49,597 nucleotides of DNA from a virus, in the IMG/VR virus record IMGVR_UViG_3300030380_001972, positions 4,178 to 53,774 of that record, one strand, 5' to 3'. Shown here one piece after another: positions 1-49,597 of the stretch. Under the pieces are notes generated by a model that made no database searches, had not been told where the DNA came from, and saw nothing but the letters and a program-made list of their open reading frames with translations. The position numbers were made by a program, and so were the translations under genes. The stretch's first letter is position 1; the number at the start of each line of letters is the position of its first letter.

Positions 1-1731
1 GGCGTAATCACCGCCACTGTTCTTAATCAAGAGTATCAAGTATCAAGAGTTGTTGATGCAAACACCTATGAGATTACAAGCGCAGTAGCGGCTAACTCAT
101 CCGACTCTGGAAATGGCGGTTCAAGCACCGTAGGCGCATATCAGATAAATGTAGGTCTTGATACTTCTGTTGGTGGCACAGGTTGGGGTGCAGGCCTTTA
201 CTATGGTGTAACTAACGGTGCACTACAAACAACAGTAAATGAAGGCGGTACACTGACTGCAGGAGATACAACAATCACCGTAACAAGCACTACTGGTATT
301 GTAGCAAGTGACGTTGTTCTGATTGGCACAGAACTTATTCTTGTAGGGGGTGTATCAAGCAATGACTTGACTAGCTGTACAAGAGGTCACTTAGGAACAA
401 CTGCTGTCGCACACGCTGATGGATCTGTTGTAAGGTTAGCGTTAGGTAATGCTGATCCAGCAGATGATTTTTCTGGTTGGGGTGATGCTTCATCTGGTGG
501 TTTAACAACAACTACACAGATACGTTTGTGGTCGCACGACAACTTTGGTGAAGACTTGCTTATTAATCCTCGTGATGATGAAATTTACTATTGGGATAGA
601 ACTAATAACGTAACGACCAGAGCAGTAAAACTTAATACTATTACTGGCACTAAAAGAAGCATTCCGACAAAAACAAAACAAGTTCTAGTTTCTGACCGTG
701 ACCGACACGTTATTGCCTTTGGCTCTGACGGTTTAAACAGCAGTTCATCAGCAACGGACGGTAACGGTATACAAGACCCTTTGCTTATCCGTTTTTCCGA
801 TCAAGAGAATCCTACAGAATGGTTTCCTACCTCAACAAATACAGCAGGTGACTTGCGCTTGGGAGCAGGCTCAACTTTTGTACAGGCTGTAGAAACAAAA
901 CGTGAGATACTTGTGTGGACAGATACTGCTCTTACATCTATGCGGTTTATAGGGCCACCATTTACTTTTGGTCTACAACAGCTATCTAGTAATATTACAA
1001 TTATGAGTCCAAATTCTGCTTTAGCGACAGAAGATTTTGTATTTTGGATGGGTATTGATACGTTTTATGTCTATGATGGACGAACACAAACACTACCCTG
1101 TACAGTAAAAGACAAAGTATTTTTAGATTTTAACCTTACGCAAAAAGATAAAGTAGTTTCAGGTGTAAACTCTGAATTTAGCGAAGTAACGTGGTTTTAT
1201 CCGTCTGCTAGTTCTAGTGACAACGATCGTTATGTTACATACAACTATGGTGAAAAGGTATGGTACTTTGGTACGATTGAAAGAACGGCATGGTTGGACC
1301 GTGGAACTCGGAACTTTCCCATAGCCACAGGAAGTAGCGTTATATACAACCACGAAATAGGGTTTGATGATGATGGTTCTGTAATGACTGCTTTTATAGA
1401 ATCAGCGTCTATAGACGTTGACGATGGTCATAAGTTTGTTACAATTACAAAAATTATACCTGATTTAACTTTTAATGGGTCGACTAACCTCAGCACTCCA
1501 CAAGCGACGTTTACTATAAAATCTCGAAATAATCCAGGAGCAGACTTTAGTAATACAACAAGTGGTATTGCTACTAGGATTCAATCGACACCTATTGAAA
1601 CTTTTACAGAACAATTAAACGTTCGTTCAAGGGGTCGTTCCTTTGCCCTCCGTTTAGAGTCCTCTTCTCTTGGTTCTAAATGGAAACTTGGTAGTCCAAG
1701 GTTAGATATTCGTGCAGATGGGAGACGTTAA
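1..1731 (+). CDS. Large tail structural protein, N-terminus cut by window edge
   Basis: The reading frame is open from base 1 without any stop, so this is a 5'-truncated gene; 576 codons are visible. The TTG at 367 is not a convincing start because clear protein-like sequence (a Gly/Thr/Val beta-rich stretch) runs in frame upstream of it. The protein is rich in Thr, Ser, Asp and aromatic residues, has no membrane segment, and reads like a beta-structured virion protein. Placed after tail adaptors and a fibre-like gene (on the other window end) and before presumed ejection proteins, it fits a tail hub or nozzle component comparable in role to P22 gp10 or T7 gp12; that assignment is inference from context and composition, not from a diagnostic motif. 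Its stop overlaps the next start (TAATG). Confidence 0.7.
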   Translation, partial: GVITATVLNQEYQVSRVVDANTYEITSAVAANSSDSGNGGSSTVGAYQINVGLDTSVGGTGWGAGLYYGVTNGALQTTVNEGGTLTAGDTTITVTSTTGIVASDVVLIGTELILVGGVSSNDLTSCTRGHLGTTAVAHADGSVVRLALGNADPADDFSGWGDASSGGLTTTTQIRLWSHDNFGEDLLINPRDDEIYYWDRTNNVTTRAVKLNTITGTKRSIPTKTKQVLVSDRDRHVIAFGSDGLNSSSSATDGNGIQDPLLIRFSDQENPTEWFPTSTNTAGDLRLGAGSTFVQAVETKREILVWTDTALTSMRFIGPPFTFGLQQLSSNITIMSPNSALATEDFVFWMGIDTFYVYDGRTQTLPCTVKDKVFLDFNLTQKDKVVSGVNSEFSEVTWFYPSASSSDNDRYVTYNYGEKVWYFGTIERTAWLDRGTRNFPIATGSSVIYNHEIGFDDDGSVMTAFIESASIDVDDGHKFVTITKIIPDLTFNGSTNLSTPQATFTIKSRNNPGADFSNTTSGIATRIQSTPIETFTEQLNVRSRGRSFALRLESSSLGSKWKLGSPRLDIRADGRR

Positions 1732-1961
1732 TGTCAAGTAATCAAATAGCACCTCCTAGATTACCAGAACCGCCAGTTGTTTATGAAATATCTTATATGT
1801 CCGATTTAATAAGGGCTTTAGAAACTTTTATTGAACAGGAAAGAAACCCTGGAGAACTAAGAGGAACTAGAATTACATTAACTGATCTCCCTACTTCAGC
1901 TACTGGTTTAGAAACAGGATCACTTTATAACGATTCAGGAACTGTAAAGGTTGCTCCATGA
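1731..1961 (+). CDS. Small conserved structural-type protein
   Basis: A 76-aa protein that starts on the ATG overlapping the previous stop (TAATG). The N-terminus is Pro-rich; the C-terminus carries the pattern LTDLPTSATGLETGSLYNDS followed by a short hydrophobic tail. From memory this tail occurs at the ends of assorted marine-phage virion proteins, which suggests a small virion or assembly component. No catalytic motif, signal or membrane segment is seen. It lies in the tail/ejection block and is translationally coupled on both sides. The function is unknown. Confidence 0.75.
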   Translation: MSSNQIAPPRLPEPPVVYEISYMSDLIRALETFIEQERNPGELRGTRITLTDLPTSATGLETGSLYNDSGTVKVAP

Positions 1962-2011
1962 GCTTGCGAAAAAATCCTAAAGAGAGTATGTTTAGCTTGA
2001 GGTATAAATGA
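1958..2011 (+). CDS. Possible 17-codon mini-ORF coupled on both sides
   Basis: An ATG at 1958 overlaps the TGA of the 76-aa gene (ATGA), and its own TGA at 2009 overlaps the ATG ATG start of the 357-aa gene. The peptide would be MSLRKNPKESMFSLRYK. An AAAG/GAGAG-rich stretch inside it could serve as ribosome binding site for the following gene. It may be a real mini-protein, a re-initiation bridge, or the remnant of a longer N-terminus of the next gene. Size alone makes the coding call weak. Confidence 0.3.
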   Translation: MSLRKNPKESMFSLRYK

Positions 2012-3081
2012 TGAATGCACCATATCAACAAACAGCTGAAGGTTTAGCGTCTCTTGGTCGTTATGAAGATTCATATATCGTTCATGCGGCTGAAGGTGAA
2101 ACCGTTATTCCTGAAGAAGTTTTAAAATCTAATCCACAGCTTAAAAACGACCTTTTTAAACAAATGCGGGCTATGGGTATCGAAGACCCTAACCGTTATG
2201 TTGTTGGTAATGCCTTAAATTCTATTAACCCACAAACTGGTCAGCCAGAATTTTTCTTTAAATCTATTGGTAAACTTCTAAAAAAAGCAGCACCAATTAT
2301 TGGTTCTGTTGTTGGTGGTGCTATTGGTGGTCCTTTTGGAGCCGCTATCGGTGGAGGTCTTGGTTCGTTAGCTGGAGGTGCTTCACCTGAACAGGCGTTG
2401 ATAAATGCAGGTTTAAGTTTTGCTGGAGCTAAGTTTGCTGGCCCTGCTATGGATAAAATGATTTCTGGTGCGCCAGTAGCGGGTGGTGTCGGTCCAACTG
2501 CTTTAAAGACCATAGGTTCTTCGCTTTCAGGAGCTGGAGGTGGGGGTATTGCAAGTGCGCTTCCTGCAAGTATCGCTAATATGGGGGTAGGAACAGCCGC
2601 CGCTACTGCACTTGCGCCTGTAGCGGGTTCGCTACTTTCTGATGCCTTTAAACCTCAAGAAGAAACGGCTACAAGTGCTGGTCCAAGCGTTGTTTCAGAA
2701 TATTATGCAGCACTTGCACGTGGCGAAAATCCTCCAATACCAACAGAGCTTATCCCTCCACCCGAGGATTCTTTAATAAAAGGCGGTAATTATACAAGGC
2801 CGCCTACTGTAGAAGAAGTGTTATTCCGTTATGACCCTGTTAGAGAAAGACCCATGTTTGCTAGGGCGGCTACAGGCGGTTATATTGTCGGTCCAGGAGG
2901 ACCAACTGATGATTTAATACCTACCCTTTTATCGAATACAGAATTCGTTATGACAGGTAAAGCGGTAGCGGGAGCTGATCCAACAGGTAGTAATAACCCT
3001 GATAAAGGTTCAAAAATAATGATGGGTATTATGCGTGCCTTTGAACAAGATTTTGATGATAACGCTCGAATGATGGCGTAG
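2008..3081 (+). CDS. Presumed internal virion protein with Gly/Ala-rich hydrophobic core
   Basis: A 357-aa protein. Residues about 85-130 and 155-215 are long Gly/Ala/Ile/Val stretches (for example VVGGAIGGPFGAAIGGGLGS) typical of membrane-active or ejection proteins. The N-terminal part (AAEGETVIPEEVL) and the C-terminal part (GGYIVGPGGPTDDLIPTLLS) resemble conserved segments of phage internal proteins. It sits first in a run of four long genes between a tail protein and the lysis genes, as ejection proteins do in short-tailed phages. The role in DNA ejection through the cell envelope is inferred; no enzymatic motif is visible. Two adjacent ATG codons are possible starts (2008 and 2011). Confidence 0.75.
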   Translation: MMNAPYQQTAEGLASLGRYEDSYIVHAAEGETVIPEEVLKSNPQLKNDLFKQMRAMGIEDPNRYVVGNALNSINPQTGQPEFFFKSIGKLLKKAAPIIGSVVGGAIGGPFGAAIGGGLGSLAGGASPEQALINAGLSFAGAKFAGPAMDKMISGAPVAGGVGPTALKTIGSSLSGAGGGGIASALPASIANMGVGTAAATALAPVAGSLLSDAFKPQEETATSAGPSVVSEYYAALARGENPPIPTELIPPPEDSLIKGGNYTRPPTVEEVLFRYDPVRERPMFARAATGGYIVGPGGPTDDLIPTLLSNTEFVMTGKAVAGADPTGSNNPDKGSKIMMGIMRAFEQDFDDNARMMA

Positions 3082-3090
3082 GAGAGTATT

Positions 3091-3900
3091 ATGGCTACAC
3101 AAACCGTAGAGCAAATTTCTAGACTTGCTCCATATATGGAGGATTATACTCGTAAGCTCTTAGAATCTGCTTATACGCAAACGCAAAATCCTCAAACGCT
3201 TCCTACTCAGCAAGTAGCTGCACTTGATCCTCTTCAGAAAAAAGCAGGTACACTTATAGATCAGGGTATTGGTACATACCAGCCTATGGTCACACAAGCC
3301 TCTCAGATGTTGTCTGATCCTAACGCTTATAAACAATTTATGTCACCGTACACAAGTGACGTCATTAACCAAGTAGGTCAGGATATTGCTCGTCAAACAG
3401 CAATGCAACAAAATCAGCTGGGAGGATCGGCTGTTGGTGCAGGTGCGTTTGGTGGTTCTCGCATGGGTGTTGCTCAGGGTGAAATAAGTAGAGCTGGGCT
3501 TGGTCAGTTTGCAGACACAGCCGCACGTTTAAGAGAAGCTGGTTTTTCAAGTGCTCAAAATTTAGCTGGTCAACGAGCGGGTCAACTCGGTCAGATGGCT
3601 GTAACTGGACAACAGCTTGGGCAACAAGATATTTCTAATCTACTAGGAATTGGTTCTCTTTATCAAGGACAGTCACAAGCGGTTGCAGATGCTCAAAGAG
3701 CAAATGCTTTACAGTCTCAGTACGAGCCTTACCAGCGTCTTGGCTTCTTTAGTGATATACTTCGTGGTGTACCAACATCAAGCTCAACTATCGGCGTAAG
3801 TACAGCCCCTGACCCTAGTCCATTAAGTCAAATGGCTGGAATTGCAGCAACAGGTTTAGGTTTAGCTGGACAACTTGGTTACAGGCCGTTTGCGGCGTAG
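3091..3900 (+). CDS. Gln/Ala/Gly-rich presumed internal virion protein
   Basis: 269 aa starting at an ATG 9 bases after the previous stop, with GGAGAG just upstream. Composition is dominated by Gln, Ala, Gly and Ser; the central part (about residues 100-200) contains repeated AGQ/QLGQ motifs and should be helical. There are no membrane segments apart from a weakly hydrophobic Gly-rich C-terminus. Low-complexity Gln/Ala proteins at this position are common among phage ejection or tail-internal proteins. The function is an inference from composition and neighbours. Confidence 0.75.
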   Translation: MATQTVEQISRLAPYMEDYTRKLLESAYTQTQNPQTLPTQQVAALDPLQKKAGTLIDQGIGTYQPMVTQASQMLSDPNAYKQFMSPYTSDVINQVGQDIARQTAMQQNQLGGSAVGAGAFGGSRMGVAQGEISRAGLGQFADTAARLREAGFSSAQNLAGQRAGQLGQMAVTGQQLGQQDISNLLGIGSLYQGQSQAVADAQRANALQSQYEPYQRLGFFSDILRGVPTSSSTIGVSTAPDPSPLSQMAGIAATGLGLAGQLGYRPFAA

Positions 3901-3910
3901 GAGATAAATA

Positions 3911-6241
3911 ATGACTCTTGATCCTTCGACCTTGACACCTGCGGCTGTAAAGTCGCGGATGTTACAAGACCAAAGCGCACCACAAATGTCGTTTCCGCAA
4001 GCGACACAACCAACTATGAGTATGCCGCGAATTGATGCAGTTAATCAAAAATCTTTGATTCCTGGTTCTGAATTAGATACTAATTCATCTGATGATGCAT
4101 TTGCTCAACAAATTGGTGTAGATATTTTTGGCTCTACTTTAGAAAATACTTCTCCTGAAGCTATTGCATCTATGGCTACAGATAACGCTGATGATGTCGA
4201 CGACTCTGTAAAAAATATATATTCTGGTCAAACTGACTTTGCTCAAATACTTGGTGCGCTTACGTCTATGGGTTTACAAGAAACAGCTACAGAAAAGCTG
4301 TTAAAAGAAGTAAGCGATGAAAAGGCCACACCTGAAGAAGCTCGTAAAAAAGTTAATGAGTTTTTTAAAATAGATACAGATAAAGAAACACCAATGTGGG
4401 CAGACGTAGCTTTATCTGTTGGTTTAAGTTTACTTCGTGGAGAAGGTGGTAAAGGTGAGTTTTTATCTGACATTGGCGTTGCAGGTGAACGAGGATTAAA
4501 AGTAGCACGAACTCGGCGTAAAGAGAAAAAAGCCGAAGACCTTATGTTAGATAAGTTGGCTTTTGGTGTTTTTAGAGAAGACGAAAAATCTCGTAAAACA
4601 CTTATATCACAACTTACTAAACAACTTGGCGAAGAAAGAAAAGAAAGTAAAACATACGCTCTAAATCTTGCTAAGTTTTTTCAAAAGAACGAAGAAATAA
4701 ATGAAACACAAGCAAAAAATAGAGCAGGTGCTATTACAAATACATTAAATACTTTTTCAACAGACTTAAAAGCAAAAGCTCTACCTATTATTGCTAAAAG
4801 TCCCGATGCGTTTAAAGGTGTACCAACTGACGAAATACCGTCCGTAATCTACGGTTTGTTAAAAAACGGTGGTCTAAATTTAGATGAAATTTCAGATTCT
4901 AAAAATATCGTAGAGTCAAATTTTATGATTACAGATGCAGATACTTATACTCGTTTTCAAACAGCGTTTCCAAGTTCGTTCCCAGAACCGTTTCAAGAAG
5001 GTAAAGAATATCGAGTACAAGGGTTTAGTGATAAGTCACGTGGTAAATCTCAGATGCCTATGACTTCTGTACTTTCAGTGGAAAAATCTTTAGGTGGTCA
5101 AGATGAATTATCTCGTTTGATTACTACAAGAAACGATTTAAATGCAGCATTAATTGCTTCTCCTGAGGATGAAAATATTAAACAACAACTTACAGAAGTA
5201 AACGGTCGTATTGATATTTTGTCAACACGTAAATCACCAATGAGTTATATCTTCGTAGATGGTAAAATGGTTGCGGCTGGGGAAGGCGCGGCTGGTGCGT
5301 ATGCGCAAGCTGAAGCTATATCAAAAGGAACAGAACTATCTAAACAAGGTAATTCACTTGCAGCGGCTTATGGTCTAGGTGATAATATCCTTCGTTCTTT
5401 GGCTTCGACTCCTTCACCTGCTGATTCAGTTGGTGTTGTAGCAAACTTCGGTAAATTTATTGGGGGTGGACGTGGTCAGATAGACGCTGTAATTAACACT
5501 TTCGGTAATAACGCTTCAGATAATCAAGCTAATTATTTAAACGGCACTATTACTTCGAGTATGCAAAACAGCAGTCAACGAGTTGGTAATACAACCGTTG
5601 GTAGTGTGTTTAAAAGACTTGAAGCAATTACTCAAGGTAATACTGAAATTAAATCACAACTTATGAGTTTTGCCTATGCGTTAGCAGGTAGTCGTGAAAC
5701 AGGTAAGTTGACAGATAAAGACGTTGCAGCAGCACTTGTTACTTTTGGTGGTGGCGATATTGCTGACGGTAAATGGTTTGCTAATCCAAACGTGCTTGTA
5801 ACAGGTATTAATCAAGCTCTTGATACAGCAACAAACGCATTTGCTGTAAAATACGACAGTGCACATAACACACCTGATAATATTAAATATTTGCGAGATG
5901 TTGAAGGGCTATCTGAAACGGAAATCGCACGAAGAACTAAATTTAATTTACCTGATTTTATTAAAAAGAACGAAGGTATTCGTGAAGGACTTGGGGATCG
6001 AGTAAGTATTGTAAACGGTAGAGTACAGTTCCAAGGTCTTGATAAATACCGTGGCGATGGGGCTGGAAATGTAGATCCTGGTTCAAGTCGATTTACTCAG
6101 CAACAAATTACCGATTTTAATACTATAGATCGTTTGTATGAATTATATAAAGACGATACAGACCAACTAACTAAACTTATTCAAAGATTCGACGCTGAAA
6201 CACTAGAAGCATATAGACGGTTTAAAAAAGGTGATAAATAA
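3911..6241 (+). CDS. Large presumed internal/ejection protein (776 aa)
   Basis: A 776-aa, mostly soluble, helical and charged protein. The N-terminal 40 residues are Met/Gln/Pro-rich. Residues about 140-310 are strongly Lys/Glu-rich with coiled-coil-like stretches; a small hydrophobic patch lies near 165-178. No protease, lysozyme or nuclease motif was recognised. Its size and place next to the 982-aa protein resemble the paired large internal core proteins of T7-like phages (gp15 and gp16), though sequence similarity to them cannot be claimed. The stop overlaps the next start (TAATG), so the two are probably made in fixed ratio. Confidence 0.8.
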   Translation: MTLDPSTLTPAAVKSRMLQDQSAPQMSFPQATQPTMSMPRIDAVNQKSLIPGSELDTNSSDDAFAQQIGVDIFGSTLENTSPEAIASMATDNADDVDDSVKNIYSGQTDFAQILGALTSMGLQETATEKLLKEVSDEKATPEEARKKVNEFFKIDTDKETPMWADVALSVGLSLLRGEGGKGEFLSDIGVAGERGLKVARTRRKEKKAEDLMLDKLAFGVFREDEKSRKTLISQLTKQLGEERKESKTYALNLAKFFQKNEEINETQAKNRAGAITNTLNTFSTDLKAKALPIIAKSPDAFKGVPTDEIPSVIYGLLKNGGLNLDEISDSKNIVESNFMITDADTYTRFQTAFPSSFPEPFQEGKEYRVQGFSDKSRGKSQMPMTSVLSVEKSLGGQDELSRLITTRNDLNAALIASPEDENIKQQLTEVNGRIDILSTRKSPMSYIFVDGKMVAAGEGAAGAYAQAEAISKGTELSKQGNSLAAAYGLGDNILRSLASTPSPADSVGVVANFGKFIGGGRGQIDAVINTFGNNASDNQANYLNGTITSSMQNSSQRVGNTTVGSVFKRLEAITQGNTEIKSQLMSFAYALAGSRETGKLTDKDVAAALVTFGGGDIADGKWFANPNVLVTGINQALDTATNAFAVKYDSAHNTPDNIKYLRDVEGLSETEIARRTKFNLPDFIKKNEGIREGLGDRVSIVNGRVQFQGLDKYRGDGAGNVDPGSSRFTQQQITDFNTIDRLYELYKDDTDQLTKLIQRFDAETLEAYRRFKKGDK

Positions 6242-9189
6242 TGTCAGTCGATCCCGTTCTTGATGCTATTATCTCACAGCGATTACAAGCAGCTTCTGCA
6301 CAAACTGCTAGTAGTGGTCAAATACCAACAGCACAACCTTCTGTGCCTATGGATCAAGGTTCTTCGTTCTATGACCTTTATCCTATTCTTGGTGCAGGTG
6401 GCGCGACTCCATACGATATCCTCGGTCCAGAAGATGAATTATTATATAATCAACCTCGTCCAAAATCTAAGGGTGAATTAACACAAGAAGCAGGAATTTT
6501 AAACGAAGGTATCCCAACTGGTCTTCGTTTTGAACTTAGTACAACAACTTTATTTAATCCAGATCTTCAAAAGAAAAATGTAGAACATAATCTCCTTCGA
6601 TATTTTAAAAGTGAAGGTTTAATTAGTGACAACTATGACCTTGGTTTACGGGTTGGTCCCGTTAGTGGACGTCTTGAGTTCCGTGATCCGAGGTTTGATG
6701 GTAAATATAATGTTGTAGACCCGTTCGGGGCTAAAGATATTCTTGGTGATATTGTAGATATTTCTGTAGATACATTGTTACCGATTGCTACAGAAGTAAC
6801 GGCAGGTGTAGGCACAGCATTAATTCCTGGAGTTGGTCAAGTTCCTGGTGCTCCAATCGCAGCTGCATCATTAGCCGCAACAGCTACATCTTTTGGTCGT
6901 TTAAAATACGCTCAAAACCAAGGTTTTCTTTCGGACGAAATTACCGACGAAGACATAGCTATGCAAGCCTTAAAAGAGGGTGGTTTAAGTGCGGCGTTTG
7001 GTATTGGTGGACAAGCGGCTTATACAATGTTGCGGCCTATACTGCGGACTATGGGTCTATCAAGTCCAAAAATGGCGTTTGATATTGATGAACAAACGTT
7101 TTTAAGAGCTTATGAAAAGTATATGTCTTCACCAAAAGGCAAAGCCGCATCAGAAGCAGGAGTAACTCCTAGCTCTGCTCAAATGTTAGAATCAGTAGCT
7201 AAACAAGAAGCAAGCTCAATAGAAAAAGGTAAATTACAAGCAACTGCAACAGAACTAGCAGAACAGGAAGCACGTATTGCGACTTCTCCTGATCGAGGTA
7301 CAGCAGACGCTATTATGACGCCAAGTCTTGAACGTTCAGCCGCCGCAGAAACAGCTGTTCGAGGTGCGGCAGAAGAAAGTATGCCAGTAGGTGTTCGCGG
7401 TACAGCAGAAAATTTAGGTGAACGCGAAGCGCAAGCACTTGGTGAAAATATCCAAGCTGGTCTTACAGTAAATAAACAAGCGCAACTTGCACAACTTGAT
7501 GATGTTGTGAGTCGTGAGTTAATAAATGTAGAAACAGCTCTTGATGACGCTGTTAATCTTCCGTCTAGTGTTGCTGATATTTCAGCTGTTGGTTCAGCGG
7601 CTAAAGAAGCGATTGGTGAATCGTACGAAAATGCAAGTTTAGCGATCGGAAAACAGTATGAAGATTTGTTTAGTCGCTGGTCAGATTCTACAGGTATTAA
7701 TATAGACTCTGTAGTTGTTGGCAAAGGCGCGATTCGTCCTTCTGAAGCAGTTAAGTTTGCTCAAGATTTAAAAGCTACTTTACCTGACCGTCCGTTTGCT
7801 GATCCTGGCGACGCAACTGTTATAAACAAAGTTCTTGATTCTTTTGTTGAAAGTACGTCAGGTGCGGCTACAAAAATTAAACCTATCTCTCTTCGTACTT
7901 TAAATGAAAATATTCGTGACCTTCGTAGGTTAGAACGTAAAGCATATCTTGCCGCACAACGTGGTGAAAATGCTCCTAGCCCAGAAACGATTACTGGAAT
8001 GGTCGATGCTCTTGAAGCGTCTCGTAATCGTATCATATCTCGTTCTAATGCTCCTGAAGGACTTATAGACGAACTTCGTGCTCTTGATGACGCGTTTGCA
8101 GATTTTTCTAAAAAGTTTAGAAACGCTCAAGTATCTGCTGTAGCTAAGTTGCGTAATGCTAAAAACCCAGAGGCCGCTTGGGGCGTTTTATTTCAAAAAG
8201 ATAGTCGTGGTAAAACGGCTGTTTTAGATGTTGCTGACGAATTAAAACTACCACAAAACGCTGATTTATTTGCAGATGTTGGGGCGGCTGTTCGTAATAA
8301 ATGGTTAAATACTGTTGTAAAACGAGATGGTAAAGGCGAGATCACAAAAATAGATGTTGCCGCACATAGCCGTTTTATGAACGAATATGGAGCTGTATTA
8401 GATTCATATCTGACACGAGCAGAGCGTAATGCTCTTGGTTCAGCGAAGGAATTTGCAGAACAAGTTATAAATACTCAAGCACGTAAAAAAGCAACGGTTG
8501 ATAAAATTAACACACGGTTTGATCTGGGTGGCGGTAAAGATATTGAACCTGAGTTCATTTTCCAACGTTCTTGGAAAGAGGGCGGTGTATCTAAGTTTGA
8601 TGAAGTTTATAATGTGCTTCGAGAATCACCCGAACTTCTCGATACTTACAAAGCGTTTGTATATAAAGATATGTTTGACCCAGCGGCTAATCGTGTAAAA
8701 TTAGTAAATGGTCGTGAAGTTTTAGACCCTGCTCAGTTAAAACCATATATTGATGCAAATAAAGATAAACTTAGCACACTCTTCGGATCAGATTATGTCC
8801 GTAATTTAAATACTGTTTTAAACGTAGCCGAAGACGCCTTGACAACTGTTCCTCGCAGAGGCGCACGTCAAGAAGGTAATGCGCTTACAGGAATTATTCG
8901 TGGTTATGTCGGTATGTTTACACGTCCTGGACGTTTCTTAACGTTCTTAAATAAACAACGTGGACGCATGAAAGAAGATGCTATGACCATGGCTCTTGCT
9001 GATCCTTCTATATTAGCAGATATGGCAAAAGCATCTAGAGTACCATTACTATCAAAGGAGGGGCAACGCCTAGCGGGTCGTATTCTTGGGGGTCGGTATG
9101 ACGATCCCACACAGAAGGATTTACCTGTAGATAGACCATCAGGTGCTAGGGCGATTTTGCAAGAACTAGAAGCAGGTAATCTGCAGTAA
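6241..9189 (+). CDS. Very large presumed internal/ejection protein (982 aa)
   Basis: The longest gene in the window. Residues about 165-220 form an Ala/Gly/Val-rich hydrophobic region (TEVTAGVGTALIPGVGQVPG), while residues 320-480 and 540-720 are Ala/Glu/Arg-rich and likely long helices or coiled coils. No transglycosylase or peptidase motif was identified. Long helical proteins with one membrane-active patch fit the family of DNA-ejection or inner-core proteins of short-tailed phages. A tape measure is the alternative, but no tail-tube or tail-sheath gene is present, which argues against a long tail. The ATG overlaps the preceding stop. Confidence 0.8.
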   Translation: MSVDPVLDAIISQRLQAASAQTASSGQIPTAQPSVPMDQGSSFYDLYPILGAGGATPYDILGPEDELLYNQPRPKSKGELTQEAGILNEGIPTGLRFELSTTTLFNPDLQKKNVEHNLLRYFKSEGLISDNYDLGLRVGPVSGRLEFRDPRFDGKYNVVDPFGAKDILGDIVDISVDTLLPIATEVTAGVGTALIPGVGQVPGAPIAAASLAATATSFGRLKYAQNQGFLSDEITDEDIAMQALKEGGLSAAFGIGGQAAYTMLRPILRTMGLSSPKMAFDIDEQTFLRAYEKYMSSPKGKAASEAGVTPSSAQMLESVAKQEASSIEKGKLQATATELAEQEARIATSPDRGTADAIMTPSLERSAAAETAVRGAAEESMPVGVRGTAENLGEREAQALGENIQAGLTVNKQAQLAQLDDVVSRELINVETALDDAVNLPSSVADISAVGSAAKEAIGESYENASLAIGKQYEDLFSRWSDSTGINIDSVVVGKGAIRPSEAVKFAQDLKATLPDRPFADPGDATVINKVLDSFVESTSGAATKIKPISLRTLNENIRDLRRLERKAYLAAQRGENAPSPETITGMVDALEASRNRIISRSNAPEGLIDELRALDDAFADFSKKFRNAQVSAVAKLRNAKNPEAAWGVLFQKDSRGKTAVLDVADELKLPQNADLFADVGAAVRNKWLNTVVKRDGKGEITKIDVAAHSRFMNEYGAVLDSYLTRAERNALGSAKEFAEQVINTQARKKATVDKINTRFDLGGGKDIEPEFIFQRSWKEGGVSKFDEVYNVLRESPELLDTYKAFVYKDMFDPAANRVKLVNGREVLDPAQLKPYIDANKDKLSTLFGSDYVRNLNTVLNVAEDALTTVPRRGARQEGNALTGIIRGYVGMFTRPGRFLTFLNKQRGRMKEDAMTMALADPSILADMAKASRVPLLSKEGQRLAGRILGGRYDDPTQKDLPVDRPSGARAILQELEAGNLQ

Positions 9190-9198
9190 GGTAATAAT

Positions 9199-9645
9199 AT
9201 GCTTGCTGAATTGGCTGCAGCAAACGCTGCTTTCGCAATCATTAAAAAAGCAGTAATGAACACTGGGGATCTTGCTAAAGCGGGTAGAGCAATATCTGAT
9301 TTTGTTATAGCTAAAGAGGAGCTACAACGAAAAGGTAATAAAAAGAAAAAACGTGGTGTACGGTCTTCTGATTTAGAAGAATTTATGGCACTTGAAGCAA
9401 TAAAAACAAAAGAAAAAGAGTTAAAAGAATTTATGATTTATGCGGGTCGTCCTGGACTTTGGAGCGATTGGCAAAAGTTTCAAGGTGAGGCTCGAAAAGA
9501 ACGTAGAGTACAAGAAGAACTTGCTAAACGCAGGAGAGCAGAAATTTCAGAAGCATTGGGTTTAGGCGCGGCAGGTTTATTAATTGCTTCAATGGTTGCA
9601 GGTCTTTTTGCTTGGATTGCGTGGCTAAAAGGGATGTTTGATTAA
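9199..9645 (+). CDS. Coiled-coil protein with C-terminal membrane segment
   Basis: 148 aa. The N-terminal 20 residues are Ala-rich and weakly hydrophobic, the middle (about 35-115) is very rich in Lys, Arg and Glu, and the C-terminal 30 residues form one clear transmembrane helix (LGAAGLLIASMVAGLFAWIA). It stands between the ejection genes and the holin-like genes and its stop overlaps the next start (TAATG). It may be the last virion gene or the first lysis-related gene; the topology (long charged domain, C-terminal anchor) would suit either. No catalytic motif is visible. Confidence 0.75.
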   Translation: MLAELAAANAAFAIIKKAVMNTGDLAKAGRAISDFVIAKEELQRKGNKKKKRGVRSSDLEEFMALEAIKTKEKELKEFMIYAGRPGLWSDWQKFQGEARKERRVQEELAKRRRAEISEALGLGAAGLLIASMVAGLFAWIAWLKGMFD

Positions 9646-9851
9646 TGAGTGCAGAAGATGTAGCAAGAAAACTTTTGGAGCTAAAGATATTACCACGGTT
9701 TATGATGTTATGTATGACAGGCGTCTACATACGTTGCATTGAGTGGGCGTTATCTCAACCAGATTTAACAACGCAACAGGCTAGCCTAATATCAGTGGTT
9801 ACTGGTGCAATGACAGGCAGTCTAGCGGTTTGGTTAAATTCAGAGAAGTAA
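9645..9851 (+). CDS. Small two-helix membrane protein, holin-like
   Basis: 68 aa with two hydrophobic segments, about residues 17-34 and 43-62, separated by a short polar loop, and a charged C-terminus (NSEK). This is the size and topology of class II holins. It lies immediately upstream of other membrane proteins and of a recognised 3-TM holin and lysozyme, so it is probably part of the lysis cassette (holin, antiholin or pinholin). There is no sequence motif that proves the role. Start overlaps previous stop. Confidence 0.6.
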   Translation: MSAEDVARKLLELKILPRFMMLCMTGVYIRCIEWALSQPDLTTQQASLISVVTGAMTGSLAVWLNSEK

Positions 9852-10247
9852 ATGGCTACTAAGGTAAATGAGAACACAGAGGTAGCATTACCATTACGCA
9901 ACATAATTAGTATGGTTGCGGCGGCTAGTTTAGCAACGTGGGCTTACTTTGGCTTAATAGAAAGGCTGAATACTTTAGAGACTAATCAGACCATGATGCA
10001 GTCTGACTTGGAACAGAATACAGAGTTTCGCATTAAGTGGCCTAGAGGCGAGATGGGTAGCTTGCCAGCAGATAGCGAACAGTTCATGCTAATAGAACAT
10101 TTAGCTACTGAGTTAGAAAAGCTACAGAACGAGATAGAGGGTGGCAAAGCACCTTACGATCAACAGCAGAAACTAACCTTAGAGTTTTATGAGAAGCGAA
10201 TAACTAACCTAGAAGAAAACTTAGAGAAGATACGAAACGGTGGTTGA
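9852..10247 (+). CDS. Single-TM coiled-coil lysis-cassette protein, possible inner spanin
   Basis: 131 aa with one N-terminal transmembrane helix at about residues 16-36, followed by a periplasm-facing charged domain with two coiled-coil stretches (about 37-55 and 85-129). N-terminal anchor plus coiled coil is the architecture of an inner-membrane spanin (Rz type), although the conserved motif FRIKWPRGE between the coils is not a spanin feature I know. The start codon directly follows the previous stop. The next gene begins 8 bases before this one ends. Confidence 0.6.
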   Translation: MATKVNENTEVALPLRNIISMVAAASLATWAYFGLIERLNTLETNQTMMQSDLEQNTEFRIKWPRGEMGSLPADSEQFMLIEHLATELEKLQNEIEGGKAPYDQQQKLTLEFYEKRITNLEENLEKIRNGG

Positions 10248-10449
10248 GTTAACTTTTGTTTTATTATTGGTTATGGGTGGCGAGAAGGTAGAGTACACGC
10301 CCTATCGGTCTTTATCAGAGTGCTTATCTGTACGAAGAAAAATTAAGCGTAACGTAGGACATACAAATAATTTTGATCAAAAGTGGTCATGTAAAGAACT
10401 TAAAGTTATGGTATTAAACGGAGAAATCCTAGACTTTATTGAGGAGTAA
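10240..10449 (+). CDS. Small protein with N-terminal signal-like segment
   Basis: 69 aa starting at GTG (10240), overlapping the previous gene by 8 bases. The first 13 residues (VELTFVLLLVMGG) are hydrophobic and may be a short signal or membrane anchor. Cys residues occur at about 28 and 51. If exported, it could be the outer partner of the upstream coiled-coil membrane protein, as outer spanins often overlap inner ones, but there is no canonical lipobox. Role uncertain; context says lysis cassette. Confidence 0.55.
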   Translation: MVELTFVLLLVMGGEKVEYTPYRSLSECLSVRRKIKRNVGHTNNFDQKWSCKELKVMVLNGEILDFIEE

Positions 10450-10452
10450 CAA

Positions 10453-10848
10453 ATGTTACAAGCATTAATAGGACCAGCCACAGATTTAATTGGCAAGTTT
10501 GTAGAAGATAAAGATCAGAAAAATAAGTTAGCCCATGAGATTGCTACAATGGCCGAGCGACATGCTCAAGAGCTAGCAAAAGGCCAGTTAGCTATCAATG
10601 CAGAAGAAGCTAAGAGTAAAAATATTTTTGTAGCTGGATGGAGGCCTTTTGTTGGATGGACGTGTGGACTTGCTTTGTTTGTTCATTTTCTTGTTATTCC
10701 TGTGGCTGATGTAGTAACCGCATATCTAGGTTATCAGCCTGTGCCTTATCCAGCTTTTGATATGGACACATTGATGACTGTACTTTTAGGTATGCTCGGA
10801 CTTGGTGGTCTTAGAACATATGAAAAACAAAAAGGGTTAACAAAATGA
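10453..10848 (+). CDS. Holin of the 3-TM (gene transfer agent release) family
   Basis: 131 aa with a helical, Lys/Glu-rich N-terminal 50 residues and then about three hydrophobic segments (roughly 57-84, 87-100, 106-122). The sequences GWRPFVGWTCGLAL and the C-terminal GMLGLGGLRTYEK are hallmarks of the 3-TM holin family first defined in gene transfer agents and found in many phages of Alphaproteobacteria and marine bacteria. A good ribosome binding site (GAGGAG) precedes the ATG, and the stop overlaps the lysozyme start (ATGA). It should permeabilise the inner membrane so the endolysin reaches the wall. Confidence 0.85.
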   Translation: MLQALIGPATDLIGKFVEDKDQKNKLAHEIATMAERHAQELAKGQLAINAEEAKSKNIFVAGWRPFVGWTCGLALFVHFLVIPVADVVTAYLGYQPVPYPAFDMDTLMTVLLGMLGLGGLRTYEKQKGLTK

Positions 10849-11285
10849 ATTTAGAACAACTTCGTAAAGAAATAGAAGACGATGAAGGATGCAAGTACGA
10901 AATCTATCTCGATCACCTTGGTTTGCCTACTTTCGGTATTGGCCATCTTGTTTTGGATTCTGATCCTGAAAGCGGAGCAGAAGTCGGAACTCCTGTATCA
11001 GAAGATAGAGTGTCAGAGTGTTTTGATAAAGATGTACACACAGTGCTTTCCGACTGTGAAAAACTGTACAAAGACTTCTCCGAACTCCCTGAAGAAGTGC
11101 AAAAAATTATTGCAAATATGATGTTTAATATGGGCTACCCAAGATTGAGTAAGTTTCGTGGAATGAAAGCAGGGGTAGACGCTAGAGACTGGAATAAAGC
11201 CGCAGATGAAATGGTTGATTCACGTTGGTATAAACAAGTAACTAACCGTGCTGAACGTCTCGTTCAGCGGATGAGATCGGTCTGA
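10845..11285 (+). CDS. Endolysin, T4-type lysozyme (GH24 muramidase)
   Basis: 146 aa. The catalytic triad of T4 lysozyme is readable: Glu14 in DDEG, Asp23 in YLDHLG and Thr29 in PTFGIGH. The downstream MMFNMG and RAERL segments also match the family. No signal peptide is present, so export relies on the holin, whose stop overlaps this start (ATGA). It hydrolyses the bond between N-acetylmuramic acid and N-acetylglucosamine. The 3' end overlaps the convergent minus-strand regulator by 44 bases. Confidence 0.95.
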   Translation: MNLEQLRKEIEDDEGCKYEIYLDHLGLPTFGIGHLVLDSDPESGAEVGTPVSEDRVSECFDKDVHTVLSDCEKLYKDFSELPEEVQKIIANMMFNMGYPRLSKFRGMKAGVDARDWNKAADEMVDSRWYKQVTNRAERLVQRMRSV

Positions 11286-11466
11286 TACTTAACTCATAAC
11301 CCATATTACCTAACACTTTATTAAAGTTTTCTAGAGTAGGTTGACGTTGTTTAGCTTCCCAAGTATATACTGTAATAACAGCTACACCTGTACCGTCACT
11401 TACTTCTCTTTGTGAATACCTATGTTTTGTTCTAAGAGTTTTAAACTCATCTACTAAATCAGCCAT
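11242..11466 (-). CDS. XRE-family HTH transcriptional regulator
   Basis: 74 aa from the ATG at 11466, which sits behind GGAAAAA and overlaps the end of the helicase gene by 13 bases; a TTG nine bases further upstream (11475) is a weaker alternative. The pattern YSQREVSDGTGVAVITVYTW is a canonical helix-turn-helix of the Cro/CI (XRE) class, with recognition helix around VAVITVYTWE. It is the downstream gene of the only minus-strand operon and is transcribed from the helicase promoter at 12929-12958, where a TTTACTATAG-type palindrome could be its operator. The last 15 codons are antisense to the lysozyme 3' end. Size fits a stand-alone phage repressor or antirepressor. Confidence 0.85.
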   Translation of the reverse strand: MADLVDEFKTLRTKHRYSQREVSDGTGVAVITVYTWEAKQRQPTLENFNKVLGNMGYELSIRPISSAERDVQHG

Positions 11467-12899
11467 TTTTTCCAATCTTCTTCCAATACTTGTGTTGCGA
11501 TGTTAATCTTTTGACGTAGCGCACTTACTATTTTTTCGTCTACAGTTTTACTTGCTATTAAGTCAACGTAGGTTACGTTATTATTCTGGCCGATGCGATG
11601 CGCTCGGTCTTCTGATTGTAATCTTACTTCAAGATCGTAACTGTTACTATAATAAATTACTGTAGATGCGGCAGTGAGAGTTAAGCCATAACCGCCTGTA
11701 CGCGGCTGTCCTACGAAGAACCTTAGACTATCATCTTCTTGAAAACGTCTAACAATTTCTTGTCTTTGTTCACCATCCGTATCTCCAAAATAAGTCTCAA
11801 CGGCACTCGAACCATAGACCTTGGTTATTTCGTTTTTAATAGCAATAATATCGTGACGATAGTTTGCCCAAATTATCGCTTTACCGTTCAGTTCTTCTAA
11901 TACTAACATTAATTCTGTCATACGACTGTTAGCTAACTCTATTATATTACCGTCGTCTGTTGTGATGAAGCCACAGCTAATCTGATGTAAACGAAGTAAC
12001 TGAGTAATCACAGCATTAGCTGTGACTAACTCCATATCTCCTAGTAAAGCAACAGCAGATTTTTTCATCTGATTATATACATTCTTTTGTTCAGGCGATA
12101 ATTCAATATCACGTTTCGTATAAATTTTTTCGGGAAGGTCTAAACACTCTTCTTTAGTTACTCGAAAGGAATAAGGTTTAATTGAATCAGTTAGTTCATC
12201 AAGGTTTCTAAAGCCAAGTATTTGATTATACTGGTGTGACCCAGCGTTACGTTTTATCATGTCTGCATAACGAGTACAAAAAGCGTAATAGGATTTAAAC
12301 CCCAATAATTTTTCTCCAAGAAATTGAAACTGCGCAAACAAATCTAGCGGGGTTTTTGTAATTGGAGATCCTGTAAGAATTCTTCTATATGCACATGATT
12401 TAGCTAATCGTAAAGCGGCTTTCGTTCTTCGGGCTTTATGATTCTTAATAACCGTAGACTCATCTATAGTTATCAGTGTTCTACCACCGTGTGTTTTTAT
12501 AAATTTAGTTGCTACTTCTTCCGCTTTACCACTCGACAGGGCTTCGATATTCATTACAAAAATGTGTAAAGTTTCATCTACTTTCCATATGCTTCTAATC
12601 GCATCTTTATGTTTATTAGTAAGTGGGGAAGCCCAATATGCAAGTTTATATTTAATTTCATCTGGTAAATGTGCTGGTATTTCTTTTTCTACCCAGTTTT
12701 TATAAACACCTTTAGGCGCAAGTATCAGCACTGAATTAATTAAATCTTTTTGATTTAGATGCGTAATCGTATCAACTAAAACCTTGGACTTTCCTGTTCC
12801 CATATCCATAAGTAAGGCAAATGCTTCGCTATCGCAAGATGCTTTAAGCGCAGACAGTTGATGATCATAAGGTTTTGTTTTAAAAGTAAAATCAACCAT
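11454..12899 (-). CDS. SNF2/SF2-type DEAD-like DNA helicase
   Basis: 481 aa, one of the two genes on the minus strand. Motifs in order: Walker A DMGTGKS (residues 32-38), motif II DEST (146-149), motif III TGSP (176-179), and motif VI EDRAHRIGQ near residue 450, all typical of the SWI2/SNF2 branch of superfamily 2. The length covers just the two RecA-like domains, as in other phage homologues. It is an ATP-dependent DNA translocase, possibly in replication, repair or recombination. An AGGAG-type ribosome binding site precedes the ATG at 12899, and a promoter fitting the TTG-18-TATA pattern lies upstream. Confidence 0.93.
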   Translation of the reverse strand: MVDFTFKTKPYDHQLSALKASCDSEAFALLMDMGTGKSKVLVDTITHLNQKDLINSVLILAPKGVYKNWVEKEIPAHLPDEIKYKLAYWASPLTNKHKDAIRSIWKVDETLHIFVMNIEALSSGKAEEVATKFIKTHGGRTLITIDESTVIKNHKARRTKAALRLAKSCAYRRILTGSPITKTPLDLFAQFQFLGEKLLGFKSYYAFCTRYADMIKRNAGSHQYNQILGFRNLDELTDSIKPYSFRVTKEECLDLPEKIYTKRDIELSPEQKNVYNQMKKSAVALLGDMELVTANAVITQLLRLHQISCGFITTDDGNIIELANSRMTELMLVLEELNGKAIIWANYRHDIIAIKNEITKVYGSSAVETYFGDTDGEQRQEIVRRFQEDDSLRFFVGQPRTGGYGLTLTAASTVIYYSNSYDLEVRLQSEDRAHRIGQNNNVTYVDLIASKTVDEKIVSALRQKINIATQVLEEDWKKWLI

Positions 12900-12928
12900 T
12901 ACTTTCTCCTAGTAATTTTTACCTATAT

Positions 12929-12958
12929 AATATAGTATATAACTATAGTAAAGCTCAA
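12929..12958 (-). promoter_or_regulatory. Promoter of the minus-strand helicase/regulator operon
   Basis: Read on the minus strand: TTGAGC (12958-12953), 18 bp, TATATT (12934-12929). The spacer contains TTTACTATAGTTA, an imperfect palindrome shared with the operator-like palindrome at 32328. The geometry (TTG, 18 bp, TATA-type -10) is the same as in the plus-strand early promoters. Confidence 0.6.
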
Positions 12959-12973
12959 GAAAGGGATAAAGAG

Positions 12974-13567
12974 TTGACTACTAAATATTCTTCTGTAGAA
13001 CGAACTTACAACATTCGCATGGCGGGTCGCATTCGCCGACTTCACATTCGTCCTATGAATGGTGAAGAACAAAACGTAGCCGCACATACTTGGGGCGTTG
13101 TTATGATTCTTCTTGATTTATTTCCAGACGTGTCCCGTGATGCGATAATCTTCGCCCTTCGTCATGATGTACCAGAGGTTGTAACTGGAGATATTCCAGC
13201 TAACGTAAAATGGGATAATGCTGAATTAGAAGAAGCGTTAGAAAAACGAGAAAAAGAGTTTTTAGAAGCTATGGGTTGGAAAACCAAGCATGCAGGAGTT
13301 CCTTCTTGGGATCGTGAAAGTCTATACATAAAAATTGCAGACCGTGTAGAATTGTTATTTTTCTGTCTTGAGCAAATGTATATGGGTAACTGGTTATTGA
13401 CAGACGTGTATGTTAATGTGCGCGATAAAATTGCAGAAGATGTGTCTTTATTAGACAAAGAGTATATGCCTATAATAATTAGTTACATCGACTCGTATAG
13501 TGAATATCTAGCAAAGAATTTTTCTCAGAAAGCAATTCTTTCACACGACGGCTTATCTATCTCATAA
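12974..13567 (+). CDS. HD-domain phosphohydrolase, YfbR-like 5'-deoxynucleotidase
   Basis: 197 aa. The HD signature is clear: His38 in AAHTWGV, the RHD pair at residues 63-65 followed by VPEVVTGDIP, and a later helix with KIADRVELL. The segment RHDVPEVVTGDIP closely follows the YfbR family, which dephosphorylates deoxynucleoside monophosphates. A role in remodelling host nucleotides, or in removing an unwanted dNMP for a modified-base genome, is plausible. The start is a TTG at 12974 behind AGAAAGGG; the first ATG is only at 13019 and would cut conserved sequence. It is transcribed divergently from the helicase. Confidence 0.85.
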   Translation: MTTKYSSVERTYNIRMAGRIRRLHIRPMNGEEQNVAAHTWGVVMILLDLFPDVSRDAIIFALRHDVPEVVTGDIPANVKWDNAELEEALEKREKEFLEAMGWKTKHAGVPSWDRESLYIKIADRVELLFFCLEQMYMGNWLLTDVYVNVRDKIAEDVSLLDKEYMPIIISYIDSYSEYLAKNFSQKAILSHDGLSIS

Positions 13568-13716
13568 ACTCATCTATAAAGTCATAAGATAGTTTATTAA
13601 TTAAAACAGGATGTTACTTGATATAATATGATATTATGAGATTATGACGAGCCTTATCAAGTGATTTAACTTTAAAAACTAGCCACAGCACTATAGGCTA
13701 AAAATAGGAGGCATTC

Positions 13717-14034
13717 ATGCCAACAGTATATCTTGTTCAGCAAGGTACGTTTAACCTCACACCAGCAAAAAAGTGGGGTGATGTAAAGGTACTAATGCCA
13801 CCTATGGTTCAAATGTTATTTGATGACCCTCTTATAGTGGATCAGATGGCAGAAGGGCTACAACACATTAAACCAGAAGACTACCTTCTTCTGGCTGGAG
13901 ATCCCGTCTTGATAGGTATCGTAACCGCAATAGCGGCTGATATTCTTGATGGCGAGATAAACCTGCTCAAGTGGGATAGGCAGGAAAAAGTATATCTCCC
14001 ACTTCATCTTAGTCTTTATGGAGTAGATAAGTGA
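13717..14034 (+). CDS. Conserved phage protein of unknown function
   Basis: 105 aa, starting at ATG behind a strong AGGAGG site. The N-terminus (MPTVYLVQ) and the central block (EDYLLLAGDPVLIGIVTAIAAD, residues about 54-74) look like a compact alpha/beta domain with one hydrophobic helix rather than a membrane protein. It is the first gene of the SSB/primase operon and overlaps the next gene (GTGA), so a replication-linked role is likely. I recognise the sequence type from marine phages but know no function. Confidence 0.8.
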   Translation: MPTVYLVQQGTFNLTPAKKWGDVKVLMPPMVQMLFDDPLIVDQMAEGLQHIKPEDYLLLAGDPVLIGIVTAIAADILDGEINLLKWDRQEKVYLPLHLSLYGVDK

Positions 14035-14600
14035 GTAAAGACAATTTTCTCGATGACATCCTCGGGGGCGAGGCAATAAATTCCCTAGCAGTCGAGGCTA
14101 CCGATGGTGAAATCCGTCGCATAGCTGAGTTGGCTAATAAACAACTCGATCTTGAGCGAAGCGTAGCGTCGCTTGAGGAAACGCTGAAAGCAGAAAAAGA
14201 GAAGCTCCGTGTTGTACAAGAACACGATCTTCCTGATGCTTTAGCCGAAGCTGGTATTTCAGAGATGAAATTAGCAGACGGCTCTAGGGTAAAAGCTGAA
14301 CCCTTTGTAACCGCCCACATTAGTAAAGCGAACGTAGATGAAGCCCACGCTTGGCTTATCGAAAACGGTTTCGGTGAACTAATAAAGCGTGAGGTTGTGG
14401 CTAAATTTGGTCGAGGCGATAACAAGTTTGAAAAAGCTAAAAAGGTTTTGATAGCTGAAGGTATCGTTCCCGACACAAAAGAAGCTGTTCATCATCAAAC
14501 GCTCAAAGGCTTTGCAAAGGAACAGATAGAAAAAGGTACGGATATACCAACAAATCTGTTTGGTTTGTACTCTGGGTTCAAAACTAAAATCTCTAAATAG
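14031..14600 (+). CDS. Coiled-coil protein in the replication operon
   Basis: 189 aa starting at GTG overlapping the previous stop (GTGA). Residues about 25-65 form a Glu/Lys/Leu coiled coil; the rest is a globular domain containing MKLADGSRVKAEPFV and several charged helices. It precedes the SSB-like gene by nine bases and is evidently co-transcribed with it. Proteins of this kind are conserved beside single-strand-binding proteins in phages, so a recombination or replication accessory role is reasonable but not shown by any motif. Confidence 0.8.
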   Translation: MSKDNFLDDILGGEAINSLAVEATDGEIRRIAELANKQLDLERSVASLEETLKAEKEKLRVVQEHDLPDALAEAGISEMKLADGSRVKAEPFVTAHISKANVDEAHAWLIENGFGELIKREVVAKFGRGDNKFEKAKKVLIAEGIVPDTKEAVHHQTLKGFAKEQIEKGTDIPTNLFGLYSGFKTKISK

Positions 14601-14609
14601 GAGGCCAGT

Positions 14610-15401
14610 ATGGCTACAAAAGAAGTCGCTGTTCAACAGCAATCATCCGCAGTCGCAGTAGTCGATGACGATCTGCTTACTCTTGGTACAGGTCTGGAGG
14701 ATACATCCTCTGACGATTTTGCCATTCCGTTTCTTCAGATGCTTCAGGCTCTCAGCCCACAGCTAAACAAAAACGACGGTAAATATATCAAAGGCGCAGA
14801 GCAAGGTAATATCTATAATACTGTTACTGGCGATGCAACCGATGGTGACGAAGGGCTAATCGTAGTTCCTTGTTACTACAATAAAAAGTACCTTGAGTGG
14901 GCTCCACGTGAAACGGGCGGAGGTCTTATCAACGCACACGAAAGTCGTGACATTCTTGCTCAGTGTACTAAGAATGATAGAGGCCAGTTCGTTCTTCCTA
15001 ATCAAAACTATATCGCAGAAACAGCACAGTTTTACGTTATGGTTTGTAACGAAGACGAAACTGCATGGACACAAGCAGTTATCGCTATGACGTCTACTCA
15101 GCTTACAAAAGCTCGTAAGTGGGTTAGTCAGATGAAACAGCGAAGGGTGCAAAACTCAGCAGGAGATATGGTCGAAGCACCTATGTTCTTGTTTAAATAT
15201 CGTCTTAAAACGGTAGCTGAGCAAAACGATCGTGGTTCTTGGTACGGTTGGTCTATCGGCTTAGAAGGTCAGGCTAGTAATAAGGCTATGATTCTTGAAG
15301 GTGCTAACTTCCTTAAAATGATTAAGTCTGGGGATGTACAAGCTAAAAACCCTGATGCAGACGGTACTGTAGCAGATACAGACGAATCTGCTCCTTTCTA
15401 A
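14610..15401 (+). CDS. Presumed single-stranded DNA-binding protein
   Basis: 263 aa behind a strong AGGAGG site. The N-terminus is low in structure, the middle (about 55-230) is a beta-rich domain with aromatic residues, and the last 15 residues are very acidic and end in SAPF, like the acidic hydrophobic tails through which SSBs recruit polymerase, primase and helicase. It stands directly upstream of the primase and helicase genes. The OB fold itself cannot be proven by eye. A hairpin with a short T run follows the stop. Confidence 0.65.
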   Translation: MATKEVAVQQQSSAVAVVDDDLLTLGTGLEDTSSDDFAIPFLQMLQALSPQLNKNDGKYIKGAEQGNIYNTVTGDATDGDEGLIVVPCYYNKKYLEWAPRETGGGLINAHESRDILAQCTKNDRGQFVLPNQNYIAETAQFYVMVCNEDETAWTQAVIAMTSTQLTKARKWVSQMKQRRVQNSAGDMVEAPMFLFKYRLKTVAEQNDRGSWYGWSIGLEGQASNKAMILEGANFLKMIKSGDVQAKNPDADGTVADTDESAPF

Positions 15402-15412
15402 ATATAAATCGA

Positions 15413-15438
15413 GGGGGCGGTGTATTACTGCCCCCTTT
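15413..15438 (+). terminator. GC-rich hairpin after the SSB-like gene
   Basis: GGGGGC at 15413-15418 pairs with GCCCCC at 15430-15435, and the inner GGT/ACT extends the stem around a GTATT loop. Only TTT follows, so it is a weak or partial terminator that would reduce transcription from the abundant SSB gene into the primase gene. Confidence 0.6.
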
Positions 15439-15462
15439 CCTTACCATCAGAAAGGATAGGAA

Positions 15463-16995
15463 ATGTCGTCTAAAGATTTCGCTGAATTATTTTCAGGATT
15501 GCGATTAGCTTATGGAAGTTACCGACCAAATGAAGATAACGGTCCAGGAAAACAAAAAGGACAATATAGGGTTGTATCTGAAGATATTGACGATGATCGT
15601 CTTATTGAACTTTGGGATAACCATTTACGTGGCGTTGAAAGTCTTGGCATCGTACCCATTAGAGAAGATAATTCTTGCTTGTGGGGGGCTATTGACATTG
15701 ATACATACCCACTTAAACATGATGATTTAGTTGAACGTTTAGTAAAACGTAATGAACTACCTTTTGTAGTAGGCCGATCTAAATCAGGTGGTGCGCACGT
15801 TTATTGTTTCGTATCTGAGCCTGTTCCTGCCGCAGTTATGCAAGGCAAACTAAAAGAAATTGCGTCTGCGCTTGGTTACGGCACTGCTGAAATATTTCCT
15901 AAACAAACAAAACTACTGTTAGAAAAAGGGGATCGTGGTAATATTTTAAATATGCCATACTTCGGGGGCGAAACATCTACACGTTATTGCCACAACGACA
16001 ATGGTGAAGGTATCCTTGACTTACAAGAGTTTATAGCACATTGTAAATCTAAACAGATAACAAAACGCGAACTAGAAAACCTTACAGCTAAAGCGATTAA
16101 TACAGCAGAGTCTGATCCTGATCTAGAAGGTTCGCCACCTTGTTTACGTTCGTTATGCGCGATGGGGTTTCCTGAAGGCACACGAAATAACGGATTGTTT
16201 GATTTAGGGGTATTTGCTCGTAAAAAGTTTCAAGATAGTTGGGAGCGCAAGGTTGAAGAATTTAACTTCAAATATATGAAACCACCGCTAGGTGCGCAAG
16301 AAGTATTGACCGTTATCCGTGCTTTGAATAATAAAGATTACCAATATAAATGTAATGACCAACCTATTGCCGCGTTTTGTAATTCGTCTATTTGTCGCAC
16401 CTGTGATTTTGGAGTCGGTTCGTCAGGCGGTATGCCACAGTTCGGTAATCTACAAAAGCAGGACTCTACTCCACCAATATGGTTTTTAGATGTTGAAGGA
16501 CACCGTATAGAGTTGACTACCGAAGAATTACAAAATCAAACTAAGTTCCAAAGACGGTGTATGGATGCCCTTAATTTTATGCCACCAAGCCAAAGACAAA
16601 ACAGTTGGCGAAATATTATTCAACAGCTATTAGACGCTGTGTCAATTATTGAAGTACCAAAAGATGTCTCAGTAGAGGGTCAGTTCGAAGAACTTTTAGA
16701 AGCATTTTGTACTGAGCGAGCTCAAGCTCAAAACCGAGACGAGATACTTTTAGGTAAACCATGGACAGAGGACGACAAAACATATTTTAGGTTAAAGGAT
16801 TTACTTGAGTATTTTAGTAGGCAACAGTTTAGAGAGTATGGGAGAAACCACATTGCCGCTAGGTTACGAGAGATGGGCGGCGATCATCACTTTTTTCATA
16901 TTAAAAATAAAGGCGTAACTGTTTGGTATGTTCCTGAGTTTGCTTCTCAGGACAGCGGTTACGACCTTCCAGATATGAAAGATGAGCCGTTTTAA
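15463..16995 (+). CDS. DNA primase of the archaeo-eukaryotic (AEP) superfamily
   Basis: 510 aa. The primase core is readable: metal-binding AIDIDTY (Asp78, Asp80), SKSGGAHVY with His112, and EIFPKQ at residues 143-148, the pattern of AEP primases like those in TOTE-type and phage replication modules. A zinc-binding arrangement follows (Cys297, Cys306, Cys311, Cys314). The C-terminal 150 residues form a further helical domain that may bind the helicase or template. It would lay down primers for the PolA encoded downstream. Stop and next start overlap (TAATG), so it is coupled with the helicase. Confidence 0.88.
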   Translation: MSSKDFAELFSGLRLAYGSYRPNEDNGPGKQKGQYRVVSEDIDDDRLIELWDNHLRGVESLGIVPIREDNSCLWGAIDIDTYPLKHDDLVERLVKRNELPFVVGRSKSGGAHVYCFVSEPVPAAVMQGKLKEIASALGYGTAEIFPKQTKLLLEKGDRGNILNMPYFGGETSTRYCHNDNGEGILDLQEFIAHCKSKQITKRELENLTAKAINTAESDPDLEGSPPCLRSLCAMGFPEGTRNNGLFDLGVFARKKFQDSWERKVEEFNFKYMKPPLGAQEVLTVIRALNNKDYQYKCNDQPIAAFCNSSICRTCDFGVGSSGGMPQFGNLQKQDSTPPIWFLDVEGHRIELTTEELQNQTKFQRRCMDALNFMPPSQRQNSWRNIIQQLLDAVSIIEVPKDVSVEGQFEELLEAFCTERAQAQNRDEILLGKPWTEDDKTYFRLKDLLEYFSRQQFREYGRNHIAARLREMGGDHHFFHIKNKGVTVWYVPEFASQDSGYDLPDMKDEPF

Positions 16996-18500
16996 TGTCT
17001 AGAGACCCAAGCACATGGTCAATTATTCTTGGTCCACCAGGAACGGGCAAGACTACAACTATTTTAAATTTGATAGAAATGGAAATGGAACGTGGTACAC
17101 CGCCTGATCGTATAGGTTATTTCGCATTTACTAAAAAGGCATCTGAAGAAGGCCGAGATCGTACGATGGAACGATTCGGTTTACACGAAAAAGAAGTTCC
17201 AAATTTTAGAACGTTACACTCTTTATGCCACCGAATGCTGGGGTTATCACGTTCTTCTGTTCTTAACGGCGCATCTATAAAAGAGTTTAACGACATTATG
17301 GGTTTGCGTTTATCTTCCACAGTATCTTTGGAGGAAGGGGCTGTATCGTTATTATCAAAAGATGATAGACTTAGTTTTATTGAAGGTCTATCAAGACTTC
17401 GTTGTGTTTCGTTAAGAGAACAGTGGCATGAACATTACGATGAAGATATAGATTGGTTTGCTTTAGAACGTTTTCAAAAAGGACTAGCTCATTTTAAAGA
17501 AGCACGGGGTCTACATGATTTTACAGATATGTTAGATTTATGTGTTCGCAAACAACTTGCACCTAAATTAGATGTAATGTTTGTTGATGAAGCTCAAGAC
17601 CTTAGTCCATTACAGTGGCGGTTAGTAGAACTGCTTGCAGAAAACTCTGAGCGTGTCTATATCGCTGGCGATGATGATCAAGCTATTTTTAGATGGGCAG
17701 GGGCAGACGTGGAACACCTTGTTTCTATCAGTAAAGAAAACGCTCGTATCTTGGATCAAAGTTATCGTATCCCCAGAAGCGTTCATAGGATAGCTGATTC
17801 CATAATACGCCGTGTCAAGACACGCACAGATAAAACTTGGAATGCTAGGCATGAGGAAGGCAAGGTTATCAGCGAAGCAAGTTTCGAGCATGTAGACCTC
17901 TCATCTGGTGAGTGGTTAATCTTATCTCGTTCTAACTATTTATTAAATGAAATAGATGCACATTGTCGGGGTCTTGGTGTATACTTTGAAAGAAAAGGAA
18001 CACCGTCAATTTCTGAAAAGAAAGTAAAAGCAGTACAAAACTGGGAAAGGTTAAGACGAGGTGATTTGCTTTATCCCGAAGATGCTACATCAGCTGTCTC
18101 TTTTATTAAAGAATCAAAAAAGAAAGTCTTTGAGCTTCTCGACCCGACGACGCAACTTACGTTAGCGGAGGTACAACAAAAAGCACAGTTAGGTGAGCCA
18201 AAGATTTGGCACGATATGTTTGATTCACTTTCTGTTCAAGAACGTAGTTACATTCTTTCAATACTAAGGCGAGGTGAAAAAATAACGAGAAAACCTCGTA
18301 TTGGTTTATCTACAATACATTCAGCAAAAGGGGGCGAAGCTGATAATGTATTATTACTAACAGATATTCCACATAGAACTTGGAAAGGTTTTGAAAAAAA
18401 TCCTGATGACGATACACGGGTTTTTTACGTTGGGCTAACAAGAGCAAAACAAAACTTGCATATCGTTCAGCCAATGACCACTAAATATTTCCCACTATAG
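16995..18500 (+). CDS. UvrD/Rep-like superfamily 1 DNA helicase
   Basis: 501 aa. Walker A GPPGTGKT is at residues 13-20, Walker B FVDEAQD at 196-202 followed by GDDDQAIFRWAGA, motif IV-V IHSAKGGEADNV, and motif VI YVGLTRAKQNL near the C-terminus. These define an SF1A 3'-5' helicase of the UvrD/PcrA type, shorter than cellular members because the accessory 1B/2B domains are reduced. It is coupled to the primase and probably acts as the replicative or repair helicase of the phage. Confidence 0.95.
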   Translation: MSRDPSTWSIILGPPGTGKTTTILNLIEMEMERGTPPDRIGYFAFTKKASEEGRDRTMERFGLHEKEVPNFRTLHSLCHRMLGLSRSSVLNGASIKEFNDIMGLRLSSTVSLEEGAVSLLSKDDRLSFIEGLSRLRCVSLREQWHEHYDEDIDWFALERFQKGLAHFKEARGLHDFTDMLDLCVRKQLAPKLDVMFVDEAQDLSPLQWRLVELLAENSERVYIAGDDDQAIFRWAGADVEHLVSISKENARILDQSYRIPRSVHRIADSIIRRVKTRTDKTWNARHEEGKVISEASFEHVDLSSGEWLILSRSNYLLNEIDAHCRGLGVYFERKGTPSISEKKVKAVQNWERLRRGDLLYPEDATSAVSFIKESKKKVFELLDPTTQLTLAEVQQKAQLGEPKIWHDMFDSLSVQERSYILSILRRGEKITRKPRIGLSTIHSAKGGEADNVLLLTDIPHRTWKGFEKNPDDDTRVFYVGLTRAKQNLHIVQPMTTKYFPL

Positions 18501-18506
18501 ATTATT

Positions 18507-18536
18507 TTGTACTTGTTTTTACACTATATCTAGTCT
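18507..18536 (+). promoter_or_regulatory. Promoter-like element upstream of the 163-aa gene
   Basis: TTGTAC (18507-18512), an 18-bp spacer, then TAGTCT (18531-18536). The geometry matches the repeated early promoter, but the -10 is poorer. Transcription would start near 18543, which supports the downstream ATG at 18573 as start. Confidence 0.4.
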
Positions 18537-18572
18537 AAGATGTTTAACATAGTAAGACGGATGGAGGGTAAA

Positions 18573-19064
18573 ATGGCTCAGTCATTTAGAGCTGGCGAAG
18601 GGTATGGCGGCTGGATACAAGTCGCTCCTGATAGTTGGCAGTGGGATCCATCTATAACACATAAACAGACCGAGAAAGACTGGTACTTACACTGGCCTAA
18701 AGGTCAAAAATTCAAGGAGACAGAAGTGTCTAATGTCGATCCATTTTCTTCTGAAGAGATTGTTAAAGATCTCAATGCAATGGAAGATAAAAAAGCTAAG
18801 AAAGCTCAAAGAGCCGAGGGTAAAAAATCAACGTCTCGTTTGTCTTCTGAGAAGCAAATAGTTTACGTTAAACACCCAGAAAAAGGTCCAAGGCAGATGG
18901 TTATTCTGTTAGACAAACTTAAAGAGTTTGAAGGCGGTATCCGTTTAGACTTGTTCTGGGATAAGTTGGAGGGTGAGCTTCCGACTAAACAGTCTGTAGA
19001 GCGGGTCTATAAACACTATCACCGCGAGATGGTCGACAAAGGATACATTCGTATTCTTAGCTAG
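18573..19064 (+). CDS. Protein with winged-helix-like C-terminal domain
   Basis: 163 aa from the ATG at 18573, chosen because GGAGGG lies five bases upstream; an ATG at 18540 lies at the expected transcription start and has no binding site. The N-terminal 50 residues are Trp-rich (WIQVAPDSWQWDPS), a Lys/Glu-rich linker follows, and the last 65 residues look like a winged helix. The layout MVILLDKLKEFEGG ... YKHYHREMVDKGYIRI resembles the C-terminal halves of the small proteins at 31089 and 32398. It is probably DNA-binding; the target is unknown. Confidence 0.75.
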   Translation: MAQSFRAGEGYGGWIQVAPDSWQWDPSITHKQTEKDWYLHWPKGQKFKETEVSNVDPFSSEEIVKDLNAMEDKKAKKAQRAEGKKSTSRLSSEKQIVYVKHPEKGPRQMVILLDKLKEFEGGIRLDLFWDKLEGELPTKQSVERVYKHYHREMVDKGYIRILS

Positions 19065-19085
19065 TCTCGTAGTGCAGGAGAAACG

Positions 19086-19158
19086 ATGGGCAAAGGGGTT
19101 ACTACGGCTTGCCGTGTATGAGCTTCACACAGAAATCGTTTCTTCTTCGGGGAAGGGT
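19086..19158 (+). other. Two overlapping mini-ORFs in a leader
   Basis: After an AGGAGA site, an ATG at 19086 opens an 11-codon frame whose TGA overlaps the ATG at 19117 of a second, 14-codon frame. Both end before the hairpin at 19149-19210. They may be leader peptides influencing the downstream methyltransferase, or chance. Confidence 0.2.
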
Positions 19159-19210
19159 TTGGTAAAATTCCCTACTGTAAAGAGCGTGCTGAGTAGCCGT
19201 TCCCTTCCCC
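19149..19210 (+). ncRNA. Structured leader RNA upstream of the methyltransferase
   Basis: GGGGAAGGG (19149-19157) pairs perfectly with CCCTTCCCC (19202-19210), enclosing a second stem CTACT/AGTAG (19172-19176 with 19192-19196). The sequence is more GC-rich than its surroundings. It could be a cis-regulatory leader, a partial terminator or a small RNA; 12 bases later comes the GGAG ribosome binding site of the next gene. Confidence 0.4.
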
Positions 19211-19234
19211 ACCCTTTTAACTTTGGAGTAACAA

Positions 19235-20077
19235 ATGGCATCTATTAGAAAAAAACTTGCGGTAAACGCAAATAATTCAAAAAACACTCGCATGGATATT
19301 GCGGGTGCTGGTACGCTTGCTAACTGGCGACCAGACGAACTGGCTCATATTAGTCGCTTTTGTAAGATGGCACAGCTAATTATGGATAGGGCTAAACAAG
19401 AAGGTCGACCACAAGACATTCTTGAAATTGGTTGCGGTGAGGTTTGGACGCTTCGTTATTTATATAAAGCGTTTGTATCTCGTAAGGAAGAAATCGTTAA
19501 TAGTTATACAGGTATGGATATTGATCCAGCTTGTCTTGTAGATTGGTGGGTAGATGATGATTTAGATGTCACTGAACATCAGTGGTTTAAAACTATGACT
19601 GGGGGTAACGGTCGTATAGTTCTTCAAGATTTAACAATTAATTCTGAACCTCCAGTCGAAGACGAGTCTATAGATGTCTTTATGACTACGGAAGTTATCG
19701 AACACATGGGGAGGCAGTTCATTGAACCTTGGATCGAAGCATCATGGCGTAAACTGCGTCCAAACGGCATTGCGTATATCTCGACGCCGAACCACGATGG
19801 GTCTAACGACGTTCTCCCAAAGGACCACGTCTACGAGTGGGGATACGAAGAACTCAAAACCCTCCTCGAAAAATACTACACCATCGAAAGACACTACGGA
19901 ACGTTTACGCAAATGAATAATTTCAAACGTAATCATCGTGCTAATTTAAGATGGCCTCAATTTGTAATAGATGATATACAAGGACGCTTTGATAAAAATT
20001 GGTCTCGTGTTATATTAGCTACAGCTTATCCAGAAACAGCTAATAACTGTAATTGGATTTTAAGGAAAAAAGTATGA
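19235..20077 (+). CDS. Class I SAM-dependent methyltransferase
   Basis: 280 aa behind a GGAG site. Motif I ILEIGCGEVW (residues 62-71), motif II MDIDP (94-98), motif IV TTEVIEHMG (151-159) and the LRPNGIAYISTPNHDG loop define a Rossmann-type methyltransferase of the Methyltransf_11/23 group. The substrate is not readable. Because the next three genes belong to families of thymine hypermodification, a nucleotide or DNA-base substrate is suggested, but host-directed or small-molecule methylation is possible. The middle of the gene (about 19680-19920) uses more C-ending codons than its ends. Stop overlaps next start (ATGA). Confidence 0.85.
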   Translation: MASIRKKLAVNANNSKNTRMDIAGAGTLANWRPDELAHISRFCKMAQLIMDRAKQEGRPQDILEIGCGEVWTLRYLYKAFVSRKEEIVNSYTGMDIDPACLVDWWVDDDLDVTEHQWFKTMTGGNGRIVLQDLTINSEPPVEDESIDVFMTTEVIEHMGRQFIEPWIEASWRKLRPNGIAYISTPNHDGSNDVLPKDHVYEWGYEELKTLLEKYYTIERHYGTFTQMNNFKRNHRANLRWPQFVIDDIQGRFDKNWSRVILATAYPETANNCNWILRKKV

Positions 20078-20901
20078 CACCAGAAGCACGTTTCTTTTGG
20101 TGGATAGAGGAACGCCACCGCGTCTTCGAAAAGAAGAAGCGAGGGCTTCCTCGCGAACATTGGACTGAAGACGAAATACTTCAAACTTATCGGTTCACCA
20201 ACCCCTACCGAGAAAGTGATAAAACAACTGTTTGGTTTCGCGAGAAGATGCGAGACCCTTTAAAAGATGATAATAAAGTCTTAATGGCCACTGTTATCTT
20301 TCGCTGGTTTAACTTAATTCAGACAGGCGAAACGCTTTTAAAGCACAATCTGCATATCGAGTGGGATTCCGAATTAGCTAGGCAAGAGATAAAGAAACAA
20401 GACCAGTACGTTACTGGTGCATACATAATTAAAACTCCTGACGGCAAAGATAAAGTAGACGGTGTTATCTGGTGTATCGAACAGATACTTAAAGATGAAA
20501 ATAGACTAATTAGCCGTTTTATAGAATGCCCACGCTTAGAGATGGCGTGGGAGATATTTCAAGATTATCCCTATCTTGGTGCGTTTATGTCTTATGAGCT
20601 TGTAACAGATTTACGTTGGACACATTTCTTTCAAGGCGCAACTGATATAATGCGTTGGGCTAATGCTGGTCCAGGAGCAATGCGTGGGCTTAATCGTGTT
20701 CATGGTCGTGATTTAAATTATAAGCGTAGATCACATAACTGGAATGCTGAAATGTACGAGTTACTTCAAAAATCTAAAGATTACATAGGTGACTGGATGC
20801 CTAAATTAGAAATGCGTGAGATAGAACACAGCTTATGTGAGTTTGATAAATATGAGCGTGTTCGTAATGGAGAAGGGAGACCAAGAGGTAAGTATCCATG
20901 A
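20074..20901 (+). CDS. Thymine-hypermodification protein (5-hmdU kinase helical domain / aGPT-PPlase-like)
   Basis: 275 aa from the ATG at 20074, which overlaps the previous stop and follows AAGGA; an upstream in-frame ATG (20053) lies inside the methyltransferase and is less likely. Three conserved blocks recall the helical domain of 5-hydroxymethyl-dU DNA kinases and the alpha-glutamyl/putrescinyl-thymine pyrophosphorylases: WTEDEILQTYRFTN near residues 30-43, GPGAMRGLNR near 199-208, and EIEHSLCEFDKYERV near 249-263. There is no P-loop, so this is a stand-alone helical-domain protein rather than a full kinase. Family recognition is from memory of conserved patterns. It sits between a methyltransferase and a TS-family enzyme with four-base overlaps. 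Confidence 0.6.
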   Translation: MTPEARFFWWIEERHRVFEKKKRGLPREHWTEDEILQTYRFTNPYRESDKTTVWFREKMRDPLKDDNKVLMATVIFRWFNLIQTGETLLKHNLHIEWDSELARQEIKKQDQYVTGAYIIKTPDGKDKVDGVIWCIEQILKDENRLISRFIECPRLEMAWEIFQDYPYLGAFMSYELVTDLRWTHFFQGATDIMRWANAGPGAMRGLNRVHGRDLNYKRRSHNWNAEMYELLQKSKDYIGDWMPKLEMREIEHSLCEFDKYERVRNGEGRPRGKYP

Positions 20902-21896
20902 AAGTAATTAGAGAAAAAAATATTAATGGTGTTTTTAATATCGCTGTTATGAACCTACGAGAAACCGACCGTTTGATAAAAATGGATTCTCGTAATGGTA
21001 AAGTATACATGTTCGCTGAACCTGTAACCTCGGTTTATACACGACCTAATGAACGAGTGCTGTTTAGCCCAGAAAGAAACTGTAATCCGTTTTTTCATTT
21101 TATTGAAGGACTATGGATGTTGGCGGGACGTAACGACTTAGAAACACTAACAGAGTTTGTTCCAAGGATGGCAGAATTTTCTGACGACGGTGTTCTTGTA
21201 AACGGTGCGTATGGTCATCGTTGGCGTGAATGGTTTGGACGAGATCAGCTAGAAGAAGTTGTTCAAATATTGCTATCTGATCCATTAGATCGCCGTGCCG
21301 TTTTACAAATGTGGGATGCTACTAAAGATCTTGGTTCTGGGTCAAAAGATGTACCTTGTAATACACAAGTCTTTTTTAAGTGTCGTCCTATTACACACGA
21401 AGATGATTATATTCTTGATATGACTGTAACTAACCGTTCAAACGATATGATTTGGGGGGCTTATGGTGCAAACGTTGTACACTTTTCAATGTTACATGAA
21501 TATGTTGCCGCATTCACAGGGTGTCGTATTGGACATTATTATCAGGTAAGCAACAATGCTCATGTATATGATAGTGTTTGGTCTAAGCTAGAATCAAAGT
21601 TACCGCAAGGATATCCCGTTGACCCTTATGAGGCATACGATCTTAAACCGTATCCGTTAGTGGAACACACTTATTCATTTGACCACGAACTTGTTAAATT
21701 CTTTAACTGGATGCGATTAGGTCATGATCATAAAGAATTTCTAAATACTATATTTCCTGAAGTAGCCATGCCTTTAGTTGAAGCATGGTGGCTTCATAAA
21801 GGTGGTTTAAATGTAGAAGCACTATCTGTTGCTAAAAGAATACAAGCAGACGATTGGAGAAAAGCCTGTGTCGAATGGATCGAAAGAAAAATCTGA
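20898..21896 (+). CDS. Thymidylate synthase-family enzyme (ThyA-type TS or dUMP hydroxymethylase)
   Basis: 332 aa. Readable ThyA-superfamily features: VNGAYGHRWR (101-110), the phosphate-binding DRRAVLQMWD (131-140), the catalytic cysteine Cys154 in VPCNTQVFF, and NRSNDMIWGAYGANVVHFS (179-197) with Asn192 in the place of the dUMP-selective asparagine. It therefore acts on dUMP and makes either dTMP or 5-hydroxymethyl-dUMP; the sequence alone does not decide, but the neighbours (hypermodification-type protein before, Nmad1-like protein after) favour the hydroxymethylase. The ATG overlaps the previous stop. Confidence 0.85.
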   Translation: MKVIREKNINGVFNIAVMNLRETDRLIKMDSRNGKVYMFAEPVTSVYTRPNERVLFSPERNCNPFFHFIEGLWMLAGRNDLETLTEFVPRMAEFSDDGVLVNGAYGHRWREWFGRDQLEEVVQILLSDPLDRRAVLQMWDATKDLGSGSKDVPCNTQVFFKCRPITHEDDYILDMTVTNRSNDMIWGAYGANVVHFSMLHEYVAAFTGCRIGHYYQVSNNAHVYDSVWSKLESKLPQGYPVDPYEAYDLKPYPLVEHTYSFDHELVKFFNWMRLGHDHKEFLNTIFPEVAMPLVEAWWLHKGGLNVEALSVAKRIQADDWRKACVEWIERKI

Positions 21897-22188
21897 AGTT
21901 ATATATACAGTTGGTTGCCTTGCCGCAGAAGATGTCGATAGGTTAGGTATAGCCGAGCAGTCCTATGGTGACAGCTGGAAACAGCGGGGCGGTATCGGGG
22001 CGTTTATGATGGCGGCACGTAAATGGGATCGGTTAGAAAAACAGGTAACGGAACATGGTTACGATATCTTCAAAGCTATGCAGGCAGATACCAGACCTGA
22101 AGGTATTTTAGACGATATACGAGACCTTAGACGCTATCTATTTCTAATAGATGCAGAAATTTGTAATAGGGGTAGTCAACGTGACTAA
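21868..22188 (+). CDS. Nmad1-like (nucleotide-modification-associated, DUF1599-type) protein
   Basis: 106 aa if started at GTG 21868, which follows GGAGAAAA; the longer TTG start at 21829 has no binding site. The motif SYGDSWKQRGGIGAFMM (residues about 30-46) followed by ARKWDRLEKQV and LDDIRDLRRYL is the pattern of a small all-helical domain found in phages next to hydroxymethylpyrimidine synthases. The activity is not known to me; it may be a nucleotide-pyrophosphatase-like helical protein. It overlaps the TS-family gene by 29 bases and DNA polymerase by 8. Confidence 0.7.
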   Translation: MSNGSKEKSEVIYTVGCLAAEDVDRLGIAEQSYGDSWKQRGGIGAFMMAARKWDRLEKQVTEHGYDIFKAMQADTRPEGILDDIRDLRRYLFLIDAEICNRGSQRD

Positions 22189-24187
22189 TAATATAGTAAG
22201 CTCAACGCAGACAAAAACTGCAAAGAAGCAAGCTATGCCAAAAAATCCTCTTCAACAACCTTTGTTTTCTCCTGATAGTGATTGGACGCCACCAGAAGTG
22301 CTTCCTGATTTAAAGGGAGCTAAAGAAATTTGTATCGACTTAGAAACCTATGACCCCTCTCTAAAAGAGCGTGGTGCTGGTTGGGCAAGAAGCGATGGTC
22401 ATGTTGTAGGTTATGCTGTAGCAACTTCTGATTGGTCTGGCTACTTACCTGTAAAACACGAAGCAGGAGGAAACTTAAATGAAAAACTTGTTAAGAAATG
22501 GTTACAAGATCAAATTAATAATGGTGCGGATATTATTTGCCATAACGCTTCTTACGACATTGGGTGGATGCGCAGGGAAGGTATCGAGTTGCGTGGAAAC
22601 AGACTTATTGACACTATGGTGTCTGCCCCTCTGATAGATGAAAATAGATTTAGTTATGCATTAAACGCTTTAGGTAGGGAATACTTACAAGAAAGAAAAG
22701 ACGAGACGTTACTACGAGATGCCGCTGAAGCATGGAGCGTAGATGCAAAAGGTGGTTTACATCGTCTACCGCCTATGTATGTAGGACCATATGCAGAACA
22801 AGATGCTTTGTTAACTCTAAAGCTGTGGGAGTGGCAAAAGGGCGAGATGACACGGCAGGATTTATGGTCTATCTTCGACCTTGAATCTTCGATTACTCCT
22901 TTACTTATAGAGATGCGGTGGAGAGGTGTGCGAGTAGATTTAGATAAAGCAGAAGAATTATCTAAATGGTTTCGTGCAAGAGAGGAAGCCGCCCTTCATC
23001 AAATAAAGAAACTTTGTGGGCGCAATGTAGAAGTTTGGGCAAACAAATCTATTCAACAAGCGTTTGATTCACTCAACTTAACTTATCCTAAAACAGCACT
23101 TGATGCACCATCGTTTCAACAGTCTTGGCTTGAAAACCATGAACACGATATGCCTAAGCTGATTGTAGAAGCTCGAAAGATGAATAAAGCAAGGACTACA
23201 TTTATTGATGGAATGATTATGTCTAACCAAGTCGATGGGCGTATCCACGCAGAGCTTCACCCCCTTCGCTCAGACGACGGAGGAACGGTGACTGGACGGT
23301 TTAGCTACTCTAACCCTAACTTGCAACAAGTTCCCGCCAGAGACCCTGAGATCGGCACGAAAATACGTTCTCTATTTATACCTGAGGAAGGTTGCCAGTG
23401 GGGGGCGTTTGACTATTCGCAACAAGAGCCACGGATCGTTGTTCATTATTCTGATATGATGGGGCTTCCTGGAGCGAGCGATGCCGTAAAAGCATTCCAA
23501 GAAGAAGATGCAGACTTCCATCAAATCGTAGCTGATATGGCGGGGATACCGCGCAAGCAAGCTAAGAACATCAACCTTGGTTTATTTTATTCGATGGGCG
23601 TAACTAAACTATCAGAAAGCCTTGGACTAACCCTTGACGAAGGTAAAGAGCTGTTTAGTCAATATCATGCGCGAGTACCGTTTGTAAAACAACTTTCTGA
23701 GAGGGCAGTACAGAGGGCTTCAAAACAAGGAAGTATTCGTACGCTTCTAGGGCGACGGTGTCGGTTCGATAAATGGGAACCAGCACAGTTTGGTACACGT
23801 AAAATCATGGATCATAAAACAGCGTATGCAGAACACGGTAACGCAATCAAAAGAGCATTCACCCATAAAGCAATGAATAGACTCATTCAGGGAAGCGCGG
23901 CTGATATGACAAAAAAAGCTATGAAGATGTTGTACGATGAAGGTATCGTTCCGCATATTCAAGTACACGATGAATTAGATTTTTCTATCGAATCAGAAGA
24001 GCAAATCATTAAGATAAAAGAAATTATGGAACAGTGCGTAGAGTTGTCTGTTCCTATTAAAGTAGACGTTGACTTAGGACCAAACTGGGGAGACGCTAAA
24101 GAAATAGAAAAGGTAATTAGCCATGCAGAAAGCACAAGGGGATGGACAAGAGGACAAGAGGCAGACTACGCAGTGCAAAAAGTGTAA
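22181..24187 (+). CDS. polA: Family A DNA polymerase with 3'-5' exonuclease
   Basis: 668 aa from a GTG at 22181 preceded by AGGGG; an upstream ATG (22151) lacks a binding site and lies deeper in the previous gene. Exonuclease motifs: DLE (Asp53, Glu55), HNASYD and YAEQD. Polymerase motif A is DYSQQEPR (Asp411), motif B RKQAKNINLGLFY (458-470), motif C VHDE (Asp597). The residue equivalent to E. coli Phe762 is Leu466. A 5' nuclease domain is absent, as in most phage enzymes. It is the replicative polymerase, served by the primase, helicase and SSB-like proteins upstream. Confidence 0.97.
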   Translation: MTNNIVSSTQTKTAKKQAMPKNPLQQPLFSPDSDWTPPEVLPDLKGAKEICIDLETYDPSLKERGAGWARSDGHVVGYAVATSDWSGYLPVKHEAGGNLNEKLVKKWLQDQINNGADIICHNASYDIGWMRREGIELRGNRLIDTMVSAPLIDENRFSYALNALGREYLQERKDETLLRDAAEAWSVDAKGGLHRLPPMYVGPYAEQDALLTLKLWEWQKGEMTRQDLWSIFDLESSITPLLIEMRWRGVRVDLDKAEELSKWFRAREEAALHQIKKLCGRNVEVWANKSIQQAFDSLNLTYPKTALDAPSFQQSWLENHEHDMPKLIVEARKMNKARTTFIDGMIMSNQVDGRIHAELHPLRSDDGGTVTGRFSYSNPNLQQVPARDPEIGTKIRSLFIPEEGCQWGAFDYSQQEPRIVVHYSDMMGLPGASDAVKAFQEEDADFHQIVADMAGIPRKQAKNINLGLFYSMGVTKLSESLGLTLDEGKELFSQYHARVPFVKQLSERAVQRASKQGSIRTLLGRRCRFDKWEPAQFGTRKIMDHKTAYAEHGNAIKRAFTHKAMNRLIQGSAADMTKKAMKMLYDEGIVPHIQVHDELDFSIESEEQIIKIKEIMEQCVELSVPIKVDVDLGPNWGDAKEIEKVISHAESTRGWTRGQEADYAVQKV

Positions 24188-24476
24188 GACAAGTGTTGAT
24201 ACAACTTATGTAGTAGATAGCCGCACATATAAAGGCACAGTCAGACGTCGCAGAAAATGTAGAATATGTGATACGAAAGTTTATACAGAAGAAAAAATTG
24301 TAGCTGTCGGCAAGACTCCATGGTCTGTAAAAAGCAGACGAAAAATTGAGAAGGCTTTACCTAAGAAAACAAGAAAAAGAATCTTAAAACCCCATATCAA
24401 AGAAACTGTTAAAGAGCCTGATTTTGATACTATGACAGACGAACAGCTTGAAGCTTGGATATTTAACCAAGAGTAG
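24123..24476 (+). CDS. NrdR-type zinc-ribbon protein
   Basis: 117 aa, overlapping the polymerase gene by 65 bases in another frame. Two CxxC knuckles (Cys18/21 and Cys46/49) flank VVDSRTYKGTVRRRRKC, which closely follows the DNA-binding zinc ribbon of the ribonucleotide reductase repressor NrdR (VxDSR...RRRxC..C). The ATP-cone that NrdR carries after the ribbon is missing; instead there is a Lys/Arg-rich helix and an acidic tail. It may bind NrdR boxes of the host or a phage site. Function inferred from the ribbon only. Confidence 0.75.
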   Translation: MQKAQGDGQEDKRQTTQCKKCKTSVDTTYVVDSRTYKGTVRRRRKCRICDTKVYTEEKIVAVGKTPWSVKSRRKIEKALPKKTRKRILKPHIKETVKEPDFDTMTDEQLEAWIFNQE

Positions 24477-24486
24477 TTTCAGGTTT

Positions 24487-24521
24487 TTGCGGTTTATTGA
24501 TTACGTTTTGCTACCTATAAT
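24487..24521 (+). promoter_or_regulatory. Early promoter-like element G
   Basis: TTGCGG (24487-24492), 18 bp, CTACCT (24511-24516) and then TATAAT (24516-24521). It shares spacing with the other early elements. It precedes a block of four small genes starting at 24552. Confidence 0.5.
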
Positions 24522-24551
24522 AAATTATAACTTAAATATTAGGAGCAAGAG

Positions 24552-24767
24552 ATGTCAGACCCAGATATTAAAATGTCGCCAGAGGTCGCTATAACGTTAT
24601 GGCGAGCTTTACGAGACGAGGATAGGTCGGAAGCTGACCTTCTCGCCGCTGTTATTATAGGTAATAAAGTAGAGCCTGTATTTGAGGATCAGGAGGAGAC
24701 TCTCGATTTTTATAAAGAGTACCTTATTACACAAGGGTTTGTAGAAGAAGTATCTAGCACCCATTGA
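24552..24767 (+). CDS. Small acidic protein of unknown function
   Basis: 71 aa behind a TAGGAG site. The protein is acidic and helical (SPEVAITLWRALRDEDRSEA) and has no cysteines or membrane segment. It is the first gene of the early-type block, about 30 bases downstream of a promoter-like element. Not recognised; small acidic early proteins of phages often bind host enzymes, but nothing here proves it. Confidence 0.65.
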   Translation: MSDPDIKMSPEVAITLWRALRDEDRSEADLLAAVIIGNKVEPVFEDQEETLDFYKEYLITQGFVEEVSSTH

Positions 24768-24789
24768 TTTTCGTAGAAAGGAGAAAAAT

Positions 24790-25092
24790 ATGTATGAGTT
24801 AGATTACCGTTTACGTCAGTTCGAGAGCTGTATGCGGCACTATCAAAAGTGTTTAGAGTTCATGCGTGATAATACGAAAAAAGCCCGTGAGCGTCGTGTG
24901 TATCAAAAGCTAACCGACGACCATTATCATTGGTATTTTAATAATAACAGCATCTGGCATGACATGGCTATGGGTTGGTATCGTACTGCACAGTGCCATA
25001 GAGAGGCTGTAGTTTCTATTTGCGAAGATAAAAATTTCGATACTGAAGCGGATAAACATGAAAACAGGTTTAGATATGCCAGATATGCCTGA
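24790..25092 (+). CDS. Helical small protein of unknown function
   Basis: 100 aa, ATG behind GAAAGGAG. Rich in Arg, Tyr, His and Trp with helix-like stretches (LRQFESCMRHYQKCLEFMRD). Four Cys residues are scattered and do not form a zinc knuckle. It overlaps the next gene by 35 bases. Not recognised. Confidence 0.65.
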   Translation: MYELDYRLRQFESCMRHYQKCLEFMRDNTKKARERRVYQKLTDDHYHWYFNNNSIWHDMAMGWYRTAQCHREAVVSICEDKNFDTEADKHENRFRYARYA

Positions 25093-25648
25093 TTACGAAG
25101 ATGACGAGGCGTATGAGTTACGCCTCGCTCGCCGTCAATGGCTTGATCCAGAAAGAAAGGAAGAAATTATGGGTAAACTTAAACAACTGGTCTTTAGTTA
25201 TGACCTTATGGATGCTCAGCAAATATTTGGTGTCATTAATCAATGTAACCTATTAGGATTTGGACACGCAGATTATTCTGATCTCGAAAACTTTTTTGGA
25301 CCTCCACCGATTGGTGAAGACGCTATGTTGCCTGACCCCGTCACAGAATATGACGAAGCTGGTAATAAATGGAACGTTCATCATGTTGACCCTAGCCGTG
25401 CTATGCGGTTTTCTGTTCTTCGTCCTTTTCGGTCATCTAAAGAGCGAGGAGTAGTTAGTTGCGCATGGGGGATGCTTTGGGAAGATAAGCAAGGTATTGT
25501 CATTCATGACTTAAACCCTGCTACAGATCGTTACGAAGATAATAAACATTGGCACATTACTGGTACTCGTGAGGGTTGGTATCGTATTAATCATTGCTTT
25601 TCAGGGGAGATGTGTGTTAGACTAGAGTCAGTGGAAATTCTTGGTTAA
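25058..25648 (+). CDS. Unknown soluble protein of the early block
   Basis: 196 aa if started at ATG 25058; ATG codons at 25076 and 25085 are alternatives and none has a strong binding site. The N-terminus is acidic with repeated Met-Pro-Asp; the rest looks like a mixed alpha/beta domain with a Pro-rich block FFGPPPIGEDAMLPDP near residue 80. No recognisable motif. A good intrinsic terminator follows the gene, so the block 24552-25648 is probably one transcript. Confidence 0.7.
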   Translation: MKTGLDMPDMPDYEDDEAYELRLARRQWLDPERKEEIMGKLKQLVFSYDLMDAQQIFGVINQCNLLGFGHADYSDLENFFGPPPIGEDAMLPDPVTEYDEAGNKWNVHHVDPSRAMRFSVLRPFRSSKERGVVSCAWGMLWEDKQGIVIHDLNPATDRYEDNKHWHITGTREGWYRINHCFSGEMCVRLESVEILG

Positions 25649-25671
25649 TTTTCATTTTTTCTCCCCAAACT

Positions 25672-25699
25672 AAAGGCGGCTCAATGAGTCGCCTTTTTT
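25672..25699 (+). terminator. Intrinsic terminator
   Basis: AAAGGCGGCTC (25672-25682), loop AAT, GAGTCGCCTTT (25686-25696), then a T run to 25699. The 11-bp stem has one G-T pair. It closes the small-gene operon starting at 24552 and precedes the next promoter-like element by about 30 bases. Confidence 0.85.
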
Positions 25700-25731
25700 C
25701 GTTTTAGACAGACATCATAAGTTTCATAATT

Positions 25732-25771
25732 TTGAGGTTATATTCTTTACTATTGTATACTATACTATAAT
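25732..25771 (+). promoter_or_regulatory. Early promoter-like element A
   Basis: TTGAGG (25732-25737), 18 bp, TATACT (25756-25761), with the -10 hexamer repeated at 25761-25766 and as TATAAT at 25766-25771. The spacer contains TTTACTAT. It lies directly upstream of the regulator-like gene at 25824. Confidence 0.7.
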
Positions 25772-25823
25772 AAGTAAAGTAATGTGGTCGCATTACTCCT
25801 TCACGTCATTCATGGAGACATAT

Positions 25824-26384
25824 ATGACAAATATAGAAAGCCATAAATCTGTAGCCGTTGAGCTACCTACTTATCGTGTTTTGAAAAAAGTAGCTGAAGC
25901 AGAGTTTCGTACTCCGTCTAAGCAGATTGCTTTTCTTCTTAATCGTGATTACCCTGAGTTATCTGCCGACATACATAACGGTTACGACTCTATGGACGAA
26001 GAAGACACCATAATTCGTACTAACTTAGGTAACGTTGTTGCTTTTGCACCCGAGGCGTGTGAGACACACCGCACTCAGTTTCGTACTTGGCAAGTCTTAG
26101 TGTGCTTGTATAAAAACCGTAGTATTGGTCCTTTATCCACGCCTCAGATCTCTAGCGCGATAAATTACACAAACCGTGGTGGTCTTGCGTCTTCTCTTAA
26201 TGCTCCTCGTAATTATGGTCTTATTGCTTCTCGTCCTATCCAGATAGGTGGCCGTGAACACGAGTGGTTGCTTACAGAGTTTGGTATGTTTGTTGCTAAA
26301 GATTTAGACGAGCGCATTCCTATTCGATTGACCCAAACTGTACTTAGTCAGTACGAGCGTCGATTTTTAGATCAAGTATCATGA
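25824..26384 (+). CDS. Possible transcription regulator: N-terminal ribbon-helix-helix-like, C-terminal winged-helix-like
   Basis: 186 aa from the ATG at 25824 that follows ATGGAG; an ATG at 25782 lies at the expected transcription start and is less likely. Residues about 6-38 (KSVAVELPTYRVLKKVAEAE) look like a ribbon-helix-helix, and residues 85-170 like a winged helix (STPQISSAINYTNRGGLASS then a basic hairpin and LLTEFGMFVAK). The predicted DNA-binding nature is inference from pattern. It has its own promoter-like element and heads an operon with the next three genes through ATGA overlaps. Confidence 0.65.
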   Translation: MTNIESHKSVAVELPTYRVLKKVAEAEFRTPSKQIAFLLNRDYPELSADIHNGYDSMDEEDTIIRTNLGNVVAFAPEACETHRTQFRTWQVLVCLYKNRSIGPLSTPQISSAINYTNRGGLASSLNAPRNYGLIASRPIQIGGREHEWLLTEFGMFVAKDLDERIPIRLTQTVLSQYERRFLDQVS

Positions 26385-26626
26385 AAAAGCCAGACCGTAG
26401 GCATGGTTCGCCATATGATCGCGGCAGTGCCGACCGTTATTACGGTCGGCCAGCTAACCCTCATTTTTATGCTGGTGATACTTACTCGACTGATAAATTC
26501 GATAAGCACAGTATGTCGGACGAAGAGATCGCTGAGTATTATAGGGGCTATGAAGAAGAGGAAGACCGTAAGGATTGGGGCAATAATGAAGTCGACCCAG
26601 AACCAATTAATTGGAGTATAATATGA
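26381..26626 (+). CDS. Small charged protein, Arg/Tyr-rich N-terminus and acidic C-terminus
   Basis: 81 aa, ATG overlapping the previous stop (ATGA). The N-terminal RRHGSPYDRGSADRYYGRP and the acidic MSDEEIAEYYRGYEEEEDRK form a pattern I know from small conserved phage and bacterial proteins of unknown function. No membrane segment. Probably translated together with its neighbours. Confidence 0.7.
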   Translation: MKKPDRRHGSPYDRGSADRYYGRPANPHFYAGDTYSTDKFDKHSMSDEEIAEYYRGYEEEEDRKDWGNNEVDPEPINWSII

Positions 26627-26841
26627 GTACGTTTCCAGCTGATCTAGCCGAAGCCGTTCATTCTATGACATATGAGGAGATTGATAGTTTTGTTACAGAA
26701 ATGTTTAAACGTAGTGATCTTCTTCCTTATATCTTTAGTAAAGCGATTTATTGTAACCTCAAGAAAAGAGAGGCCATTGAAAATGGAGTGTTGTATATGT
26801 CACCGTCAGATCGAGCCGCAAATCCATCCTTCGACGGGTGA
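26623..26841 (+). CDS. Small unknown helical protein
   Basis: 72 aa, starting at the ATG overlapping the previous TGA (ATGA) and preceded by GGAG. Acidic helical N-terminus (LAEAVHSMTYEEIDSFVTEM), no cysteine pattern, no signal. It overlaps the start of the zinc-binding protein at 26783 by 59 bases. Not recognised. Confidence 0.6.
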   Translation: MSTFPADLAEAVHSMTYEEIDSFVTEMFKRSDLLPYIFSKAIYCNLKKREAIENGVLYMSPSDRAANPSFDG

Positions 26842-27067
26842 GGCTTATTGGACAAAAGGCCATAATGCACTACCTGTAAAAGATGGTAGATGTTGTGATG
26901 GTTGTAATCAGTTTGTCGTATTTCCTGCTCGATTAAAACACTTTGAGTTCTTTATTAATGGGTGGACTAACGATGACGACTTTCATACCATCAAAAAAGA
27001 GTTTATAAATAAACTAACTGATCGGAGGAAAGATAATGAGAAATCACCTAATCCGTCTTCACATTGA
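26783..27067 (+). CDS. Small Cys-rich zinc-binding protein
   Basis: 94 aa from the ATG at 26783; the in-frame upstream extension is hydrophobic noise overlapping the previous gene. Cysteines form MECCICHRQI (CxxC) and GRCCDGCNQF (CCxxC) knuckles around the conserved HNALPVKDGRCC. This compact zinc ribbon is common in marine phage genomes, function unknown to me. The C-terminal half is a charged helix. Confidence 0.75.
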   Translation: MECCICHRQIEPQIHPSTGEAYWTKGHNALPVKDGRCCDGCNQFVVFPARLKHFEFFINGWTNDDDFHTIKKEFINKLTDRRKDNEKSPNPSSH

Positions 27068-27233
27068 TAGTATCTCTCCACGTCCTAGACGTATCAAACT
27101 ATCGACAGCTTTTGGTTTGATATTACTTGGTTTTATTCTTACGTTGATAGGTTTGTTTATCTATTCTAATTTCTTTTGGAACCAAGAAATCGAAACCCAC
27201 GCACGGTTTATTCCCGTCAGTATTTTGGTATAG
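27036..27233 (+). CDS. Small single-TM membrane protein
   Basis: 65 aa behind a perfect GGAGG site. A basic N-terminus (RPRRIKLS) precedes one long hydrophobic helix at about residues 24-46 (FGLILLGFILTLIGLFIYSN). Positive-inside topology suggests cytoplasmic N-terminus. It overlaps the previous gene by 32 bases, and its last codons overlap the next promoter-like element. Function unknown. Confidence 0.65.
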   Translation: MRNHLIRLHIDSISPRPRRIKLSTAFGLILLGFILTLIGLFIYSNFFWNQEIETHARFIPVSILV

Positions 27234-27259
27234 TATTCATCTTTATTGTTTACTATAAT
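27225..27259 (+). promoter_or_regulatory. Early promoter-like element B
   Basis: TTGGTA (27225-27230), 18 bp, TTTACT (27249-27254) and TATAAT (27254-27259). The spacer begins with TAGTATTC, giving an ATAGTA/TACTAT inverted repeat. It is almost a copy of element C 675 bases downstream. An AGAAAGGA leader site follows before the next gene. Confidence 0.7.
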
Positions 27260-27298
27260 AATAAAGTAAGAAATATATTTGCACAGAAAGGACAGCAA

Positions 27299-27583
27299 AT
27301 GAGGTATTCAGCACAAATTTATATGCGTGGTAAACACGGTCAATGGTTGACCCCTATCTATCCTCGCATCAGTGATATTGGACGATACTTACGTCGTGCT
27401 TTCGATCGTAAGTTGTTTGAACACCATGACGAGTCTGAAATAAGAGAGATTGTTGTTATAAAAGCACGTCGAGGCAAGAGGCCTATTATTCATGGCTATT
27501 ACGACTTCCGTGGCGATCGTTTAATCTTGGATCGTTCAAAGCCAGCACATCTTAATAATCTTATTTATGGGTTGGAGGGTTAG
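27299..27583 (+). CDS. Small basic protein of unknown function
   Basis: 94 aa from the ATG at 27299, chosen because AGAAAGGA precedes it at about ten bases and the promoter ends just upstream. Arg/Tyr-rich with several beta-like stretches (EIREIVVIKARRGKRPIIHG). High basic charge suggests nucleic-acid contact, not proven. Not recognised. Confidence 0.65.
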   Translation: MRYSAQIYMRGKHGQWLTPIYPRISDIGRYLRRAFDRKLFEHHDESEIREIVVIKARRGKRPIIHGYYDFRGDRLILDRSKPAHLNNLIYGLEG

Positions 27584-27868
27584 ATGTTAGCAGTATATGC
27601 TTTTCGTGACGACACAGGTGAGATTAGTCATGTACAGTTCATGGGAACTGTTTACGAGCTAGGTGACGAAGTAGCCACTACAACGTCAGTCATGAATTAT
27701 ATTAAACAACTTGATCATGATGAAAAATGGCCAGAGAGCTGTTATGCTTTTATCATTAATCTTCGTACTTTAGAAGTTATGTTATTAGACCATGATGAAG
27801 AAATTATCGGCAGTGGTTGTAGTCTTACTGAAACGATCGAAGCGGCTATTCAATCTTTTTATGTTTAG
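27584..27868 (+). CDS. Small acidic protein of unknown function
   Basis: 94 aa starting immediately after the previous stop, behind GGAGGG. Acidic and mixed alpha/beta in appearance, with no Cys pattern or membrane helix. Co-transcribed with the basic protein upstream, so the two may form a complex of opposite charge; that is speculation. Confidence 0.65.
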   Translation: MLAVYAFRDDTGEISHVQFMGTVYELGDEVATTTSVMNYIKQLDHDEKWPESCYAFIINLRTLEVMLLDHDEEIIGSGCSLTETIEAAIQSFYV

Positions 27869-27877
27869 GAGATATAA

Positions 27878-27955
27878 ATGGAGATACCGCCTCAGTATTT
27901 TGTTATAGTAATCATTTATATTGTTTACTATACTAATAAAGTAAGAAGTAAATAG
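27878..27955 (+). CDS. Possible 25-aa membrane mini-protein overlapping a promoter
   Basis: ATG at 27878 follows AGGAG at a good distance. The peptide begins MEIPPQYFVIVIIYIVYY and would be one short transmembrane helix with a basic tail. The frame runs through promoter-like element C, so the hydrophobic residues may simply reflect the AT-rich promoter sequence. The same amino-acid pattern (QYF.IV..IVYY.NKVR) appears in frame at copy B. Confidence 0.35.
   Translation: MEIPPQYFVIVIIYIVYYTNKVRSK
27900..27934 (+). promoter_or_regulatory. Early promoter-like element C
   Basis: TTGTTA (27900-27905), 18 bp, TTTACT (27924-27929) and TATACT (27929-27934). ATAGTAA and TTACTAT form an inverted repeat within the spacer and -10. 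It precedes the DUF932 gene and its AAAAGGAG ribosome binding site. Confidence 0.7.
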
Positions 27956-27983
27956 TTGTCATTACTTAGAAAAGGAGAAAGAC

Positions 27984-28991
27984 ATGGCACATAATATTGA
28001 AACTATGGCTTGGGCTGGCGATGTTCCGTGGCACGGTTTAGGTGTCGAGGTTCAAGATAATTTGACACCTGTTGAGATGATGCAAGCCGCATCACTCGAC
28101 TGGACAGTTTCTAAGCGTCCTGCTTACACGCTCACCGAGGCCGAGTGGCATGAGGGTGTCGCCGTAATGAACGTCGACGGTCATCATTTCCTCACTCGAG
28201 ATAGCGATAACCTTATTTTGTCACATTGCGGTGACGATTACGTCCCTATCCAAAACGAGCAGATCTTCGACTTCTTTAAGAAGTTTACTGAGGCTGGCCA
28301 CATGAAGATGGAGACAGCTGGATCGCTTCGTAACGGCTCAGAGATTTGGGGCTTGGCTAAGATATCGTCAGACTTCAAACTTGCAGGTGGTGACGAGGTC
28401 AAAGGTTATTTGCTTATTAATCAGCCACATGTTGCAGGTAAGGCTATGGTCATAAAGTTCACGCCTATCAGGGTCGTGTGTAATAATACTCTAACCATGG
28501 CTCTTGCCGATGGCGGTGCAGCGTTCCGTATGCCTCATATCCGTGAGTTCGATATGGACGTTCGTCGTGCGGCAGAGGAGGCATTGGGTCTGTCCGAGGT
28601 TCGTCGTAAGGAGTTCCAAGAGCAAGCCGAGTTCCTTTCATCAAAGCAGTTCTCTGGCGAGACCGTTATGAATTATATCGCCGAGTTGTACCAGCCCCAG
28701 CTTCTAATTGATAAAGCAAAGGCTTCAGGTGATGAAGACTTCGTCCTTCAGGAAAAGTTCTCTCGTACCGCTGAGATGGTTATGGGTGCGGTCGACCTTT
28801 CTCCAGGAGCGACACTCAAGTCAGCTAAAGGTACTTGGTGGGGTGCGCTTAATGGTGTGACCTTTGTAGAAGACCACCAACGTCGTGGCGCGGCTGAGGG
28901 TAATGCCCTTCATAGCGCATGGTTCGGTGCTGGGGCTAACCGTAAAGCCAAGGCTCTTTCAAAAGCTATTGAGTATGCCGAGGCCGCATAA
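27984..28991 (+). CDS. DUF932 / phage-plasmid-like protein
   Basis: 335 aa. The N-terminus MAHNIETMAWAGDVPWHGLG and the later QIFDFFKKFTEAG, FTPIRVVCNNTLTMAL and the C-terminal GNALHSAWFGAGANRKAKAL are hallmarks of the DUF932 (TIGR03299) family carried by many phages and plasmids. It is a soluble protein; its biochemical role is unknown, though it is often expressed early and abundantly. The gene uses more C- and G-ending codons than most neighbours. It is expressed from element C and followed by a strong hairpin. Confidence 0.92.
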   Translation: MAHNIETMAWAGDVPWHGLGVEVQDNLTPVEMMQAASLDWTVSKRPAYTLTEAEWHEGVAVMNVDGHHFLTRDSDNLILSHCGDDYVPIQNEQIFDFFKKFTEAGHMKMETAGSLRNGSEIWGLAKISSDFKLAGGDEVKGYLLINQPHVAGKAMVIKFTPIRVVCNNTLTMALADGGAAFRMPHIREFDMDVRRAAEEALGLSEVRRKEFQEQAEFLSSKQFSGETVMNYIAELYQPQLLIDKAKASGDEDFVLQEKFSRTAEMVMGAVDLSPGATLKSAKGTWWGALNGVTFVEDHQRRGAAEGNALHSAWFGAGANRKAKALSKAIEYAEAA

Positions 28992-29035
28992 CAGTTGATG
29001 CTGAGTAACATCTAAAACTACTCTCCTTTCTGCTT

Positions 29036-29068
29036 CAGCCCCCTGATGATCCAACCGTCAGGGGGCTG
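29036..29068. terminator. Strong GC-rich hairpin after DUF932
   Basis: CAGCCCCCTGA (29036-29046) pairs perfectly with TCAGGGGGCTG (29058-29068) around an 11-base loop. There is no T tract on either side, so it may act as an RNA stability element or a factor-dependent terminator rather than a standard intrinsic one. Confidence 0.6.
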
Positions 29069-29114
29069 TTGCCGAATAGTTCCCCTGTTAGACTGATTCG
29101 TACGATACAGTATT

Positions 29115-29154
29115 TTGAGATAGTATTCTCTTACGTTGTATACTATATTATAAT
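29115..29154 (+). promoter_or_regulatory. Early promoter-like element D
   Basis: TTGAGA (29115-29120), 18 bp, TATACT (29139-29144), TATATT (29144-29149) and TATAAT (29149-29154). ATAGTAT and ATACTAT form an inverted repeat with a 13-base gap. It precedes the two paralogous small genes at 29204 and 29491. Confidence 0.75.
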
Positions 29155-29203
29155 GGTAGGCGCGTAGCGTCTCGTCACCGACCAGCAAAGAAAGGATTAG
29201 GTC

Positions 29204-29491
29204 ATGTTTTTATTTTACACACAGTCTTCACAGGATGATTATTCTCAGTTTATTCTTCAAGGTGGTATGTACCTTTGTAGAGAGTCTATCGTTCCTTCTA
29301 TCACCAGCCACCAAGAGTTTTGCGATGGCGAAGTTGATTATAATTATTATGCCCTTGATGCTCAGAAGTTTGAGCTGTGGCGTTTTTCTGACAATGAAGT
29401 TTCTGTAACTAACGATGACGTTTATGTAACTGACGGTGAGTGGGTAAAGGTTGGACTTCCTTACTCCATGCAGATTAAAGAGGTGGCATAA
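29204..29491 (+). CDS. Small early protein, paralogue of its downstream neighbour
   Basis: 95 aa behind AGAAAGGA. It shares with the next gene the layout FYTQ....Y...L..IVP.I...C...V..AL and a C-terminal DGEW motif, so the pair likely arose by tandem duplication. It is acidic, with no membrane helix and no recognised domain. The stop overlaps the next start (TAATG). Confidence 0.7.
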   Translation: MFLFYTQSSQDDYSQFILQGGMYLCRESIVPSITSHQEFCDGEVDYNYYALDAQKFELWRFSDNEVSVTNDDVYVTDGEWVKVGLPYSMQIKEVA

Positions 29492-29709
29492 TGTGGGCTT
29501 ATTATACTGAAACAAATCAGATTCGCACATATCAAAGCGGTGTCTTCAAGAGCCTTGAGGACATCGTTCCACAGATCAAGTTGATTACAGTCTTGTGTGA
29601 AAACCTACTAGATGTTCACCTCGCTCTTAACTTGACGACTATGTCTTGGTATCACTACGACGATGGCGAGTGGTCGTGGATTGGTGACTCTGTATTTCAA
29701 CAAAAGTAG
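29491..29709 (+). CDS. Small early protein, paralogue of its upstream neighbour
   Basis: 72 aa, ATG overlapping the previous stop. YYTETNQIRTYQSG, DIVPQI and DDGEWSWIG align with the 95-aa protein just upstream; this copy is shorter by an internal loop. Function unknown. A hairpin (29718-29737) follows. Confidence 0.7.
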   Translation: MWAYYTETNQIRTYQSGVFKSLEDIVPQIKLITVLCENLLDVHLALNLTTMSWYHYDDGEWSWIGDSVFQQK

Positions 29710-29717
29710 TTGACGTG

Positions 29718-29737
29718 TTGGGGGCTTTTGCCCCCAA
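29718..29737. terminator. Hairpin after the paralogous pair
   Basis: TTGGGGGC (29718-29725), loop TTTT, GCCCCCAA (29730-29737). The stem is perfect and symmetrical but no long T run follows on the plus strand, so termination would be weak. Confidence 0.6.
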
Positions 29738-29750
29738 TGCTATTCCTACA

Positions 29751-29777
29751 GGTTTGAGTGACTCGTTCACGTAAACC
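29751..29777. repeat. Small inverted repeat
   Basis: GGTTT (29751-29755) and AAACC (29773-29777) enclose GTGA/TCAC around CTCGT. It lies in the 286-base gene-free stretch 29710-29995, which otherwise contains only AT-rich sequence, the 29718 hairpin and the inverted repeat at 29968. No gene is visible in that stretch. Confidence 0.35.
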
Positions 29778-29967
29778 TCCATCATAATCTCATAATGTCA
29801 TAATATCTTTGTAAGTGGTTCTTTAACCTTGGTTTGTTGGTATGACATCGTGTTTGCAGGTTATGATAACAAGAGAACGATAAGCCGTCGTGAGTCACTT
29901 TTGCTTCAGTAAATACTTTACTCACTGTAAATATACATTGTTGCGGTGGGTAAGATTTGCTGGTATG

Positions 29968-29985
29968 TTTACTTTGTTAAGTAAA
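29968..29985. promoter_or_regulatory. Inverted repeat upstream of the small terminase gene
   Basis: TTTACTT (29968-29974), TGTT, AAGTAAA (29979-29985). It is a relative of the TTTACTATAGTAAA palindrome and ends about ten bases before the TTG start, so it could be an operator or block ribosome access to the GGAG site. Confidence 0.4.
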
Positions 29986-29995
29986 TGGAGACAGC

Positions 29996-30628
29996 TTGTT
30001 GGCTACTGAAGTAACTACATTGGAATCCCTTGAGTATACGCCCGTCGCACCATCAGAGTGTGGAAATTATTGGGTAACTCCCGATGGTAAGAAACATCGT
30101 CCTCTTTCGCCACGCCATAAAAAGTTCTGTTCGTTGTATGTACAGGGTATGTCTGGTGCTGAAGCGGCTCGCAAATCTGGTTTCACAAAACATAAGTTTG
30201 GCGCGAAAGCTCAAGGCTCTGCTCTACTTCGCAGAAACCCTCTCATCTCTAATCATATCATCGACTTGTTGAAAAAAGAGATCGAGCGACAGAATGTTTC
30301 TATGGAGTCGCATCTTACTGAACTTTCCCGTCTGCGTGATGAAGCCGTTGATTCAGGGCAAATATCCTCGGCTATCAGTGCGGAGATCTCGAGAGGTAAA
30401 GCGGCAGGACTGTATATTGAGAAGAAGGAAGTGACCGTCAACAAAGTCGAAACGATGTCCGATGAAGAACTAAGATCAAAGTTACAGGATTTGTTGGACG
30501 GTGGCAATATGAAAGTGGTGAACCATGTATCAGACAGAGAAGAAACTCTACCAAGCATTGAAGACCAACTTGACCAAGGTTCATTGGCAGAGGATCGAGA
30601 CGGGAGCGTTACAGCAGGGAGTTCCTGA
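29996..30628 (+). CDS. terS: Terminase small subunit (Terminase_2 type)
   Basis: 210 aa. The order LSPRHKKFCSLYVQGMSGAEAARKSGF (residues 37-63), the GSALLRRNPLI block, the coiled-coil LKKEIERQ and the AEISRGKAAGLYIEKKEV segment are those of small terminase subunits with an N-terminal helix-turn-helix. It recognises phage DNA and loads the large subunit. Start is one of two tandem TTG codons, both behind GGAG; no ATG fits. It is 5.5 kb upstream of the large subunit, separated by early-type genes. The 3' end overlaps the nuclease gene by 104 bases. Confidence 0.8.
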   Translation: MLATEVTTLESLEYTPVAPSECGNYWVTPDGKKHRPLSPRHKKFCSLYVQGMSGAEAARKSGFTKHKFGAKAQGSALLRRNPLISNHIIDLLKKEIERQNVSMESHLTELSRLRDEAVDSGQISSAISAEISRGKAAGLYIEKKEVTVNKVETMSDEELRSKLQDLLDGGNMKVVNHVSDREETLPSIEDQLDQGSLAEDRDGSVTAGSS

Positions 30629-30941
30629 TGTCAATGCCTGTTATCATGGTACAGAGTTTTGGCTTGAACTTAAATGTACATCTACTGATACTGTTTCACT
30701 GACTCCGTTTCAATGTTCATGGCACATGCGCCGCGCATCAGTTGGAGGTAGGTCATGGATACTGGTCGCCCATTCAAAACATAATGTTTTGACACTACAT
30801 CGCGGAAGTGATGCTCTGAGGATACTAGACCATGGGGTTTCATCATCTACTGCATTCTCGTACCATGCGCCGATTGATTGGCCTCAGTTTTTGCACGATG
30901 TTTGTTTGACTGACTCACTGCAATTAAAAGCTCTTGGTTGA
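30525..30941 (+). CDS. VRR-NUC / PD-(D/E)XK nuclease
   Basis: 138 aa. Catalytic pattern: an early Glu (Glu25 in IETGALQQGVPD), Asp35, Glu48-x-Lys50 (WLELK) and Gln63 in the following helix, which is the VRR-NUC layout. Enzymes of this family are structure-specific or Holliday-junction endonucleases. Beside the small terminase it may resolve branched DNA before packaging. It overlaps terS by 104 bases in another frame, so translation is probably coupled. Confidence 0.85.
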   Translation: MYQTEKKLYQALKTNLTKVHWQRIETGALQQGVPDVNACYHGTEFWLELKCTSTDTVSLTPFQCSWHMRRASVGGRSWILVAHSKHNVLTLHRGSDALRILDHGVSSSTAFSYHAPIDWPQFLHDVCLTDSLQLKALG

Positions 30942-30964
30942 CTGACCGACTGACTGATTGACTG
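30938..30964. repeat. TGAC/TGAT tetranucleotide repeat cluster
   Basis: A run of TTGACTGACCGACTGACT-type units that starts at the very end of the nuclease gene. Related runs occur at 31505, 31597 and 32255. The units contain stop codons in several frames. Confidence 0.6.
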
Positions 30965-30994
30965 TAGTTCTAGTTATTCATAATTTTGTTTATT

Positions 30995-31034
30995 TTGTAC
31001 TTTACTTCTTCCTCTTACTATACTATATTATAAT
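30995..31034 (+). promoter_or_regulatory. Early promoter-like element E
   Basis: TTGTAC (30995-31000), 18 bp, TATACT (31019-31024), TATATT (31024-31029), TATAAT (31029-31034). The spacer contains TTTACTTC. It drives the small protein at 31089, whose leader carries AGAAAGGA. Confidence 0.7.
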
Positions 31035-31088
31035 CATGGTTAAGGCGGTCGCCTAGCCAGCTGCTCACAGTCAAGAAAGGACATTGTT

Positions 31089-31451
31089 ATGACTGCAGTT
31101 TCTAAGAAGAAGGCTACTTCAACAAAAGCCACTGTTAAGACAGCTTCTGCTACTTTGAAGGTTGTTGATCCCGCTGGTAACTCTGGCATCCCTGCTCCAG
31201 CTCCCAAGGGCTTTGACGGTCGTAAGATCAAGCTTGTTGCTTTGTCTAAGGAAAATCGCCGTTTGCCTAATCAGGCGGTTGTTGTCTTGGATACGCTCAA
31301 GGCTCTCGGTGCTGACAAAAAGCCCGTTACTCAGGCTGAGCTGATTGCGGCCATGCTAGAGAACGGTCTCAAGACTGTTCAGACACCAAAGCGCATTTAT
31401 ACATTCTACCGCAAAGATTTGTTGGAAGAAGGTTACATCGCATACGCATAA
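31089..31451 (+). CDS. Small protein with winged-helix-like C-terminus (paralogue 1)
   Basis: 120 aa. A Lys/Thr/Ala-rich flexible N-terminus (to about 35) leads to SGIPAPAPKGFDGRKIKL and then a compact helical domain resembling a winged helix, ending TFYRKDLLEEGYIAYA. The protein at 32398 has the same layout (CGIPAPSANGRGNLKM ... TFYRKKLIAANLIKVG), and the C-terminus of the 18573 protein is similar. It is likely a small, basic, abundant DNA-binding protein. It has its own promoter and intrinsic-like hairpin. Confidence 0.75.
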   Translation: MTAVSKKKATSTKATVKTASATLKVVDPAGNSGIPAPAPKGFDGRKIKLVALSKENRRLPNQAVVVLDTLKALGADKKPVTQAELIAAMLENGLKTVQTPKRIYTFYRKDLLEEGYIAYA

Positions 31452-31458
31452 GTCAGCG

Positions 31459-31487
31459 AGGGCGGTCATCATTTGACCGCCCTTTCA
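31459..31487 (+). terminator. Hairpin terminator
   Basis: AGGGCGGTCA (31459-31468), loop TCATT, TGACCGCCCT (31474-31483), then TT and a TCATCATC stretch. The stem is a perfect 10 bp; the T run is short. Confidence 0.75.
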
Positions 31488-31504
31488 TCATCCCCATGGT
31501 TTGC

Positions 31505-31516
31505 TTGACTGACTGA
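31505..31516. repeat. TTGACTGACTGA repeat
   Basis: A short copy of the tetranucleotide repeat also seen at 30938, 31597 and 32255. It lies between a terminator and the next promoter-like element. Confidence 0.5.
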
Positions 31517-31564
31517 TGGCACACTACCCTTCATCATCATCTGAAAACCAACAAAGGCCGCGCA

Positions 31565-31587
31565 GTCAAAAATCAATGATTTTTGAC
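31565..31587. repeat. 23-bp perfect palindrome
   Basis: GTCAAAAATCA (31565-31575), a central A, TGATTTTTGAC (31577-31587). It lies in the intergenic region before promoter-like element F and next to TTGATTGA repeats. It could be a binding site for a dimeric protein or part of an origin; its arms could also form a hairpin in RNA. Confidence 0.7.
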
Positions 31588-31596
31588 CAAGGTCTT

Positions 31597-31632
31597 TTGA
31601 TTGATTGACTCACTCATTGTTTGATTGACTCG
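31597..31632. repeat. TTGATTGA/TTGACT repeat cluster
   Basis: Two runs of TTGATTGATTGACT-like units directly follow the 23-bp palindrome and precede promoter-like element F. Confidence 0.55.
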
Positions 31633-31645
31633 GAGCTTGACTATT

Positions 31646-31685
31646 TTGCGATAGCTTTCTTGAGCGGTGTATACTATACTATAAT
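31646..31685 (+). promoter_or_regulatory. Early promoter-like element F
   Basis: TTGCGA (31646-31651), 18 bp, TATACT (31670-31675), TATACT (31675-31680), TATAAT (31680-31685). It drives the gene at 31715, which has AGAAAGGA in its leader. Confidence 0.75.
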
Positions 31686-31714
31686 AGTAGCTAATTATAG
31701 AAAGGAACAAAGCT

Positions 31715-32029
31715 ATGAACGATGTCAAACTAATGAGAGAAGTTTTCGCAGAGGCTGGCATGGCCCTAAAGAACTTACGCGAAGAGTGTCAAGACTTGGG
31801 CGAAATCGTCGAAGGTCACTACTCGGTCGTATGGCGTGGCTTCTATGGCTGTAGTTATTATCGTGCTAATTATGAAGAAGGTATCACACCTTGTGTAATT
31901 CTTGAGACCTATTGGGACAGTTCTGAAGAAGGCTCTACGAGAGGGTTTCAGAGCCTTGGCGAAGCTAAAGAGTATATAGAGTCTGAGGCAGCTTGGCTCT
32001 TTGAAAACGTCTTCGCTGAGAGGGCTTGA
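31715..32029 (+). CDS. Small acidic unknown protein
   Basis: 104 aa behind AGAAAGGA. Acidic, aromatic-rich (YYRANYEEGITPCVILETYW), ending in an acidic helix (LGEAKEYIESEAAWLFENVF). No domain recognised. A 34-aa membrane mini-protein starts two bases after its stop. Confidence 0.65.
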   Translation: MNDVKLMREVFAEAGMALKNLREECQDLGEIVEGHYSVVWRGFYGCSYYRANYEEGITPCVILETYWDSSEEGSTRGFQSLGEAKEYIESEAAWLFENVFAERA

Positions 32030-32030
32030 C

Positions 32031-32135
32031 ATGCTTGACCAGTTTCTAAGTGCATTGAAAGTTATCGCCCTTGGCAGTATTGCAGTTTACTGTCTAATTG
32101 GCTTCGCGCTTGTGTTATTTTATCAAGCTGTTTAA
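32031..32135 (+). CDS. 34-aa single-TM mini-protein
   Basis: ATG at 32031 follows GAGAGGG and starts directly after the preceding gene. The sequence is one long hydrophobic helix (VIALGSIAVYCLIGFALVLF) with a short polar N-terminus, ending at TAA 32133-32135. Small phage membrane peptides of this kind often interfere with host envelope functions; here the role is unknown. Confidence 0.55.
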   Translation: MLDQFLSALKVIALGSIAVYCLIGFALVLFYQAV

Positions 32136-32144
32136 CTAATTTTT

Positions 32145-32166
32145 GGGGGCGGCTTCGGTCGCCCTC
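32145..32166 (+). terminator. UUCG-capped hairpin
   Basis: GGGGGCGGC (32145-32153), tetraloop TTCG, GTCGCCCTC (32158-32166). The C(UUCG)G cap makes the RNA hairpin very stable. A weak T run follows, so it serves as a terminator or RNA end protector. Confidence 0.7.
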
Positions 32167-32254
32167 TATCATCATCACTCCCCTCTTCATCATCATATGT
32201 TTGCCGTGCGCATGCGTCAATATGCGCTCGATTGATATTGACTGTCTTCGCTCT

Positions 32255-32270
32255 TTGATTGACTGACTCG
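32255..32270. repeat. TTGATTGACTGACTCG repeat
   Basis: Fourth cluster of the TGAC/TGAT repeats, upstream of the palindrome at 32328 and the promoter-like element for the 32398 gene. Confidence 0.5.
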
Positions 32271-32327
32271 TGGTCGTGTGCGTGTTTTAAGCGTGTAAAT
32301 TAATTTACGTTTTATGTCGTTTTTTAC

Positions 32328-32356
32328 TTTACTATAGTAAAAAAGTGGTATATACT
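32328..32356 (+). promoter_or_regulatory. Palindromic operator and promoter I
   Basis: TTTACTATAGTAAA (32328-32341) is a perfect 14-bp palindrome. It is followed by a TATACT -10-like hexamer at 32351-32356, 17 bp downstream of a TTTACT hexamer that is half of the palindrome. A repressor sitting here would cover the -35. Confidence 0.6.
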
Positions 32357-32397
32357 TAGGTTATAAGTTAAATAGCTAACACAGAAAGGACTAAGCT

Positions 32398-32748
32398 ATG
32401 ACTAAAATTTCTAAACCTACTACTAACGCTACTGTAACCCCTACCGTTAATAAAGCGTCTGTCGCGCGGTGCGGTATCCCTGCCCCTAGTGCTAACGGTC
32501 GCGGTAATTTAAAAATGTCTTTAACTAAGGACGTAAAAGCTAATTTAGAGGCGTTAGAAAAGCCGCTACCTGCGCAGGCGCAGGCTATACTATACGTTTT
32601 AGACCAGCTCGGCGGTACGGCTACGCAGGCGGATTTAATTAAAGAGTTAGATACGGGCGAGGTGTTAGCTACCGTGCAGGGTGCTACGCGTATCGTTACT
32701 TTTTACCGTAAAAAACTTATAGCGGCTAATTTAATAAAAGTAGGCTAA
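32398..32748 (+). CDS. Small winged-helix-like protein (paralogue 2) with unusual base use
   Basis: 116 aa. It shares with the 31089 protein the basic flexible N-terminus, the GIPAP motif (CGIPAPSANGRGNLKM) and the C-terminal TFYRKKL block. Base use is strikingly different: no NCA codons, no TTG or CTG leucine codons, no GGA, and abundant CG-containing codons (GCG, ACG, CGT). It ends with two nested hairpins built of the same CTAACG words. AGAAAGGA precedes the start. Confidence 0.75.
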   Translation: MTKISKPTTNATVTPTVNKASVARCGIPAPSANGRGNLKMSLTKDVKANLEALEKPLPAQAQAILYVLDQLGGTATQADLIKELDTGEVLATVQGATRIVTFYRKKLIAANLIKVG

Positions 32749-32757
32749 CGCCTAACG

Positions 32758-32780
32758 GCTAGGGGCTTTAAGCCCCTAGC
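32758..32780. terminator. Palindromic hairpin 1 after the 32398 gene
   Basis: GCTAGGGGCTT T AAGCCCCTAGC is an almost perfect palindrome (32758-32780). No T run follows immediately. Its arms share the CTAGCC/GGCTAGG words with the next hairpin, so the two may compete. Confidence 0.65.
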
Positions 32781-32796
32781 TAACGCAAATTTGAGT

Positions 32797-32830
32797 CCCT
32801 AGCCGTTAGCGTTACGGCTAGGGGTTTTTT
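32797..32830 (+). terminator. Strong intrinsic terminator
   Basis: CCCTAGCCGT (32797-32806), loop TAGCGTT, ACGGCTAGGG (32814-32823), then G and TTTTTT (32825-32830). A classic 10-bp stem plus T run that separates the early block from the packaging genes. Confidence 0.9.
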
Positions 32831-32920
32831 ATACCCCACACCCCTAAAAACCGCCCACACACATATAGATAGGCACAAGACGTAACGCTCTTACGAGATA
32901 TGCCCAAAATTCTTGGATCA

Positions 32921-32974
32921 GGAACCTTCTACCCCACCCCCATAAAATAGTAAGAAGGTTAAGGAACCTTCTAC
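32921..32974 (+). promoter_or_regulatory. Switch-like repeat/anti-repeat leader before the structural operon
   Basis: GGAACCTTCTAC occurs twice (32921-32932 and 32963-32974), with AGAAGGTT (32953-32960) between them. AGAAGGTT can pair with either copy, giving two mutually exclusive hairpins. It lies about 70 bases before the first structural gene. The gene-free stretch 32749-33041 holds only this element and the two hairpins. Confidence 0.45.
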
Positions 32975-33041
32975 AGGGGATTTTGTTTTATATAAAAATG
33001 ATATATGTTTATGTTAGATTTATTGATGTTCGGAGAACATA

Positions 33042-34703
33042 ATGGGAAGTGCCGAGTACGACGGTGGTAGTACAGTAAACGCTCCACGTAAAGTTGACAT
33101 TCAAGGACAACCGCACCAACTTTCGTATATTACTCCTAAAGAGGCTGGTATTTTAAAAGCATTAGGTGGTGCTGGCAAGCCAGGACCGATGGGTATCCCT
33201 TCTTTTTATGATGAAGGTGATGACTATACTGGTCCAGGAGGTGATTCGTTTGCCGATGCTTCTGGGGGTCAGACTACTAATATTAGTTCTTCTGATATGT
33301 ACAGCGGTGGTTCTAATAATTTTAATAATGATTCCGACGATGATAATCAGCCAGTAAGTCAAGAAAATTTTAACAAGGCTCAAGGTATTACTGCAACAAA
33401 CCCTTACGGTAATCAAGGTTTCTTTAGTCGAGTTTTTGGAATCGACCCATCGAAAATTTCGTATACAAATTTAATGTCGAAAGATCAAATAAACAAGATC
33501 GCGAGTAATCAGTATTCGAAATATCGTAACCCGTTTAATGATCCTAATCAGCCAGCATATAATCCCAGTTTTGCTTCTGGTGATATGAATTCAGGTATTT
33601 TACGTTCAGGTGTGAGTACAGGTCAAACGGTTATTGATCCAAGAACAGGACAAGAAACAACTGTAGAATCGTTTCGTCAACCGATGTCGGGTATGGATAC
33701 AGCCGCGTCACTTGCACTAACTGCAGGATTACCTATTGCAGGTTCTGCATTAGCGGATATAGGATCACGGGTAAAAGGTTTAGAAGGTCAACCACCAACG
33801 ATTGATGGTCAACAGGCGACTGAAAGAGGTAGTTCACTTTTATCAGGAATTCTTGGTCCTGGGGTAGAAAAAATTAGCGGTAGCCGTCTTTTAGATCAAG
33901 TTATGCAAACAGCTTCTGATATATTTAAACAACCGCAACAAGCAGAAGCATTAAATACGCAAATACGTGCCTCAAATAAAAATCAAGCGGATCAACTTAT
34001 TCGTGATACAATACGCAATACGGCTCGTCCATCAGCGGCTCCTGTTGATGTACGCATGGAACGAAGACCTTTGACCGTTCAAGACCCACTTTCAGCTGTA
34101 CCAAGTCAATTACAAATTGATAATAACCCGATTGATCAAGACTCAGGAATTATGGATGCTTTAATGGGTGGCGTACGCGACGGCGTTAATCCTCCACAAG
34201 TATCGGGATTAGCAAATATTCCTACCGAACAAGTTGCAGACGCATCGACTTCTGAATTTTTAAATAGAGGTGCGGTTAATACGTTAAACGATATTTTTCA
34301 GGCTTATAAAAAAGGACCACCACCTGTTCAAGTTGGTCCAGGACAATTAAAATTGTCGGTAGACCCGTTTGGCGAAGAAAAAAGTATTGGTGGTCAATTT
34401 ACCATGCCTGTTCAAGATTTCGGGTTAGGTGGTTTATTATCACAAAACCAAGCTCAACAGTCACCTGATCAGGCTTTTCAAGTTGCAGATTCGTCTAACC
34501 CCTATATTAGTGGTAATGTGAGACGAGGCCGTTTAAAAAATCAAGGTGGGGGATTTTTTGGAGCTAAAGGTAGTAGTGGACGTATTTATACGGGTAGCGG
34601 TACATCAGGTTATTCGCGCTCTAAATCTAAAGGCGATTCTAGCTTTTTAGATAAATTAGGTCAAATGTTTAGTTTAAACCCATATGATTCACTTAATAGC
34701 TAA
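33042..34703 (+). CDS. Low-complexity presumed virion protein upstream of terminase
   Basis: 553 aa behind CGGAG. The N-terminal 100 residues are Gly/Ser/Asn/Asp-rich, the middle is Gln/Pro-rich, and a Gly/Ala patch lies around residues 225-240. Segment HQLSYITPKEAGILKALGG is a pattern conserved in marine phages. The C-terminus again is Gly/Ser-rich. It starts the structural operon and is coupled to the next gene (TAATG). It is probably a head- or tail-associated structural protein; exact role unknown. Confidence 0.7.
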   Translation: MGSAEYDGGSTVNAPRKVDIQGQPHQLSYITPKEAGILKALGGAGKPGPMGIPSFYDEGDDYTGPGGDSFADASGGQTTNISSSDMYSGGSNNFNNDSDDDNQPVSQENFNKAQGITATNPYGNQGFFSRVFGIDPSKISYTNLMSKDQINKIASNQYSKYRNPFNDPNQPAYNPSFASGDMNSGILRSGVSTGQTVIDPRTGQETTVESFRQPMSGMDTAASLALTAGLPIAGSALADIGSRVKGLEGQPPTIDGQQATERGSSLLSGILGPGVEKISGSRLLDQVMQTASDIFKQPQQAEALNTQIRASNKNQADQLIRDTIRNTARPSAAPVDVRMERRPLTVQDPLSAVPSQLQIDNNPIDQDSGIMDALMGGVRDGVNPPQVSGLANIPTEQVADASTSEFLNRGAVNTLNDIFQAYKKGPPPVQVGPGQLKLSVDPFGEEKSIGGQFTMPVQDFGLGGLLSQNQAQQSPDQAFQVADSSNPYISGNVRRGRLKNQGGGFFGAKGSSGRIYTGSGTSGYSRSKSKGDSSFLDKLGQMFSLNPYDSLNS

Positions 34704-35557
34704 TGTCTGAAAACCGTCGCCCAATACCTAATATGCCAGCATTACTTGATTTAGTACGATCAGGTGGTGAGATGGCCGATTTATTTGACGCTGGTGGCGA
34801 AATTGCAAAAACTGATACACCTGTAAAAGTTTATCGCGGAGAAGCACTTTTAAAAAATACACCGACGTTAACTGCTGAAGAAAACGTAGGAAAATTTTAT
34901 ACAGCTAATCCTAAAAAAGCGGCGAGGTATCCTGAAGAATCTTCGTTATTAGGAAAAATAACACGGTCGTTTGATTCTACAGCTGAAGATATTATACAAA
35001 ATTCTTATAAAGCGATGTCGTCACACGCTAAGACTGTGCTTGATACGAATTTAGAAAAGGGTGTAGAAAGCAGTAAAGCGTATTCAATATACGCGAATAA
35101 TTTAAATCAAATTGATGACTTTCATTTAAAGTTTATGAACGAGTTAAAAGAAGGAAAGTTATCAAAAGATAAATTAATGCAACTTGCGATGACGTCTATG
35201 GAAGAAGGTATCTTCGATCAAAAAGGCAACATTGATCTAAAAGAAACATTTAAACGCGGTAATTATCCTGTAGCCGCTAGTGTTGCAACAGGTCGTGCTG
35301 CAAAAACAGCATTACCCTATTTACTAAAAGGTGTGGGTATTGCAGCTTTGCCCTTGGATCTTATTGCAGGAGCTAACACAACAGGACTTGACCCACAAGA
35401 AGAAATAGCTCAAGCTATGGGTATAAATCCAAATTTATTATATAATATGCCAGAAGAAGAATTTGCTCAAATAGAATCAATGTTCCGCCAGACTATGGCG
35501 GCTAGAGCAAAACAAGATAGTGCAGATGCTCAATCAGTTGATGCGACAGTACCCTAA
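34703..35557 (+). CDS. Virion-associated protein with ART-like motif
   Basis: 284 aa. VKVYRGEALL (residues 41-50) followed by GKFYTANPKKAARY (63-76) recalls the R and S/T-x-S-type motifs at the start of mono-ADP-ribosyltransferase-like folds; the catalytic Glu region is not recognisable. The rest is helical, with a hydrophobic stretch near 213-225. Gene sits between a presumed virion protein and the large terminase with TAATG overlaps on both sides. An ejected host-modifying enzyme is one possibility, a plain structural protein another. Confidence 0.5.
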   Translation: MSENRRPIPNMPALLDLVRSGGEMADLFDAGGEIAKTDTPVKVYRGEALLKNTPTLTAEENVGKFYTANPKKAARYPEESSLLGKITRSFDSTAEDIIQNSYKAMSSHAKTVLDTNLEKGVESSKAYSIYANNLNQIDDFHLKFMNELKEGKLSKDKLMQLAMTSMEEGIFDQKGNIDLKETFKRGNYPVAASVATGRAAKTALPYLLKGVGIAALPLDLIAGANTTGLDPQEEIAQAMGINPNLLYNMPEEEFAQIESMFRQTMAARAKQDSADAQSVDATVP

Positions 35558-37032
35558 TGGAAAATTTAGACTTTTCGCATCTTCCTAGAGATAAACAAGA
35601 ACTCGCTTTTATTCTTGCTGAAGAATTACAACAACGCGAAACCCGTAAATTAGCTCGTGATGATTTTCTAACTTTTGTTAGAACGATGTGGCCGTCGTTT
35701 ATTGAAGGTGCGCACCATCGTAAAATGTCACAAACGTTTAATCGTATTGCTAGAGGCGAATTAAAACGTGTAATTATTAATATGGGTCCACGACATTCGA
35801 AATCAGAAATGTCGTCGTATATGCTTCCATCTTGGCTCTTGGGTCTTAAACCTGATTTAAAAATAATTCAAGCAACGCATACAGGTGAACTTGCTGTACG
35901 TTTTGGTAGAAAAATTCGTGATCTCGTAGATACGGAAGAATATAAAAGGATATTTGAAAATGTGGCATTGCGAGCAGATTCCAAGGCCGCTGGACGATGG
36001 GAGACATCCAAGGGTGGAGAATATTTTGCGGCTGGTGTCGGAGGGGCTATTACTGGTCGTGGTGCTGATGTACTTATTATTGACGATCCGCACTCGGAAC
36101 AAGACGCAATGTCCGAAACCGCAATGGAATCAGCCTATGAGTGGTACACGTCAGGCCCAAGACAGCGTCTCCAACCAGGAGGAACAATCATTTTAGTTAT
36201 GACTCGGTGGTCTAAAAAGGACTTGACGGGTCAATTATTAAAAGCACAAACCCTTGATCCTAAAGCAGATCAATGGGAAGTTATAGAATTTCCCGCTATT
36301 ATGCCTTCTGGCAACCCTTGTTGGCCTGAATTTTGGAAAATAGAGGAATTAGAAGGTATCCGTGCCTCATTACCACATCAAAAATGGGCGGCACAGTGGA
36401 TGCAAGAGCCGACAGGCGGTGAAGGAGCGATAATTCAGCGTGAATGGATAAGAAAATGGGAAAAAACTAGCCCTCCAGTAGCTGAATATATCATACAAAG
36501 CTACGATACAGCGTTTTTAAAGTCAGAAAAGGCTGATTTTAGCGCAATTACCACTTGGGGTGTGTTTTTAAACGAAGATGACGGTCAATATAACATAATT
36601 TTACTTGATTCTATTAAAGATCGGTTCGATTTTCCTGAATTAAAACGTGTTGCGCAAGAAAATTATATACATTGGGATCCTGATTCAGTTATTATCGAAG
36701 CAAAGGCGTCAGGTTTGCCCTTAACTCAAGAATTACGGGCTATGGGTATACCTGTACAAAATTATTCGCCTAATAGAGGCAATGATAAGATCGCTAGGAC
36801 AAATGCTGCTGCCCCTATGTTTGAATCAGGACTTGTTTGGGTTCCAGAAACAAGGTTTGCAGAAGAATTAGTGGAGGAATTATGTGAATTCCCCAATGGA
36901 GATCATGATGATCTGGTGGATTCAACCACCCAAGCACTCCTCAGGTTCAGACAAGGCGGGTTTATTCGGCAACCTACGGATTATGAAGACGAGGAACTGG
37001 AATATAAACTCAAAAAATTTATGTATTATTGA
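35557..37032 (+). CDS. terL: Terminase large subunit
   Basis: 491 aa. ATPase: GPRHSKS Walker A (77-83), VLIIDDPH Walker B (172-179), with a TRWSKKDLTG coupling segment. Nuclease: Asp317 in SYDTAF, Glu381 in IIEAKASG, and GDHDDLVDS (448-456). This is the ATP-driven packaging motor and headful or site-specific nuclease that threads DNA through the portal encoded next. Sequence and portal type fit P22-like and marine podovirus packaging systems. Start overlaps previous stop. Confidence 0.96.
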   Translation: MENLDFSHLPRDKQELAFILAEELQQRETRKLARDDFLTFVRTMWPSFIEGAHHRKMSQTFNRIARGELKRVIINMGPRHSKSEMSSYMLPSWLLGLKPDLKIIQATHTGELAVRFGRKIRDLVDTEEYKRIFENVALRADSKAAGRWETSKGGEYFAAGVGGAITGRGADVLIIDDPHSEQDAMSETAMESAYEWYTSGPRQRLQPGGTIILVMTRWSKKDLTGQLLKAQTLDPKADQWEVIEFPAIMPSGNPCWPEFWKIEELEGIRASLPHQKWAAQWMQEPTGGEGAIIQREWIRKWEKTSPPVAEYIIQSYDTAFLKSEKADFSAITTWGVFLNEDDGQYNIILLDSIKDRFDFPELKRVAQENYIHWDPDSVIIEAKASGLPLTQELRAMGIPVQNYSPNRGNDKIARTNAAAPMFESGLVWVPETRFAEELVEELCEFPNGDHDDLVDSTTQALLRFRQGGFIRQPTDYEDEELEYKLKKFMYY

Positions 37033-37043
37033 GGTAGTTTACG

Positions 37044-39404
37044 ATGGCTGTTGAAAAATCGATTGCGCAATTAATGACCGAAGCTCCTGTTGAAGCAGAA
37101 GTTGAAATAGAAACAACTTCAGAAGATCAACTACCTTTGTTTGAAAGTGACGATACCGTTATGTTAGAGGATGGTAGCGCAATCGTTGGTTATGTAGAAG
37201 ATGAAAATGAATTAGGTGGTGATTTTTACGCTAACCTAGCAGAAGAGATGGATGAGGCTAATCTTCAGGATTTAGCTTCTGAATTAGTTGAATCCTATAA
37301 AGATGATGTAGAATCTAGACAAGAATGGCTAGAAGGCTATACAGATGGTTTAGATTTGCTCGGTATTAAGACAGATGACCGCGAAGAACCATTTAGAGGT
37401 GCTTCTGGTGTCTATCACCCCCTTCTAGCTGAAAGTGCGACACAGTTTCAAGCGGGTGCGTATAAAGAATTGCTTCCCCCAGGAGGACCAGTACAAACTC
37501 GTATTGTGGGTTCAGAAAATAAAGAAATTTTAGAACAATCAGAACGTGTTCGTAACTATATGAATTTTCTAGTTTTGGATGTTATGGAAGAATTTGACCC
37601 AGAATTAGATCAAATGTTATTTTATCTGCCTTTGTCAGGATCAACGTTCAAGAAAACGTATTATGACCCTGCATTAAAAAGACCAGTAAGTAAATTTGTT
37701 AATCCAGATGATTTAGTTGTTGCTTATACTGAGTCTAGCTTAGAAGCAACGTCCCGTTTTACGCACGTTGTTACTATGAACGCTAATGATGTAAGAAAAC
37801 TTCAAGTTTCTGGGTTTTATAGTGATGCTCTAGTTTTAGCTGATGAAGTTGATGATACGGATACTTCAGAGGATAAAGTACAAGAATTAACAGGTTTTCG
37901 TCGTAATATTCAATCTAGCGACATGGTAACTCTGCTAGAGATGCATGTTGATTTAGATCTTCCAGGGTATGAAGATCAGGATGAAGAGGGCGAGGAAACA
38001 GGTATAGCTGTTCCGTATATCGTTACGATCCACGAAGATACTATGGATATTTTGTCTATACGTCGTAATTATAGACAGGAAGACCCTACTAAAACTAAAA
38101 TAAGATATTTTACGCATTATAAGTTTCTTCCTGGACTTGGGTTTTATGGATTTGGGTTAATTCATATGATTGGCGGCTTAACTAAGTCAGCTACATCTAT
38201 TTTGCGTCAGTTAATTGATGCGGGTACATTAGCAAATTTACCAGCTGGATTTAAAGCAAGAGGGCTTCGTGTTCGCGATGAAGATCTACCTCTCCAGCCT
38301 GGAGAATTCCGTGACGTTGATGCTCCAGGAAGTTCTATTCGTGAAGCTATCATGCCTCTTCCGTATAAAGAGCCGTCAAGTACCCTCCTCCAAATGCTTG
38401 GTGTGCTTATTGAAAGTGGTAGACGTTTTGCGTCCGTCACGGATTTAAATATTGGCGAAGGTAGTCAAGCGAATCCTGTTGGCACTACTGTTGCCCTTCT
38501 TGAGCAAGGAACAAAAGTTCTTAGTGCAATACATAAAAGACTTCATTTTGCGCAACGCCAAGAACTGAGGATTTTAGCAGAAGTTGTTAAAAATTATTTA
38601 CCCGCAGAATATCCGTATCAAATAGAAGGCTACGACGCAAACGTAAAAACAGACGATTTCGATGAGCGTATTGATATTGTACCTGTAAGCGATCCCGCTA
38701 TGTTTAGTATGAGTCAACGTGTGACTTTAGCTCAAACACAATTACAATTAGCGCAATCTGCGCCACAACTTCACGACTTACACGAAGCATATAGGAGAAT
38801 GTATCTTGCGCTGGGTATCCAAAATATCGACAAAATTCTCCCACCTAAAGACGAACTTATTCCTAAAGATCCTGTCTCTGAAAATATGGATGCTCTTACA
38901 GGTAAACCAGTTAAAGCGTTTGAGTCTCAAAATCATAACGCTCATATTGCAACGCATAGTGCGTTTTTGCAAGACCCAAATATTCAAAAGAACGGTATCG
39001 CTCAGCAAGTCCTTATGGCGCATATGCAAGAACACCTTGCGCTTCAATACAGGCAACAAGTAGAACAGACACTTGGTATGCCGCTACCAGCGGAAGGCCA
39101 AATTATGGACCCACAACAGGAGGCTATGCTTGCGGAGGCATCTGCTCAAGCAACACAGCAAATTAGTCAAATGGCACAACAAGCGGCAGGTACAGGTCAA
39201 TTTGATCCGATTGTACAACTTAAACAACAGGAACTTCAAATACAACAGCAAGAAGTCCAGCGTAAAGCGATGGCTGATCAAGCTCGTAATCAGATCGAAG
39301 CGGCTAAACTTCAGCAGGATGGTGAACTTAAAAAAGCAGAAATTTCCTCTGATGAGGATATTGCCGCACTTCGTGCAAATGTAACACTCGCTACAAAGAG
39401 GTAA
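37044..39404 (+). CDS. Portal protein (P22-type)
   Basis: 786 aa behind GAGG. An acidic N-terminus, a core with FRGASGVYHPLLAESA, the wing and stem region around LPGLGFYGFGLIHMIGG and TLANLPAGFKARGL (about residues 370-410), and a long Gln-rich helical C-terminus (about 680-786) that could form the barrel known from P22 gp1. Length agrees with P22-like portals (about 725) rather than the shorter lambda type. It forms the dodecameric gate at the capsid vertex. Confidence 0.92.
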   Translation: MAVEKSIAQLMTEAPVEAEVEIETTSEDQLPLFESDDTVMLEDGSAIVGYVEDENELGGDFYANLAEEMDEANLQDLASELVESYKDDVESRQEWLEGYTDGLDLLGIKTDDREEPFRGASGVYHPLLAESATQFQAGAYKELLPPGGPVQTRIVGSENKEILEQSERVRNYMNFLVLDVMEEFDPELDQMLFYLPLSGSTFKKTYYDPALKRPVSKFVNPDDLVVAYTESSLEATSRFTHVVTMNANDVRKLQVSGFYSDALVLADEVDDTDTSEDKVQELTGFRRNIQSSDMVTLLEMHVDLDLPGYEDQDEEGEETGIAVPYIVTIHEDTMDILSIRRNYRQEDPTKTKIRYFTHYKFLPGLGFYGFGLIHMIGGLTKSATSILRQLIDAGTLANLPAGFKARGLRVRDEDLPLQPGEFRDVDAPGSSIREAIMPLPYKEPSSTLLQMLGVLIESGRRFASVTDLNIGEGSQANPVGTTVALLEQGTKVLSAIHKRLHFAQRQELRILAEVVKNYLPAEYPYQIEGYDANVKTDDFDERIDIVPVSDPAMFSMSQRVTLAQTQLQLAQSAPQLHDLHEAYRRMYLALGIQNIDKILPPKDELIPKDPVSENMDALTGKPVKAFESQNHNAHIATHSAFLQDPNIQKNGIAQQVLMAHMQEHLALQYRQQVEQTLGMPLPAEGQIMDPQQEAMLAEASAQATQQISQMAQQAAGTGQFDPIVQLKQQELQIQQQEVQRKAMADQARNQIEAAKLQQDGELKKAEISSDEDIAALRANVTLATKR

Positions 39405-39406
39405 TT

Positions 39407-39781
39407 ATGACTAATACACGTGTAAAAGAACTAATGGAATTGTTAAAAAACACTGATGATCCTGATCAAATTGCAATTTTAAAGTTTGATTTAGATGAAG
39501 CTATGGGTAGAAAAGACTCAAAAGCTGTTAAAAAACGTTCTGGTGGCGGTTCTCAAATGACTGATAATCAAAAGAAATTTGCTGCGTTGGCAGCACCGAA
39601 AGATAAAATCACCTATGCAGATAAGATTGCAGGTGCTACAAAGAAAACTAACAAAGTAAGAAAAGCAGGTGGTGGCGCATATGGTGGTGGTAATTTCGGT
39701 GGCGATGAAGTGTTAGCCGCTAAAAGAAGTAAGGGCGGCGGTATTGCTATCAAAGGTACGAGCTTTAAAGGCACGTTTTAA
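39407..39781 (+). CDS. Small basic Gly-rich head-region protein
   Basis: 124 aa behind GAGG. The N-terminal 35 residues are an amphipathic acidic helix, the rest is Lys/Gly-rich and ends KGGGIAIKGTSFKGTF, a C-terminal signature I recall from marine phage small structural proteins. It sits between portal and chaperonin, so it may be a head-completion or scaffold-related factor. No enzymatic motif. Stop overlaps next start (TAATG). Confidence 0.75.
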   Translation: MTNTRVKELMELLKNTDDPDQIAILKFDLDEAMGRKDSKAVKKRSGGGSQMTDNQKKFAALAAPKDKITYADKIAGATKKTNKVRKAGGGAYGGGNFGGDEVLAAKRSKGGGIAIKGTSFKGTF

Positions 39782-39972
39782 TGGATTTATATAGTTACCT
39801 TTTAGGTAAAATTGAAAAAAGACAAGCAGAAATTAGTGAAACACTGATGTCTAATGGTGTTGCTAATATGGAACAATACCATCATTTTATGGGTCAAGTT
39901 TCTGCTCTTGGCGACATAGAACTTACAATAAAAGAAACTCAAAAACGAATGGAGACTGCCGACGATGACTAA
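39781..39972 (+). CDS. Small helical protein
   Basis: 63 aa, ATG overlapping the previous stop. Entirely helical in appearance (LGKIEKRQAEISETLM ... LGDIELTIKETQKRMET), like a short coiled-coil hairpin. It overlaps the GroES-like gene by 8 bases. Function unknown; context is head assembly. Confidence 0.7.
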   Translation: MDLYSYLLGKIEKRQAEISETLMSNGVANMEQYHHFMGQVSALGDIELTIKETQKRMETADDD

Positions 39973-40438
39973 AAGGTTATACGTTCCTGACCATGTAATA
40001 AAGGAACGCCAAGCCGCTAACGAAGCGCAAACGCAAAAGAAAAAAGATTTATTGAATCCTGCCACTTTTGCACTTTCTGATGAAGTCGATGAAGATCGAC
40101 CTGCTTTAGAAAGACTTCCTCGTCCTACAGGCTGGCGTGTCCTTATTCTTCCTTATACTCTTCCTGAGTCTACAAAAGGCGGTATTTTACTGTCTGATGA
40201 AACTCGTTCTAGAGAACAACTTGCTACTAATATTGGTTATGTTGTTTCTCTTGGACCAGACGCATATGCAGATACAGGTAAGTTTCCTGACGGAGCTTGG
40301 TGTAAAGAAGGTGACTGGGTAATGTTTGGTCGTTACGCTGGGTCACGATTTAAAATTGATGGTGCAGAACCTCGTCTTTTAAATGATGATGAGATTTTGG
40401 CTGTTATAGACGATCCCCGTGATATCTTAGCTGTTTAG
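39965..40438 (+). CDS. GroES-like co-chaperonin
   Basis: 157 aa. After a 50-residue N-terminal extension comes RPTGWRVLILPYTLPEST, KGGILLSDET (the GroES mobile-loop region with its hydrophobic GILL tip), GYVVSLGPDAYAD, VMFGRYAGSRFKIDG and DDEILAVI, in the order of the Cpn10 fold. It would replace or supplement host GroES on GroEL, as T4 gp31 does for capsid folding. It stands just upstream of scaffold and capsid genes, which supports this. No GroEL gene is present. Confidence 0.88.
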   Translation: MTKRLYVPDHVIKERQAANEAQTQKKKDLLNPATFALSDEVDEDRPALERLPRPTGWRVLILPYTLPESTKGGILLSDETRSREQLATNIGYVVSLGPDAYADTGKFPDGAWCKEGDWVMFGRYAGSRFKIDGAEPRLLNDDEILAVIDDPRDILAV

Positions 40439-40447
40439 GAGTAAAAG

Positions 40448-41350
40448 ATGGCAGAAGAAAAAGAAAAAATTGAAGAAAACGTAGAAATCGAAGTAGAAGA
40501 AGCCGAAGCTGAAGAAAACCAAGAAGAAGAAGTTATTGCTCAAGAGGCGGATACAGAACAACCTTCTTCTGATTCAGAACATGAAGAATATTCCGAAGGT
40601 GTTAAAAAACGCATTGATCGATTAACATATAAGATGCGTGAAGCGGAACGTCGTGAACAAGCGGCATTGGAATATGCTAAAAACATAAAAGATGAAAACG
40701 AAAAACTAACGAAAAATTACTCTGAAGCAGGTTCTGCGCTTGTTACTGAAACAAGCGGTCGTATAAAGAGTCAGCTTTCAGAGGCTAAACGTGCATTAAA
40801 ATTAGCTTATGAAGAAGGTGATTCTGAAGCTATGGCAGATGCTCAAGAGTTAGTTGCTAAATTAAGTGTTGAAAGTGATCGTCTTTCTAGGGAAGAAGCC
40901 CAATGGAAACAAAGACAAGAGGCAGGAATTGAAGCAGAAGTTGAAGACCCAAAACAGGCTCAATCCGCTATACAAAACAATACCCAAACCGCCGCGCCAG
41001 TTGATCCAAGAGCGCAAAAATGGGCTTCAGAAAACGAATGGTTTGGAAAAGATGAAGGAATGACCTTTACAGCATTCTCAATTCATCGTAAACTGATCGA
41101 AGAAGAGGGGTATAATCCCCAATCAGAAGATTACTATACAGAGATCAATTCTCGTATGCGAAAAGAGTTTCCCCATAAATTTGGGGAAGAAAAATCTGGA
41201 CAGCGGAAACCCGCCCAAACCGTTGCTCCTGCCAATCGAAGTTCTAAAACTGGGCGCAAGACAGTTCGTTTGACTCAAAGTCAAGTGGCTATCGCAAAGA
41301 AACTCGGTGTTCCACTTGAGGAATATGCGAAACACGTGAAGGAGGCTTAA
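40448..41350 (+). CDS. Capsid scaffolding protein
   Basis: 300 aa behind TAGGAG. The first 50 residues are almost entirely acidic, followed by helical and coiled-coil segments (about 55-165), a Gln/Pro linker and a basic C-terminal part that could bind the capsid protein, ending in a small helical domain (TQSQVAIAKKLGVPLEEYAK). Acidic, highly helical protein directly upstream of the capsid gene is the usual scaffold profile. No protease motif is visible. Confidence 0.85.
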   Translation: MAEEKEKIEENVEIEVEEAEAEENQEEEVIAQEADTEQPSSDSEHEEYSEGVKKRIDRLTYKMREAERREQAALEYAKNIKDENEKLTKNYSEAGSALVTETSGRIKSQLSEAKRALKLAYEEGDSEAMADAQELVAKLSVESDRLSREEAQWKQRQEAGIEAEVEDPKQAQSAIQNNTQTAAPVDPRAQKWASENEWFGKDEGMTFTAFSIHRKLIEEEGYNPQSEDYYTEINSRMRKEFPHKFGEEKSGQRKPAQTVAPANRSSKTGRKTVRLTQSQVAIAKKLGVPLEEYAKHVKEA

Positions 41351-41812
41351 ATGTCTGAAATTAACAAGAGAACTCCTCGCGCTTCTGAAACACGTTCGAA
41401 GACCGAACGCAGAAAACCGTGGCGACCAGCTTCATCCCTTGAAGCACCGCAACCTCCTGAAGGTTATACATTCAGGTGGGTGAGAACAGAGGTTCGTGGT
41501 CAAGAAGACCGAAAGAACGTTTCTGGTCGAATCCGAGAAGGATATGAACCTGTTCGTGCAGAGGATTATCCAGACTTTGATGCGCCTACTATTGAAGATG
41601 GTAAGCATGCAGGAGTCATCGGTGTAGGTGGGTTGATGCTAACTAAAGTGCCACAAGAGATAACTGAAAGCCGTGATGAATATTTTGCATCGCAAACTTC
41701 TGATCAAATGACAGCGGTGGACAATGATCTCATGAAGGAACAACATCCTTCTATGCCTATTTCGAAAGATAGGCAGTCTCGTGTAACCTTTGGTGGCCCT
41801 AACACTAAGTAG
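41351..41812 (+). CDS. Conserved head-region protein of unknown function
   Basis: 153 aa starting immediately after the scaffold stop, behind GGAGG. The N-terminal 30 residues are Arg/Lys-rich, then GYTFRWVRTEVRGQEDRKNV forms a compact domain; the C-terminus is acidic and polar. Proteins with this FRWVR...GYEPV layout recur in marine phage head clusters. Possibly a minor head or assembly protein; not proven. Confidence 0.75.
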   Translation: MSEINKRTPRASETRSKTERRKPWRPASSLEAPQPPEGYTFRWVRTEVRGQEDRKNVSGRIREGYEPVRAEDYPDFDAPTIEDGKHAGVIGVGGLMLTKVPQEITESRDEYFASQTSDQMTAVDNDLMKEQHPSMPISKDRQSRVTFGGPNTK

Positions 41813-41842
41813 GCCACATGATAAACCCGTAAGGAGTGGATA

Positions 41843-42409
41843 ATGGCAAATAAAGACGCCGCTTTTGGGCTAAAGCCCGTCCGTGCTTTGGGTGGTGTAG
41901 CGAACTTCACAACAAACGAGTACGATATTGCAAGTAACCACACTAATGCAATATTTCAGGGTTCACCTGTTATCGCTACTGCCGCTGGTGGCATCGATGT
42001 AGCCGCAGGTAGTTCTGATAAAATCGTAGGAGTTTTTCAAGGTTGTTCTTATACTGACCCAACTTCAGGAGAGCCTGTGTTCTCTAATTTCTATCCTGGA
42101 AGTATTGTTGCTTCAGATATTAAAGCACTCGTATATGATGATCCATATATCGTATACGAAATTCAGTGCGATGGTACGATGGCTGCAAACTCTGTGAACG
42201 CAAACGCAGATACGACTTCCACGGGTAGTGGTTCGACTACCACAGGACGGTCGATTGCAGAAATTTCCTCTACTGTAGGAACTGCTACGGCACAACTTCG
42301 GATTATCGGATACAGTAAAGATCCCGATAATAGTGATTCTGGCTCTGCCAATGGTAACGTGTACGTTTTAATTAACGAGCATGCCTATCGGCAGGGTGTA
42401 GGCGTATAA
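41843..42409 (+). CDS. Minor capsid/decoration-like protein
   Basis: 188 aa behind AAGGAG. The N-terminus MANKDAAFGLKPVR is a widely shared marine phage structural signature. The remainder is Thr/Ser/Gly-rich and beta-like, suitable for a surface decoration or capsid cement protein. It immediately precedes the major capsid gene. There is no transmembrane or catalytic feature. Confidence 0.75.
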   Translation: MANKDAAFGLKPVRALGGVANFTTNEYDIASNHTNAIFQGSPVIATAAGGIDVAAGSSDKIVGVFQGCSYTDPTSGEPVFSNFYPGSIVASDIKALVYDDPYIVYEIQCDGTMAANSVNANADTTSTGSGSTTTGRSIAEISSTVGTATAQLRIIGYSKDPDNSDSGSANGNVYVLINEHAYRQGVGV

Positions 42410-42422
42410 GGAGCTTTGAATA

Positions 42423-43331
42423 ATGGCAATCTCTAGAGCACAACTGGCTAAAGAGCTTGAGCCTGGACTCAACGCTCTCTTTGGCATGGAATATGGTCGT
42501 TACGAAAACGAACATGCGGAAATCTTTGAAACAGAGTCATCTGACCGAGCTTTTGAAGAAGAAGTAATGTTGACTGGTTTCGGTTCGGCACCAACTAAAA
42601 ATGAAGGTGGAGCGGTAAATTTTGATGACGCGCAAGAGTCATTTACTTCTCGCTACACCCACGAAACCATTGCTTTAGCTTTCGCAATTACTGAGGAAGC
42701 TATTGAGGATAACTTGTATGACCGTTTGGCTTCTCGTTATACTAAAGCACTGGCTCGTTCAATGGCGCATACCAAGCAAGTTAAAGCTGCAAGTGTGTTA
42801 AATAACGCATTTAACTCTAGCTTTACTGGTGGAGATGGTAAGGAGCTTTGTGCTACTGATCACCCACTTGACGGTGGCGGTACTTTTTCAAATGAGTTCT
42901 CTACAGCGGCTGATTTGAATGAAACTTCCCTTGAAGATGCTATGATTAGTATTTCTGGGTTTGTTGATGAACGAGGACTAAGAATCGCACTTCGTGGGAT
43001 GAAGTTAGTTATTCCACCTGCACTTCAATTTGTTGCAGAGCGTATCTTAGCTTCTACTTTGCGTTCAGCTTCTGCAGATAACGATATTAACGCACTGCGC
43101 AGTACAGGAATGTTGCCTAATGGGTATACCATTAACCATTTCTTAACTGATACAGATGCTTTCTTTATCAAGACAGACGCTCCTAATGGATTTAAGCACT
43201 TTGAACGTGCGCCAATCCGTACTGCAATGGAAGGTGACTTCGATACTGGAAATATGCGGTTTAAAGCCCGTGAGCGTTATAGCTTCGGATTTTCAGATCC
43301 GCGTTGTGTTTTTGGTTCTCCAGGAGCATAA
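42423..43331 (+). CDS. Major capsid protein
   Basis: 302 aa behind AAGGAG. Layout is that of an HK97-like shell protein: N-terminal helix with LEPGLNALFGMEY, E-loop-like region (about 35-75), a long spine helix (RLASRYTKALARSMAHTKQV), and C-terminal A-domain beta strands ending RYSFGFSDPRCVFGSPGA. Placement after the scaffold and before an intrinsic terminator is typical of the highly expressed capsid gene. Confidence 0.9.
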   Translation: MAISRAQLAKELEPGLNALFGMEYGRYENEHAEIFETESSDRAFEEEVMLTGFGSAPTKNEGGAVNFDDAQESFTSRYTHETIALAFAITEEAIEDNLYDRLASRYTKALARSMAHTKQVKAASVLNNAFNSSFTGGDGKELCATDHPLDGGGTFSNEFSTAADLNETSLEDAMISISGFVDERGLRIALRGMKLVIPPALQFVAERILASTLRSASADNDINALRSTGMLPNGYTINHFLTDTDAFFIKTDAPNGFKHFERAPIRTAMEGDFDTGNMRFKARERYSFGFSDPRCVFGSPGA

Positions 43332-43347
43332 ATCTAGTAAGACTTTT

Positions 43348-43377
43348 AAAAGGGCGGCTTTTCAGTCGCCCTTTTTT
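43348..43377 (+). terminator. Intrinsic terminator after the capsid gene
   Basis: AAAAGGGCGGC (43348-43358), loop TTTTCA, GTCGCCCTTTT (43365-43375) and a T run to 43377. It limits transcription past the capsid gene, as expected for a protein needed in hundreds of copies. Confidence 0.9.
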
Positions 43378-43444
43378 CGTTTATAGTAAATTTATCCTGA
43401 CAACTCCATCGGGGGGTTGACACTAGCCACGACAGGAGAAAACC

Positions 43445-43927
43445 ATGGCTAATACTACTTTTAACGGTCCAGTCCGTTCCGAAAACGGGTTTAAATCGAT
43501 TATTAAGAACGCCAATACTGGCTCTGTTACCAACGAAATGACTTTGTCTACCTACAGCACTTCAATTACAATCGCTGCAACTGGAACAGATCATAAAGAG
43601 TCATCTATTGGTATTCCGTCTAATTTCATTCCTATGGGCGTTGCCATCACAGTGACAAGTGCTGCGGCTAACAACGTAAACTTGGTTGACATTGGTACAG
43701 ATGCTGACACAGATGGCTTTGTAGATGGAATTTCTATTGCTATTAACGCAACAGGCTTTAAGGGTTTCTTCCCTTGTAACGGTGTGCTTGGTATGTCTGG
43801 TGGAACAACTACTGCGGCTACAGAGACTGCTGACGAAGTTGAAGTTGTAATTTCTGGCACAGCAGGTGCTGGTGGTGTTATTGCTCTGAAGTTCTTTGGT
43901 ATTGCTTCTGATTCACCAACTGTTTAA
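43445..43927 (+). CDS. Beta-rich structural protein
   Basis: 160 aa behind CAGGAG. N-terminus MANTTFNGPVRSENGF is recurrent among marine phage virion proteins. The rest alternates Thr/Ile/Val strands with Gly turns; a single Cys in the FFPCNG loop. Probably a decoration or minor head protein. No hydrophobic helix. Confidence 0.75.
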   Translation: MANTTFNGPVRSENGFKSIIKNANTGSVTNEMTLSTYSTSITIAATGTDHKESSIGIPSNFIPMGVAITVTSAAANNVNLVDIGTDADTDGFVDGISIAINATGFKGFFPCNGVLGMSGGTTTAATETADEVEVVISGTAGAGGVIALKFFGIASDSPTV

Positions 43928-43939
43928 TAGGAGACTCAG

Positions 43940-44215
43940 ATGGCTGGACCAATTTTTGCTAAAACAGCAACATCAACGGGCAGTCTATTTGGTGGGCGTA
44001 CTCGACTAAAATCGTTTGTTGTAAGAACAGCTGGGTCGGGTAGTCCTGCCGCAGTTTTTAAAGACGGTGGCGGTTCAGGAGAAACACTATTATCTATGAC
44101 GTTTTTAACGTCTGACGATACGCAAGTTACTATTCCTGAAAGCGGCATGATTTTTGAAACTGACTGTCATGTTACGTTAACTAACGTAGACTCTATTACT
44201 GCTTTCTTTGGATAG
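43940..44215 (+). CDS. Small beta-rich structural protein
   Basis: 91 aa behind TAGGAG. Composed of Gly, Thr and hydrophobic residues in strand-like alternation (KSFVVRTAGSGSPAAVFKDG), with the final DCHVTLTNVDSITAFFG strands. Widespread among marine phages as a short virion component of unknown exact place. Confidence 0.75.
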   Translation: MAGPIFAKTATSTGSLFGGRTRLKSFVVRTAGSGSPAAVFKDGGGSGETLLSMTFLTSDDTQVTIPESGMIFETDCHVTLTNVDSITAFFG

Positions 44216-44220
44216 TAGCT

Positions 44221-44520
44221 ATGGCAACGAAGAAAAAACGGAAGTCTAAACCAATAAAGACTTCTGTTAAATCAGGGAATTTTCGCTCTACTAAAAGTGG
44301 TGCGGGAATGACAGAAAAAGGTGTTCGGGCTTATCGTCGCGCAAATCCAGGAAGTAAACTTAAAACCGCTGTCACGGAAAAAAAGCCGTCGAAAGCTCGT
44401 TCAAAACGGCGTAAATCGTATTGTTCAAGATCTGCTGGACAAGCGAAAATGCACAATATTAACTGTCGTAAAACGCCCAAAAAACGTATCTGTGCGGCAA
44501 GAAGACGTTGGAAGTGTTAA
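44221..44520 (+). CDS. Very basic small protein with Cys
   Basis: 99 aa, Lys/Arg-dominated, with a GMTEKGVRAYRRANPGSKLK core that recurs in marine phages and a C-terminal stretch of Cys and Arg (YCSRSAGQAKMHNINC and AARRRWKC). Highly basic, probably nucleic-acid binding; perhaps a DNA-condensing virion component. First of a cluster of five basic small proteins. Confidence 0.7.
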   Translation: MATKKKRKSKPIKTSVKSGNFRSTKSGAGMTEKGVRAYRRANPGSKLKTAVTEKKPSKARSKRRKSYCSRSAGQAKMHNINCRKTPKKRICAARRRWKC

Positions 44521-44521
44521 A

Positions 44522-44680
44522 ATGAAAACTGCTGATCTTTTAAAAAGAATCGAAAAACACGAGCAGTCGTGTGATAAAAGATACGAACAAATACAAAAAC
44601 AGCTTGATCGTTTAGATTTAAAAATTTGGGGATTAGCTGTTTTAATTATATTCGCTCCATTTATACATAGAGTATTTTAA
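44522..44680 (+). CDS. 52-aa coiled-coil protein with C-terminal membrane helix
   Basis: ATG one base after the previous stop. An amphipathic coiled coil (LLKRIEKHEQSCDKRYEQIQ) precedes a hydrophobic C-terminal segment (LKIWGLAVLIIFAPFI). Small proteins of this layout in phages resemble hemolysin XhlA-like anchors; here the role is open. Its stop overlaps the next start (TAATG). Confidence 0.65.
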   Translation: MKTADLLKRIEKHEQSCDKRYEQIQKQLDRLDLKIWGLAVLIIFAPFIHRVF

Positions 44681-44835
44681 TGGCTATCGGTCGTAGTTCT
44701 ATGCGACAACAGGTTACAAAACCGCCACAAAAGAAAAAGTGGAGCAAGAAGCGAAAAGCTAAGATAAACTGTAAACGTCCTAAAGGGTTTAGTCAAAAAG
44801 CATATTGCGCTGGCAAAAAGAAGAGAAAGAAATGA
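44680..44835 (+). CDS. 51-aa Lys-rich protein with two Cys
   Basis: ATG at 44680 overlapping the previous stop; about a third of residues are Lys or Arg. The cysteines sit at INCKRPKG and AYCAGKKK. It overlaps the next small frame (ATGA). Possibly DNA-binding or structural; too short to assign. Confidence 0.55.
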   Translation: MAIGRSSMRQQVTKPPQKKKWSKKRKAKINCKRPKGFSQKAYCAGKKKRKK

Positions 44836-44960
44836 ATAAAAACAAAAAAGCAAAAGTTAAAAAAGTTATTAAAGGTTTAAAAAAAGCATCTAAGTTACAT
44901 GCAAAACAGGCTAAATCTTTAAGCACTTTAGTAAAAAATAAGAAGAAAAAGAAGGTATAA
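44832..44960 (+). CDS. 42-aa Lys-rich peptide
   Basis: ATG overlapping the previous stop (ATGA). Nearly half Lys, with a helical middle (KGLKKASKLHAKQAKSLST). It may be a genuine basic mini-protein or a chance frame in AAA-rich sequence, but the precise four-base coupling favours translation. Confidence 0.45.
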   Translation: MNKNKKAKVKKVIKGLKKASKLHAKQAKSLSTLVKNKKKKKV

Positions 44961-44975
44961 GAAGGAGCAATAGAA

Positions 44976-45251
44976 ATGCCTAAAGACGCTTGTTATCGTA
45001 AAGTTAAAGCTAGTTATAGTGTGTTTCCTAGTGCTTATGCCTCTGGTGCTATTGCAAAATGTCGAAAAGTTGGTGCTGCTAATTATGGAAAAAGTAAAAA
45101 GAAAAAATCTAAGGTAAGAAAAGCATCTACAGGCGGTTATGGGAAAACTATTGCTAGACAAGTAGCAAAACGTCCGTCAAATAATAAAAACGTAGCACGT
45201 GGTTGCGGTCTTGTAATGGAAGACAGAAGAAAAGAAACTCAATACAGTTAA
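44976..45251 (+). CDS. Basic conserved protein with KDACYRKVK motif
   Basis: 91 aa behind AAGGAG. The N-terminal pattern PKDACYRKVKASYSVFPSAY followed by ASGAIAKCRKVGAANYG is conserved across many phages and large DNA viruses; the C-terminus VARGCGLVMEDRRK is a second shared block. High Lys content. Probably a nucleic-acid-associated or virion protein; function unknown. Confidence 0.75.
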   Translation: MPKDACYRKVKASYSVFPSAYASGAIAKCRKVGAANYGKSKKKKSKVRKASTGGYGKTIARQVAKRPSNNKNVARGCGLVMEDRRKETQYS

Positions 45252-45261
45252 TGGGTCGAAT

Positions 45262-45552
45262 ATGGCTGTTAGAAAAACAAAAGCTGGTCTTGCTCTCAAA
45301 AGGTGGTTTAAAGAAGACTGGAAAGACGTTCGCACGGGGAAAAAATGTGGGCGTCGCAAAGGTGAAAAACGGGGTACTCCATATTGTCGCCCCAGTAAAA
45401 GGATTTCTTCAAAAACACCAAAAACAGCAAGTGAGTTGTCTACAAAAGAAAAAAGAAGTAGAATTAGACAAAAAGTAAAATTAGGTCAACCTACAAAAGG
45501 TAAACCACGTAATGTTAAACCACTAAGACGGAAGAAAAGGAAAAAGTCATGA
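45262..45552 (+). CDS. Basic conserved protein with ALKRWFKEDW motif (DUF5872-like)
   Basis: 96 aa. The core GLALKRWFKEDWKDVRTGKK, CGRR and PYCRPSKR follow a small conserved family (I recall it as DUF5872) found in phages and giant viruses. Lys/Arg-rich throughout. It overlaps the next start (ATGA). Function unknown; likely a virion or DNA-binding component. Confidence 0.7.
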   Translation: MAVRKTKAGLALKRWFKEDWKDVRTGKKCGRRKGEKRGTPYCRPSKRISSKTPKTASELSTKEKRSRIRQKVKLGQPTKGKPRNVKPLRRKKRKKS

Positions 45553-45854
45553 TGAAGAAAAAAGGTATGGCAAAAGGCGGCATGAGAGGCGGCGTCAAGA
45601 AAATGAAAAAAGGCGGTGCGGCTGGTGGAGCTCAAATTAATGTAGAAGAATTAAATCCAGGAAAAATGGTTGATGTTACCGCAATGGCTACTGGCGGTTA
45701 TATGGACGATAAAGCTGTATCTAGAATGATGGGTGGCGGTAGACCAAAAGGCATGGCTAAAGGCGGTGCAATGGGCGGTGTTAAAAAACGCTCTAAAGGT
45801 GGGTCAGCTGGCGGTCTTAATGCGGCTATAAAAAGAGTTAAGGCTAATAAGTAA
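45549..45854 (+). CDS. Gly/Lys-rich protein with an internal repeat
   Basis: 101 aa. A 20-residue unit occurs twice: GMAKGGMRGGVKKMKKGGAA near the N-terminus and GMAKGGAMGGVKKRSKGGSA near the C-terminus, separated by a short acidic linker. Basic, disordered, Met/Gly-rich. Last of the basic cluster. Such MAKGG repeats are frequent in marine phage head regions; role unknown. Confidence 0.65.
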   Translation: MMKKKGMAKGGMRGGVKKMKKGGAAGGAQINVEELNPGKMVDVTAMATGGYMDDKAVSRMMGGGRPKGMAKGGAMGGVKKRSKGGSAGGLNAAIKRVKANK

Positions 45855-45855
45855 A

Positions 45856-46533
45856 TTGCCTTATCTTCAAAGTAATATTACGCACTTTAAATGTTGGGTG
45901 CGTAGAGAGTATACCCATAACCATACAAAATATCATGGTGAGTTTTTACACGCCATGGCTATTGCAGTAACAACGATGCCTAGTCGTTGTTTAAGTTTTC
46001 AAGTGCTTTTTACAGGTTTTGAAGTTGATGATACAGATGAACCCAATGTTCACGGTGGCGCAATGTGGGCAAGAATGCCAATTACAGCATTAGTTGGTGA
46101 TACACCGTTCGATAAATGGCCCGAGCCGATGCCCGTTCATTTTGCTCAACCTTGGGATTGTATGTCACATACACATGCAGTTTATCGTTTAGATCGTGCA
46201 CACCCTTGTCCTTGGCTTGCTAAAATAGACGGTCAGTTTTTTCCTGCGAAATATTATTTTACAGTTGATTACACTGATAGCGAGGTAGCAGACGACCCAG
46301 CTCAGCATAAACAAAGTCATGTTTTAGAGCTTTTAGATGCAGGAAAATGGACGGGTAATATTGTAGCGTTGCCGAATAATAGAGTTCGTGTTACGCATCC
46401 AGCATGGTTTGCAACAGGGGAAGGTCCACCAGATTTTCGTCCGTCACAGCATACACACTATTCAAAATCTGATTTAGACTATACAATGGATGTAAATCAG
46501 ATTTTCGATAACTTATATGCGAAAGATGAGTGA
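45856..46533 (+). CDS. Conserved virion protein (VPYLQSNI-type)
   Basis: 225 aa with TTG start at 45856; homologues I remember begin at PYLQSNI, which supports it, though the ribosome binding site is weak. Rich in His, Trp and aromatic residues, with conserved segments FKCWVRREYTHNH, VHGGAMWARMPITAL and HKQSHVLELLDAGKWTG. No membrane segment. Very conserved in marine phages, probably a virion-associated protein, possibly metal-binding because of the clustered His; that is inference. Confidence 0.75.
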   Translation: MPYLQSNITHFKCWVRREYTHNHTKYHGEFLHAMAIAVTTMPSRCLSFQVLFTGFEVDDTDEPNVHGGAMWARMPITALVGDTPFDKWPEPMPVHFAQPWDCMSHTHAVYRLDRAHPCPWLAKIDGQFFPAKYYFTVDYTDSEVADDPAQHKQSHVLELLDAGKWTGNIVALPNNRVRVTHPAWFATGEGPPDFRPSQHTHYSKSDLDYTMDVNQIFDNLYAKDE

Positions 46534-47189
46534 TGGCTGTATCAAACTCAAAAAACTTCAATATTGACGTTTCTGACGCTATAGAAGAAGCCTATGAGCG
46601 TTGCGGTGTAGAAATCCGTACAGGTTATTCTTTAAAAACAGCCCGACGGTCTTTAAACCTCATGTTGGCTGAATGGGCAAATAGAGGCGTAAATCTATTT
46701 AGTTTAGAGCAAGTGACCACTACACTAACTAAAGGTACGGCTAATTATACGCTTGGTGCAGAAACTGTAGATATATTAGAAATGGTTTTACGTCGAAATA
46801 ATACAGATATTTCGATGACACGAATGTCAAGAGCTGATTATCTTCATTTACCAACTAAATCTACAGAAGGAAGACCGTCTCAGTTTTTTGTTGATCGTCA
46901 GGTTAATCCTGTATTATACTTATGGGCGACTCCAGAAAATTCTACAGATCAAATAATTTATTATCGTCTTGTGCGAATAGACGATGCAGATGATTATAAT
47001 AATGATTTTGATGTTCCTTTTAGGTTTTATCCGTGTTTAGTTTCTGGGTTAGCCTATTATCTTAGCATGAAAGTTTCTCCCGATCGTGTTGGTTTACTCA
47101 AAAGTGTGTACGATGAAGAATTTGCTAGAGCCGCAACAGAAGATAGGGATCGGACTAATTTACGTCTAGTTCCTAGGATCATTGCATAA
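46533..47189 (+). CDS. Head-tail adaptor (P22 gp4-like)
   Basis: 218 aa from ATG 46533 (GTG at 46530 is an alternative), overlapping the previous TGA. Helical N-terminal domain AIEEAYERCGVEIRTGYSL, then TARRSLNLMLAEWANRG, followed by strand-rich part and a C-terminal helix. This organisation is that of tail accessory or adaptor proteins that bind under the portal. It is coupled to the next gene (TAATG). Confidence 0.75.
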   Translation: MAVSNSKNFNIDVSDAIEEAYERCGVEIRTGYSLKTARRSLNLMLAEWANRGVNLFSLEQVTTTLTKGTANYTLGAETVDILEMVLRRNNTDISMTRMSRADYLHLPTKSTEGRPSQFFVDRQVNPVLYLWATPENSTDQIIYYRLVRIDDADDYNNDFDVPFRFYPCLVSGLAYYLSMKVSPDRVGLLKSVYDEEFARAATEDRDRTNLRLVPRIIA

Positions 47190-47767
47190 TGGCCTATACT
47201 TCTGGAAAACATGCAAAATTTATTTCTGATCGAAGTGGGTTCGCATATCCATACTCAGAAAGAATAAAAGAGTGGACTGGTGCGGTTGTCCATATGTCAG
47301 AATATGAGGCAAAACATCCTCAGCTAGAACCGAATGTTGTAGGTGACGATCCGCAAGCCTTGAAGGAAGCAAGACCTGATCGCACTGAAACTGCAGTAAT
47401 TCGTTTATTAAGACCTAACTGTTTTAAAAGTGGTGCAATAGGATCTGCGGTTATAACTATAACTGAACCCTCTCACGGTAGAAGTACGAATGATGCTGTT
47501 CGTTTTAGAAAAGTTGTAGGGTTTGATGGTTTTACGAAAACGACACTAGAGTTGTCTACTGGTTATGTGATAACTGTTCTTGATGAAAATACTTATACAA
47601 TTACAGTTACTGGAGAGTCTGCGACAGCTGGGGACATACGAGGTGGTGGTGCGCACGCAACTATTGATCAAGGAACAGCAACACCAAGTCCTTCACCAAC
47701 AATATCAAAATTTGATTCTACGAGTATAACACTCGATTCGGCAACTAAGACTTTTGACGAGGGTTAA
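47189..47767 (+). CDS. Tail-region structural protein
   Basis: 192 aa, ATG overlapping the previous stop. N-terminal SDRSGFAYPYSERIKEW and HMSEYEAKHPQLEP form a conserved helical/charged block; the C-terminus is Thr/Ser-rich and beta-like (VITVLDENTYTITVTGESAT). Located between two adaptors, so probably a tail or neck protein. Role unproven. Confidence 0.75.
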   Translation: MAYTSGKHAKFISDRSGFAYPYSERIKEWTGAVVHMSEYEAKHPQLEPNVVGDDPQALKEARPDRTETAVIRLLRPNCFKSGAIGSAVITITEPSHGRSTNDAVRFRKVVGFDGFTKTTLELSTGYVITVLDENTYTITVTGESATAGDIRGGGAHATIDQGTATPSPSPTISKFDSTSITLDSATKTFDEG

Positions 47768-48418
47768 ATGGCTAAACAGACAGTAGGAATTGGGTCAAGC
47801 GCAAATGACGGTACTGGCGATACCCTTCGTGCAGGTGCTGATAAGATAAACGATAATTTCAACGAAATTTACAATGCGTTGGGTAACGGTACTGCGCTGA
47901 CAGATATTATTGATACAAACGGTGTTATTGATGTTAGCTCTGGCGCGAATAAGATTGTTTTTTATTACAGTGCTCTTACTGATTTACCTAGTGCATCAAC
48001 TTATCACGGAGCGATTGCTCATGTTCACGCAACGGGTGGGTTATATTTTGCTCATGGTGGGGTTTGGATTAGATTGAACGATGAAACTACTGGGCCTGTT
48101 ACTAAGTACACGGCGGGTGTAAATGGCTCTAGTGCGTTTACTTTTACTGGTCCTGGAGCGACTTCTGGAGACAATCCAAATTTTACTTTTTATAAAGGCC
48201 ATACTTACCTAATAGACAATTCGTCTAACGTAGGAAGTCACCCTTTGCAGATTAGAACTTCTAATGGTGGGTCTGCATTTACAACAGGTGTTACAGAAAA
48301 TTATAATTCTACTTCTGGCTTAACGCAGTTTATTGTGCCGCACGAACCAAGTGATACTTCATTAGTGTATCAATGCACTAATCACAGTAGTATGGTTGGA
48401 AATATAACGATAGTATAA
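47768..48418 (+). CDS. Tail-fibre-like protein with cupredoxin-like C-terminal domain
   Basis: 216 aa. The N-terminus VGIGSSANDGTGDTLRAGAD followed by KINDNFNEIYNALG is a common attachment domain of phage tail fibres. The C-terminal 85 residues (about 130-216) are beta-rich and contain H158 in SHPLQIR and the set C203-x2-H206-x2-M209 in YQCTNHSSMVG, reminiscent of the type 1 copper ligands of plastocyanin-like folds. The distances are tighter than in plastocyanin, so copper binding is speculative. It is probably a fibre or tail-tip decoration. Confidence 0.7.
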   Translation: MAKQTVGIGSSANDGTGDTLRAGADKINDNFNEIYNALGNGTALTDIIDTNGVIDVSSGANKIVFYYSALTDLPSASTYHGAIAHVHATGGLYFAHGGVWIRLNDETTGPVTKYTAGVNGSSAFTFTGPGATSGDNPNFTFYKGHTYLIDNSSNVGSHPLQIRTSNGGSAFTTGVTENYNSTSGLTQFIVPHEPSDTSLVYQCTNHSSMVGNITIV

Positions 48419-48430
48419 CGGATAAATGAA

Positions 48431-49075
48431 ATGTCGTTTACATATACAGAGCTACAACAAGCTATAAAAGATTTTACTGAAAATGATGAAACATCGTTTG
48501 TCACTAATTTGCCTATCTTTATAAGAAGCGCAGAAGATAGAATTTTATATTTAGCAGACTTAGAAGAATTTAGAAAAAACGCTACGTCAGCTTTAACAAC
48601 AAGTGACCCTTTTTTAAGTGTTCCATCCGATTTTTTAGCACCTTTTTCTCTTAGAATTACAACTTCAAATAATGAAAATTTTCTCCTTATAAAGGATGTA
48701 AATTATATACAAGAATATAACAAAGGTGTTTCTAATACTGTTCCTAAATATTACGGTATTTTTGATTCTAGTAATTTTATTGTTGGTCCAACTCCAGATA
48801 GTAATTATACGGTAGAGCTTCATTATTATTACAGACCAGCAAGTCTTACTGCAGGAGCAGGGTCTGGGACAACATGGTTAAGTGAAAACGCTCCAAACGC
48901 TTTACTTTACGGTTCTCTGATAGAAGCGTATACATATATGAAAGGTGAAGCAGATATGATGGGGTTATACTCTCAAAGATTTGAACAAGAAATTCAGCGT
49001 TTGAAAGACTTGGCAGAAGCTAGAGAAAATTCAGATGCGTATCGCAGGGGCTTACCCGATAGGCCAAGGACTTAG
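48431..49075 (+). CDS. Tail adaptor protein (SU10-adaptor-like)
   Basis: 214 aa. The N-terminal FTYTELQQAIKDFTENDETS, followed by VTNLPIFIRSAEDRILYLAD, the PSDFLAPFSLRI strand and KYYGIFDSSNFIVGPTPD match the layout of adaptor proteins of short-tailed phages of the SU10 type, ending in a helix (ALLYGSLIEAYTYMKGE). It connects portal and tail. The assignment rests on pattern memory. Confidence 0.75.
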   Translation: MSFTYTELQQAIKDFTENDETSFVTNLPIFIRSAEDRILYLADLEEFRKNATSALTTSDPFLSVPSDFLAPFSLRITTSNNENFLLIKDVNYIQEYNKGVSNTVPKYYGIFDSSNFIVGPTPDSNYTVELHYYYRPASLTAGAGSGTTWLSENAPNALLYGSLIEAYTYMKGEADMMGLYSQRFEQEIQRLKDLAEARENSDAYRRGLPDRPRT

Positions 49076-49084
49076 GAGTAACAA

Positions 49085-49522
49085 ATGGCAACAAGCAACG
49101 CAGCAACCACATATCTTGAGAATAAAATACTTAGTTTTATTTTCAAGAATAATGCGGCTTCATTCACAACACCAGGGAATAGTCTCTATGTCGGTTTGGC
49201 GGTAGGTTCTCCGTCTGCCGCTGATAGAGACGCAGGAACTTTAACAGAAGCAACTTTTGGTTCGTATGCACGACAACAAGTGACCGCAGCTAACTGGACA
49301 TTAGTGTCTGCAAGCACGGATCAACAGACAGTGACCAATGCGGCTAACATTGAGTTTCCTGCATCAACTGGAACTAATAACACCGTAACTATCGCATTTA
49401 TTGCAGATGCAGCAACAAGCGGAAATATTTTATTTGTTGGGGAATTGGATGCTTCTAAAACTATTGCTACGGGAGATATCTTCCGTATCAACGCTGGGAA
49501 TCTTACAATCGAGTTGAAGTAA
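49085..49522 (+). CDS. Tail-associated structural protein
   Basis: 145 aa behind TAGGAG. N-terminus ATSNAATTYLENKILSFIFK then a beta-rich Thr/Ala/Gly domain with LYVGLAVGSPSAADRDAGTL. Proteins of this type occur at the tail tip or fibre region of marine phages. Its stop overlaps the next start (TAATG). Confidence 0.75.
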   Translation: MATSNAATTYLENKILSFIFKNNAASFTTPGNSLYVGLAVGSPSAADRDAGTLTEATFGSYARQQVTAANWTLVSASTDQQTVTNAANIEFPASTGTNNTVTIAFIADAATSGNILFVGELDASKTIATGDIFRINAGNLTIELK

Positions 49523-49597
49523 TGGCTCTTGTTCTGAAAGATCGCGTGAAAGAAACAACAACCACAACAGGCACTGGCACATATACTCTTGCTGGTG
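49522..49597 (+). CDS. Tail-fibre-like protein, C-terminus cut by window edge
   Basis: Only the first 25 codons are visible: MALVLKDRVKETTTTTGTGT and a few more residues. The start MALxxKDRVKETTTTTGTGT is a well-known N-terminal signature of tail proteins in marine phages. It begins on the ATG overlapping the previous stop. Continuing into base 1 of the window would hit a stop after eight codons, so the missing rest is not the window start. Confidence 0.7.
   Translation, partial: MALVLKDRVKETTTTTGTGTYTLAG

Follow-up and report, generated by a model that had tools for sequence, protein, structure and literature searches.

The thymine-modification cassette described here, from a marine phage, is real and conserved. 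Its kind is known; in the present variant a methyltransferase replaces the kinase pathway. The known thymine hypermodifications of M6-related phages are built on phosphorylated 5-hydroxymethyl-dU (5-hmdU). Thymine in the DNA of the present phage is probably replaced by a modified base, and the methyltransferase in the place of the kinase suggests that this base is an undescribed, perhaps methylated, one. The cassette appears to be a recurrent kinase-free route in marine phages, and it opens the ideas of an O-methylated DNA base and of an exchangeable tailoring slot beside HMUDK_hel, the protein common to these loci. A modified base of this kind could protect phage DNA against bacterial defences.

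The window, a stretch of 49,597 nucleotides, is wholly enclosed in a 53,774-base virus record. The genes that concern us are as follows (positions are those of the window).

12974..13567, plus strand, HD-domain 5′-deoxynucleotidase, YfbR-like (PF12917, E 5.2e-13)
19235..20077, plus strand, class I SAM-dependent methyltransferase, 280 residues
20074..20901, plus strand, HMUDK_hel, a stand-alone PF18723 protein, 275 residues, ATG start
20898..21896, plus strand, thymidylate-synthase-family enzyme, predicted dUMP 5-hydroxymethylase, 332 residues
21868..22188, plus strand, small conserved open reading frame (ORF), 106 residues, GTG start at 21868
22151..24187, plus strand, DNA polymerase family A (PF00476, E 1.9e-67)

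The four cassette genes lie on one strand with consecutive overlaps of 4, 4 and 29 nt, the first being that of the ATG start of HMUDK_hel with the methyltransferase stop. A UvrD-like helicase gene lies upstream and DNA polymerase A directly downstream; the true start of the polymerase may be the GTG at 22181. The HD nucleotidase gene, about 6 kb upstream of the cassette, is related to those of M6 and Pam3 (phmmer, 7e-20 and 4e-15, respectively), and the backbone gene order is that of M6, PaMx11 and Pam3. Promoter and terminator scans returned signals at chance level only. An earlier note on this DNA had described four consecutive overlapping genes immediately before the polymerase, and we found them exactly so, positions included. 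Its labels for the methyltransferase, HMUDK_hel and the thymidylate-synthase-family enzyme are borne out by Pfam and PHROG matches, and its Nmad1 label for the last gene failed the profile test described below.

The protein encoded at 20074..20901, for which the helical domain of 5-hmdU kinases had been proposed, matches PF18723 far above the cut-off (158.6 bits against 25; E 2.8e-46; profile positions 6–277 of 281) and also matches phrog_2396 (E 8e-58). The Pfam family has the alias aGPT-Pplase1. The protein is 45% identical to PaMx11 gp50 and 36% identical to the M6 gp55 protein, and a sequence search against PDB chains gave no match. The best PDB matches that Foldseek gave for its AlphaFold model (pLDDT 94.3) were with the HhH 8-oxoguanine glycosylase MjOgg (probability 0.99, TM 0.42–0.53, with a weak E of 0.13) and with PaMx11 gp46 (probability 0.93, with a weak E of 0.38), which we take to be a 5-phosphomethyl-dU glycinyltransferase, the substrate being named in its PDB title. 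Comparison by hhalign with the amino acid:DNA transferases reached E 3.5e-5 when the larger alignments were used, with 101 columns aligned and the GPFMAYE..D and IE..LCE motifs covered, against E 0.03–0.5 for four unrelated controls; a small transferase alignment gave no significant match. Together, the fold and profile comparisons indicate that HMUDK_hel is probably a distant homologue of the amino acid:DNA transferases in an HhH-glycosylase-like fold.

The thymidylate-synthase-family enzyme (PF00303, E 2.3e-20; phrog_5131, E 2.2e-103) is 46% identical to the M6 thymidylate synthase (275 bits), 37% identical to SPO1 gp29, which is annotated as a dUMP hydroxymethylase (143 bits), and 26% identical to Escherichia coli ThyA (44 bits). 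Its alignment with SPO1 gp29, T4 gp42 and E. coli ThyA contains the catalytic Cys and places the RSND and GAN motifs in common with gp29; RSND is the form found in the hydroxymethylases, whereas ThyA has RSCD. Asn is retained where T4 dCMP hydroxymethylase has Asp. By the rule established for the thymidylate synthase family, which we apply here, this position would decide between dUMP and dCMP. The best sequence match in the PDB is a CMP 5-hydroxymethylase. By these sequence features the enzyme is a predicted phage dUMP 5-hydroxymethylase.

No homologue of the kinase or amino acid:DNA transferase of M6, PaMx11 or Pam3 turned up across the 53,774-base record, and phmmer searches of all its ORFs with M6 and PaMx11 queries found no PLP, radical-SAM-type, FAD or acetyltransferase proteins. 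The sole plausible P-loop in the record is that of the UvrD helicase. Searches with an alignment of the kinase, a P-loop protein of HMUDK_HMUD1 type, and with PF18724, the amino acid:DNA transferase family, found nothing in this record or in 13 related methyltransferase-class records of 51–66 kb, and detected both positive controls. The absence of a P-loop kinase, which the earlier note had claimed, thus extends to the whole record. A fragment that has lost its kinase gene was considered and ruled out, because the 13 related records are equally without one.

The methyltransferase gene occupies the slot that the 5-hmdU DNA kinase has in M6- and PaMx11-type phages. Its product matches the Pfam families Methyltransf_23 and Methyltransf_11 (38.6 and 29.6 bits, both over the cut-off) and none of the Pfam models of DNA methyltransferases (N6A/N4C or 5mC); its motif IV region, as aligned, shows neither a DPPY-type nor a PCQ motif, and a sequence search against PDB chains found no match. 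The 50 PDB matches listed for the predicted fold of the methyltransferase (METHYLTRANSFERASE; pLDDT 83.7) are class I methyltransferases that act on small molecules, together with proteins related to them; none is a DNA base methyltransferase. The acceptor cannot be read off a modelled small-molecule fold of this sort.

Relatives of the methyltransferase in cultured phages are weak only (25–28%, five records), and the sole strong match among bacterial homologues is a phage-like contig, with primase, helicase and methyltransferase, in a Maricaulis MAG. Beyond the HMUDK_hel lineage, members of the family occur in phage contigs L123, L125 and L328, where they adjoin a thymidylate-synthase-family enzyme that has Asp at the dUMP/dCMP position, like T4 dCMP hydroxymethylase. 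A 5-hydroxymethylpyrimidine would be common to both settings, which favours O-methylation of the 5-hydroxymethyl group. HMUDK_hel was searched for and not found in these three records, so the methyltransferase may work without it, which weakens the case for a fixed pairing of the two proteins. L123 and L125 also encode a thymidylate-kinase-like protein beside the family member, and in L123 a kinase-like ORF adjoins the methyltransferase; no thymidylate synthase was seen in two further methyltransferase contigs, L122 and L327, both of which are fragments.

To place the cassette among its relatives, we drew HMUDK_hel loci from IMG/VR scans and from named phages and classed them by their neighbours within about 6 kb. 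Clustering at 95% identity left 176 non-redundant loci among the matches listed; the scans kept the best 80 matches per query, and the class counts are not abundances. Among these matches, 67 of the 176 loci have the methyltransferase and another 67 the kinase (in 48 cases accompanied by an amino acid:DNA transferase), 23 have a TAGT glycosyltransferase, and the remaining 19 hold other modules, are cut off or contain nothing recognised. No two of methyltransferase, kinase and TAGT co-occur in any of the 176 non-redundant loci among the matches listed. Rarer arrangements include a smaller class with an FkbM methyltransferase and a glycosyltransferase (L033, L035 and L037) and one locus with a cytidylyltransferase/cupin, an unnamed gene and a radical SAM gene (L042). 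The methyltransferase stands directly before HMUDK_hel in the loci of its class, and the kinase adjoins HMUDK_hel in 46 of the 56 kinase loci with room among the matches listed. In the literature searched, we found no report of the methyltransferase class or of this mutual exclusivity.

On the HMUDK_hel tree, about 2 changes suffice to explain the methyltransferase class, whereas shuffles require 31. A clade with 99% support unites it with different module types, among them those of PaMx11 (kinase) and L084 (TAGT). The core of HMUDK_hel (R14, R46, D49, D179, D191, GPG199–201, C255, E256 and K259) is near-universal across all classes. Its role therefore seems not to be kinase-dependent, despite the kinase implied by the Pfam name, and with the core so largely constant the tailoring enzyme beside HMUDK_hel appears to be the part exchanged between phages. 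The earlier note had called the cassette minimal or divergent; as a reduced M6 pathway, this does not fit an arrangement that marine phages have retained in 67 non-redundant loci among the matches listed. Judged by its distribution, the arrangement is not degenerate, and it represents one type among several exchangeable modules. The suggestion in the same note that the base might be methylated is consistent with the survey, which places a methyltransferase in the kinase slot.

The small ORF belongs, as judged by its alignment and gene neighbourhood, to a genuine conserved family. The core of the family reads YGDSWKxRGGxGAFMMxARKWDR...DDIRDLRRYL, and its members lie beside the same cassette genes in most related marine phages. 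Among named phages, a clear homologue is present in Pam3 alone (Pam3_54, 49.5% identity), again beside the same genes. The Nmad1 (DUF1599) identity was rejected at the thresholds tested: the ORF alone matched nothing in Pfam, a PF07659 search of the whole record returned nothing up to E 10, and a single member of the 27 in the family touched DUF1599 weakly (E 0.052).

A thymine-modification cassette working through hydroxymethyl-dU, with a stand-alone HMUDK_hel and without a kinase, remains the best reading, as first proposed. In the scheme that we favour, the thymidylate-synthase-family enzyme would convert dUMP to 5-hydroxymethyl-dUMP, the YfbR-like nucleotidase, perhaps with the small ORF, would shift the pool away from dTMP, and the phage DNA polymerase would put 5-hmdU into DNA. 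HMUDK_hel, with its probable HhH DNA-glycosylase-like fold, would then bind the DNA and expose or mark 5-hmdU, and the methyltransferase would methylate the hydroxymethyl oxygen to give 5-methoxymethyl-2′-deoxyuridine. We infer every one of these reactions from gene content, homology, synteny, the absence of kinase and transferase in the record, module exclusion and predicted folds, and conserved adjacency is no proof of a common pathway. That the phage DNA contains a 5-hmdU-derived base is very likely, and the methyltransferase probably acts in the pathway that makes it. O-methylation of the 5-hydroxymethyl group by this enzyme is a more tentative proposal, somewhat short of an even chance. 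The explanation as a whole, a thymine-modification cassette of a class with a methyltransferase in place of the kinase and amino-acid-transferase pathway, seems to us evenly balanced between right and wrong.

One competing explanation is that the base is 5-hmdU with no further decoration, like that of SPO1-like phages, and that the methyltransferase has a different target, such as a molecule of the host or of the virion. The lack of a kinase and an amino acid:DNA transferase in the record and the generic methyltransferase fold would both suit it. We nevertheless consider it unlikely, given that the methyltransferase adjoins HMUDK_hel throughout its class and excludes kinase and TAGT among the matches listed, and that related methyltransferases lie near hydroxymethylase-type enzymes in other phages. 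It is rather less likely still that HMUDK_hel, like its probable homologue the amino acid:DNA transferase, is itself a transferase that places a small group on unphosphorylated 5-hmdU, the adduct then being methylated. Its Foldseek match to gp46 (probability 0.93; E 0.38), the profile match that covers both motifs (E 3.5e-5 over 101 columns) and a core strongly conserved in all classes point that way; yet M6-type phages carry a separate transferase besides HMUDK_hel, and chemistry on an unphosphorylated hydroxyl would differ from that of gp46, whose substrate is presumably 5-phosphomethyl-dU.

Two further readings appear improbable. The thymidylate-synthase-family enzyme could be an ordinary thymidylate synthase that raises dTTP for replication of unmodified DNA, as the annotation of its relatives would have it, but it is nearer to SPO1 gp29 than to ThyA, has the RSND motif and, among the matches listed, neighbours HMUDK_hel in almost every locus with room. 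We think it no more credible that a host kinase or an unrecognised phage kinase supplies 5-phosphomethyl-dU, leading to a product like the amino derivatives of M6 and PaMx11. A host enzyme is compatible with the phage sequence, and the record has no end repeats, such that a short piece may be missing; against this, neither a kinase nor PF18724 was found in the 14 methyltransferase-class records (51–66 kb, that of the window included) in searches with positive controls.

If the favoured O-methylation scheme is right, restriction and other defences would face a larger set of DNA bases to recognise, and the enzymes could serve as tools for 5-hmdU. HMUDK_hel would serve 5-hmdU DNA as a platform of general use, with a kinase, a glycosyltransferase or a methyltransferase as its catalytic partner. 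We advance only tentatively the full combination of such a platform with an exchanged partner, a new base (5-methoxymethyl-2′-deoxyuridine or another SAM-methylated 5-hmdU) and a methyltransferase family that acts on 5-hydroxymethylcytosine elsewhere. To our knowledge, 5-methoxymethyl-2′-deoxyuridine is not known as a phage DNA base, and we found no report of methoxymethyl as a phage DNA modification in the literature searched.

A comparison with known systems places the cassette within a shared backbone. The M6/YuA cluster, the product of which we take to be 5-(2-aminoethyl)-dU, has a thymidylate-synthase-family enzyme, HMUDK_hel, an HD nucleotidase and DNA polymerase A in a similar order; it differs in having a 5-hmdU DNA kinase, an amino acid:DNA transferase and PLP-type and radical-SAM-type enzymes, none of which is in the window, where the methyltransferase stands instead of the kinase pathway. 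PaMx11 (Abidjanvirus) has the closest named HMUDK_hel (45%), in the same supported clade, but carries a kinase, the glycinyltransferase gp46, for which a structure has been solved, a FAD enzyme and an acetyltransferase. The roles given here to M6 and PaMx11 enzymes are assumed ones, drawn in part from the PDB title of gp46 and from Pfam names. Pseudanabaena phage Pam3 also has HMUDK_hel, thymidylate synthase, nucleotidase and polymerase in a similar order, and differs by a kinase, an amino acid:DNA transferase, PLP-type and photolyase/radical-SAM-type genes and Nmad5. SPO1 resembles the window in the gp29 motifs, whereas no HMUDK_hel or methyltransferase is annotated near gp29 within a 47-kb stretch.

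The phage is HTVC023P-like by its terminase, which shares about 60% identity with those of HTVC027P and phage 023Pt_psg01 and 64% with that of DSL-LC04. In this lineage, thymidylate synthase and aG/PT-PPlase1 lie near PolA in clades V, VIII and IX, as in the window, and clade II has a nucleotidase and a glucosyltransferase (PMC9599517). The pairing of HMUDK_hel with thymidylate synthase in HTVC023P-type phages is thus already known; the word ‘methyltransferase’ is absent from the main text of that paper, and neither kinase absence nor exchangeable modules are a topic of the sections consulted (PMC9599517). In 023Pt_psg01 and DSL-LC04, the helicase adjoins the polymerase without a cassette, and these two phages thereby present natural empty sites.

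Six surveyed phage loci (L033, L035, L037, L040, L043 and L045) pair HMUDK_hel with an FkbM-type methyltransferase, a group 1 glycosyltransferase and the thymidylate-synthase-family enzyme (TS), and have no 5-hmdU DNA kinase; this module suggests that their 5-hmdU is both methylated and glycosylated. TET-associated glycosyltransferases (TAGTs) adjoin HMUDK_hel and TS in other phages that likewise have no kinase, and are probably the enzymes termed beta-glucosyl-HMC-alpha-glucosyltransferase in PMC9599517. In another kinase-free HMUDK_hel module, TS is preceded by a radical SAM/SPASM protein and by a protein that matches no Pfam family, together with a cytidylyltransferase/cupin fusion in L042 and L046.

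L084:5595-6428, TAGT
L232:3997-4794, TAGT
L237:10843-11631, TAGT
L042:8664-11540, radical SAM module; likewise in L046, L050 and L051

A 2OG-Fe(II) oxygenase (PF13532) lies close to the cassette in one locus, with similar genes in about half of the MTase-class and TAGT-class loci, in none of the 64 kinase-class loci with room for one, and none in the window's genome.

L217:8910-9488, PF13532 oxygenase

The methyltransferase (MTase) family of the window also occurs beside a TS-family enzyme in three loci where HMUDK_hel is absent and the enzyme carries the dCMP-type Asp, a gene pair that possibly represents a methylated 5-hydroxymethylcytosine system.

L123:1-2563, MTase and TS-family pair
L125:9950-12410, the same
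L328:846-2759, the same

An MTase (49%) also accompanies a primase and a helicase on a contig assigned to a Maricaulis MAG (L364:314-5098); the contig is probably phage DNA and hints at an alphaproteobacterial host.

At the kinase position of PaMx11 and M6, RefSeq labels P-loop proteins as terminase small subunits. Judged by profile matching, this label looks mistaken, because the M6 protein scores 65.1 bits against HMUDK_HMUD1 (cut-off 27).

L004:7420-7989, PaMx11 P-loop protein
L005:7393-7956, M6 P-loop protein

Elsewhere in the window, 14610-15401 strongly matches PF23977 (Pam3 phage gp34-like protein), a further link to this cyanophage. The DNA polymerase (22151-24187) matches the NCBIfam model DpoZ (aminoadenine-incorporating) at 367.6 bits, under the cut-off of 500, and immediately past it a zinc-ribbon protein (24123-24476) resembles the NrdR N-terminal domain at 25.4 bits, slightly under the cut-off.

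Follow-up and report, generated by a model that had tools for sequence, protein, structure and literature searches.

Repeated elements ahead of small genes in an uncultured marine phage clade resemble promoters with a conserved upstream box

A short element that recurs through a 53.8-kb contig of an uncultured virus is, as judged from its sequence, almost certainly a promoter and neither a chance recurrence nor a small coding gene, because its copies far exceed those in shuffled DNA, recur in ~ 45 related viral loci and precede ~ 20 non-homologous families of small genes. We consider it probable (roughly 0.75) that these are promoters for a host-type polymerase in which the second of up to three reiterated hexamers is the −10, the −35 is poor, and a conserved box, CAKTATTTTGT, compensates for it.

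The window, that is, the whole stretch of DNA analysed (49,597 nucleotides), covers positions 4178–53774 and so nearly the whole contig. It encodes a helicase, a family A DNA polymerase, a thymidylate synthase, a terminase small subunit and a DUF932 protein. The closest family A DNA polymerases were those of phage 023Pt_psg01 and Pelagibacter phage HTVC023P (51–54% identity), and megablast of the 24–34 kb region against cultured phages gave no DNA-level match. The phage clade is marine and uncultured. Relatives were gathered via DUF932, which yielded 80 viral loci: groups A, B and C (L006–L050, at least 68% identity) and a more distant outgroup (L051–L085). A DUF932 search of bacterial genomes returned one contig, from a Nitrospiraceae MAG at 49% identity, and therefore gave no clue to the host.

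The original prediction had described one layout at seven sites, with TTGNNN followed after 18 bp by TATACT or TTTACT and then by further hexamers at 5-bp steps. The pattern TTGN3-18-TWTACTATA matched exactly at six of them (25732, 27225, 27900, 29115, 30995 and 31646) and nowhere else on either strand, compared with 0.005 matches expected from 200 dinucleotide shuffles of the window and zero in shuffles of the region only. Leave-one-out PWM scans, each covering 99,096 positions, placed all six within the top 7, right behind the training copies. The layout did not extend to the seventh site, 24487, which has CTACCT at 18 bp and its sole good hexamer, TATAAT, at 23 bp, and which ranked 14th in the leave-one-out scan. 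The first hexamer is thus missing from 24487, and a full third hexamer is missing from the 27225 and 27900 copies. All six exact copies do precede genes with AGAAAGGA/GGAG-type leaders (at 27900, AAAAGGAGAAAG), as had been stated for most copies. One further diverged member, P18507, falls outside the range originally given, 24487–31685 (Table 1).

Table 1. Promoters with the upstream box, second-class promoters and associated candidate regulators in the window. Functional assignments are predictions.
Feature	Coordinates	Strand	Details
Box promoter P25732	25725..25773	+	Box 25725–25735; weak −35 TTATAT 25738–25743; −10 TATACT 25761–25766; −10 originally placed at 25756
Box promoter P27225	27218..27266	+	−10 TATAAT 27254–27259; ortholog L014 5536
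Box promoter P27900, before DUF932 gene	27893..27941	+	−10 TATACT 27929–27934; kept before DUF932 in groups A, B and C
Box promoter P29115	29108..29156	+	−10 TATATT 29144–29149; TATACT and TATAAT on either side in 5-bp steps
Box promoter P30995, before winged-helix-like gene	30988..31036	+	−35 TTTACT 31001–31006; spacer 17; −10 TATATT 31024–31029
Box promoter P31646	31639..31687	+	−10 TATACT 31675–31680
Diverged member P24487	24480..24528	+	TATAAT 24516–24521 only, no hexamer at 18 bp; orthologs L014 2877 and L012 2263 with TATAAT at same offset
Diverged extra member P18507	18500..18548	+	TATTTTGTACTTG..., −10 TAAGAT; before gene starting at ~ 18573; orthologs G008:7776 and G001:34767
Second-class promoter	32328..32356	+	Palindrome TTTACTATAGTAAA overlapping −35 TTTACT; spacer 17; −10 TATACT 32351–32356; no upstream box
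Helicase promoter region, second class	12929..12958	−	TTGAGC-18-TATATT, or TTTACT-17-TATATA with CTTTACTATAGTT; no upstream box
Small protein, predicted C-terminal winged-helix-like domain, candidate regulator	31089..31451	+	Driven by P30995
Paralogue of 31089 protein, candidate repressor or activator	32398..32748	+	Behind palindrome promoter

Groups A, B and C carry the element repeatedly, each time ahead of a gene that has a ribosome-binding site; it is absent from L051–L085 and from the 26.9 kb of HTVC023P that we read. An exact pattern scan of viral contigs returned 25 stretches; those on clade contigs were real elements, and several of the others were chance-like. The element has a fixed spacing, recurs, stands ahead of genes and is restricted to the clade. 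This motif search found it enriched before genes in related phages, an outcome that favours promoters, and its conservation among relatives lends good support to the proposal that the elements drive small genes. We found no description of this promoter in the open-access literature.

Alignment of the non-redundant copies revealed two conserved blocks, CAKTATTTTGT..T....TTC and, 15 bp past its end, TATAnT. Scanning the clade with the upstream block only (at least 14 bits) gave 52 non-redundant plus-strand and 4 minus-strand matches, counts that do not represent independent events, as many of the loci are mutually related fragments. Among the 52, TAnAnT was present at offset 29 (23 bp after TTGNNN) in 43, at offset 24, where the −10 had been placed originally, in 13, and at offset 34 in 20. 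Since this block model had been trained partly on sites carrying the −10, we repeated the test with a block built from the six window copies only and applied it to the divergent groups B and C. The hexamer was at offset 29 in 10 and at offset 24 in one of just 19 plus-strand matches; at offset 29 it was found in 0/18 minus-strand matches and in 0/23 plus-strand outgroup matches. It is thus the second hexamer that stays constant. The DUF932 promoters of L009, L020, L021 and L050 have kept it and lost the first, and the orthologs of 24487 (L014 2877 and L012 2263) have the second only. The conservation pattern shows the core boxes of the original prediction to be, in all likelihood, ~ 5 bases off, with the upstream TTG belonging to an additional conserved box; the assignment of TTG as the −35 and the first TWTACT as the −10 was not supported.

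It seems quite unlikely that the original register is nevertheless correct, with TTGNNN as the −35, the hexamer 18 bp on as the −10 and the 5-bp reiterated boxes setting start-site choice. An 18-bp spacer is permitted and is matched exactly by six window copies, TTGAGA-18-TATACT at 29115 scores 10/12, and T[AT]TACT, the first hexamer, is enriched, occurring in 23 of 43 promoters. However, this hexamer is missing from about half of the sites, among them 24487 and its orthologs, whereas the second is nearly invariant; no ACA-like bases follow the TTG, and conservation runs upstream to CAKTA, unlike in a −35. The third hexamer, TAnAnT, is found in 17/43 promoters and, like the first, is above chance and dispensable. 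The 5-bp reiteration of the −10 is thus frequent, as had been noted, but not universal, and because roughly half of the sites lack it we regard it as secondary as a functional signal. It would arise because TWTAC is in phase with TATAnT and the melting region is A/T-rich. A different proposal, that the elements are small genes whose frame QYFVIVII..VYYTN specifies a one-helix membrane peptide, is extremely improbable. An ORF at 27878–27955 with a good SD (AGGAGATATAAATG; AGGAG) does encode MEIPPQYFVIVIIYIVYYTNKVRSK and overlaps P27900, an SD and ATG are also present in L038 (MGQYFVIVIIVFALYT), and the frame has few stops within the core. Yet this low stop rate lies chiefly within the motif itself, the ORF is not kept as a gene in most relatives, many sites have stops just upstream or inside (L009, L016 and others; in L016 an in-frame TAG), and P25732 comes after a terminator and lacks a start. 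An SD and start accompany only 2/43 sites, which contradicts a membrane-peptide gene family in general. We also considered CtrA sites (TTAA-N7-TTAA; PMC9437464) and rejected them, as the conservation profile of the conserved block contains no such dyad.

On our preferred reading, with the second hexamer as the −10, a host-type (σ70-like) RNA polymerase would read promoters that are reused ahead of small accessory genes, each transcribed independently. The −10, TATAnT, would lie at −12 to −7, 23 bp after TTGNNN, with transcription starting ~ 7 nt after it, and the poor −35 would correspond to offsets 6–11, 17 bp upstream of this hexamer. CAKTATTTTGT, at −48 to −38, would compensate for the poor −35 either as a proximal UP-type site for α-CTD or as an activator site. 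The first "repeat", TWTAC at −17 to −13, would take the extended −10 position and the third hexamer would cover the melting/discriminator region. In σ70 promoters, the proximal UP element is at −45 to −37, a weak trTGn element is at −17 to −13, and a 17-bp spacer is preferred (PMC2613000). The TATAAT-like hexamer at a fixed position in both the clade scan (43/52) and the held-out test (10/19) agrees with a σ70-type −10. Likewise, TATTTTG at −45 to −39, with 83–100% conservation per position, is an A/T-rich tract in the proximal UP interval; TTTTG, originally read as the −35, sits at −43 to −39 inside the box. The hexamers 17 bp upstream of the −10 are degenerate with an invariant first T (TTTTAT, TAGTAA, TAGTAT and others), and three sites have TTTACT; that of P30995, with its 17-bp spacer, was found independently by a consensus scan. 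A generic σ70 consensus scan of the region found no excess over shuffles (20 found, 20.1 expected), and the promoters are therefore non-canonical. Within the contig itself there was no match to PF00940 (RNA_pol), for which the control genomes gave no match either, or to PF04545 (sigma70 region 4), for which the control matched 14/14, although divergent factors might escape this search.

All 43 box promoters are followed within 60 nt of the −10 by an SD and start codon, compared with 27% of random positions, and the distance from TTG to the start is near-constant, mostly 65–94. Their downstream genes represent ~ 20 families that show no detectable similarity to one another, and an intrinsic-terminator-like hairpin (25672–25696) precedes P25732; both fit separately transcribed accessory genes. 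By eye, the product of the gene behind P25732 (25806–26384) seems to have an N-terminal ribbon-helix-helix and a second HTH-like part, with no Pfam match. The protein encoded at 24123–24476 has an NrdR-like zinc ribbon N-terminus, just under the Pfam cut-off, and is a possible further regulator. In several copies the promoter is followed directly by short inverted repeats within the 5′ leader (29157–29200 and 31037–31070), as is also seen before DUF932 in L017 (CCGATAACGGTATCGG) and L051–L085; these are possible mRNA-stabilising hairpins.

The minus-strand helicase promoter at 12929, originally counted with the family, does not fit it: TTGAGC-18-TATATT is present, but TWTACT and the conserved upstream box are both lacking. 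The site instead looks like the promoter at 32328 (CTTTACTATAGT) and, by its sequence, is a member of a second class with the operator-like palindrome TTTACTATAGTAAA. Ahead of the 32398 family, and also of some 31089 relatives, this palindrome overlaps a TTTACT −35. The proteins at 31089 and 32398 are paralogous to each other and, more distantly, to that at 18540, whose gene starts at about 18573. The C-terminal half of the family is predicted to form a small domain composed of helices and a strand (pLDDT ~ 90); for the 31089 protein, Foldseek returned nothing significant and a VIA fold search gave Z values of at most 6.9, with many winged-helix rows, none significant. With tblastn, neither protein had a match in cultured phages. 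In the same part of the window, between terS and the structural genes, TGA[CT]TGA[CT] tetranucleotide repeats cluster at 30907–32263 (30907, 30939–30962, 31506–31517, 31598–31629 and 32256–32267). Groups A, B and C have such repeats at the corresponding location, and outgroup loci have almost none; possible roles are those of an iteron, a packaging site or an origin. Further downstream is an Rfam Mu-gpT-DE RNA (RF03012; 43395–43447, plus strand, 61.6 bits), upstream of gene 43445.

We infer that a member of the 31089/32398 family may regulate the promoter set. As a tentative and rather unlikely addition, compatible with the host-polymerase reading, TTTACTATA half-sites over the −10, often with TATAGTAAA or TAAAGTAA downstream, would bind a putative phage winged-helix repressor, and overlapping half-sites would yield the 5-bp reiteration. 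Such a layer is suggested by the palindrome, which with at most one mismatch precedes winged-helix-like genes in each of the groups A, B and C but is found in none of the outgroup loci, and by inverted TACTATA/TATAGTA pairs (9 in the window vs 0.2 expected; 85 in the clade vs 7 in the outgroup). On the other hand, much of this count is accounted for by the −10 sequence itself, the arms abut in the palindrome but are 4–5 bp apart in the promoters, and the right arm is present on only 8/43 box promoters. It is also conceivable, but unlikely, that CAKTATTTTGT is bound by a phage activator specific to the clade, perhaps a winged-helix-like paralogue (18573, 31089 or 32398), that would switch on the accessory set, with TTTACTATA half-sites at the −10 letting the same family shut it off.

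The promoters recall several known systems in layout. T4 early promoters have the arrangement UP/−35/TGn/−10 and, as predicted for those described here, use the host polymerase; like them, they conserve sequence beyond the −35 and −10, are A/T-rich upstream of the −35 and occur in many copies per phage (PMC2988021). They match the −35 well; the promoters here have a poor one and an upstream box of greater sequence specificity (C −48, G −39), and we claim no sequence relation. T4 middle promoters likewise combine a good −10 with a phage-specific box that replaces the consensus −35, but the MotA box is centred on −30, 12 ± 1 bp from the −10 (PMC2988021), compared with −48 to −38 for the strongest box of the promoters here. 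Instead of a MotA TGCTT at that distance, we found TTC at −30 to −28 and then a weakly conserved spacer down to −13, and in the genes that we scanned we identified no homologue of MotA or AsiA. The T-tract box at −45 to −38, in 17-bp-spacer numbering, resembles a proximal UP element; the latter needs only an A/T tract, and the conserved C −48, A −47 and G −39 go beyond this (PMC2613000). The SAS/ESAS of cluster K mycobacteriophages are likewise short and asymmetric, repeat mostly in a single orientation, lie shortly before many small genes that are unrelated to one another and are conserved among related phages, but SAS is GGGATAGGAGCCC immediately before the start codon (PMC3203893), whereas the element here is promoter-like and spans −48 to −2.

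The box, its spacing and the −10 provide a sequence rule for locating transcription units in an uncultured marine phage clade whose small genes are otherwise unannotated. If the activator reading were true, the set would form a compact phage regulon that differs from both the MotA and the Mu systems. One promoter cassette ahead of ~ 20 unrelated families is a plausible route by which phages may acquire and express accessory genes.
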